Shown: positions 1 to 36,547 of the stretch, one piece after another | Position numbering within the stretch: position 1 is the first letter of the stretch | How the letters are laid out: every line of letters begins with the position of its first letter | NCBI GenBank assembly: GCA_913009635.1 | Contig: CAJVXI010000009.1 | Coordinates: 1 to 36,547, forward strand | DNA: 36,547 nt | Reading direction: 5' to 3' | Source: an uncultured bacterium | GTDB taxonomy: Bacteria > Patescibacteriota > Minisyncoccia > UBA6257 > UBA9933 | Position numbers and translations under genes: made by a program | The notes under the pieces: model-generated | Seen by the model: only the letters and a program-made list of their open reading frames with translations | Databases searched by the model: none | Told to the model about the DNA's origin: nothing

Positions 1-238
1 CGGACTTTGCCTCTAAAATCACGAAAGGAAATCCTTTTTCATCAAGAAACAGAAAATCTATAAAGCCGTTTTTTGTTTTTTCAAAATTGTGGCCGAGCGT
101 ATCAATATCTTTTTCCGATATTTTTACACCATACTCTAGGGCTATGTTTGCCTCGCCTTTTTCATTATTAAAAAATCTCCAACCAGCCCTTTGGAGTAAT
201 TCGTTGATTTTGATTCTAGCTTTTGCTTCTTTTTGCAT
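1..238 (-). CDS. Type I restriction endonuclease subunit R (HsdR-like), N-terminal fragment, runs off window start
   Basis: Minus-strand translation from ATG at 238: MQKEAKARIKINELLQRAGWRFFNNEKGEANIALEYGVKISEKDIDTLGHNFEKTKNGFIDFLFLDEKGFPFVILEAKS. HsdR N-terminal style with a PD-(D/E)XK-like 'GFIDFL...FVILEAK' motif. Missing from the ORF track because it is partial. Confidence 0.75.
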   Translation of the reverse strand, partial: MQKEAKARIKINELLQRAGWRFFNNEKGEANIALEYGVKISEKDIDTLGHNFEKTKNGFIDFLFLDEKGFPFVILEAKS

Positions 239-362
239 AATTTATTTCATCAAATTATTTCGCCATAGATGGATAGGCAACCGCAACACCAAACGCGTCT
301 GGGACTTTTGCTTTTTCTAAAAATATCCGTCATTTTCCCCAGAGTTATTTCTTTCCGTCTTT

Positions 363-1544
363 TTATCTTTTCTTGGCGCGCGCATCACGAAACGTATCGT
401 CAAAGATTTCATAATAATCCGCATAGATGTATTTCTGGCCATAATCAGCATCACCAAGTGGCTCAAGAATCTTCAAGCTCTTGAGTCGTTCAATAATATT
501 ATACGCTCCTTGCGGAGAGAATCCTGTCCATTTCATTATTTCCGCCACGCCCACAATCGGCTGACTGAAAAGCTTGCGTACTATTTCCAAAGTAGATTCA
601 GCTGATTTTTTGCCAAGCTTTTGCATTTTGGTAAAGTCATGGTCGCGTAGAGCAGTAATTTTTGTGCATGTCTCAATAGAAGAATCAGCGATTTCCGTCA
701 CGCCCTCAAGAAAAAACTCAAGCCATCCATCGATATTCGCATTTTCGTCATGATATTCCTGCAATTTTTGGTAATACAGTTTTTGGTGTTTTTTGAAATA
801 ACTTGAAAGATAAAGCACAGGCAGTTCCAAAAGTTTTGCGTGATGAATATGCATGGCAATAAGTATGCGTCCTGCGCGGCCGTTGCCGTCCGTAAATGGA
901 TGGATAGTTTCAAATTGCGCGTGTAGAAACCCCGCCTTTACAAGAGAAGGGTATTCATCTTTGGTATGGAAAAATTTTTCTAAATGATCAAGCGATTTGT
1001 GCATATCTTCAACATTTGGCGGCACAAATGACGCATCTGTCGGAGTTTTTCCGCCAATCCAATTTTGTGAACGTCGAAACTCACCAGGATACGCATGTTG
1101 GGTTGATCGCGCGCCAGTCATTAGCTTTTTATGAATTTCTTTTATAAGCCGCAGAGAAATTGGCAGAGTTTCTGTTCTCTTGATGCCATAATTTACCGCT
1201 TCAACGTAATGAATAATATCGTCTACATCCGGATGCATGCGGGATTTTTCTTCTGTAACCGAAGCGGCAACCGCGTCTTGCAAGGTAGCTTTGGTGCCCT
1301 CTATTTGACTGGAATATGCCGCATCTTTTTTTATAAACATTAGAAGAAAAAAATCCTTATCCGGCAAAAGCCTTGTGATGCCATCGAGCTTGCCTACCAA
1401 TCTAATGGCCTCTTCATTCTTTTTATAGAGCTTTGGACTAATGGGAAAACCATCTTTTGGAGGGAAATCAAAAGGAGTAAAGGATTTAAATCCTTCTTTT
1501 TGTTGAATATATCGGCCAATTTTTGGTTTGTTGATGTTGCTCAT
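363..1544 (-). CDS. Fic family protein (Fic_N + Fic core + C-terminal winged helix)
   Basis: Fic core motif HPFTDGNGRAGR; N-terminal inhibitory-helix-like SSQIEGT; C-terminal wHTH-like segment VGVAEIMKWTGFSPQGAYNIIERLKSLKIL. Confidence 0.93.
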   Translation of the reverse strand: MSNINKPKIGRYIQQKEGFKSFTPFDFPPKDGFPISPKLYKKNEEAIRLVGKLDGITRLLPDKDFFLLMFIKKDAAYSSQIEGTKATLQDAVAASVTEEKSRMHPDVDDIIHYVEAVNYGIKRTETLPISLRLIKEIHKKLMTGARSTQHAYPGEFRRSQNWIGGKTPTDASFVPPNVEDMHKSLDHLEKFFHTKDEYPSLVKAGFLHAQFETIHPFTDGNGRAGRILIAMHIHHAKLLELPVLYLSSYFKKHQKLYYQKLQEYHDENANIDGWLEFFLEGVTEIADSSIETCTKITALRDHDFTKMQKLGKKSAESTLEIVRKLFSQPIVGVAEIMKWTGFSPQGAYNIIERLKSLKILEPLGDADYGQKYIYADYYEIFDDTFRDARAKKR

Positions 1545-1569
1545 AGTAATATCAACATTATATGCTATT

Positions 1570-1600
1570 TAGTTGATGTTTGCAAGTCGAATATCAACTA
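1570..1600. promoter_or_regulatory. Candidate operator upstream of fic: TAGTTGAT-N15-ATCAACTA
   Basis: Perfect 8-bp inverted repeat; additional half-sites (TTGATGTT at 1531, ATCAACAT at 1551) between it and the fic start. Confidence 0.45.
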
Positions 1601-1716
1601 AATTTTAAAACCGACTTTTTTAAATCGATTTCTAATTTCTTAAATAATTCTTTCATATTCACAATTTTAGTATATCTTTAATTGTATTTTCGTACAATCA
1701 ATAATGATTGCGGTTG

Positions 1717-1740
1717 AATGGCTCATCGCGTTGAGCCATT
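1717..1740. terminator. Hairpin AATGGCTCA-tcgcgt-TGAGCCATT, possible terminator or small repeat
   Basis: Perfect 9-bp stem in an intergenic region. Confidence 0.4.
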
Positions 1741-1961
1741 TATTATTTAAGAGTATAAAAACGCCTTGTCTGATTTCTCCGGATTTGACGCGAAATTTGA
1801 CGCAATTAAATCCAACCTTTTGGAGCTATAAGAATTAGGCGGTTATCCACAGCTTTAATGTCTTTTTTGGTAATTTAAGGTATAATTAAATAGATAACAA
1901 TTTTAAAAAGGTCGAATACAATAAACTTATCGCGAAATTTAGCGAAAAATATTATTGAATT

Positions 1962-2639
1962 ATGACAATTCAAAATTGGACAGATATAATTGTAAGTTCT
2001 CTTCAAAATCTTTGGGGGACAGTAGCTGGTTTTTTACCGTCACTTATCGGAGCTTTAATAGTATTTATTATTGGCTTGGTGGTGGCAGCCGTATTGGGCT
2101 CTTTAGTTGAGCGATTAATTAGCGCTCTTAAAATAGATTCAGTTCTTAAGAAGCTTCGTTTTGGTCCCTATTTTGAACGAGCTGGTCTTCAGATTAATTC
2201 AGGCCGGTTTGTAGGTCGTTTAGTTTATTGGTTTTTGGTTATCGCCTTTATTTTAGCAGCTTCTGATATTTTAGGATTTTGGGCGCTTTCAAGTTTCTTA
2301 ACTGATGTCTTAATTTATATCCCGAATATTATTATTGCTGTTTTGATAATGTTGACGGCAGTGGTCGTGGGGTCTTTCCTAAGGTCATTGGTTAAAGCTT
2401 CGGTAACCGCATCCAAACTACACGCTTCAAAATTTTTAGGAACTCTTACTTGGTGGTCAGTAATAATCTTCGGTCTTCTTGCTGCTTTAACTCAGCTTGG
2501 TATTGCCGTTGCTATTATTAATACACTGATTACTGGTTTGATAGCGATGATTGCCTTAGCTGGCGGTATTGCTTTCGGATTGGGCGGCAAAGATTATGCT
2601 GCTTCTCTTATAGAGAAACTTAAACGAGAAACTGAGTAA
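1962..2639 (+). CDS. Small-conductance mechanosensitive channel-like / conserved TM-helix protein
   Basis: Multiple TM helices; C-terminal 'LAGGIAFGLGGKDYAASLIEKLKRE' typical of TM_helix/MscS-related proteins. Confidence 0.75.
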   Translation: MTIQNWTDIIVSSLQNLWGTVAGFLPSLIGALIVFIIGLVVAAVLGSLVERLISALKIDSVLKKLRFGPYFERAGLQINSGRFVGRLVYWFLVIAFILAASDILGFWALSSFLTDVLIYIPNIIIAVLIMLTAVVVGSFLRSLVKASVTASKLHASKFLGTLTWWSVIIFGLLAALTQLGIAVAIINTLITGLIAMIALAGGIAFGLGGKDYAASLIEKLKRETE

Positions 2640-2664
2640 AATAAACTTCAAAGTTTAAAAATCT

Positions 2665-2690
2665 AAAAAGAGCGCTAAAGCGCTCTTTTT
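2665..2690 (+). terminator. Rho-independent terminator
   Basis: AAAAAGAGCG-ctaaag-CGCTCTTTTT. Confidence 0.8.
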
Positions 2691-2764
2691 GTTTTTTACC
2701 AAATAGTGCTGTAATTTTAAATTAAAGTTGACTATTGGGCTTGATTTTTATTATTATAAATTAA

Positions 2765-3979
2765 GTGAAAGATAGAATCTTAAATAATTTAATTAAAAAA
2801 GAAATTAATCGTCAGCAAAAGACGATTAATTTAATTGCTTCTGAAAATTTTGTTTCTCCAGAAATTCTAAAAATTGTCGGTTCTCCATTAATGAATAAAT
2901 ATTCAGAAGGATACGCGACAAAAAATAGGCGTTATTATCCAGGGAATCAATATTATGACAAGATTGAGAATTTAACTATTAAAAGAGCCAAAGAGGCCTT
3001 TAAATTAGGAAAGAATTGGCATGTTAATGTTCAATCGTATTCCGGCTCTCCGGCTAATTTGGAAATTTATTTTGCTTTAATGAATTTTGGTGATGTTTTA
3101 ATGGGAATGGCTTTGGCTAGCGGAGGGCATTTAACGCACGGTCATAAGGTAAATTTTTCAAGTGCCGCTTATAAAGTAATTCAATACGGAGTTGATGAAA
3201 AAACCGGATTAATAGATTATAAAGAAGTTGAACGATTAGCAAAAAAATATAAGCCAAAAGTTATTGTATCAGGCGCAACAGCTTATCCGCGTAAAATTAA
3301 TTTCAAAAAATTTAGTGAAATAGCTAAAAAAGTTAACGCGTATCATGTGGCGGATATTTCTCATATTGCCGGTTTAATTGTTACTGGTCTTCATCAATCT
3401 CCTTTTCTTTATAGTGATGCAGTAATGACTACAACTCATAAAATTTTACGCGGTCCACGCGCTGCTATAATTTTTTGCAAAAAAGAATTAGCCAGTAAAA
3501 TTGATAAAGCGGTTTTTCCGGGAATGCAGGGCGGGCCCCACAATAATACAATTGCCGCAATCGCTGAAATGTTTTTTGAGACAAAGCAGTTGAAATTCAA
3601 AAAATACCAAAAACAAATTATTAAAAATGCTCAAGTATTGGCGGAATCGTTAAAGAAATTGGGTTTTAATTTGGTTACGGGCGGTACTGATAATCATTTA
3701 ATGTTGATTAATCTTAATAGTGACGGATTAGTAGCGGAGAAAAAATTGGAAAAAGTCGGTATTTTAGCCAATCGTAATTCGGTTCCTGGGGACACTAAAC
3801 CTTTTAGACCTTCCGGGTTGCGCATTGGTACTCCGGCAATTACTACAATGGGAATGAAAGAAAAAGAAATGTGTCAAATCGCTGAATGGATTTATCGAAT
3901 TTTAGTTAAAAATGAATCTCAAAATAAAATTAAGAAAGAAGTAGAAAAACTCTGTCTCAGATTCCCGTTATTAAATTAA
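2765..3979 (+). CDS. glyA: Serine hydroxymethyltransferase
   Basis: INLIASENFVSPEIL, NKYSEGY, NVQSYSGSPANLEIYFALM, PLP-lysine region TTTHKILRGPRAA, GMQGGPHNN. GTG start. Confidence 0.96.
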   Translation: MKDRILNNLIKKEINRQQKTINLIASENFVSPEILKIVGSPLMNKYSEGYATKNRRYYPGNQYYDKIENLTIKRAKEAFKLGKNWHVNVQSYSGSPANLEIYFALMNFGDVLMGMALASGGHLTHGHKVNFSSAAYKVIQYGVDEKTGLIDYKEVERLAKKYKPKVIVSGATAYPRKINFKKFSEIAKKVNAYHVADISHIAGLIVTGLHQSPFLYSDAVMTTTHKILRGPRAAIIFCKKELASKIDKAVFPGMQGGPHNNTIAAIAEMFFETKQLKFKKYQKQIIKNAQVLAESLKKLGFNLVTGGTDNHLMLINLNSDGLVAEKKLEKVGILANRNSVPGDTKPFRPSGLRIGTPAITTMGMKEKEMCQIAEWIYRILVKNESQNKIKKEVEKLCLRFPLLN

Positions 3980-3980
3980 T

Positions 3981-4006
3981 CATCGGTGCAGTTGACTGCA
4001 CTGATG
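3981..4006. repeat. Short palindromic repeat (GGTGCAGTTGACTGCACTGATG), copy 1
   Basis: Near-perfect palindrome; related copies near 4362 and 4898. Confidence 0.7.
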
Positions 4007-4068
4007 AAATTGATTATTCTAAAAAATAAAAACCCAAAGACATAATAAAAATTTAAAAGACATAAGAT

Positions 4069-4341
4069 ATGGTTAATGTCAGCAAAAAATATTTAGAGGA
4101 AAAATTAAAGAACAGAGCATGGGGCGATTTATTAAAACAAGTCAAGACAACAAAATCAATCAGCGATTTTGAAAATATTTTAGCCAAGCGATTAACTTCT
4201 AAAGAATTAATAATGTTGGAGAAGCGGCTGGCGATTGATTCTTTACTGCGCGCCGGTGTACGCCATAATAAAATTAAAAGGATTCTTGATGTTTCTTCGC
4301 ATACCATTACTTTTGTTAAAAGAAATTTAAAAAGAGGATGA
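4069..4341 (+). CDS. YerC/YecD-like TrpR-family DNA-binding protein
   Basis: TrpR-like helix-turn-helix: LTSKELIMLEKRLAIDSLLRAGVRHNKIKRILDVSSHTITFVKRNLKRG. Confidence 0.82.
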   Translation: MVNVSKKYLEEKLKNRAWGDLLKQVKTTKSISDFENILAKRLTSKELIMLEKRLAIDSLLRAGVRHNKIKRILDVSSHTITFVKRNLKRG

Positions 4342-4361
4342 TATGGAAATGGCAGGTGTTT

Positions 4362-4385
4362 TACTGGTGCAGTCAATTGCACCGA
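4362..4385. repeat. Short palindromic repeat, copy 2 (opposite orientation)
   Basis: ACTGGTGCAGTCAATTGCACCGATA; its reverse complement matches copies 1 and 3 more closely. Confidence 0.65.
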
Positions 4386-4397
4386 TAAAATTCATAT

Positions 4398-4874
4398 ATG
4401 AATAAAAAATATCTTATCGAAAAACTCCTAACAGAATTCCAAAAGCAAGCAGGAGAATTGAAAATTGGTTTTGAGTCGGCTTGTCAGTCCGCAATCGACG
4501 CTCCCGGAGCGATGCAATCGAAGTCAGACACAACTAAAAGCCAAATGAGCCGATTAGCGGACAATATTTTATTCTCGTATCAGCAAGTTCAGAATTGTAT
4601 TTCATCCATAAAAGAAAGGGGCTTTCATAAACAATGTGAAGAAGTTGAAATTGGCGCGGTAGTACAAGTAGAAGAAAATCAAAACGAGAATTATTATTTT
4701 ATTTTACCTACTAATTGCGGAGGACAACACATTGAATTAGAAGGGGAAAAGATAAGCGCGATATCGGATAAATCTCCAGTAGCGCAGGCGCTTCTTAATA
4801 AAAAAATCGGCGATGTAATAAAAATTAAAGTGCCGGCCGGCCTGCGCACCTTAATTATTAAAAACATTAAATAA
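4398..4874 (+). CDS. GreA/GreB C-terminal-domain-like protein
   Basis: C-terminal ISDKSPVAQALLNKKIGDVIKIKVPAGLRTLIIKNI resembles the GreA/GreB C-terminal domain; the N-terminus is less typical. Confidence 0.6.
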   Translation: MNKKYLIEKLLTEFQKQAGELKIGFESACQSAIDAPGAMQSKSDTTKSQMSRLADNILFSYQQVQNCISSIKERGFHKQCEEVEIGAVVQVEENQNENYYFILPTNCGGQHIELEGEKISAISDKSPVAQALLNKKIGDVIKIKVPAGLRTLIIKNIK

Positions 4875-4897
4875 GAACAATTAACTTTTAAAAATAG

Positions 4898-4918
4898 CGG
4901 TGCAGTTGACTGCACTGA
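4898..4918. repeat. Short palindromic repeat, copy 3
   Basis: CGGTGCAGTTGACTGCACTGA, same core as copy 1. Confidence 0.7.
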
Positions 4919-4942
4919 CAAGTATTTATATTATACTTACTT

Positions 4943-5821
4943 ATGCTTATGGAAAAAATTGACGGCGTTAAAATTGCCGAGGAGATAATCCAAAGATTAA
5001 AAAAACGAGAAAAGCCAAAAAAAATTTTAGCAGCTATTTTGGTTGGGGATAATTCAGAATCTTTAAGTTTTTTAAAACAAAAAGAAAAAATCGCTAAAGA
5101 ATTAAGTGTTGATTTCAGGATTTATAAATTTTCAGAAGATACTAAAAACGACGATTTACGTAAAGAAGTCGGTAAAATCGCTTCCTTAAAAAATGTTGGC
5201 GGAGTGATTATTCAATTACCATTACCAGATCATTTAAACAGACATTATATTTTAAACGTTATTCCTCGCGAAAAAGACGTAGATGTTTTAGGAGAACGGG
5301 CATTAGGAGCTTTTTATACCGGTAGAAATCCAATTTTACCTCCAGCTGTAGCAACCGTTGAAGAAATCTTAAATTCTAAATCCTATATTTTAAATTCTAA
5401 AAAAGTTGCGGTAGTCGGCGCTGGTTTTTTGGTGGGCAAGCCGGTTATTACTTGGCTTATGAGCCCTGTTAGGGGCGAAAAAGTAAAAGAATTGTGCGTT
5501 TTTAAAAGTGGAAGCGATTTATCTAAATTAAAAAATTTTGATTTAATTATTTCCGGTGTTGGCCAAGCTGGTATTATAAAACCAGAGATGTTAAAAGATA
5601 ATGTTGGAGTAATTGATTTCGGGTATAGTATAAAACAAGAATCAAGAATTATGAATAATGAATCAAGCAAAAAAATTTACGGAGATTTTGATGTTTCTCG
5701 TATTCAAGATTCAAGATTCAAGATTCATGCTTCAGGATTTTACACGCCCACGCCCGGTGGCACAGGGCCGATTTTAGTAGCGAAACTTTTTGAGAATTTT
5801 TATAATTTAAACGCCGATTAA
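4943..5821 (+). CDS. folD: Bifunctional methylenetetrahydrofolate dehydrogenase/methenyltetrahydrofolate cyclohydrolase, with repeat-derived insertions
   Basis: GGVIIQLPLPDHLN, KDVDVLG, VAVVGAGFLVGKPV, TPTPGGTGPILVAKL. Internal heptad-derived stretches ILNSKSYILNSKK, QESRIMNNESS, IQDSRFKIHAS. Confidence 0.95.
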   Translation: MLMEKIDGVKIAEEIIQRLKKREKPKKILAAILVGDNSESLSFLKQKEKIAKELSVDFRIYKFSEDTKNDDLRKEVGKIASLKNVGGVIIQLPLPDHLNRHYILNVIPREKDVDVLGERALGAFYTGRNPILPPAVATVEEILNSKSYILNSKKVAVVGAGFLVGKPVITWLMSPVRGEKVKELCVFKSGSDLSKLKNFDLIISGVGQAGIIKPEMLKDNVGVIDFGYSIKQESRIMNNESSKKIYGDFDVSRIQDSRFKIHASGFYTPTPGGTGPILVAKLFENFYNLNAD

Positions 5822-5849
5822 TCTTACGAGACTAAGTCTCGTAAGATTT
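5820..5849. repeat. Perfect palindrome AATCTTACGAGACT-A-AGTCTCGTAAGATT (folD/recA convergent intergenic; likely bidirectional terminator)
   Basis: 14-bp arms with a 1-nt centre; identical 30-nt string recurs inside a coding region at 29431-29460. Confidence 0.9.
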
Positions 5850-6858
5850 ATTTTGTGGCGGAAATTAATTTTTTCTTGATGTCATTAAGCAGCTTTTTGT
5901 CTTCTTTTAATTTTTCTCTGACCGCTTCGATACCAACTCCTAATTTTTGACCTTCAAAGCTGTAAGTGTTTCCTGATTTAGTAGTTACTCCGTGCTTGAT
6001 TGCCATATTTAAGATATCGCCTTCATAAGAAATGCCCTCGCCGTACATAATGTCAAATTCAGCGATTTTAAACGGCGACGCAACTTTATTTTTAACTACT
6101 TTTGCTTTAGTGCGATTACCTATAACATCCTCGCCTTTTTTAATTTGCGCGATTCGGCGCAAGTCAATTCTTACTGAAGCGTAAAATTTTAATGCTCGGC
6201 CTCCAGGAGTAGTTGTTTTTTCTCCATAACCCATCATCCCGATTTTTTCACGTATTTGATTGATAAATATTATTAAAGCGTTGTTTTTATGAGCAAGAGT
6301 CGTAAGTTTTCTTAATGCTTGGCTCATCATTCGCGCCTGTAATCCGATAAATTGTATTCCCATTTCGCCTTCAATTTCAGCTTTTGGCGTAAGAGCGGCT
6401 ACCGAATCAACAATAATTACGTCAATTATTCCGGAACGCACAAGATTTTCCAAAATATTTAACGCATCCTCTCCGCTGTCCGGCTGGGAAATTAATAAAT
6501 CAGAAATTTTTACTCCTAATTTTTTGGCGTAATCCGGGTCAAGCGCGTGCTCCGCGTCAATATAGGCGGCTTTACCTCCTTGTTTTTGAATTTCGGCAAT
6601 AGCATGAAGCGCTAAAGTGCTTTTTCCCGACATTTCCGGGCCAAAAACTTCCACAATTCTTCCAAGCGGAAAACCGCCGACTCCAAGAGCTAAATCAAGC
6701 GAAAATGAACCGGTAGAAACTATTGCTACATTAGCTTTTTTAACATCGCCTAATCTCATTATTACTCCTTCGCCGAATTTATCCTGCAATGATTCTAAGA
6801 GTTTATCTATACTTTCTTTCTTCTCTGGTTTTTTGTTTTCTTCTGCGTTTTTTTTCAT
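5848..6858 (-). CDS. recA: Recombinase RecA
   Basis: [17 protein letters not shown] (Walker A), [56 protein letters not shown]. Confidence 0.98.
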
Positions 6859-6884
6859 AAAAGTGTTCGCGAATTACAAATCTT

Positions 6885-6914
6885 TGCGAATATGGCGAAT
6901 TCGCTATATTCGCA
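6885..6914. repeat. 30-bp near-perfect palindrome upstream of recA (TGCGAATATGGCGAATTCGCTATATTCGCA)
   Basis: Self-complementary apart from one position pair that forms G-U in RNA; further GCGAATTA/ATTCGCTAAT units alongside. Confidence 0.75.
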
Positions 6915-6939
6915 GGTATTCGCTAATTAGTGATTACTC

Positions 6940-7575
6940 TCACGGTTGATATATTATTTGTCTCACGACTTTTACTTCTTTTCCCAGTAATTTTTTAATT
7001 TTAAATTCAATAGTATTAACGCCGGGTTGAAGAAAAATTTCTTTTTCAAATTTATTATCGTCATTAATAAAAATTTCTTCATTATTAATTGTTAATTTAT
7101 TTTGTTTATCAGTTTCACCGCTTAATGTTAAATTCTGTTCGTTTACAATAATTGTGGGAAAAGCTGGATTGGTAATTTCAATTTTAGGACTTCCTAATAA
7201 ATTGCTACCTTGCCAAGCTAAATAAATTATAACTAAAATCGCGAAAAATCCAAAAGTAAAAACTCTTTTTTTAAGGGGCTTTATTAAAAAGCGGTTGGAT
7301 GGGAGCTTATCATTTGCTCCAGAAGTTGTAATATTTTCATTTTTAAAAGTTTGCCAAAGCATTTCTCCGTCAATTTTTAAAATTTCAGCGATTTTCATTA
7401 AATAGCCGCGCACATAGGGAGTTGCGGGTAATTTTTTAAAATCAGCGTCATAAAGAGCCGTTAAATACATTTTTGGTATATCGGTGAGTTCTGCTAATTT
7501 TTCAATATTCAAACCGCGAATCTCCAGCGCTTCATGAAAAATTTCTGTTATATTTTTTGGAATATTATCAGTCAT
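6940..7575 (-). CDS. RodZ-like helix-turn-helix membrane protein
   Basis: N-terminal HTH (FHEALEIRGLNIEKLAELTDIPKMYLTALYDADFKKLPATPYVRGYLMKIAEIL), one TM helix, extracellular beta-rich domain. Confidence 0.75.
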   Translation of the reverse strand: MTDNIPKNITEIFHEALEIRGLNIEKLAELTDIPKMYLTALYDADFKKLPATPYVRGYLMKIAEILKIDGEMLWQTFKNENITTSGANDKLPSNRFLIKPLKKRVFTFGFFAILVIIYLAWQGSNLLGSPKIEITNPAFPTIIVNEQNLTLSGETDKQNKLTINNEEIFINDDNKFEKEIFLQPGVNTIEFKIKKLLGKEVKVVRQIIYQP

Positions 7576-7588
7576 AGTTAAGTTGTGT

Positions 7589-7630
7589 GTCGTAAGTCGT
7601 TAGTCGTTAGTTGTCAGTCATCAGTCATTC
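7589..7630. repeat. Degenerate heptad array GTCGTAA/GTCGTTA/GTCGTTA/GTTGTCA/GTCATCA/GTCATTC overlapping the ftsK 3' end
   Basis: Six consecutive 7-bp units; supplies the last FtsK codons (MTDD*). Confidence 0.75.
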
Positions 7631-9749
7631 TATCAAAATATACTTCTCTTGGCCTGGCTCCTTCGCCTGGGCCTATTAATCCTTTAGCTTCCATTATATC
7701 AAGAAGCCGCGCCGCGCGCGCGTAACCGATTTTTAATCGACGCTGGAGCAAAGAAGCGGACGCTTTTTTGGCTTCTTTTATTACGTTTATAGCTTCATCA
7801 AAAAGCTCGTCTTCATTATCGTTTACGTAGTCGTCAAAAGTAATGCCGTTATTTTCGCCATTTTCTCCATTTTTGGTCGGAAATTCCACTTCTTCTTGTT
7901 CAATTTCTTCATTATTTTCTTTTATAAACCTTACTACTTTATTAATTTCTTCTTCGGAAAGATAAGCGCCTTGAATTCTCTTTGGTTTTGAGAAGTCCGA
8001 AGAAATGAAAAGCATATCGCCTCCGCCGAGCAATTTTTCAGCCCCGGCGGTGTCAAGAATTGTTCTGGAATCAACATTGGAAGCAACTTGCAGGGCGATT
8101 CTTGAAGTAATATTAGCTTTAATAAGCCCTGTAATAATTTCCACCGAAGGACGCTGCGTAGAAACAATTAGATGAAGTCCTGTGGCTCGAGCCATTTGCG
8201 CTAATCTGACAATAGAACCCTCAACTTCACGGCCGTAACTTGTCATTAAGTCCGCCAGTTCGTCAATTACTATTAATAGATAAGGAAGCTGTTCGTCGGG
8301 AGATTTCTTGTTGTATGCTTGAATATCGCGGCATCCGTTGTTAAGTAATAATTCGTAGCGCTGCTCCATTTCTTGAATTGCCCACTTAAAAACTCCTATC
8401 GCTTTTTTAGTTTCAGTAACCACGGGAGCGATCAGATGGGGTATGCCTTCATAAATTGAGAGTTCAACCCGTTTTGGGTCAATAAGAGCCATTTTTAAAG
8501 TTTCCGGAGAATTTTTATATAAAAGGGAAACAATAAGAGAGTGTAGAGCTATTGATTTTCCGGCGCCGGTCGCGCCTGCGATTAAAAGGTGCGGCATTTT
8601 ATCAATATTCGCGAAAATTGGTTCGCCGCTTACATCACGTCCCAAAACAAAACTCAATAATCCGGAGTCAGTAAATTCGGAATAAGCCATTAAGCTGCCG
8701 AGTCGGACAAGAGCAGCGGCTTTATTCGGCACTTCAATACCTACCAATGATTTTCCGGGAATTGGCGCTTCAATTCTAAGCGGATGCGCAGCCAAAGCCA
8801 ATGCCAAATCTTGATTAAGAGCTAAAATCTTTGATAATTTAACGCCTTCAGCCGGTTTAAGAGTATAACGGGTGACCTTCGGCCCTATATTTATTTCGCC
8901 CATTTCAACCGGAATGCCAAAGCCGTCTAAAGTTCTTTTAATGATATTCGCGTTAGCGCGAAGGTCTCCCGGAGTTGGTTTTTCAATTGATGATTTAAGC
9001 AAGCTAAGCGGCGGAAAATTGTAATTAGTTTTTAGCTTTAAGTTTTTAGTTTTAAGTTCTTTGGGCCCAAAACCAATAGCCGCAGAAATTTTTTCTTTAA
9101 TCGGTTTTTTCTCTTCCGCAATTTCTATTTCTTCTTCTGCTTCGTCTCTATTTTTTTCATCGTCAATTTCTTTATCGTCAATTTCTTTTTCTATTCCTTT
9201 TACTTCTAACGGTTTGGATTCTTTAATTTTTTCTTCGTCTTCATCGGGCTTTGGGCGCCTTTTTATTTTAATGGGGATATTAAGGGTAATGAGAAGCGAA
9301 GCTATTAAAATAGCCATGATTATCACGATAGAAGCTGTGTATCCGAACGGAATTTCCAACGCGCCTATAATATTCCCGCTTATCCCGCCTTTATCCGGAA
9401 AAATTATATCAATTAGTCCCAAGCCGGAAAGCACAAAAAGAGCCGCTCCAATAAAGGTTATTTGATAGATTTTTTTGCGTTCGGAAAAAAGAAAAACCCC
9501 TGCTATTATTAAAAAAATTGTTGGTAAAAGATAATACCCCAAACCGAATAGTTTTCCAAAAATTTTATAAATAAAATTACCAACCGGTCCGGCATTTTGG
9601 AAACTGGCTAAAATAAAAATTATGGAAATTCCCAAAAACATGATTGCCCAGATACTTTTTTTGGTTTCCGGATGCAGTTGAGAATCCACTACTTCTTCTA
9701 TTTTGTGCTTTTTTTTATTTAGATTTTTCTTCTTTTTTTGTCGCGGCAT
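7614..9749 (-). CDS. ftsK: DNA translocase FtsK/SpoIIIE
   Basis: IAGATGAGKSIALHSLI, MALIDPKRVELSIYEGIPHL, YLLIVIDELADLM, ARATGLHLIVSTQRPSVEIITGLIKANITSRIALQVAS, gamma domain ASLLQRRLKIGYARAARLLDIMEAKGLIGP. ORF opens at 9782, but the first 11 codons come from an inverted repeat; MPRQKKKK at 9749 is the likelier start. Confidence 0.95.
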   Translation of the reverse strand: MPRQKKKKNLNKKKHKIEEVVDSQLHPETKKSIWAIMFLGISIIFILASFQNAGPVGNFIYKIFGKLFGLGYYLLPTIFLIIAGVFLFSERKKIYQITFIGAALFVLSGLGLIDIIFPDKGGISGNIIGALEIPFGYTASIVIIMAILIASLLITLNIPIKIKRRPKPDEDEEKIKESKPLEVKGIEKEIDDKEIDDEKNRDEAEEEIEIAEEKKPIKEKISAAIGFGPKELKTKNLKLKTNYNFPPLSLLKSSIEKPTPGDLRANANIIKRTLDGFGIPVEMGEINIGPKVTRYTLKPAEGVKLSKILALNQDLALALAAHPLRIEAPIPGKSLVGIEVPNKAAALVRLGSLMAYSEFTDSGLLSFVLGRDVSGEPIFANIDKMPHLLIAGATGAGKSIALHSLIVSLLYKNSPETLKMALIDPKRVELSIYEGIPHLIAPVVTETKKAIGVFKWAIQEMEQRYELLLNNGCRDIQAYNKKSPDEQLPYLLIVIDELADLMTSYGREVEGSIVRLAQMARATGLHLIVSTQRPSVEIITGLIKANITSRIALQVASNVDSRTILDTAGAEKLLGGGDMLFISSDFSKPKRIQGAYLSEEEINKVVRFIKENNEEIEQEEVEFPTKNGENGENNGITFDDYVNDNEDELFDEAINVIKEAKKASASLLQRRLKIGYARAARLLDIMEAKGLIGPGEGARPREVYFDRMTDD

Positions 9750-9765
9750 TTTAATTTTTTGGTTT

Positions 9766-9815
9766 GATGTCGGACTTCCCAAATATTAAATATTGTTTTT
9801 AGGAAGTCCGACATC
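9766..9815. repeat. 14-bp perfect inverted repeat GATGTCGGACTTCC-N22-GGAAGTCCGACATC upstream of ftsK
   Basis: Direct sequence comparison of the two arms (9766-9779 and 9802-9815). Confidence 0.85.
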
Positions 9816-10160
9816 GCAATATTGAAATTTAATAAAACAATTATCTTAATTTTAAGATAGTTTTTAATAATAATCAATGGAATTTATTTATTTTCTCGCG
9901 CGCCGAATCGTAAAAGTCCGATGTTGACAAAATGTTAATAAGTTGGTGATTACTGGATTTTTTGCTTAGGTTTTTAATGTTTTTTGTTGATACGCAAAAT
10001 TTGACAAGCTTTACCGTTTCGTATTAAATAGTATCTATCTTGACAGTTGGAGGTAGGTGGAATACATTTAGCGAAATGTGAATATCGGTTAAATTCCGCG
10101 TAATTATATAATTATGAAAAACAGGACGTATAAAATAAAAAATTTAGAAATAAACAAATT

Positions 10161-10192
10161 GCCGAACGCGAATTTTTCGCGTTTGGCTTTTT
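10161..10192 (+). terminator. Rho-independent terminator/attenuator in the tasA-like operon leader
   Basis: GCCgAACGCGAattttTCGCGTTtGGCTTTTT about 75 bp upstream of the first tasA-like CDS, with no annotated gene before it. Confidence 0.7.
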
Positions 10193-10268
10193 AATTTGTT
10201 TTTAAAACAAAGGTCGAGAAAAACAATTCAAATTAAAAATTAAATTATTAACAATTAAAATTAACTAT

Positions 10269-11225
10269 ATGAAAAAAATATTATTGAGCGTTGGAATACT
10301 CGCGGTTGTCGGAGCGATTGTCGTTGGAGCCACGGGCGCTTTTTACGGCGATACTGAAACATCAACTGGCAACACATTTACCGCGGGTTCCATTGAGTTA
10401 AAAGTGGACAGCGAATCCTATTACAACGGCATGGTTTGCACCGAAGACGGTTGGCAGCCTTCAAACAATGAAGAATTTGGAGAAGTTGTAGGATTTCCAA
10501 TTCAAGGAACTAACTGCGACGGTACATGGGAAGAAACAGATTTAGAGGGTGGAGTGCACACTTTCTTTAATTTCTTGGATTTGAAGCCAGGTGACCATGG
10601 AGAAAACACAATCTCGCTTCATGTATATGACAATGACGCATGGGGCCAATTTGTGATTGATGGAATTATTGACAGGGACAACAGTTGTACGGATCCAGAA
10701 GATGCTGAAGACGCAGAAAATGGAAACTGTTCTAATCCTAATGGTGATGGCGAAATTGACGATTACCTTTTATTCACCGGATGGCTTGACCAAGGAAGGA
10801 CTCCTGGATTCCAAAATGTGGATGCGGATGGAAATCTAATTGACAGGGATGATAACAGTGAGAATGGCATTCAATTAGTTGACTCGCTTGAAGGAAATAA
10901 TATCTACGATAGCGAATATGAAGGAGTGCCATTCTGGTATGAAGAGAATATAGGCAATCTTACGCATGAGCTTTCAGACGTTCTTTCAGCAGCGTATGAT
11001 TACTATTGTTTAGATTATGAGAATGTTAGTGCGGATGGCCACAATGATTACGGTCTTTGCCAGGGATTGGCATTTGACGGACGAATGGTTGGAAGCACAA
11101 CATATTACTTTGGTCTTGCATGGGATTTCCCGCTTGAATCAGGTAATGACGCGCAGACAGACGAATACACAGCTGACATGACATTCAAGGTCGAACAGTT
11201 CAGAAATAACCCAAATCCATTTTAG
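10269..11225 (+). CDS. SipW-dependent-type signal peptide protein, TasA/camelysin-like (paralog 1)
   Basis: MKKILLSVGILAVVGAIVVGATGAFYGDTETSTGNTFTAGSIELKVD leader; DLKPGDHGENTISLHVYDND; Asp/Asn-rich loops. Confidence 0.85.
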   Translation: MKKILLSVGILAVVGAIVVGATGAFYGDTETSTGNTFTAGSIELKVDSESYYNGMVCTEDGWQPSNNEEFGEVVGFPIQGTNCDGTWEETDLEGGVHTFFNFLDLKPGDHGENTISLHVYDNDAWGQFVIDGIIDRDNSCTDPEDAEDAENGNCSNPNGDGEIDDYLLFTGWLDQGRTPGFQNVDADGNLIDRDDNSENGIQLVDSLEGNNIYDSEYEGVPFWYEENIGNLTHELSDVLSAAYDYYCLDYENVSADGHNDYGLCQGLAFDGRMVGSTTYYFGLAWDFPLESGNDAQTDEYTADMTFKVEQFRNNPNPF

Positions 11226-11262
11226 GATAAAGGTTGTTGCTGAAAAAATTACTAAAAATTAA

Positions 11263-11310
11263 TCCCATTAGAGCTTATAGATTTTTTAAAAAATCTTACC
11301 TCTAACGGGA
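11263..11310 (+). promoter_or_regulatory. Long hairpin between the two tasA-like paralogs
   Basis: CCCATTAGAG...TAGATTTTTTAAAAAATCTTA...CTCTAACGGG, about 10-bp outer and >10-bp inner stem. Confidence 0.55.
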
Positions 11311-11321
11311 CAAGTAAAATT

Positions 11322-12671
11322 ATGAAAAAAATATTATTAAGCATTGGAACGCTCGCGATTGTCGGAGTCGTTGTCGCTGGAGCTACCGGAGCTATTTTCT
11401 CTGATACTGAAGTGTCAACGGGAAATACTTTTACGGCAGGCGCCATTGACTTGACGATTGATAACGAGAGTTACTACAATGGGGTATTTAGCACAAGCAC
11501 AAGCTGGCTTCAAAGAGATCTTGATGGTGAACTCTTCTTTGATTTCAGAGATCTAAAGCCGGGTGATTATGGTGAAGATACTATTTCACTTCATGTAAAT
11601 GACAACGACTCATGGCTTTGTGCAGATGTTAAACTTACAAGCAACCAAGATAATGGCTCAACAGAACCAGAGCTGAATGATGAGAATCCTTATACAGGAA
11701 GTAGAGGAGAGCTTGCAGATAATGTGAACTTTATTTGGTGGGCAGATGACGGAGACAATGTTTACGAGACAGGTGAAGTTCTTCTTCCAGCTGGCTCATT
11801 GGGTAGTTTAGCTGTAGGACAAACTGCAACAGTAGCTCTTGCTGATTTAAATGGAAATATTTGGGATAAATCAGGCCCGCTTCTTGGAGGTTCAGCTAAA
11901 TATATAGGAAAAGCATGGTGTTTTGGAAATCTTACGGAAACACCTGTGACACAAGATGGACACGGTGATCAATTAGACCCAACAGTAAATCCTGGGTTTA
12001 CTTGTGATGGTTCACAAGAGAATAACGAAACCCAAACCGATAGTTTGACTGCTGATATTAGCTTTAGGGCTGTACAATCACGACACAATGAAAGTTTTGT
12101 TTGCGACTTAGGAGGCCCAGTTGTTGAACAGAGGCATATAAGCTTAGAGAACAAAGATAAAGATAATAAATGGGAGATAATATCTGATGACCTGATTTGG
12201 GGTGATATTGACTATTCTCACAATGACACAACCTTTCACGGGATAGTTACAGGTCAAGGTTTAGAACCTATTTCAAAATATCAAATAACCTTGAATGGTC
12301 CTAATGTTGGTTCTGAAAGCGGATGTTCTTTCACTAATACATCTTTAGGAAATTTTGGTTTAAACACTTTCCAAAGCGGTTTCTGGGATTCCGCAGCGCC
12401 TAATCTATCATCAACCTGTACTAGTGATGATGAAGAAGGGCTCTATAACATGGATCTAGTAAACGACCACTATACGATTATTACAGATGGAGCAGGTGCA
12501 TTTACTTATAACTTTAACATTGCTTTGCCAGCAGGCGATTATAGCGATGTAAAAGTTTTGGTTAAGAAAATGTTGGATACTCACGTATCTCCATGGTCTG
12601 ATACTGGACAAGGATATCCTGCTTTCAACTTGTATGAAACAGCGTCAATTAGCTTTACAGTAGTAAACTAA
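11322..12671 (+). CDS. SipW-dependent-type signal peptide protein, TasA/camelysin-like (paralog 2)
   Basis: MKKILLSIGTLAIVGVVVAGATGAIFSDTEVSTGNTFTAGAIDLTIDNESYYNGV; DLKPGDYGEDTISLHVNDNDSW shared with paralog 1. Confidence 0.87.
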   Translation: MKKILLSIGTLAIVGVVVAGATGAIFSDTEVSTGNTFTAGAIDLTIDNESYYNGVFSTSTSWLQRDLDGELFFDFRDLKPGDYGEDTISLHVNDNDSWLCADVKLTSNQDNGSTEPELNDENPYTGSRGELADNVNFIWWADDGDNVYETGEVLLPAGSLGSLAVGQTATVALADLNGNIWDKSGPLLGGSAKYIGKAWCFGNLTETPVTQDGHGDQLDPTVNPGFTCDGSQENNETQTDSLTADISFRAVQSRHNESFVCDLGGPVVEQRHISLENKDKDNKWEIISDDLIWGDIDYSHNDTTFHGIVTGQGLEPISKYQITLNGPNVGSESGCSFTNTSLGNFGLNTFQSGFWDSAAPNLSSTCTSDDEEGLYNMDLVNDHYTIITDGAGAFTYNFNIALPAGDYSDVKVLVKKMLDTHVSPWSDTGQGYPAFNLYETASISFTVVN

Positions 12672-12774
12672 TTTAGCTTTTCTTAGATAATCGTTAATTT
12701 CTAAACGATTTGTTAAAGCTTTTTAGCCCTGTTCCGCGCGCTTGAGACACGCGGGACATGGCGATAAAGGCTTT

Positions 12775-13326
12775 ATGAAAAAATTATTAAAAATCGCGTA
12801 TTATATTCTGTTTGCGGCAATTGTCGCCGTCGCTTTGCTTTTAATCGTTTCCATTTTCCCGATTACCGGAAATTACGAGGTGAAGATTGTGCTTTCAGGT
12901 TCTATGGAACCTGCAATCAAAACGGGGAGCGTGGTCGTGATTAAACCAGAGCTCAATTATAAAATAGGCGACATAATCACTTTCGGCAAAGACACGAAGA
13001 AAGATATTCCGACAACTCATAGAATAGTTGAGACGCGCGCTATTAGCGGAAAAATGCTTTATACTACCAAAGGAGACGCGAACGGAGATCCGGACGCGCG
13101 GGAAGTTCGTGAAAAGGAAATCATAGGCAAAGCGATTTTTTCCATTCCGTATTTGGGCTATATGCTTGATTTCGCCAAGAAGCCGATTGGATTCGCGCTT
13201 ATAATAATTGTTCCGGCAATTGTAATCGCTTATGATGAAATTAAAAAAATATGGAAGGAGATAAAAAGGATGCGAAAGAAAAAACAAAATAATATTGAAC
13301 AAGACAAGGATGTAGGAGAATTATGA
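12775..13326 (+). CDS. Signal peptidase I, SipW/ER type
   Basis: VLSGSMEPAIKTGSVVVI (catalytic Ser), TTHRIVE (His of the Ser-His dyad), TKGDANGDPD; N- and C-terminal TM helices. ORF opens at 12742; ATG 12775 preferred. Confidence 0.9.
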   Translation: MKKLLKIAYYILFAAIVAVALLLIVSIFPITGNYEVKIVLSGSMEPAIKTGSVVVIKPELNYKIGDIITFGKDTKKDIPTTHRIVETRAISGKMLYTTKGDANGDPDAREVREKEIIGKAIFSIPYLGYMLDFAKKPIGFALIIIVPAIVIAYDEIKKIWKEIKRMRKKKQNNIEQDKDVGEL

Positions 13327-15419
13327 TAAACCAAAAATTAAAATTTATAATAGTTTTCTTTTTAATAATCGGATTGAATTATTCCGGGATTTTTGCGATA
13401 AGTCAGGCATTGGCTTTTTACGGAGATTATGAAAATTCTGGCGGTAATTTGTTTATCGCGGGCGCGCTTGATTTTTCGCTTGATGATAAGGGCTTTAACC
13501 CTGTTGAATCGTCCATTAGTTTGGAGCCGGGAGATATTACATGGAAAAACATTGATGTTGTTCCGGAAAACGATTCCAACCCGTTTCAGTATTACGTGGA
13601 ATCGGATAATTTCAGCGGAGACAGCGACTTTTGCGACGCGCTTGATGTAGACGCGAAAGTTGAAGGGACTCAAGTGTATTCAGGCGATTTAAATAATCTT
13701 TTAACCGAAGCCACAACCACATTGGACTCGTGGAATTTTGAATTTGGAATGGGCGTTAATAATCTTCAAAACAAAGTATGCAATTTTGATATTGTGTATA
13801 ACGGCTGGCAGACAAGGAACAATATTCCTGAATATGGAGACGGAGGATATTCCGACACTGAACGCGTTTCAAGCGCTATTTCTTCCTGGGGTCTTAGATT
13901 GAATAAAGTGTATTACGATGTCGCGTCTGACAGAGGAGAAGAAGGCGATAATGAATGGGTGGAGATTTTCAACCAGACAAGCGTCCCACTTGATATTTCA
14001 GGATGGGAGATTTGTGACAATACTTCATGCGACATTATTCCCGCTTCCGACCCTATCCCCGCGATGGGATACGGAGTCATAACAGGAACAAGCACTACTT
14101 GGGGATATTGGTATGTTCCGGATGAAATAGTGAAGATTATTCTTCCTGACGGTGAAATAGGCAACGGGCTTGGAAATGATGGAGACGCGCTTTTTCTCAA
14201 GCGCCTTGACGGAACTATTATTGACCAAATGAATTGGCAATCAAACACGGATGTATGGAATCCTGGAGCCGTTGACGTAGCGGAAGGAAACGTGCTCGCG
14301 CGCGTTCCGAACGGATACGACACTGACCAGCCAAGCGATTGGAAAGAACTTGTTCCGCCGGAAGTTGATTTGATATATCCTGACGAAGAAGGAAGCTATA
14401 CGTGGTATTGGACGCATAGTTATGAAATACAATGGACGGCGACAAATCCAAATGGAGATGACGCTGATTTAGCGATTGACCTTTATTACATAAAAGACGT
14501 TAACCATGATGATGAGATAAGCGAGGGCGACACAAAACATAATATTGTGATGGGCACGGCAAACGACGGAGCGTATTCGTGGATTGTTCCAAGCGGATTT
14601 ATTGGATATATCTGGATAGAGCTTATAGCCACGGGGCCGGAAAATCCTATGCTTAACAGCAAGACCATAGGAGGAGACATATGGGACCCATTACCTATAT
14701 TCCTTTGGGAGAGCGACCCTCAGGCGGTTTTGGACGCGCTTGAGAATCCTGACGATGCGGGAGAAGGCGAAGTGATTGACGCGAAAGAAATATCGTTATT
14801 GCAAGGTGAAAATGAGAATGAAAACATCGTGGAAGAGGAAACCGTTGTTGAAGAAGAGTTGATTATAGAAACCGCGGAGGACACTGCGGATGGCGCCGTG
14901 GAGGACGTCGTGGAAGAAACAGCCACGAGTACGGAAGAAATTATTACAGAAGAAATGGTTGAGGAGGAAACCGCGACATCAACGCAAGAAATAATAATTG
15001 AAGAAGAGGATGAGGCGACTTCAACTCCGGAAATGGCGATTATTGAAGAAGAATCAACCGAGGAAACAGCATCTTCTACGCCTGAAACGTTTCTTTATGA
15101 ATCGGAAGAAGAAAATGGCGGAATCGCGACTTCAACTCCTGAAATAATTATTGAAGAAGTTGTGGAGGAGATAACTGAAGAAGAGATTATTGAAGATGAA
15201 GTTATCGCGGAAGATGAGTCCGAAAGCGATGCTGAAGAGCCAGCAGTTGAGGAAGAAGTCATAGAAGAACCAATAATTGAAGAAGAAATTATTGAAGAGC
15301 CAGTAGTTGAAGAAGAAGTCATAGAAGAACCAATAATTGAAGAAGAGGAAGTTATTGAAGAAGCTCCCGTTGAAGAAATAATAGAGCCGGAAATAACGCC
15401 GGATCCAGTCGTTGAATAA
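13323..15419 (+). CDS. Secreted protein: TasA-like N-terminal region, lamin-tail (LTD)-like domain, long acidic Glu/Val/Ile repeat tail
   Basis: ALAFYGDYENSGGNLFIAGALDFSLDD; LRLNKVYYDV...NEWVEIFNQTSVPLDISGWEICDN (LTD-like); C-terminal EEEVIEEPIIEEE repeats. Confidence 0.75.
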   Translation: MINQKLKFIIVFFLIIGLNYSGIFAISQALAFYGDYENSGGNLFIAGALDFSLDDKGFNPVESSISLEPGDITWKNIDVVPENDSNPFQYYVESDNFSGDSDFCDALDVDAKVEGTQVYSGDLNNLLTEATTTLDSWNFEFGMGVNNLQNKVCNFDIVYNGWQTRNNIPEYGDGGYSDTERVSSAISSWGLRLNKVYYDVASDRGEEGDNEWVEIFNQTSVPLDISGWEICDNTSCDIIPASDPIPAMGYGVITGTSTTWGYWYVPDEIVKIILPDGEIGNGLGNDGDALFLKRLDGTIIDQMNWQSNTDVWNPGAVDVAEGNVLARVPNGYDTDQPSDWKELVPPEVDLIYPDEEGSYTWYWTHSYEIQWTATNPNGDDADLAIDLYYIKDVNHDDEISEGDTKHNIVMGTANDGAYSWIVPSGFIGYIWIELIATGPENPMLNSKTIGGDIWDPLPIFLWESDPQAVLDALENPDDAGEGEVIDAKEISLLQGENENENIVEEETVVEEELIIETAEDTADGAVEDVVEETATSTEEIITEEMVEEETATSTQEIIIEEEDEATSTPEMAIIEEESTEETASSTPETFLYESEEENGGIATSTPEIIIEEVVEEITEEEIIEDEVIAEDESESDAEEPAVEEEVIEEPIIEEEIIEEPVVEEEVIEEPIIEEEEVIEEAPVEEIIEPEITPDPVVE
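15240..15363. repeat. About 60-bp tandem repeat encoding EEP.VEEEVIEEPIIEEE
   Basis: GCCAG[C/T]AGTTGA[G/A]GAAGAAGTCATAGAAGAACCAATAATTGAAGAAGA starts at 15240 and again at 15300. Confidence 0.8.
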
Positions 15420-15427
15420 ATAATATT

Positions 15428-16690
15428 ATGAATTACGCGAAATACATTACATATACATTTTTGAAAATAGCGGCAATATCAGCGACTGTGTTTTTATTTA
15501 GCGCGTCTTACACGTACGCGGTAGTAGAACTTCCGTCTCTTGTTGTTAAATTTGAATCCGCCCCGCTTTTTAAAGAAGTGAATATTATTCCTGGAGATGG
15601 CGTAACAAAGACGGTTACTGTTACGAATAATTCAGGCGAGAGTCAGGACATTATAGTTGAAGCTACAAAAGCGATAGATGACGACGGATTGGGAGATGTA
15701 TTAAATCTTGTAATTTCCGAAGCTTCTAACAAGTTTTACGACGATACATTGGGCAGTTTTTTACGAAACGGAGAAGTTTCACTTTCCGCCTTATCAAGCG
15801 GCGGCACAAGAGTGTATTCTTTCGCTGTTTCTTTTGAAGACGGCGCGGATAATTCAACTCAAGATAGTATGTTGGGTTTTGATTTATGCGTTGGTTTTGA
15901 GGGAGGAGAAAGCCGTTGCGGAGACACTGTTATTGGCGGAGAAGGAGACACTGGCGATGGCGGAGATGACGGAGGTGGCGGAGGAGGAGAAACTATTATT
16001 CCTGGTTCTGGAGGTGGCGGTGGCGGAGGGGCTCCTATATTGTATATTTATAATGAAACAGTGGCTTCCACAACTCCTCTTGGAATAGCTGTTATAACAT
16101 GGAGAACCAATTACCTTTCAACAAGCCAGGTTATATATGGAATTGACACAGGCGCTCCTTACGCTTTAAACTTAACTTTACCTAATTTCGGTTATCCAAG
16201 TTCCACTCCTGACGATTTAACAAAAGTTATGAATCATTCTGTAACATTGACTGGGCTTATTCCTGGCGAAACTTATCTTTATAGAGTAGTTTCACACGCT
16301 TCCCCTCCTACTGTTGGTTTTGAATACGCATTTACCGTTGTAGTTGCCGCGTCTGCCAGCGAAATACAAGAATTAGGCGGAGAGCCAGGACAACAAGGAG
16401 GAAATAATGAAGAAAATACCGGAAGCGCCGCTGGAAGCGGTTTGCCATACGGGAATGAAGGAGGCGGAGAAGGAACTGCTGGAGCGATTGCCGGAGATGG
16501 AAACGGAACCAGCACCGAAAGTGGTATTAATACCGTAGGTGAAAATAAAGAAAGCGCGAATGGAGCAAGTCTCGCCGCTTCAATTCTTGGAATTTTTGGA
16601 AATTGGTCAAAATTATTCGGCTGGCTTTTGCTGATTCTGCTTTTGATAGTTTTAGTAATTATTATTATTCGTAGGCGCAATCGGGAATAA
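15428..16690 (+). CDS. Membrane-anchored surface protein: beta domain, Gly-rich linker, Fn3-like domain, C-terminal TM + RRRNRE
   Basis: Signal peptide; GDGGDDGGGGGGETIIPGSGGGGGGGA linker; ITWRTNYLSTSQVIYG...HSVTLTGLIPGETYLYRVVS Fn3-like; terminal LFGWLLLILLLIVLVIIIIRRRNRE. Confidence 0.7.
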   Translation: MNYAKYITYTFLKIAAISATVFLFSASYTYAVVELPSLVVKFESAPLFKEVNIIPGDGVTKTVTVTNNSGESQDIIVEATKAIDDDGLGDVLNLVISEASNKFYDDTLGSFLRNGEVSLSALSSGGTRVYSFAVSFEDGADNSTQDSMLGFDLCVGFEGGESRCGDTVIGGEGDTGDGGDDGGGGGGETIIPGSGGGGGGGAPILYIYNETVASTTPLGIAVITWRTNYLSTSQVIYGIDTGAPYALNLTLPNFGYPSSTPDDLTKVMNHSVTLTGLIPGETYLYRVVSHASPPTVGFEYAFTVVVAASASEIQELGGEPGQQGGNNEENTGSAAGSGLPYGNEGGGEGTAGAIAGDGNGTSTESGINTVGENKESANGASLAASILGIFGNWSKLFGWLLLILLLIVLVIIIIRRRNRE

Positions 16691-16712
16691 ATTGTTTTTT
16701 ATGAATTAGCGT

Positions 16713-16737
16713 AAAAACCGCCTTTCGGCGGTTTTTT
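16713..16737 (+). terminator. Rho-independent terminator after the tasA-like operon
   Basis: AAAAACCGCC-tttc-GGCGGTTTTTT. Confidence 0.85.
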
Positions 16738-16761
16738 ATTTTTGTGATATAATTTGTGATA

Positions 16762-17190
16762 ATGAATTCTAAAATTTTTCGCGCCTATGATATTCGCGGC
16801 AAATATCCGAGCGAGATAAATGAAAAAGCTGTCGAGAAAATAATTGAAGGACTGGCAAAGAGTTTTTTTAAGCCCGGGAAAGTTATCGTTGGTCACGATG
16901 CCCGGTTAAGCTCGCCAGAACTTTATCGCGCGGCGATAAAACAACTTAAAACTAAAAACTTAAAACTTAAAACTATTCCAGTCGGGATGATTACAACGCC
17001 AATGCTTTCTTTTTTGGTGAATAAGCTAAAAGCGGATGGCGGGATAATGATTACTGCTTCGCATAATCCAAAAGAATATAATGGGCTTAAGATAGTTGGC
17101 GCTAAAGCAGTACCTGTGAGCGGTAAGGAGATACTGTTTAAAATGCAAAATGTAAAAATCAAAAATCAAAATGACAAATCAAAATGTTAA
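16762..17190 (+). CDS. Phosphomannomutase/phosphoglucomutase, N-terminal part of a split gene
   Basis: FRAYDIRGKYPSEI, GHDARLSSPELYRAA, active-site serine loop TASHNPKEYNGLKIVG; ends in repeat-derived MQNVKIKNQNDKSKC*. Confidence 0.85.
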   Translation: MNSKIFRAYDIRGKYPSEINEKAVEKIIEGLAKSFFKPGKVIVGHDARLSSPELYRAAIKQLKTKNLKLKTIPVGMITTPMLSFLVNKLKADGGIMITASHNPKEYNGLKIVGAKAVPVSGKEILFKMQNVKIKNQNDKSKC

Positions 17191-17274
17191 AATTGTTTCC
17201 GTTCGTTTTAATGCATTTTGAAATTTTACACTGTCATTTTCCATTTTGATGTTTAAATTTTAAATTATTAATAT
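17146..17274. repeat. Heptad-type inverted insertion splitting the phosphomannomutase gene
   Basis: Left units AAAAATC/AAAAATC/AAAATGA/CAAATCA; right units ACTGTCA/TTTTCCA/TTTTGAT; four in-frame TAA codons at 17188, 17209, 17254, 17269. Confidence 0.75.
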
Positions 17275-18342
17275 ATGAATTACATAACAATCTACATAAA
17301 TTTTCTTAAGAAATTTATAAATCCACGGCGTAAATTAAAAGTAATTTTTGACTGTTCCAACGGTACAGCCGGATCAATTGTTCGTCAATTAAAAATTAAA
17401 AATTTAAAATTGAAAATTATTAACGGAAGGCCCGATGGAAACTTTCCGGCTCATGGGCCGAATCCATTAAAAACTGGAGCAACAGAACAGCTCCAGAAAG
17501 AAGTTAAAAAGAATAAATCTGACTTAGGAGTGATTTTTGACGCTGATGGCGACAGAGCATTTTTTATTGACAATCGCGGCCGCTTTGTTGACCCGGATAT
17601 AATTGCTAGATTATTAATTTGGCATTTAAAACCAAAAAAAGTAGTTATTGATGTTCGTACCGGCTGGCTTGTTAGGCGTGGAATAATGAATAATGAATTA
17701 GGAATTAAGAATAAAAATAAAAAAACCATAATTCATAATTCCAGATTCATACTTCTTGAAAGTAAGGTGGGGCATTATTTTATTAAAAAATTAATGAAGC
17801 AAAAAAAGGCGGATTTTGGAGCAGAGCGTTCAGGACATTATTATTTTGCCTCGCAAATTCTTGGCAATGGATGGCCGCTTGGTTCAGGAATTTTAGCGGC
17901 TATTGAAATAATCAACGCTGTTTCCGAATTACCATATAATTTAGCTGATTTTGTTGATTTGCTGCCGCAGTATTATCGCTTTCAACGGACTTATACTGAC
18001 CAGACACAGACTTATACAGAAAATAACACGGAGCGATCTATAAGAATAAAAAAATTATTAAAGAAGATAGAAATGGAGCTAAAAGCTAAAAGCTACCCGC
18101 CCGCAACGCTTTCGCGTAGCGATGGCGGGCGCGGTAAGCTAAAAGCTCGCGTCTCTCGTCTTGACGGATTAACAATGGAGTTCAAGGATGGCTTTGCCAG
18201 CCGTAGCTTTGGCGAAGGCTGGTGGTTCAATATTCGCCTTTCAAATACAGAGCCGTTAATGCGTTTAAGCGCGGAGGCAAATAATAGGAAAGTTTTACAA
18301 AGAGTTGTTAAAAAATTGACAGCGTTGATCAAAAAGATGTAA
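17275..18342 (+). CDS. Phosphomannomutase/phosphoglucomutase, C-terminal part of a split gene (same frame)
   Basis: IFDCSNGTAGSI, GVIFDADGDRAFFID, FGAERSGHYYF, WFNIRLSNTEPLMRLSAEA; several repeat-derived insertions. Confidence 0.85.
   Translation: MNYITIYINFLKKFINPRRKLKVIFDCSNGTAGSIVRQLKIKNLKLKIINGRPDGNFPAHGPNPLKTGATEQLQKEVKKNKSDLGVIFDADGDRAFFIDNRGRFVDPDIIARLLIWHLKPKKVVIDVRTGWLVRRGIMNNELGIKNKNKKTIIHNSRFILLESKVGHYFIKKLMKQKKADFGAERSGHYYFASQILGNGWPLGSGILAAIEIINAVSELPYNLADFVDLLPQYYRFQRTYTDQTQTYTENNTERSIRIKKLLKKIEMELKAKSYPPATLSRSDGGRGKLKARVSRLDGLTMEFKDGFASRSFGEGWWFNIRLSNTEPLMRLSAEANNRKVLQRVVKKLTALIKKM
17681..17756. repeat. In-frame inverted heptad pair inside the phosphomannomutase ORF
   Basis: GAATAAT GAATAAT GAATTAG GAATTAA GAATAAA ... 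CATAATT CATAATT CCAGATT CATACTT; encodes GIMNNELGIKNKNKKTIIHNSRFILLE. Confidence 0.75.
17987..18035. repeat. TQTNTD-type coding repeat, left arm only
   Basis: CGGACTTATACTGACCAGACACAGACTTATACAGA encoding RTYTDQTQTYTENN; matches arms in recG and leuS. Confidence 0.7.
18078..18150. repeat. GCTAAAA heptads flanking a GC-rich hairpin, in frame inside the phosphomannomutase ORF
   Basis: GCTAAAAGCTAAAAGCTAC-CCGCCCGC...GCGGGCGCGG-TAAGCTAAAAGCT encoding ELKAKSYPPATLSRSDGGRGKLKAR. Confidence 0.7.
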
Positions 18343-18357
18343 TATTCCAACAATAAT

Positions 18358-18858
18358 ATGAAGGATTTATTTAACAGTTCTTTTGGACTAAAACTAAGCG
18401 CCAAGCAGGTGGTGGAAGAGCTTATTAGATTTATGAAGGCCGATGAAAAGAGGCATTATAAAATTATTATCGGCACTGACTCAGAAAGACATAATGGCGC
18501 ATTGGCTGATTTCGTGATTGCCATAGTAGTGCATCGAGTTGGCAATGGGGGCCGTTATTTCTGGCGCCGAATAGGACTCACTAAAATTCATACTCTTCGC
18601 GACAGAATTATTCAGGAGGTTTTATTTTCTATTGATATAGCCAAAGAGGTTTTGACTTTATTAAAGAGTAATAAGTTTTCCGCCAGTGGTGGATTGGTTT
18701 CAAACTGGGATTTTGAAATTCACGCGGACATAGGCGAAAATGGCGAGACAAAATCAATGATTCAGGAAGTTGTGGGAATGATAAGGGCAAATAATTTTGA
18801 AGCTCGCACAAAGCCGGAGAGCTACGCGGCGTCAAAAGTGGCGGACAGACATGTATAA
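18358..18858 (+). CDS. YkuK-like / DUF458 RNase H-like protein
   Basis: KIIIGTDSERHN..ADFVIAIVVHRVGNGGRYFWRR; IHADIGENGETKSMIQEVVGMIRANNFEARTKPESYAASKVADRHV. Confidence 0.75.
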   Translation: MKDLFNSSFGLKLSAKQVVEELIRFMKADEKRHYKIIIGTDSERHNGALADFVIAIVVHRVGNGGRYFWRRIGLTKIHTLRDRIIQEVLFSIDIAKEVLTLLKSNKFSASGGLVSNWDFEIHADIGENGETKSMIQEVVGMIRANNFEARTKPESYAASKVADRHV

Positions 18859-18861
18859 TTA

Positions 18862-19003
18862 AAATCCCAAATCCCAAATCTCAAATTTCAAACAAATTTT
18901 ATTCGTTAGCTAGCGGATTAAACACGACGGGTTTTAGTCATTAAAATTTCGGTCATTGGATATTGTTTGTAATTTGGTGCTTGGTGCTTGGAATTTACAA
19001 TTT
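18862..19003. repeat. MITE-like repeat A (CAAATCC heptads ... ATTTGGTGCTTGGTGCTTGGA)
   Basis: Inverted heptad arms with a core shared with 28737-28870. Confidence 0.75.
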
Positions 19004-19004
19004 T

Positions 19005-19550
19005 ATGGATAAAATTGTAATCGATATTGAAACTAAAAATATTTTTGCCGACGTTGGTCAGGATAATTTTGACGCTTTGGAAATTTCTTTGGTTTGCGCT
19101 TATTCCTACCTTAAAGATAAGTTTTTTTCTTTTGAGGAGCATCAACTTACTGAATTTGGTAAGATGTTTAAAGATGCCGAATTGGTAATCGGCTTCAGTA
19201 TTAATCGTTTTGATATTCCGGTTTTAAAGAAACATTTTGATTTTGATATTTACTCTGTTCCACGTTTTGATATCCTGGATGAAATTGAATTTTCACTTGG
19301 TCAGCGGATAGGGCTTGACCTTTTGGCGAGAATAAACATTGGGAAAGGAAAGAACGGGCACGGCTTGGAAGCCGGCAATCTTTATCGCGACGGTAAAATG
19401 GAAGAATTGAAAAATTATTGCCTTAACGACGTAAAAATCACCAAAGAGCTTTATGACTTGGCGAGAAGCCGCGGTTACCTTTTAGTTCCGCAAAAAAGAA
19501 GCGATGAAATACTTAAAGCTGAGTTTAATTTACTAAATAGTATATTTTAG
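19005..19550 (+). CDS. RNase H-fold 3'-5' exonuclease-like protein
   Basis: MDKIVIDIETKN (DxE), ELVIGFSINRFDIPVLKKHF, HGLEAGNLYRDGKMEELKNYCLNDVKITKELYDLA. The ORF upstream of 19005 is repeat-derived. Confidence 0.75.
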   Translation: MDKIVIDIETKNIFADVGQDNFDALEISLVCAYSYLKDKFFSFEEHQLTEFGKMFKDAELVIGFSINRFDIPVLKKHFDFDIYSVPRFDILDEIEFSLGQRIGLDLLARINIGKGKNGHGLEAGNLYRDGKMEELKNYCLNDVKITKELYDLARSRGYLLVPQKRSDEILKAEFNLLNSIF

Positions 19551-19566
19551 TCAACTAAGGCAGTAA

Positions 19567-19602
19567 ACTATCTTATACACGCGATCGCGTGTATAAGATA
19601 GT
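19567..19602. repeat. 36-bp perfect palindrome ACTATCTTATACACGCGATCGCGTGTATAAGATAGT
   Basis: Fully self-complementary, centred on GCGATCGC. Confidence 0.95.
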
Positions 19603-19608
19603 GAAGTG

Positions 19609-19738
19609 AAATCCTTGAATAAATCCCTGTTTAAATCCCTGTTTAAATCCCTGCTTAAATCCCTGCTTAAATCCTCTGTTTAAATCCCTGCTTAAATCTT
19701 TGAATTCCCGCCATAGGCGGACAGGTATTCAAGGATTT
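19609..19738. repeat. 12-bp-period tandem array (AAATCCCTGYTT x~8) bounded by 13-bp inverted repeats
   Basis: Units at 19609, 19621, 19633, 19645, 19657, 19669 (13 nt), 19682, 19694; AAATCCTTGAATA (19609-19621) and TATTCAAGGATTT (19726-19738). Confidence 0.9.
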
Positions 19739-19740
19739 AT

Positions 19741-19788
19741 TACGTATTAAAATACGTATTTTAATACGTATTTTAATACGTATTTTTT
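19741..19788. repeat. Second 12-bp-period array (TACGTATTTTAA x4), each unit containing a palindrome
   Basis: TACGTATTAAAA TACGTATTTTAA TACGTATTTTAA TACGTATTTTTT. Confidence 0.9.
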
Positions 19789-20007
19789 GCTACTATTTGT
19801 GGTAGCAGGACTTATTTTACCTCGATCAATTTTGTTTCAGTTTATTTTGTCCAATCAATTTATAGATATTTCATTATGTAGTTGTAGCCAAACCTTGTTA
19901 CCACTTATGGTAGTAGGGTTTTATACAATTAGCATAATTCGCGCGTATAATTAATGTATTTATTATTAATGTTAGGTTAATATATGTTTTTGCCGTAAGC
20001 GACAGCG

Positions 20008-20046
20008 TAAATAAACGGCTCACACGCCGTGTGAGCCGTTTATTTA
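20008..20046. repeat. 39-bp palindrome TAAATAAACGGCTCACACG-C-CGTGTGAGCCGTTTATTTA
   Basis: 19-bp arms, 1-nt centre; second copy at 30505-30541 with centre G. Confidence 0.92.
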
Positions 20047-20108
20047 CATAAAATTAAAATTGACTAAATTTTAAAAAAGATTAAAATGATTTTATAATAT
20101 AAAAATAT

Positions 20109-21395
20109 ATGAAAATCAAAACTATAATTTTTATCATCGCTATCGCTTTAATGGGCGGCATTATTGGTTCGTTGATTTCAGCGCCTTCGGCCGAAGCAAA
20201 CTTATTCAAAGATTTTTTTAATAATTTTTTAAAGTTAATCCAGCCTGAATTAGAATCGACTGCGACTTCTACGCCTTTAACAATTCCAACATCTACAGAA
20301 ATTCAAGCGTTTTCAAAACCAGTAATTCCTTACACTCCGACAATTGATTATGAGGAAGCTGTTATTAGCGCGGTTGAGGGAGCCACTCCGGCCGTTGTTT
20401 CAATTATTATTTCAAAAGATGTGCCTATAATTGAAAAGTGTCCATATGACCCGTTTCCTGATTTACCATCAGAGTTTCAAGAATTTTTTAAGCAATATTT
20501 TGAGGTTTATAAGCAATGCGAGAAAGGAATTAAACGTCAGGAAATTGGCGGTGGCAGCGGATTTATCGTTTCTAAAGACGGTTTAATCGTTACAAATAAA
20601 CATGTGGCAAGTGATGTTAAGGCGTCTTACACGGTTTTTACCAGCAACGGTAAAAAATATGAAGCTGAGGTTTTAGCGCGGGACCCAATTTTAGATTTGG
20701 CGATAATGAAAATCAAAATAGATAATTCGCCGACGGTAAAATTAGGCAATTCTGATTTTATTAAACTTGGTCAGACTGCTATTGCTATTGGTAATGCTTT
20801 GGGAGAATTTCGAAATACTGTTTCTGTAGGCGTGATTTCCGGATTGTCTAGGACAGTTAACGCTTCCGGCGGAGGAATTATTGAAAGGATTGAAAATGTT
20901 ATTCAAACCGATGCCGCTATTAATCGGGGTAATTCGGGAGGGCCGCTTTTAAATCTTAAAGGCGAGGTTGTTGGTATTAACGTGGCAATGGTTTCCGGCG
21001 CGCAAAGCATCGGGTTTTCAATACCGATTAATCAGGTAAAAAAAGCTATTGAATCAGTAAAGCAGACCGGTCGAATTATTACTCCATATTTAGGAGTGCG
21101 ATATTTAAGCATCAACTCGGAGTTAGTTGAAAAAGAAAAATTACTAGTTGAAAACGGCGCTTTGATTCGTGAAAGTAAAGGTGAACCAGCGATATTGCCG
21201 GATTCACCAGCCAGTAAAGCCGGTCTTCAAGCAGAAGATATTATTATTGAAATTAACAAAGAGAAAATTGATCAAAATCATTCATTGGCTTTATTAATTA
21301 AAAAGTATAGCGTTGGCGACACAATTACCATAAAAATCTTTCGTGTTGATAAAATTTTAGAATTAAAAGCTACTTTAGAAGAAAGAAATTTTTAA
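20109..21395 (+). CDS. HtrA/DegP-like trypsin-type serine protease with PDZ domain
   Basis: GSGFIVSKDGLIVTNKHVA (His), LDLAIMKI (Asp), DAAINRGNSGGPLLNLKGEVVGIN (Ser), C-terminal PDZ. Confidence 0.95.
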   Translation: MKIKTIIFIIAIALMGGIIGSLISAPSAEANLFKDFFNNFLKLIQPELESTATSTPLTIPTSTEIQAFSKPVIPYTPTIDYEEAVISAVEGATPAVVSIIISKDVPIIEKCPYDPFPDLPSEFQEFFKQYFEVYKQCEKGIKRQEIGGGSGFIVSKDGLIVTNKHVASDVKASYTVFTSNGKKYEAEVLARDPILDLAIMKIKIDNSPTVKLGNSDFIKLGQTAIAIGNALGEFRNTVSVGVISGLSRTVNASGGGIIERIENVIQTDAAINRGNSGGPLLNLKGEVVGINVAMVSGAQSIGFSIPINQVKKAIESVKQTGRIITPYLGVRYLSINSELVEKEKLLVENGALIRESKGEPAILPDSPASKAGLQAEDIIIEINKEKIDQNHSLALLIKKYSVGDTITIKIFRVDKILELKATLEERNF

Positions 21396-21399
21396 AATT

Positions 21400-22041
21400 A
21401 TGCTTGCTAAGGCGTATCAGATTTTAATTTATTGGCCTATTTTTCTTACATTAAAATTGTGCGCTGATTTTAAAGTTGAAGGGCAAGAAAATCTTAAGGG
21501 ATTAGAAAAAAAACCGGTTATTTTTGTGGCTGGTCCGCATGCTTCATTTATAGATGGACAGATTTTCGCGGCTGCCATGCCTAGACAGGGCTTTAGTCCC
21601 ATAGATTTTTTTCCGGTTCGTTTCTTGGTAATTGATAGATTTTTTAAATGGAAATATCTTTTTATACCGATTTTTTTATTTTTAGCAGGCACAATTAAAG
21701 TAATAAAAAGTGGCGGTGATTTAGAAAAAGCATTAACAGAAGTTTTAAAAGTTCTTAAAACATCTCCGGCAAAAATTTGTATTTTTCCGGAAGGCAGATT
21801 AAATCGTGAAGACGGCAAACTTCAATTAGGTAAACGAGGCACTGCTTATTTGTTTCAGAAAACTGGAGCAGTAGTTATACCGGCTGCGTTTATTGGTAAT
21901 TTTAAAATTCTTTCATTTAAAAGTTTATTTAGAACAAAAAAGTTAAAAGTAATTTTAGGCAAACCAATATATTCTTTATCAGGCACGTTAGAACAGATGA
22001 CTGACCAAATAATGGAGGAAATCGCTAAGTTGATTGATTAA
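21400..22041 (+). CDS. 1-acyl-sn-glycerol-3-phosphate acyltransferase (PlsC-like)
   Basis: GPHASFIDGQIFAAAM (HxxxxD), IFPEGRLNREDGKLQLGKRGTAYLFQKTGAVVIPAAF. Confidence 0.88.
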   Translation: MLAKAYQILIYWPIFLTLKLCADFKVEGQENLKGLEKKPVIFVAGPHASFIDGQIFAAAMPRQGFSPIDFFPVRFLVIDRFFKWKYLFIPIFLFLAGTIKVIKSGGDLEKALTEVLKVLKTSPAKICIFPEGRLNREDGKLQLGKRGTAYLFQKTGAVVIPAAFIGNFKILSFKSLFRTKKLKVILGKPIYSLSGTLEQMTDQIMEEIAKLID

Positions 22042-22054
22042 TAATTAGGTGGTA

Positions 22055-22154
22055 TTGACAAAATTATTTATAGTAGTATAATTATGTCATACTCTAAAAG
22101 TATATATTTATTAACAATTAGGTGTATTGACGAGATTATTTATAATAGTATAAT
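22055..22154 (+). promoter_or_regulatory. Two tandem duplicated sigma70-type promoters
   Basis: TTGACA(22055)-16-TATAAT(22077) and TTGACG(22127)-16-TATAAT(22149), embedded in a shared ATTAGGTG(G)TATTGACRARATTATTTATARTAGTATAATTA block. Confidence 0.75.
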
Positions 22155-22173
22155 TACAATATAATCTAAGTAT

Positions 22174-22256
22174 AAGGAAATTGCGTCTTTGACGTTGATT
22201 TCCTGAGGGAGTATAATTCGCCCTTTAAAAATCTTAATAAGAAAAGGAGAAAAGGT
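22174..22256 (+). ncRNA. Structured 5' leader RNA, copy 1
   Basis: GGAAAT..CGTC-TTT-GACG..ATTTCC stem-loop, then CCCTTTAAAAATCTTAATAAGAAAAGGAG (SD-pairing hairpin); homologous to 22862-22944. Confidence 0.6.
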
Positions 22257-22700
22257 ATGAAGAGATTGCATATACTGCTTATAGTTTCGTTGATCGTAAT
22301 TGCAATCGTCATAATTCCAGTGCTTTGTTTGGCTGGCGGCGCGGCTCCACTTGGACCTCCGACAGTAGAAAAAGCGATTATGACAATCATAACGGCGCAG
22401 GAAAAGATACACAAGATTGGAGGACTTTCACCTGGCTCGTTTATAACGACAACGGCCAGTGGTACCACTTTATTTGATTACGATCAGACCAGGACCGCGG
22501 TACGACAAATACCCGTTGGATTAAAAAGCATCAATAGAAGTATAATTTATATTGGAAAAACGTATGACACCGGCGTCTCTGTCATGACAGCAGCATATTT
22601 AATGAGATATGACAGCGCTGCTAAGTATGTTGCTTTTGCGGAAACTTTATGCCCCGGAGATCACTCCTACGTCCTTGTGGCCACAATCGGATACGGTTAA
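22257..22700 (+). CDS. Small secreted/membrane protein of unknown function
   Basis: AAAAGGAG SD, signal peptide MKRLHILLIVSLIVIAIVIIPVLCLAGG, followed by a terminator. Confidence 0.65.
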   Translation: MKRLHILLIVSLIVIAIVIIPVLCLAGGAAPLGPPTVEKAIMTIITAQEKIHKIGGLSPGSFITTTASGTTLFDYDQTRTAVRQIPVGLKSINRSIIYIGKTYDTGVSVMTAAYLMRYDSAAKYVAFAETLCPGDHSYVLVATIGYG

Positions 22701-22754
22701 CGGCAGATCGCGATGAACATTGTTTAGATTGATCCTGAAAAGGTGAATATCGGC

Positions 22755-22788
22755 AAGGGGCTGAACTTTTAAAGTTCAGCCCCTTTTT
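22755..22788 (+). terminator. Rho-independent terminator
   Basis: AAGGGGCTGAACTTTTAAAGTTCAGCCCCTTTTT. Confidence 0.9.
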
Positions 22789-22861
22789 AATTTTTAAATA
22801 AAGTTATTAACAATTAAAGTATTTATAAATTTTTTAATTATTGTAAAATTAAATTAACTAA

Positions 22862-22944
22862 CAGAGAATCACGTCTTAGACGGTTATTCTCTGAGCTGAG
22901 CAGTTAGTCCTTTAAAATCTTTATCAGGAAAGGGGGTGAAATTC
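22862..22944 (+). ncRNA. Structured 5' leader RNA, copy 2
   Basis: AGAGAAT..CGTC-TTA-GACG..ATTCTCT stem-loop, then GTCCTTTAAAATCTTTATCAGGAAAGGGGGTG. Confidence 0.6.
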
Positions 22945-23031
22945 ATGAGAAAGCATATTTGTTGTTTTCACGACAAGGACCAAAAAAAGAAAATGACGCA
23001 TACTGCCAAGGCGATGACAGAGGGCTGGTAA
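22945..23031 (+). CDS. 28-aa small ORF MRKHICCFHDKDQKKKMTHTAKAMTEGW
   Basis: Strong SD (AAAGGGGGTGA), structured leader, terminator directly downstream; too short for the ORF track. Confidence 0.5.
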   Translation: MRKHICCFHDKDQKKKMTHTAKAMTEGW

Positions 23032-23044
23032 CAAAGAGCTTATT

Positions 23045-23076
23045 AAGGGGCGTGATCTCAGGATCCGCCCCTTTTT
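23045..23076 (+). terminator. Rho-independent terminator
   Basis: AAGGGGCGtGATCtcagGATCCGCCCCTTTTT. Confidence 0.85.
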
Positions 23077-23113
23077 ATTTGAAGCATAATAGATAAAATC
23101 GTAGAATATATGA

Positions 23114-25759
23114 ATGACAATATTTAAACTCCAGGATTCAATTGAAGAGATAAAAGGCGTTGGTCAAAAATTTCTTCCAAAATTAAAAAAACTGGAAATT
23201 AAAATTATTAAAGATTTACTTTGGCATTTTCCGTTTCGCTACGATGATTTTTCCAAGATTTCCAAAATTGCCGATGTGAAAATCAACGAACCGGTTGTTA
23301 TTCAGGCAATTGTTAAAGAAATAAAAATACACCGCACATGGAAACGAAGAATGATTATAGTAGATGCGCTGATTGGAGATAATACAGGTAATATTGGCGT
23401 AGTTTGGTTTAATCAACCTTTCATTTTAAATGTTCTTAAAAAAGGGACAATGGCTAATTTTGCCGGTAAAACTGTTGTTTCTAAAAATAAAATTTATCTT
23501 TCTAATCCTGTTTATGAAGTCATCTACACACAGACTAATACGGACTATACACAGACCGATACAGAAGATGGTCAGTATGAGTCCGCGCTAAGTCCGTATG
23601 AGTCTGAGTCTTTAAAGCATACGGGGCGTCTTGTGCCGGTTTATCCGGAAACCAGAGGATTAACTTCAAAGGCCATTAGATTTTTAATTAAGCCGGTTTT
23701 GGATAATTTAGAAAAATTACCTGAATTGCTGCCAAAAGAAGTTATAAAAGAAAATAAATTTTTGGAAATTAATCAGGCAATTCGTTATATTCATTTTCCT
23801 GAAAATTTTCAACAAGCCCAGGACGCTAAAAAAAGATTTGCTTTTGAAGATTTATTTTTGCTTCAACTTAATAATATAAAACAGCGTCTTAGCTTGTCGC
23901 GAGAAAAATCCTTTTCTTTTAAGGTTGATATTGATTATTTAAAAGAGCTTATTAGTCATCTTCCTTTTGAATTAACTAAGGCGCAGAAAAAAACACTTTG
24001 GGAAATTTTGCAAGATTTTCAAAAATCGTACCCAATGAATCGTTTATTGCAGGGAGATGTTGGTTCTGGGAAAACAATTGTTGCTGGATTGGCCGCGTTG
24101 ATGATTAGTAAGTCCTCCAGATTCGTTCTAGGCAAACAAAGCGCTTTTATGGCGCCAACTGAAATATTGGCGCAGCAGCATTATAAAACTTTTTTAAAGT
24201 TTTTTCCTGATTTTAAGGGAGGTATTGGATTGATTACTTCTGGAGAAGCAAGAATTTTTTATGGAGATGGATTAGAGGCCAAAGCAAAGAAAAACGAGTT
24301 AGTTAAAAAAATTATTAGCGGAGAAATAAAGATTATTATCGGCACTCACGCTCTTATTCAGAAAAGCGTTGATTTTCTAGATTTGGCTTTTGTTGTTGTT
24401 GATGAACAGCATAGATTTGGCATTTCTCAGCGAGCCAAGCTCGCTGCGCAGACTAATATAGACTATACACGAACTTATACTGAAGAAAATAACAGTAAGG
24501 ATTCTGAATTATTGTATGGGGATTTAACATATAAAATAAGAGGAGCTATTTTTAGCGTAAAAAAACAATTAGGGCTTGGTCATAAAGAAAGTATCTATCA
24601 GAAAGCGTTGGAAGAAGAATTTAAAAAATTGAAATTATCTTTTGAAAAAGAAAAATCAATAAGTATTACATATAGTGGGAAAAAGATAGGAATTTATAGG
24701 CCCGATTTTATTGTTGAGGATAAAATTATTTTAGAGATAAAAGCACTTCCATTTATTGGAAGATTTGAAAAAAATCAAATTTGGCATTATTTAAAAGGTT
24801 CAAATTATGAGTTGGCGTTATTGGTTAATTTTGGAAGAGATGATATTGATATAAAAAGATTTATTTATAATGACGGTCTGTATAAGTCTGTGTCAAGTCC
24901 GTATAAGTCAGTGAATATGCCGCATTTTTTATCAATGTCAGCAACGCCGATTCCACGCACCCTTTCTTTAACTGTTTTTGGCGATCTTGATTTATCAATT
25001 ATTGACGAGCTTCCAAAAGGAAGAAAAGAAATTATTACTAAAATCGTGGCGCCTGCTAATCGTAATAAGGCATATCAATTTCTTCGAGACCAAATTAGAA
25101 AGGGTCGGCAAGTGTTTGTAATTTGTCCCCGAATTGATCCATCGGAAATGAATACCAATCCGTTTATTCCGGATGTACGGGCAGTAAAAGAAGAATATGA
25201 AAAACTTTCCAAGAAAATTTTTCCAGATCTTAACGTGGCAATACTGCATGGCAAAATTAAATCAAAAGAAAAAGCTGAAACAATGAAGCAATTTAATAAT
25301 GGAGCAATTGATATTCTGGTTTCAACTTCAGTTGTTGAGGTTGGCGTTGACGTGCCTAATGCGTCAATAATGCTTATTGAAGGAAGCGAGAGATTTGGTT
25401 TGGCGCAGCTTTATCAATTTCGAGGTAGAGTTGGTAGAGGAGAATATCAGTCATTTTGTTTTTTATTTACTGATTCTTCTTCAAAAGCTACTCATCAACG
25501 ATTGCGTTCTTTGATTGACGCGAAAAATGGTTTTGAATTAGCAGAGAAAGATTTAGCTATTAGGGGTCCCGGTCAGATTTTAGGAGCCGATCAAACGGGT
25601 GTGCCTGATTTGGCAATGAAAGCCATTCAAAATCCGGAATTAATAAAATCCGCTCGTCAATCAGCAGAATTAATTATTAAAAAAGATTCAGAATTAAAAA
25701 ATCATCCATTTCTTAAAAGCCGCTTGGAAAATTTTCAAAAAGAGATACATTTGGAATAA
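23114..25759 (+). CDS. recG: ATP-dependent DNA helicase RecG with an internal GxxExxY domain and repeat-derived insertions
   Basis: NRLLQGDVGSGKTIVAGLAALM, VVVDEQHRFGISQRAKL, HFLSMSATPIPRTLSLTVFGDLDLSIIDELPKGRKEI, GRVGRGEYQSFCFLF, FELAEKDLAIRGPGQILGADQTG; interrupted in frame by a GxxExxY domain. Confidence 0.96.
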   Translation: MTIFKLQDSIEEIKGVGQKFLPKLKKLEIKIIKDLLWHFPFRYDDFSKISKIADVKINEPVVIQAIVKEIKIHRTWKRRMIIVDALIGDNTGNIGVVWFNQPFILNVLKKGTMANFAGKTVVSKNKIYLSNPVYEVIYTQTNTDYTQTDTEDGQYESALSPYESESLKHTGRLVPVYPETRGLTSKAIRFLIKPVLDNLEKLPELLPKEVIKENKFLEINQAIRYIHFPENFQQAQDAKKRFAFEDLFLLQLNNIKQRLSLSREKSFSFKVDIDYLKELISHLPFELTKAQKKTLWEILQDFQKSYPMNRLLQGDVGSGKTIVAGLAALMISKSSRFVLGKQSAFMAPTEILAQQHYKTFLKFFPDFKGGIGLITSGEARIFYGDGLEAKAKKNELVKKIISGEIKIIIGTHALIQKSVDFLDLAFVVVDEQHRFGISQRAKLAAQTNIDYTRTYTEENNSKDSELLYGDLTYKIRGAIFSVKKQLGLGHKESIYQKALEEEFKKLKLSFEKEKSISITYSGKKIGIYRPDFIVEDKIILEIKALPFIGRFEKNQIWHYLKGSNYELALLVNFGRDDIDIKRFIYNDGLYKSVSSPYKSVNMPHFLSMSATPIPRTLSLTVFGDLDLSIIDELPKGRKEIITKIVAPANRNKAYQFLRDQIRKGRQVFVICPRIDPSEMNTNPFIPDVRAVKEEYEKLSKKIFPDLNVAILHGKIKSKEKAETMKQFNNGAIDILVSTSVVEVGVDVPNASIMLIEGSERFGLAQLYQFRGRVGRGEYQSFCFLFTDSSSKATHQRLRSLIDAKNGFELAEKDLAIRGPGQILGADQTGVPDLAMKAIQNPELIKSARQSAELIIKKDSELKNHPFLKSRLENFQKEIHLE
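23526..23610. repeat. TQTNTD-type coding palindromic element 1 in recG
   Basis: Arm ACAGACTAATACGGACTATACACAGACCGATACAGA; right arm GTCAGTATGAGTCCGCGCTAAGTCCGTATGAGTCTGAGTC is its imperfect reverse complement. Encodes TQTNTDYTQTDTEDGQYESALSPYESES. Confidence 0.82.
24449..24918 (+). mobile_element. Candidate in-frame element: heptad/21-bp-period inverted arms flanking a GxxExxY (PD-(D/E)XK-like) domain inside recG
   Basis: Left arm CAGACTAATATAGACTATACACGAACTTATACTGA (24449-); right arm GTCTGTATAAGTCTGTGTCAAGTCCGTATAAGTCAGTG (to 24918); cargo ELLYGDLTYKIRGAIFSVKKQLGLGHKESIYQKALEEEF...YRPDFIVEDKIILEIKAL...LLVNFGRDDIDIKRFIYND (24506-24874). Confidence 0.75.
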
Positions 25760-25864
25760 TTTTCCACTTGTCATTAAATGATATTTATGATATATAAATT
25801 AATAATCTGTTCATTGACATAGTTAATATAAAAAATACGAATTTAAAAAAATAGGAGAATTGAA

Positions 25865-27145
25865 ATGGAAGAAATTATCCAAAAAGAAATTTCAGAAGAA
25901 CCAGAAGAGTTAAGCAGTGTTAAGGAGGCGACAGCAAGAATAATATATGAAGATGATATACAACTGTATGCAAAGTCAATAGGCAACGTAAAACTTCTTA
26001 AAAAAGGAGAAGAAATTGAGCTTGCCAAGAAATTAAATGAAGGGAAAGCTATTTTAACGAGAATAATCTCCAAATTTCCCTTAACAACAGAAATCAGAGA
26101 GAATTTTGAAAAAAGCAGGAAAATGTCGGAAGATGGTTTAGATACTGGAATTAAAGAAGTGGTTTTGGATAGAGTCGGGGCCTATGTAGAAGAATTAAGA
26201 ATTTTAAATGGGCGTGTTGCTCATTATGGGGAATCTCTAACGTCTTTAGAAAAGATTATCAAAAAAGGAAAAGGCGGGAGAAACAGAAATAATAGGAAAT
26301 TTATTGCTGTTAAAGAAATTATCAAAACCACAAAGGAAATCCACAAACAGATTGAGTCAAAAGTCGGTATAAAAGCGGATGACTTAGAAGTTGTATGGGA
26401 AAAGATTCGTAAGATACAAGGTTTTATAAACGAAGCGAAAAGAGAATTTACAGTAAGGAATTTGAGATTAGTAGTTATTGTTGCTAAAGCATACAAGGGA
26501 AGAGGATTGTCTTTTCCAGACCTTATTCAGGAAGGAAATATAGGGCTGATGAAAGCCGTAGATAAGTTTGAGTATAAAAGAGGTTTTAAATTCAGCACTT
26601 ACGCTACTTGCTGGATAAGGCAGTCCGTTATAAGAGCTCTTGCGGATAAGGTAAATATAATTAGAATCCCCGCGCATGTGACGGAGCTTAGAAACAGGAT
26701 TAAAATGACTTTTAGGGAACTTGCTCAGATTTTTTGCAGGAAACCAACCAGCGAGGAGATTGCCGAAGAAATTGGGGTGTCGATTAAAAAAGTAGAAAAA
26801 GTTTTTAAGCTTATACAAGATCCAATTTCTTTGCAGACGCCAGTAGGTGAAGACGATGAATTGGGAGATTTTGTTGAGGATAAAAAAAGCTCTTCTCCGT
26901 ATTCTAGTATGGAGGAAAAAGAAATATCAGTATATATACAGAAAGTCCTTGGCACTTTAAGTTCTAAAGAAGAAATGGTTATAAGGATAAGATTCGGCAT
27001 AGGTTTGAATAGTAGCCACACCCTTGAAGAAACAGGAAGGCAGTTTTCGGTCACAAGAGAAAGAATAAGGCAGATTGAAGTAAAAGCATTAAAAAAGCTT
27101 AACCATGCTTCTAGAAGGAGAATACTTAAAAATTTAATACATTAA
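25865..27145 (+). CDS. RNA polymerase sigma factor, sigma-70 family (RpoD-like)
   Basis: FTVRNLRLVVIVAKAYKGRGLSFPDLIQEGNIGLMKAVDKFEYKRGFKFSTYATCWIRQSVIRAL; region 4 TLEETGRQFSVTRERIRQIEVKALKKL. Confidence 0.93.
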   Translation: MEEIIQKEISEEPEELSSVKEATARIIYEDDIQLYAKSIGNVKLLKKGEEIELAKKLNEGKAILTRIISKFPLTTEIRENFEKSRKMSEDGLDTGIKEVVLDRVGAYVEELRILNGRVAHYGESLTSLEKIIKKGKGGRNRNNRKFIAVKEIIKTTKEIHKQIESKVGIKADDLEVVWEKIRKIQGFINEAKREFTVRNLRLVVIVAKAYKGRGLSFPDLIQEGNIGLMKAVDKFEYKRGFKFSTYATCWIRQSVIRALADKVNIIRIPAHVTELRNRIKMTFRELAQIFCRKPTSEEIAEEIGVSIKKVEKVFKLIQDPISLQTPVGEDDELGDFVEDKKSSSPYSSMEEKEISVYIQKVLGTLSSKEEMVIRIRFGIGLNSSHTLEETGRQFSVTRERIRQIEVKALKKLNHASRRRILKNLIH

Positions 27146-27174
27146 GAGCCCAAAAATATACGGGCTCTTTTTTT
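27144..27174 (+). terminator. Rho-independent terminator
   Basis: AAGAGCCC-aaaaatatac-GGGCTCTTTTTTT. Confidence 0.85.
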
Positions 27175-28657
27175 ATCTATGCTTTGGCGTTACCCAAAAA
27201 CCGAGATGGAATTTGTCGCCAAGCATCAAACGTGTTTGTGCTTCCAATCCTGGAAAAGCTCCAAAAATTATTAAAGTAAATGGCACTAAAATCCACTGAA
27301 TGACATAAAGTAAATAATGCCACGATTTAAACCAGCTTGGTTTAGGTGGAAGCAAGATAATGCTTAAAACAGCTGAAGTGGCAATTCCAATCATTGATAA
27401 CGTCATAATAAACCGCGTAATTTGAGGCAAATTATATGAAAGAAGAGTGGTGTTAAAATCAGCGCCTCCTAAGATTATTGGCAGCCATCCTAATGCAAAA
27501 ATTATAAGAACGTTAGTTGACCATGAATGAAAACTTTCAATAATAATAAAGCTCCAATACCATTTTTTACTTTTTGGAATTTGCAGGTTTTTTCTGAAAC
27601 CATCTAAGAAATAAGGTATATTTTCACAGCCCCATCCCCACCTGCGCTGTTGTTTGTATTGATTAATCATTGTTTGCCAGAAAGTCGGAGCCACATTAGC
27701 ATCCATTGAGACCGGATAAAAAAGCGGTATTGCGCGCCAGTTACCGTTGTAATGAAGATAACACTGCCAGAAGATTTGAGAATCCTCGGAAACAATATCT
27801 TTATGCCAAAAACCGACTTCAACGACTGCTTTAAATGGCATTGAATGCGATGAAAAAGTTGTTTGGCGTTCAGGCCGTGATTGTTGCATCATATGCCAAA
27901 AAGTTGAAGAAAAAGCAATTACTCGGGCTAAGGCCGGCGTCTGAAAAATATTATTAGTAAAAAGAGGAATTGGTTGAAAACTTGAATGTTGGGGGTGCTC
28001 GCACGTAAGAAAATTATAAGTTAGTATGCCAAAATATTCTGGCAGAACTTGAGTGTCAATGTCAAAAACCGAAGCTAAAATATTTTCATAGGAAATTTTG
28101 AGCGGGTCAATAATAAGTTTTTTTACTTCTTTTGCGGCCCATGTTTGATTTGAGCCCTTACCTGGAATTTCATCAGGTAAATTTACCGGATGTTGAGTAA
28201 TCAAAAATTTAAAGAAATTGTCATTAAACTCTGTTTTAATTTTTTGAGCTGTTTCTTGTGTTTTTTTACCGCCTCGTTCTTCAGTTGCCAAAACAACAAT
28301 AAATTTATCTTTTGGATAATTGGTTTTTAATAAACTCTCAAAAGTTTCTTTAACTACTTCGTATGGTTCTTTATACATTGGAAGAATTATTAAATGATAA
28401 ATATTATTCCAGCTTTTAGCTTTTAGCTTTTGGTTTTTAGTTAATTCATCAATCCAGTTAATTTTCAAATTATTCCTCATTTTTTTGAAAGTAGCTTTGA
28501 GATGAAAAGATAAGTAGATTATTTTAAGGAACCAGTAAATATCAAAAAGAATAATAAAAATTGCCGCCCAAACAGGAAGCAGCCAAGATAGAAAAAGCAG
28601 TAAAATAATGGTGCTCCAAGCTAAAATTCCAGGCACCATTTCAAAAAAACGATACAT
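27173..28657 (-). CDS. Multi-pass membrane glycosyltransferase, family 2-like
   Basis: YHLIILPMYKEPYEVVKETFESLLKTNYPKDKFIVVLATEERGG; SVFDIDTQVLPEYF; QQRRWGWGCENIPYFL; multiple TM helices. Confidence 0.82.
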   Translation of the reverse strand: MYRFFEMVPGILAWSTIILLLFLSWLLPVWAAIFIILFDIYWFLKIIYLSFHLKATFKKMRNNLKINWIDELTKNQKLKAKSWNNIYHLIILPMYKEPYEVVKETFESLLKTNYPKDKFIVVLATEERGGKKTQETAQKIKTEFNDNFFKFLITQHPVNLPDEIPGKGSNQTWAAKEVKKLIIDPLKISYENILASVFDIDTQVLPEYFGILTYNFLTCEHPQHSSFQPIPLFTNNIFQTPALARVIAFSSTFWHMMQQSRPERQTTFSSHSMPFKAVVEVGFWHKDIVSEDSQIFWQCYLHYNGNWRAIPLFYPVSMDANVAPTFWQTMINQYKQQRRWGWGCENIPYFLDGFRKNLQIPKSKKWYWSFIIIESFHSWSTNVLIIFALGWLPIILGGADFNTTLLSYNLPQITRFIMTLSMIGIATSAVLSIILLPPKPSWFKSWHYLLYVIQWILVPFTLIIFGAFPGLEAQTRLMLGDKFHLGFWVTPKHR

Positions 28658-28736
28658 ATATTTTAAGCATATCCAATAATCTCCAAATTACAAATTTTTT
28701 ATTGAAAAAATGATGAAGGCATGGTATATATAATAA

Positions 28737-28870
28737 AAATCACAAATCACAAATTCCAAATCTCAAATAAATTCAAAATTCTAAATTTCAATGACCGAAA
28801 CACGTTTTGAATTTTGGTCATTAAATATTCGGATATTATTTGTTATTTGGCGCTTGGAATTTGGTGCTTG
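28737..28870. repeat. MITE-like repeat B, adjacent to tRNA-Glu
   Basis: CAAATCA CAAATTC CAAATCT CAAATAA heptads ... TCATTAAATATTCGGATATTATTTGTTATTTGGCGCTTGGAATTTGGTGCTTG; core shared with 18862-19003. Confidence 0.75.
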
Positions 28871-28877
28871 AGTGTAT

Positions 28878-28949
28878 GGCCCTATCGTCTAGTGGTTAGG
28901 ACACTAGGTTTTCATCCTAGAAACAGGAGTTCGATTCTCCTTAGGGCTG
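28878..28949 (+). tRNA. tRNA-Glu (anticodon TTC)
   Basis: GGCCCTA...CTAGGTTTTCATCCTAG...CAGGAGTTCGATTCTCCT-TAGGGCT-G cloverleaf; CCA not encoded. Confidence 0.93.
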
Positions 28950-28955
28950 CGAATA

Positions 28956-29738
28956 ATGACCCCACAAATTATCTACAAAGATAAAAACTTTTTAGCGGTT
29001 AATAAGCCGGCGGGGATGCTTACGCATCAAGTGTCAGGTGTCAAGTATCAGGTGTCAAGAGAGAAAATTCTGACTGATTTATTGGTTGAAAAATATCCTG
29101 AAATAAAAAAAGTCGGCGACTCTTCGGTAATCTCAGGGCAGGCGAATCAATTCAGACCTGGAATTGTTCATCGACTAGATAAAGACACATCTGGAGTAAT
29201 TTTGATAGCTCGTAATCAAGATTATTTTGAATATTTAAAAAAGCTATTCCAGGAGCACAAGATTAAAAAAACTTATTTAGCTTTGGTTTGGGGAAAGCTT
29301 GAGCCGAAAATAGGAATAATCAAAAAACCAATCAGTTTGAAAACCGGCACCATCAAGAGAACTATTTGGAAAGGTGGGCTAACTAAAGAAGCAATTACCG
29401 AATACCGCGTTAAAAAATATCTCAAATTTAAATCTTACGAGACTAAGTCTCGTAAGATTTATTCATTGGTGGAGATTATGCCGAAAACTGGCCGAACGCA
29501 CCAGATTCGGGTTCATTTGGCGTCAATAGGTCATCCGATTGTAGGAGATTCAGTTTATGGCCCAAAAGACCACAAAGGAAAACTTTCAGTTTCCTACGGG
29601 GCAAGCAATCCATTTGGTTTAACGCGTCAATTTCTTCACGCAGAATCATTGGAATTTAATATTGCTGATGGAAAAAGAATAAAAATTGAAGCTGATTTAC
29701 CGGAAGATTTACAAAAAATAATTTCTGATATTTATTAA
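28956..29738 (+). CDS. RluA/RluD-family pseudouridine synthase, with repeat-derived insertions
   Basis: NKPAGMLTH, FRPGIVHRLDKDTSGVILIARN (catalytic Asp), KTGRTHQIRVHLASIGHPIVGDSVYG. Confidence 0.93.
   Translation: MTPQIIYKDKNFLAVNKPAGMLTHQVSGVKYQVSREKILTDLLVEKYPEIKKVGDSSVISGQANQFRPGIVHRLDKDTSGVILIARNQDYFEYLKKLFQEHKIKKTYLALVWGKLEPKIGIIKKPISLKTGTIKRTIWKGGLTKEAITEYRVKKYLKFKSYETKSRKIYSLVEIMPKTGRTHQIRVHLASIGHPIVGDSVYGPKDHKGKLSVSYGASNPFGLTRQFLHAESLEFNIADGKRIKIEADLPEDLQKIISDIY
29031..29058. repeat. In-frame heptad array GTGTCAG GTGTCAA GTATCAG GTGTCAA
   Basis: Four consecutive 7-mers encoding VSGVKYQVS; same unit family as 30226-30330. Confidence 0.85.
29431..29460. repeat. Coding copy of palindrome AATCTTACGAGACTAAGTCTCGTAAGATTT
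   Basis: Identical to intergenic 5820-5849; encodes [10 protein letters not shown]. Confidence 0.95.
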
Positions 29739-29745
29739 TTATCCA

Positions 29746-29789
29746 CAACTTACTACAAATTTTACGATCGTGAATATTGTAGTAAGTTG
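29746..29789. repeat. 13-bp perfect inverted repeat between the rluD-like gene and rplS
   Basis: CAACTTACTACAA (29746) and TTGTAGTAAGTTG (29777). Confidence 0.8.
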
Positions 29790-29894
29790 TAAGATTGTAG
29801 CGAATTATCAAGTTGTTTTTTTATGAGTTGACTTTTTTTGGTTTTGTATATAGTATTTTATTTATAGATAATATTTAAATAGTATTTTAATTTT

Positions 29895-30221
29895 ATGATT
29901 AAAGAAGAAATTTTAGATCAAATTAAATCCGGGGCAATGGTGCGGGTGAGCGAAAAGATAAAAGAAGGAGAAAAGGAAAGAATAAGCAGGTTTAAGGGAG
30001 TGGTAATTTATAGAAAGCACGGCAATGAAGCTGGCGCTACTTTTACGGTGAGATCAACTGTTGCTGATGTTGGCGTTGAGAAAACCTATCCTATTAACTC
30101 GCCTATTATTAACAAGGTGGAAATTATAAGTTCGCCCAAGAAAGTTCATCGTTCAAAGCTTTATTTTGTGCGCAAATTATCCAAGAAGAAATCGCGCAAG
30201 AAGATTGGGGTGGCGGCGTAG
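29895..30221 (+). CDS. rplS: 50S ribosomal protein L19
   Basis: DQIKSGAMVRVSEKIKEGEKERISRFKGVVIYRKHGNEAGATFTVRSTVADVGVEKTYPINSPIINKVEII...HRSKLYFVRKLSKKKSRK. Confidence 0.96.
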   Translation: MIKEEILDQIKSGAMVRVSEKIKEGEKERISRFKGVVIYRKHGNEAGATFTVRSTVADVGVEKTYPINSPIINKVEIISSPKKVHRSKLYFVRKLSKKKSRKKIGVAA

Positions 30222-30225
30222 GCAA

Positions 30226-30330
30226 GTATCAAGTATCAAGTATCAAGTATCAAGTATCAAGTATCAAGTATTAAGTATCAAGTATTAAGTATCAAGTATC
30301 AAGTATTAAGTATTAAGTATTAAGTAGTAA
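30226..30330. repeat. Heptanucleotide tandem array GTATCAA/GTATTAA, 15 units
   Basis: 15 consecutive 7-bp units (last one GTAGTAA), starting 5 bp after the rplS stop. Confidence 0.96.
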
Positions 30331-30346
30331 AAGATAAATAATAAAC

Positions 30347-30370
30347 AAAGGGTGGTTAGCCACCCTTTTT
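30347..30370 (+). terminator. Rho-independent terminator
   Basis: AAAGGGTGG-ttag-CCACCCTTTTT. Confidence 0.88.
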
Positions 30371-30414
30371 ATTTGAAAATTAATGGAGTTGTATTTATAA
30401 TTGGAATGAAGTAA

Positions 30415-30499
30415 GCGCGGGTGGCGGAATCGGTAGACGCGCTACCTTGAGGGGGTAGTGGGATTAATTCCCGTGGAGGTTCGAGTCCTCTCTCGCGCA
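30415..30499 (+). tRNA. tRNA-Leu (anticodon GAG)
   Basis: GCGCGGG acceptor / CTCGCGC; anticodon arm CTACC-TTGAGGG-GGTAG; long variable arm; GGTTCGAGTCC T arm. Confidence 0.93.
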
Positions 30500-30504
30500 C
30501 TAAA

Positions 30505-30541
30505 AAATAAACGGCTCACACGGCGTGTGAGCCGTTTATTT
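30505..30541. repeat. 37-bp palindrome AAATAAACGGCTCACACG-G-CGTGTGAGCCGTTTATTT
   Basis: 18-bp arms, 1-nt centre; same element as 20008-20046. Confidence 0.92.
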
Positions 30542-30601
30542 CAACCGTTTTTAATTGATACGCGTGTTGACTTTAGATTTATACACATTAATATTAAAAA
30601 T

Positions 30602-31675
30602 ATGTCTACTTTTCAAAATCTGCTTCAACTTCAAATAGGCGGTAATACTGGCAAGGATTATTTAATTGCCTTGGCTGTTTTTGTTGGCGCGCTGATTGTT
30701 CTAAAAATTTTTCAAAGTATTATTCTTAGTCGGATTAAAAAAGTTGCTAAAAAAACTAAAACGGATTTAGACGATGTTTTGATAGAAATCGTAGAAAAAA
30801 TCAAGCCGCCATTTTATTTTTTTATCGCTTTTTATGCGGGGTTTAAAAGCTTATTATTGCCTGTTCTTGCTGGTCAGATTATCTACGGACTTTTTATTTT
30901 TATTATAGTTTTTCAGATTATCAGGTCTTTACAGATTTTTATTGATTACTGGACGGAGAAATTAATTCGCAGAAAAGAAGAAAAAGAGGATTCCGGGGAA
31001 TTAGCTCAAAACAAGGCAGCCGTAAAAAGCATAAGTTATTTCCTGAAAATTTTACTTTGGGTATTGGCTGTTTTCATTATTCTTTCTAATTGGGGAATTA
31101 ATATCACCTCGTTAATAGCTGGCTTGGGCATTGGCGGCATTGCTATAGCTTTTGCCTTGCAGAATATTTTACAGGACGTTTTCAGTTCTTTTTCCATTTT
31201 GATTGACAAGCCGTTTAAAGTCGGAGATTTTATCATAGTCGACGGCGATATGGGCGTGGTGCAGAAAATAGGCATTAAAACCACGCGAATTAAAACGCTT
31301 CAGGGTCAGGAATTGGTATTTCCCAACAGCAAGTTAACCGACTCTCGAATTAACAATTATAAAAAAATGGAGAAAAGAAGGATTGTGTTTGGATTTGGCG
31401 TACTTTATGAAACGCTTACTGATAAAGTGAAAAAAATTCCAGAAATTATAAAAGATATTATTGATAAAGAATCCCAGGCGGAATTAGACAGAGTTCATTT
31501 TAAGGAATTCGGTGATTTTAGCTTGAATTTTGAAGTTGTTTATTACGTTCAAGTGCCCGATTATAACGCGTATATGGATGTTCAGCAGTCCATTAATTTT
31601 GCATTAAAAGAGGTATTTGAAAAAGAAGGTATAGAATTTGCTTATCCAACACAGACATTGTTTATAAAGAAATAA
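30602..31675 (+). CDS. Mechanosensitive ion channel, MscS family
   Basis: SLIAGLGIGGIAIAFALQNILQDVFSSFSILIDKPFKVGDFIIVDGDMGVVQKIGIKTTRIKTLQGQELVFPNSKLTDSRINNY. ORF opens at 30458 within the tRNA; ATG 30602 preferred. Confidence 0.93.
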   Translation: MSTFQNLLQLQIGGNTGKDYLIALAVFVGALIVLKIFQSIILSRIKKVAKKTKTDLDDVLIEIVEKIKPPFYFFIAFYAGFKSLLLPVLAGQIIYGLFIFIIVFQIIRSLQIFIDYWTEKLIRRKEEKEDSGELAQNKAAVKSISYFLKILLWVLAVFIILSNWGINITSLIAGLGIGGIAIAFALQNILQDVFSSFSILIDKPFKVGDFIIVDGDMGVVQKIGIKTTRIKTLQGQELVFPNSKLTDSRINNYKKMEKRRIVFGFGVLYETLTDKVKKIPEIIKDIIDKESQAELDRVHFKEFGDFSLNFEVVYYVQVPDYNAYMDVQQSINFALKEVFEKEGIEFAYPTQTLFIKK

Positions 31676-31708
31676 TAGCAAATTAACAAAAAAATAGGAG
31701 GCGATTTG

Positions 31709-31861
31709 ATGGGAAAAGTTTTATACACAGTAAAGAGCAAAGAAGGTTTATGGGTTAAGATAGTAGAAACAAAAAAAGGAAAATGCAGTATGCGGAGGGT
31801 TGATAGTAAATGTTATTATTTTTGCGATAAAAAAGATTTAACAAAGGTTGAGGCGGAATAA
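31709..31861 (+). CDS. 50-aa small ORF MGKVLYTVKSKEGLWVKIVETKKGKCSMRRVDSKCYYFCDKKDLTKVEAE
   Basis: Strong SD AGGAGGCGAT, terminator overlapping the stop (AGGCGG..CCGCCTTTTTTT). Confidence 0.6.
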   Translation: MGKVLYTVKSKEGLWVKIVETKKGKCSMRRVDSKCYYFCDKKDLTKVEAE

Positions 31862-31907
31862 ATACCCGCCTTTTTTTATTCTAAAAATTTGATATTATAT
31901 AAATAAT

Positions 31908-32447
31908 ATGAGACACATCAATTTTAAAAAATTAATCCTTGTTTTGGGGATTATTATTGTTTTAAACCTTTTTATAAATTACGGAGTGGCGACTTTTTAC
32001 GATGCGCCTGAATACGAAAATTTTTGCCCTAAAGAACTAACAGCTAAAAAACATAACACAAAAGAGGAGTGTGAAACAGCTGGCGGATTTTGGTCAGAAA
32101 ATTACGTATATCCTCGTACTGAAATACAAGTTCCAAAAGAAGAAGTAGAAGAAGGTTGGTGTGACGTATATCATTCTTGTCAGAAAGTATTTGATGAAGC
32201 GCGTGATTTTTATAATAGAAACGTATTTATAATTCTAATTACGGCGGGCATTATTTCAATTGTTATTGGATTTTTGATTATTCAAGCGGAAGCGGTCTCG
32301 CTCGGTCTTTCTTTCGGCGGCTTGCTTTCTTTGATTATCGGCACTATTAGATATTGGTCGGCAATGAATGATTACTTGCGGTTCATAATTTTAGGAATCG
32401 CTCTCATAATTCTTATTTGGATAGGAATAAAGAAAATAAAGGATTAA
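31908..32447 (+). CDS. Membrane protein of unknown function, Cys-containing extracellular loop
   Basis: N-terminal TM, FCPKELTAKKHNTKEECETAGGFW loop, C-terminal TM helices; TAATG overlap with leuS. Confidence 0.65.
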   Translation: MRHINFKKLILVLGIIIVLNLFINYGVATFYDAPEYENFCPKELTAKKHNTKEECETAGGFWSENYVYPRTEIQVPKEEVEEGWCDVYHSCQKVFDEARDFYNRNVFIILITAGIISIVIGFLIIQAEAVSLGLSFGGLLSLIIGTIRYWSAMNDYLRFIILGIALIILIWIGIKKIKD

Positions 32448-35140
32448 TGGAAAAGTATAATTTTAAAAAAATCGAACAAAAATGGCAAAAGTATTGGGAA
32501 AAGAATAATTTTTATCGGGCGCAGGATTTTTCAAAAAAGCCAAAATATTATTGCTTAATAGAATTTCCTTATCCTTCGGCAGAGGGTTTGCATGTTGGGC
32601 ATACTAGAAGTTACACGGCAATGGATATAATTGCTCGTAAGCGCCGAATGCAAGGATACAATGTGCTTAATCCCATTGGTTGGGATGCTTTTGGTTTGCC
32701 TACTGAAAATTACGCCATTAAAACCGGCATTCATCCGAAAGTTGTTACTAAAAAGAATACTGATAATTATAGGCGTCAGTTAAAATCACTCGGTTTTTCT
32801 TTTGACTGGAGCAGGGAAATAAATACTACTGATCCGGAGTACTATAAATGGACTCAGTGGATATTTTTACAGCTTTATAAAAAGGGTTTGGCTTATAAAA
32901 AGAAAATGCCAATTAATTGGTGTTTGTCTTGCAAGACAGGGCTTGCGAATGAAGAAGTTATTGACGGTAAATGTGAGCGATGCGGAGGAGAAACAGAAAA
33001 AAGAGAAAAAGAACAATGGATGCTGGCTATAACCAAGTACGCGGACAGGCTTCTTAAGGATTTAGACAATATTGATTATTTAGAAAAAATTAAAGTTCAG
33101 CAGACGAATTGGATAGGGAAATCAGAAGGAGCTACTATAAAATTTCAAATCATAAATTCCAAATCACAAATAAATTCCAAATCCAAAATTTCAAATTCCA
33201 AACAATTCATTGAGGTTTTCACAACAAGAGTTGATACTATTTTTGGCTGTACGTATCTTGTTGTTGCGCCGGAACACATAATAATTAAGAATTTAGAATC
33301 TAGAATTAAGAATTTAGGGGAAGTCGAGAAATACATTAACCAAGCGAAGAAAAAGTCGGATTTACAAAGAACAGAATTAGTAAAAGAGAAAACCGGCGTG
33401 GAGTTAAAAGGCGTCAAAGCAATCAATCCTTTTAATAATGAAGAAGTGCCGATTTTTGTGGCAGATTATGTTTTGGCAAGTTATGGTACTGGCGCGGTAA
33501 TGGCGGTTCCGGCTCATGATGAACGCGATTTTGAGTTTGCCAAGAAATTTAATTTACTAATAGAAGCAGTTGTTATGCCGATAACGAAAGGTCCTACAAA
33601 AATATATTCACAGCCGCCGGATGAAAAGTTGCATAAAATAGTAAAACAAGATTTAAAAGCGGAAAAATGGTTTGATGGAATAGAAAAAGGTGAAATTTGT
33701 TATCCGGATGATGGATATTTAAAAAAATCAGGACAATTTACCGGTTTGACTTCTGAAAAAGCCCGACAAGAAATGACAAAATGGCTTGAGAAGAGTAAAT
33801 TAGGTAAGAAAACAACACAATACAAGCTTCGTGATTGGATTTTTTCCAGACAGCATTATTGGGGGGAACCCATTCCCATCATTTACTGTCGTAAATGCTT
33901 GGAAAAATCAAAAATCAAAAATCAAAAATCAAAATTTGATTATGATTACATTGAAATTGATGGCTTAGAATATATGGTGATTCCAGTAGCGGAAAAGGAT
34001 TTACCAGTTGAATTGCCGGAAGTTAAAAAATATGAGCCGACTGATACCGGCGAATCGCCTTTAGCCAATATAAAGGATTGGGTTAATGTTAAGTGTCCGA
34101 AATGCAAAGGCCAGGCAAAAAGAGAAACAGACACAATGCCTAATTGGGCAGGTTCAAGTTGGTATTACCTCGCATATCTTATGCGAGGAATTTCTAATTT
34201 CAAATTCCCAATTTCTAAATACAAAAAAGTATTTAAATATTGGACTCCGGTGGATTGGTATAATGGCGGAATGGAGCATACCACTCTTCATCTTTTATAT
34301 TCTCGTTTTTGGAATAAGTTTCTTTATGATATTAAAGTTGTTCCAACAAGCGAGCCATACAAAAAACGAACTTCTCATGGAATGATTTTGGGCGAGGACG
34401 GAGAAAAAATGTCTAAATCAAGAGGTAATGTTGTTAATCCGGACGATGTAGTTGTTAATTTTGGCGTGGATGCTTTTCGTTTATACCAAATGTTTATAGG
34501 CCCTTTTGAGCAGGCGACTCCTTGGGATCCTCGTGGTATAGAAGGAACAAAACGTTTTCTTGGAAAAATTTGGGATATTCAAAATAGAATTATGAGTCAT
34601 GAATCAGGAAGTATGAATAAAAAAATTGAATCGCTTTTACATAAGACCATTAAAAAGGTTGGGGATGATATTGAAGAAATGGGATTTAACACTGCTGTTT
34701 CAAGCTTAATGATTTTTATTAATAAGTGTTATGAATGTGATGATGTGCCAAAGAATATTTGGGAAAAGTTTTTAATTATCCTTTCACCGTTTGCGCCGCA
34801 TATAGCTGAAGAACTTTGGGAGCAACTACGCAGACAAACGCAGACAGCTACGCAGACAAACGCAGACAGTCCGCGTAAGTCCGCGTCAAGTCAGTATGGG
34901 TCTGTGTCATTGGAGCAGTGGCCCAAATACAATCCAAAACTAATTATTGAAGATATTTTTGAATTAGTTATTCAGATTAATGGTAGGGTTCGTGACATAA
35001 TTTCAGTTAAAAAAGACATTTCCCAAAAAGAAGCCGAGAGTATTGCTTTATCTCAGGAAAAGATTAAAAATTGGCTCAAGGGCAATAAAGTAAAAAAAGT
35101 AATTTTCGTACCCAATCGGCTAATAAATATCACAATTTAA
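32447..35140 (+). CDS. leuS: Leucyl-tRNA synthetase with multiple repeat-derived insertions
   Basis: FPYPSAEGLHVGHTRSYTAMDIIAR, NPIGWDAFGLPTENYAI, TTRVDTIFGCTYLVVAPEH, GEKMSKSRGNVVNPD. ORF opens at 32417; ATG 32447 preferred. Confidence 0.96.
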   Translation: MEKYNFKKIEQKWQKYWEKNNFYRAQDFSKKPKYYCLIEFPYPSAEGLHVGHTRSYTAMDIIARKRRMQGYNVLNPIGWDAFGLPTENYAIKTGIHPKVVTKKNTDNYRRQLKSLGFSFDWSREINTTDPEYYKWTQWIFLQLYKKGLAYKKKMPINWCLSCKTGLANEEVIDGKCERCGGETEKREKEQWMLAITKYADRLLKDLDNIDYLEKIKVQQTNWIGKSEGATIKFQIINSKSQINSKSKISNSKQFIEVFTTRVDTIFGCTYLVVAPEHIIIKNLESRIKNLGEVEKYINQAKKKSDLQRTELVKEKTGVELKGVKAINPFNNEEVPIFVADYVLASYGTGAVMAVPAHDERDFEFAKKFNLLIEAVVMPITKGPTKIYSQPPDEKLHKIVKQDLKAEKWFDGIEKGEICYPDDGYLKKSGQFTGLTSEKARQEMTKWLEKSKLGKKTTQYKLRDWIFSRQHYWGEPIPIIYCRKCLEKSKIKNQKSKFDYDYIEIDGLEYMVIPVAEKDLPVELPEVKKYEPTDTGESPLANIKDWVNVKCPKCKGQAKRETDTMPNWAGSSWYYLAYLMRGISNFKFPISKYKKVFKYWTPVDWYNGGMEHTTLHLLYSRFWNKFLYDIKVVPTSEPYKKRTSHGMILGEDGEKMSKSRGNVVNPDDVVVNFGVDAFRLYQMFIGPFEQATPWDPRGIEGTKRFLGKIWDIQNRIMSHESGSMNKKIESLLHKTIKKVGDDIEEMGFNTAVSSLMIFINKCYECDDVPKNIWEKFLIILSPFAPHIAEELWEQLRRQTQTATQTNADSPRKSASSQYGSVSLEQWPKYNPKLIIEDIFELVIQINGRVRDIISVKKDISQKEAESIALSQEKIKNWLKGNKVKKVIFVPNRLINITI
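33139..33207. repeat. In-frame heptad array in the leuS editing-domain entry (coding copy of a MITE arm)
   Basis: CATAAATTCCAAATCACAAATAAATTCCAAATCC... resembles the left arm of 28737-28870; encodes IINSKSQINSKSKISNSK. Confidence 0.75.
34827..34918. repeat. TQTNTD-type coding palindromic element in leuS
   Basis: ACGCAGACAAACGCAGACAGCTACGCAGACAAACGCAGACA / GTCCGCGTAAGTCCGCGTCAAGTCAGTATGGGTCTGTGTC; encodes TQTATQTNADSPRKSASSQYGSVS. Confidence 0.8.
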
Positions 35141-35141
35141 T

Positions 35142-36074
35142 ATGGCTAATTTTATTAAACTACTCATTATAATACTTATTGCTATTGGAATAATATTCTT
35201 TTTTGTTACTCAAACGTCAGATTTCTTTCAAGATAGCCCAAGAGAAAAAATAACAAAAACTTCACAAGATTCAAAGGGAACATATTTTACCTGGAGAGAT
35301 GGAATTTCATTTTGGAAGCCAACACCGGCAGAATTTCCAGCAAATAAAGAAGAAAAACCGCCAGAAATTTCAGAGCATTTAATTCCCGATGGTTTCACTC
35401 GTGAACAACTCTCGCCATATTTTTTGAAAATACAAGTTTCTTCAGTTTCACCGAATAGAAGTCAAAACATTTCTTCATATTCAACGATTCGGCTTGGTTC
35501 ATATTTTTCTTCTAATGATAAAGAAATAAATATTACTAATTGGCGGATAAAAAGCAACCGACATGAAATTGTTATCCCGAAAGCAATTAGAATTTATAAT
35601 CCTTTAGTTTGGGAGTCAGAAAAAGATATTGTTTTATCAGGAGGTAATTACGTATATATTTACAGCCACAAAAGTGTTTTTAATAGAAATTTACGCTTGA
35701 ATAAATGTATTGGTTATTTGGAGAATACTTATAATTTCATTCCGTCACTTCCGCAAAATTGCCCGTCAATTCCAAGGTCGGAATTTAATTATCTTTCAGG
35801 AGAGTGCCAGTCGTATATTTTTTCTTTGAGAGGATGCAAACTGCCGGAATCTTCTTTTTATAATACTTTGCCGGGAACTGACGCGGGCAATGATTGCCGG
35901 GCTTTTCTAAATACTATTAGCCACGGAAGCTGTTTCAAAAAGCACCGCTATGACGTGGATTTTCTTTCTAATGAATGGAGGGTATGGATTGATATGGATA
36001 TTTTAGATTCCGAACACGACAAAATTTTACTTTACGACAAAGAAGGGCTTTTAGTGGACGAATACAGCTATTAG
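35142..36074 (+). CDS. Membrane-tethered Cys-containing protein with possible lamin-tail-like fold
   Basis: N-terminal TM; WRVWIDMDILDSEHDKILLYDKEGLLVDEYSY C-terminus resembling the end of an LTD domain. Confidence 0.5.
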   Translation: MANFIKLLIIILIAIGIIFFFVTQTSDFFQDSPREKITKTSQDSKGTYFTWRDGISFWKPTPAEFPANKEEKPPEISEHLIPDGFTREQLSPYFLKIQVSSVSPNRSQNISSYSTIRLGSYFSSNDKEINITNWRIKSNRHEIVIPKAIRIYNPLVWESEKDIVLSGGNYVYIYSHKSVFNRNLRLNKCIGYLENTYNFIPSLPQNCPSIPRSEFNYLSGECQSYIFSLRGCKLPESSFYNTLPGTDAGNDCRAFLNTISHGSCFKKHRYDVDFLSNEWRVWIDMDILDSEHDKILLYDKEGLLVDEYSY

Positions 36075-36320
36075 TATTATTTTTAGAGATTTGTTATTAT
36101 TATAATAATTATTATTAATTAATATAATGAAAAAGAATTTACAAATTTCAATAATTAAAAAAACATCTTCAATGGCTTTAAGTTATTAAGACATTGAATT
36201 GATTTTAAGTTTTTATTATACTAAAACTATGCCAGCAATTAGAATCAAAGAGTTTGTATTGAAAGAGATTAAAATATCAAGGTCGTTTAATATATAATAA
36301 ATAAAAAATAAAACAAAATC

Positions 36321-36547
36321 ATGAATAATAATTTTACAAAACATCTTCAATGGCTTTTGCGCCATTTCATAACAATCTTTTCCTGCGTTTTGATTACGGT
36401 ATTAGGCATAGCCGCTTTTACTCAGGCGACGACAATAGGAACTGATATTTCAACCACTAATCTTACGGTTACCGGCAACGCCTCAACAACAGGAACTTTC
36501 AACCTGACAGGTCTGGCAACTTTTCTTAGCGGAATGACGATTACGGG
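36321..36547 (+). CDS. Secreted repetitive surface protein, N-terminal fragment, runs off window end
   Basis: MNNNFTKHLQWLLRHFITIFSCVLITVLGIAAFTQATTIGTDISTTNLTVTGNASTTGTFNLTGLATFLSGMTIT; signal peptide plus TxNLTVTGNAST beta-repeat style. Confidence 0.6.
   Translation, partial: MNNNFTKHLQWLLRHFITIFSCVLITVLGIAAFTQATTIGTDISTTNLTVTGNASTTGTFNLTGLATFLSGMTIT

Follow-up and report, generated by a model that had tools for sequence, protein, structure and literature searches.

What kind of element precedes the two short genes upstream of recG in this genome of an uncultured bacterium of the Patescibacteriota? The original prediction took the paired leaders to be either a new cis-regulatory RNA, such as a riboswitch or translational switch, or a duplicated small-RNA unit whose ORF has diverged. 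The window examined is the whole 36,547-nt stretch of contig CAJVXI010000009.1, and the features of the locus are collected in Table 1. On balance, the best explanation is probably a duplicated expression cassette, whose 5'-terminal hairpin would stabilise or insulate the mRNA of small orphan genes.

Table 1. Features of the two promoter-leader units, in window coordinates.
Feature	Position	Strand	Remarks
Promoter copy P0, upstream	22033..22097	+	Tandem copy of P1; TTGACA-16-TATAAT at 22055-22082
Promoter P1, unit 1	22106..22169	+	TTGACG-16-TATAAT at 22127-22154; predicted transcript start ~22161
Leader 1 5' hairpin	22175..22204	+	13 pairs, UUU loop; z -4.8
CTGAG box, leader 1	22203..22207	+	Identical in both leaders
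CCTTTAAAA box, leader 1	22222..22230	+	Identical in both leaders
Shine-Dalgarno AAGGAG, ORF1	22244..22249	+	7 nt before ATG
ORF1	22257..22700	+	147 aa; N-terminal hydrophobic helix (signal/anchor); orphan
Unit 1 intrinsic terminator	22755..22785	+	Followed by T-run; z -6.1
Promoter P2, unit 2	22798..22860	+	Diverged P1 copy; TTTATA-16-TAAAAT at 22822-22849
Leader 2 5' hairpin	22862..22893	+	UUA loop; two pairs compensated relative to leader 1; z -4.3
CTGAG box, leader 2	22891..22895	+	Identical in both leaders
CCTTTAAAA box, leader 2	22909..22917	+	Pairing with Shine-Dalgarno region possible
Shine-Dalgarno AAGGGGG, ORF2	22930..22936	+	8 nt before ATG
ORF2	22945..23031	+	28 aa, MRKHICCFHDKDQKKKMTHTAKAMTEGW; putative coding
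Unit 2 intrinsic terminator	23045..23076	+	z -4.9; ends 38 nt before recG

Duplication of the promoter and leader

The two leaders, at 22174-22256 and 22862-22944, match the original prediction in sequence and coordinates. Their alignment scores 28.5, compared with 8.7 +/- 1.4 for shuffled sequences, and the alignment of promoter plus leader scores 48, compared with 13.7 +/- 1.9 for dinucleotide shuffles. The homologous stretch of about 163 nt starts in an AT-rich promoter, spans the hairpin, the CTGAG box, the CCTTTAAAA box and the Shine-Dalgarno sequence and reaches the first codons, where the local alignment finds GCATAT common to both ORFs. Homology begins about 60 nt 5' of the leader as first delimited, and the promoter is thus included. 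Past the first codons, the units share no homology, and alignment of the two ORF proteins gives p = 0.64 against shuffles. The claim of two homologous structured leaders before unrelated short genes is confirmed, and homology over the promoter and UTR with none in the ORFs is the pattern of a duplicated promoter/leader cassette. Judged from the sequence, a block of promoter and 5' UTR of about 160 nt has been copied into an adjacent position and would drive two short, unrelated, taxon-restricted units. The alternative proposal of a duplicated small-RNA unit with a diverged ORF holds in part, as a duplication of promoter and 5' UTR.

Conservation within the leader is uneven. The top of the hairpin, CGTCTTNGACG, is conserved as had been claimed, at 10/11 positions, and the CTGAG and CCTTTAAAA boxes agree at 5/5 and 9/9, while the linker between the boxes agrees at only 4/14. 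Two sigma-70-like promoters lie 5' of leader 1, with consensus matches of 12/12 and 11/12. Unit 2 has a weakly matching promoter (9/12), and the transcript starts are predictions from the promoter consensus. In addition, a sigma-70-like promoter lies inside leader 1, overlapping the hairpin (TTGACG-17-TATAAT, 22189-22217, 11/12), and its -10 element is absent from leader 2.

As predicted, a strong terminator closes each unit. The two terminators share AAGGGGC...GCCCCTTTTTA, with a similarity score of 16, but about 2% of other stretches in the window are as similar, so this likeness need not be homology.

A further short sequence, TTATTAACAATTA, has all three of its exact genomic copies in this window (10245-10257, 22108-22120 and 22804-22816), one of them directly 5' of the gene for an exported-looking protein of 318 aa. 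As a candidate regulon box it was rejected, with 18 relaxed matches in the genome compared with 22 for the control.

Structure of the 5' hairpin

Folded alone, the hairpins reach -12.6 kcal/mol in leader 1 and -13.7 kcal/mol in leader 2, and 0/200 shuffles are as good. In the alignment of the two leaders, both copies form 12 of the 13 stem pairs as standard pairs, and leader 2 cannot form the remaining one. Double compensatory changes occur at columns 4-29 and 5-28 (G-C to A-U and A-U to G-C), and one further pair is changed on one side only. The original prediction that the lower stem varies in sequence while keeping its pairing is therefore borne out. When the partner strand is slid by 1-3 columns, pairing falls from 97% to 47-58%. 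Moreover, when the seven stem substitutions are placed randomly, 3.1% of trials yield two or more compensatory pairs, and 0.6% preserve at least 12 of the 13 pairs. Because of this register control and the rarity of compensation under random substitution, the hairpin looks conserved as a stem, which is modest evidence from a single pair of copies.

Proposed pairing with the Shine-Dalgarno sequence

It had also been proposed that CCUUU pairs with the AAAGG of the Shine-Dalgarno sequence. Both leaders could form these pairs, which are predicted to be populated in leader 2 only. Specifically, the ensemble prediction for leader 2 pairs CCUUU with the Shine-Dalgarno region at 0.54 + 0.24 in two registers, whereas in leader 1 this pairing reaches about 0.09 and a GAGGG-CCCUU helix (~0.8), for which leader 2 has no partner, dominates. 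The 3' halves of the leaders fold no better than shuffles (z +0.3 for leader 1 and +0.9 for leader 2). Between the leaders, the CCUUU-AAAGG pairs show either no change or a change in one partner, which gives them no covariation support. The arrangement CCTTTAAAA...AAAGG is found twice in the window where 0.05 would be expected; among relatives, CCTTTAAAA-N8-20-AAAGG is not enriched over a reversed-pattern control.

The only two copies differ in pairing strength and in the competing fold, so they conserve no common two-state switch. A riboswitch would call for two mutually exclusive conserved folds gating the ribosome-binding site or a terminator, and the competing helix occurs in leader 1 only. 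It would also call for a conserved aptamer covarying across lineages, and here there are two sister copies. With sequestration of the Shine-Dalgarno sequence not shared, no aptamer-like junction and no convincing homologs in the collections searched, the proposal of a new riboswitch or translational switch is not supported. Of the papers covered, a single one (PMC11665869) brings Patescibacteria and riboswitches together, and it does so only in terms of proposed engineering tools.

Search for homologs

Only these two copies are present in the source genome (713 kb, 98% complete), which contains no other dyad-CTGAG motif. A CPR/Patescibacteria-like lineage would suit its size and gene content. 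Across 245 genomes of the order, covariance model R2 recovered its own copies and one match (L112, E 0.003 per genome), and across 384 genomes of the phylum it recovered only its own copies at E <= 0.005. A class sample of about 385 genomes yielded no convincing leader homolog. Nothing in the region passed the Rfam gathering cut-off; the sub-threshold matches are mostly terminator-like, and tRNAs are found elsewhere in the window. Phage DNA contained no leader, nor did plasmid DNA, where the search returned only a weak 46-nt match to the AT-rich promoter region. Additionally, the regions upstream of recG in 22 relatives contain neither plsC nor the leader.

Other candidates were examined and rejected. 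An exact-pattern scan of GTDB r220 gave 12 matches, none before a start codon and most within long open frames, and one of IMG/VR gave matches without the leader architecture. Of the latter, L050 lies within an opposite-strand gene, and L047 falls in the ribosome-binding stretch of a podovirus-like contig and does not match the covariance model. At this site (7490-7525, minus strand), CCTTTAAAATGTCTTTATTAGGAAAGG abuts a gene start and resembles the ribosome-binding part of leader 2 but lacks the hairpin. Matches of an earlier covariance model, R1, in relatives at E 0.002-0.5 are mostly inside protein genes or lack the leader context.

The best outside match, L112 1501-1580, comes from a genome of a different family within the order (G028). 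It is a noncoding hairpin followed by GTTAGCTCCTTAAAAAATTTATAAGGAAAG, scores 31.9 bits with R2 and aligns to leader 2 with a local score of 23 over a background of 9.4 +/- 1.7. No start codon or ORF closely follows its AAGGAAAG, and as the best of hundreds of genomes it has an E times genomes searched of about 0.7. A three-sequence model that includes it (R3) produced new matches of 33-39 bits, one in a cysS-like gene and another oriented against the genes on either side of it, and these positions place 33-39 bits at the level of noise. The resemblance of L112 to leader 2 is probably chance, and it is not counted as a homolog. Thus, no convincing further homolog emerged in any collection searched, the outcome that the original prediction had named as refuting it, and the covariation amounts to two base pairs in two sister copies. 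Two such copies can mimic a covarying RNA family even though no wider family is detectable.

The reading frames and neighbouring genes

An open frame as long as ORF1 has a probability of 1e-4 by chance, and its codon score is the best of the six frames. Its G+C content is 0.44 overall and 0.41 at third positions, where the other genes of the window have 0.21-0.39. No relatives of ORF1 were found in 40 related genomes, PHROGs, NCBIfam, PDB, IMG/VR, phages or plasmids, and Pfam gave a spurious membrane-helix match and nothing else. Modelled alone by AlphaFold, the protein has an N-terminal helix with a pLDDT of about 90 and is of low confidence beyond it (pLDDT 56.5). For ORF2, 13% of shuffles contain a chance open frame of the same length, and the codon score is -0.25. 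By these measures ORF2 is indistinguishable from a chance open frame, although its Shine-Dalgarno sequence and ATG are placed as in ORF1.

The adjacent recG (23114-25759) encodes an in-frame PDDEXK_3 (GxxExxY) nuclease domain at residues 470-582, between the helicase domains. This domain is flanked by TNIDYTRTYTE.../...YKSVSSPYKSV peptides, and a similar flank-like peptide without the nuclease occurs at residues ~139-166. The insert has the look of a mobile element that entered a housekeeping gene without breaking its frame. Similar peptide inserts (QTQTYTENN..., TQTATQTNADSPRKSASSQYGSVS and TDHTQTNTENFRISPRSVSVNPR) are present in a phosphoglucomutase-like gene (17275-18342), a leucyl-tRNA synthetase-like gene (32417-35140) and a gene on another contig (L007, ~1400-1500), and they may possibly represent a palindromic-element family within coding genes. 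The phosphoglucomutase/phosphomannomutase-like protein is seemingly split between ORFs at 16756-17190 and 17275-18342, possibly by a frameshift or insertion.

Interpretation of the locus

Bacterial mRNA can be stabilised by a hairpin at or near its 5' end, and terminator hairpins guard 3' ends (PMC3997798; PMC7509114). In each unit a stable hairpin is present, and its nearness to the 5' end hinges on the predicted promoters, which would start the mRNA about 5-15 nt from the 13-pair hairpin. There, it would most likely act as a 5'-terminal stabiliser or insulator that blocks 5'-end-dependent decay, leaving an AU-rich ribosome-entry stretch and the Shine-Dalgarno sequence open behind it. The CTGAG and CCTTTAAAA boxes may then be a ribosome-entry or RNA-binding sequence rather than a ligand-sensing switch. 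Three observations count against a stabiliser. The promoter of unit 2, on which its predicted transcript start depends, matches the consensus weakly, a transcript from the promoter inside leader 1 would be without the hairpin, and the identity of the boxes beside a diverged linker could reflect sequence-specific recognition, which plain stabilisation does not need.

Such recognition is central to an unlikely alternative, a cis-regulatory RNA (protein-binding leader or translational switch) in which a factor reads the hairpin plus CTGAG, and CCUUU-AAAGG pairing shuts the ribosome-binding site until released. The near-invariant boxes, the two compensatory stem pairs, the pairing predicted in leader 2 and the repeated CCTTTAAAA...AAAGG arrangement all speak for it. 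However, in leader 1 that pairing loses to a helix without counterpart in leader 2, the 3' half has no folding advantage over shuffles, and neither more copies in the genome nor convincing homologs outside it were found. A narrower version is something of a long shot: a lineage-restricted element composed of the hairpin, CTGAG and CCUUUAAAA, which with a dedicated factor would control a few orphan genes and whose duplication brought a new ORF next to recG into expression. L112 1501-1580 is a possible distant relative of such an element. The inverted repeat could also be a DNA operator, on which a repressor just 3' of the promoter would co-regulate both units. The dyad does lie directly downstream of the promoter in both copies, and its near-invariant centre is itself a dyad. 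This reading is nevertheless quite improbable; changes in the outer arms compensate each other, as expected from pairing and not from a fixed operator sequence, and the dyad-CTGAG motif has no other copy in the genome.

Two further alternatives concern the ORFs. Unit 2 might be a truncated copy of unit 1 in a decayed tandem gene duplication, with the ORF deleted save for the first codons. This is doubtful; the alignment does reach the shared GCATAT and the terminators have sequence in common, but no alignment extends through the bodies of the ORFs, and other stretches of the window match the terminator likeness. It is very unlikely that both units are small regulatory RNAs with incidental ORFs, at least the 28-codon one. 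Unit 2 would then be an RNA of about 220 nt, bounded by a 5' hairpin and a terminator, and its 27-codon open frame and poor codon score would fit. Against this, a well-spaced Shine-Dalgarno sequence and ATG stand at the same place in both units, and the ORF1 frame is improbable by chance and outscores all five others in codon usage.

Comparison with known systems

Translational riboswitches and RNA thermometers resemble these leaders in having an upstream element, here CCUUU, able to pair with AAAGG at the Shine-Dalgarno sequence. In contrast to those systems, these leaders lack an aptamer or junction, a common competing fold, an Rfam match and convincing homologs, and the pairing is weak in leader 1. 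In the ompA 5' UTR of E. coli and in Bacillus, 5'-terminal stabilising hairpins lie near the mRNA start and precede a ribosome-binding stretch with little structure, an arrangement also predicted for these leaders. The copies described here differ in sharing sequence boxes besides the structure. As in local duplication and recruitment of a promoter and 5' UTR by another ORF, homologous 5' regions here precede unrelated coding parts that are adjacent and co-oriented, although no relative was found with the empty or pre-duplication state. Within a reduced genome, the locus is a clean local case of an unrelated ORF acquiring a copied promoter and mRNA leader, and such copying is one way for new small genes to become expressed.
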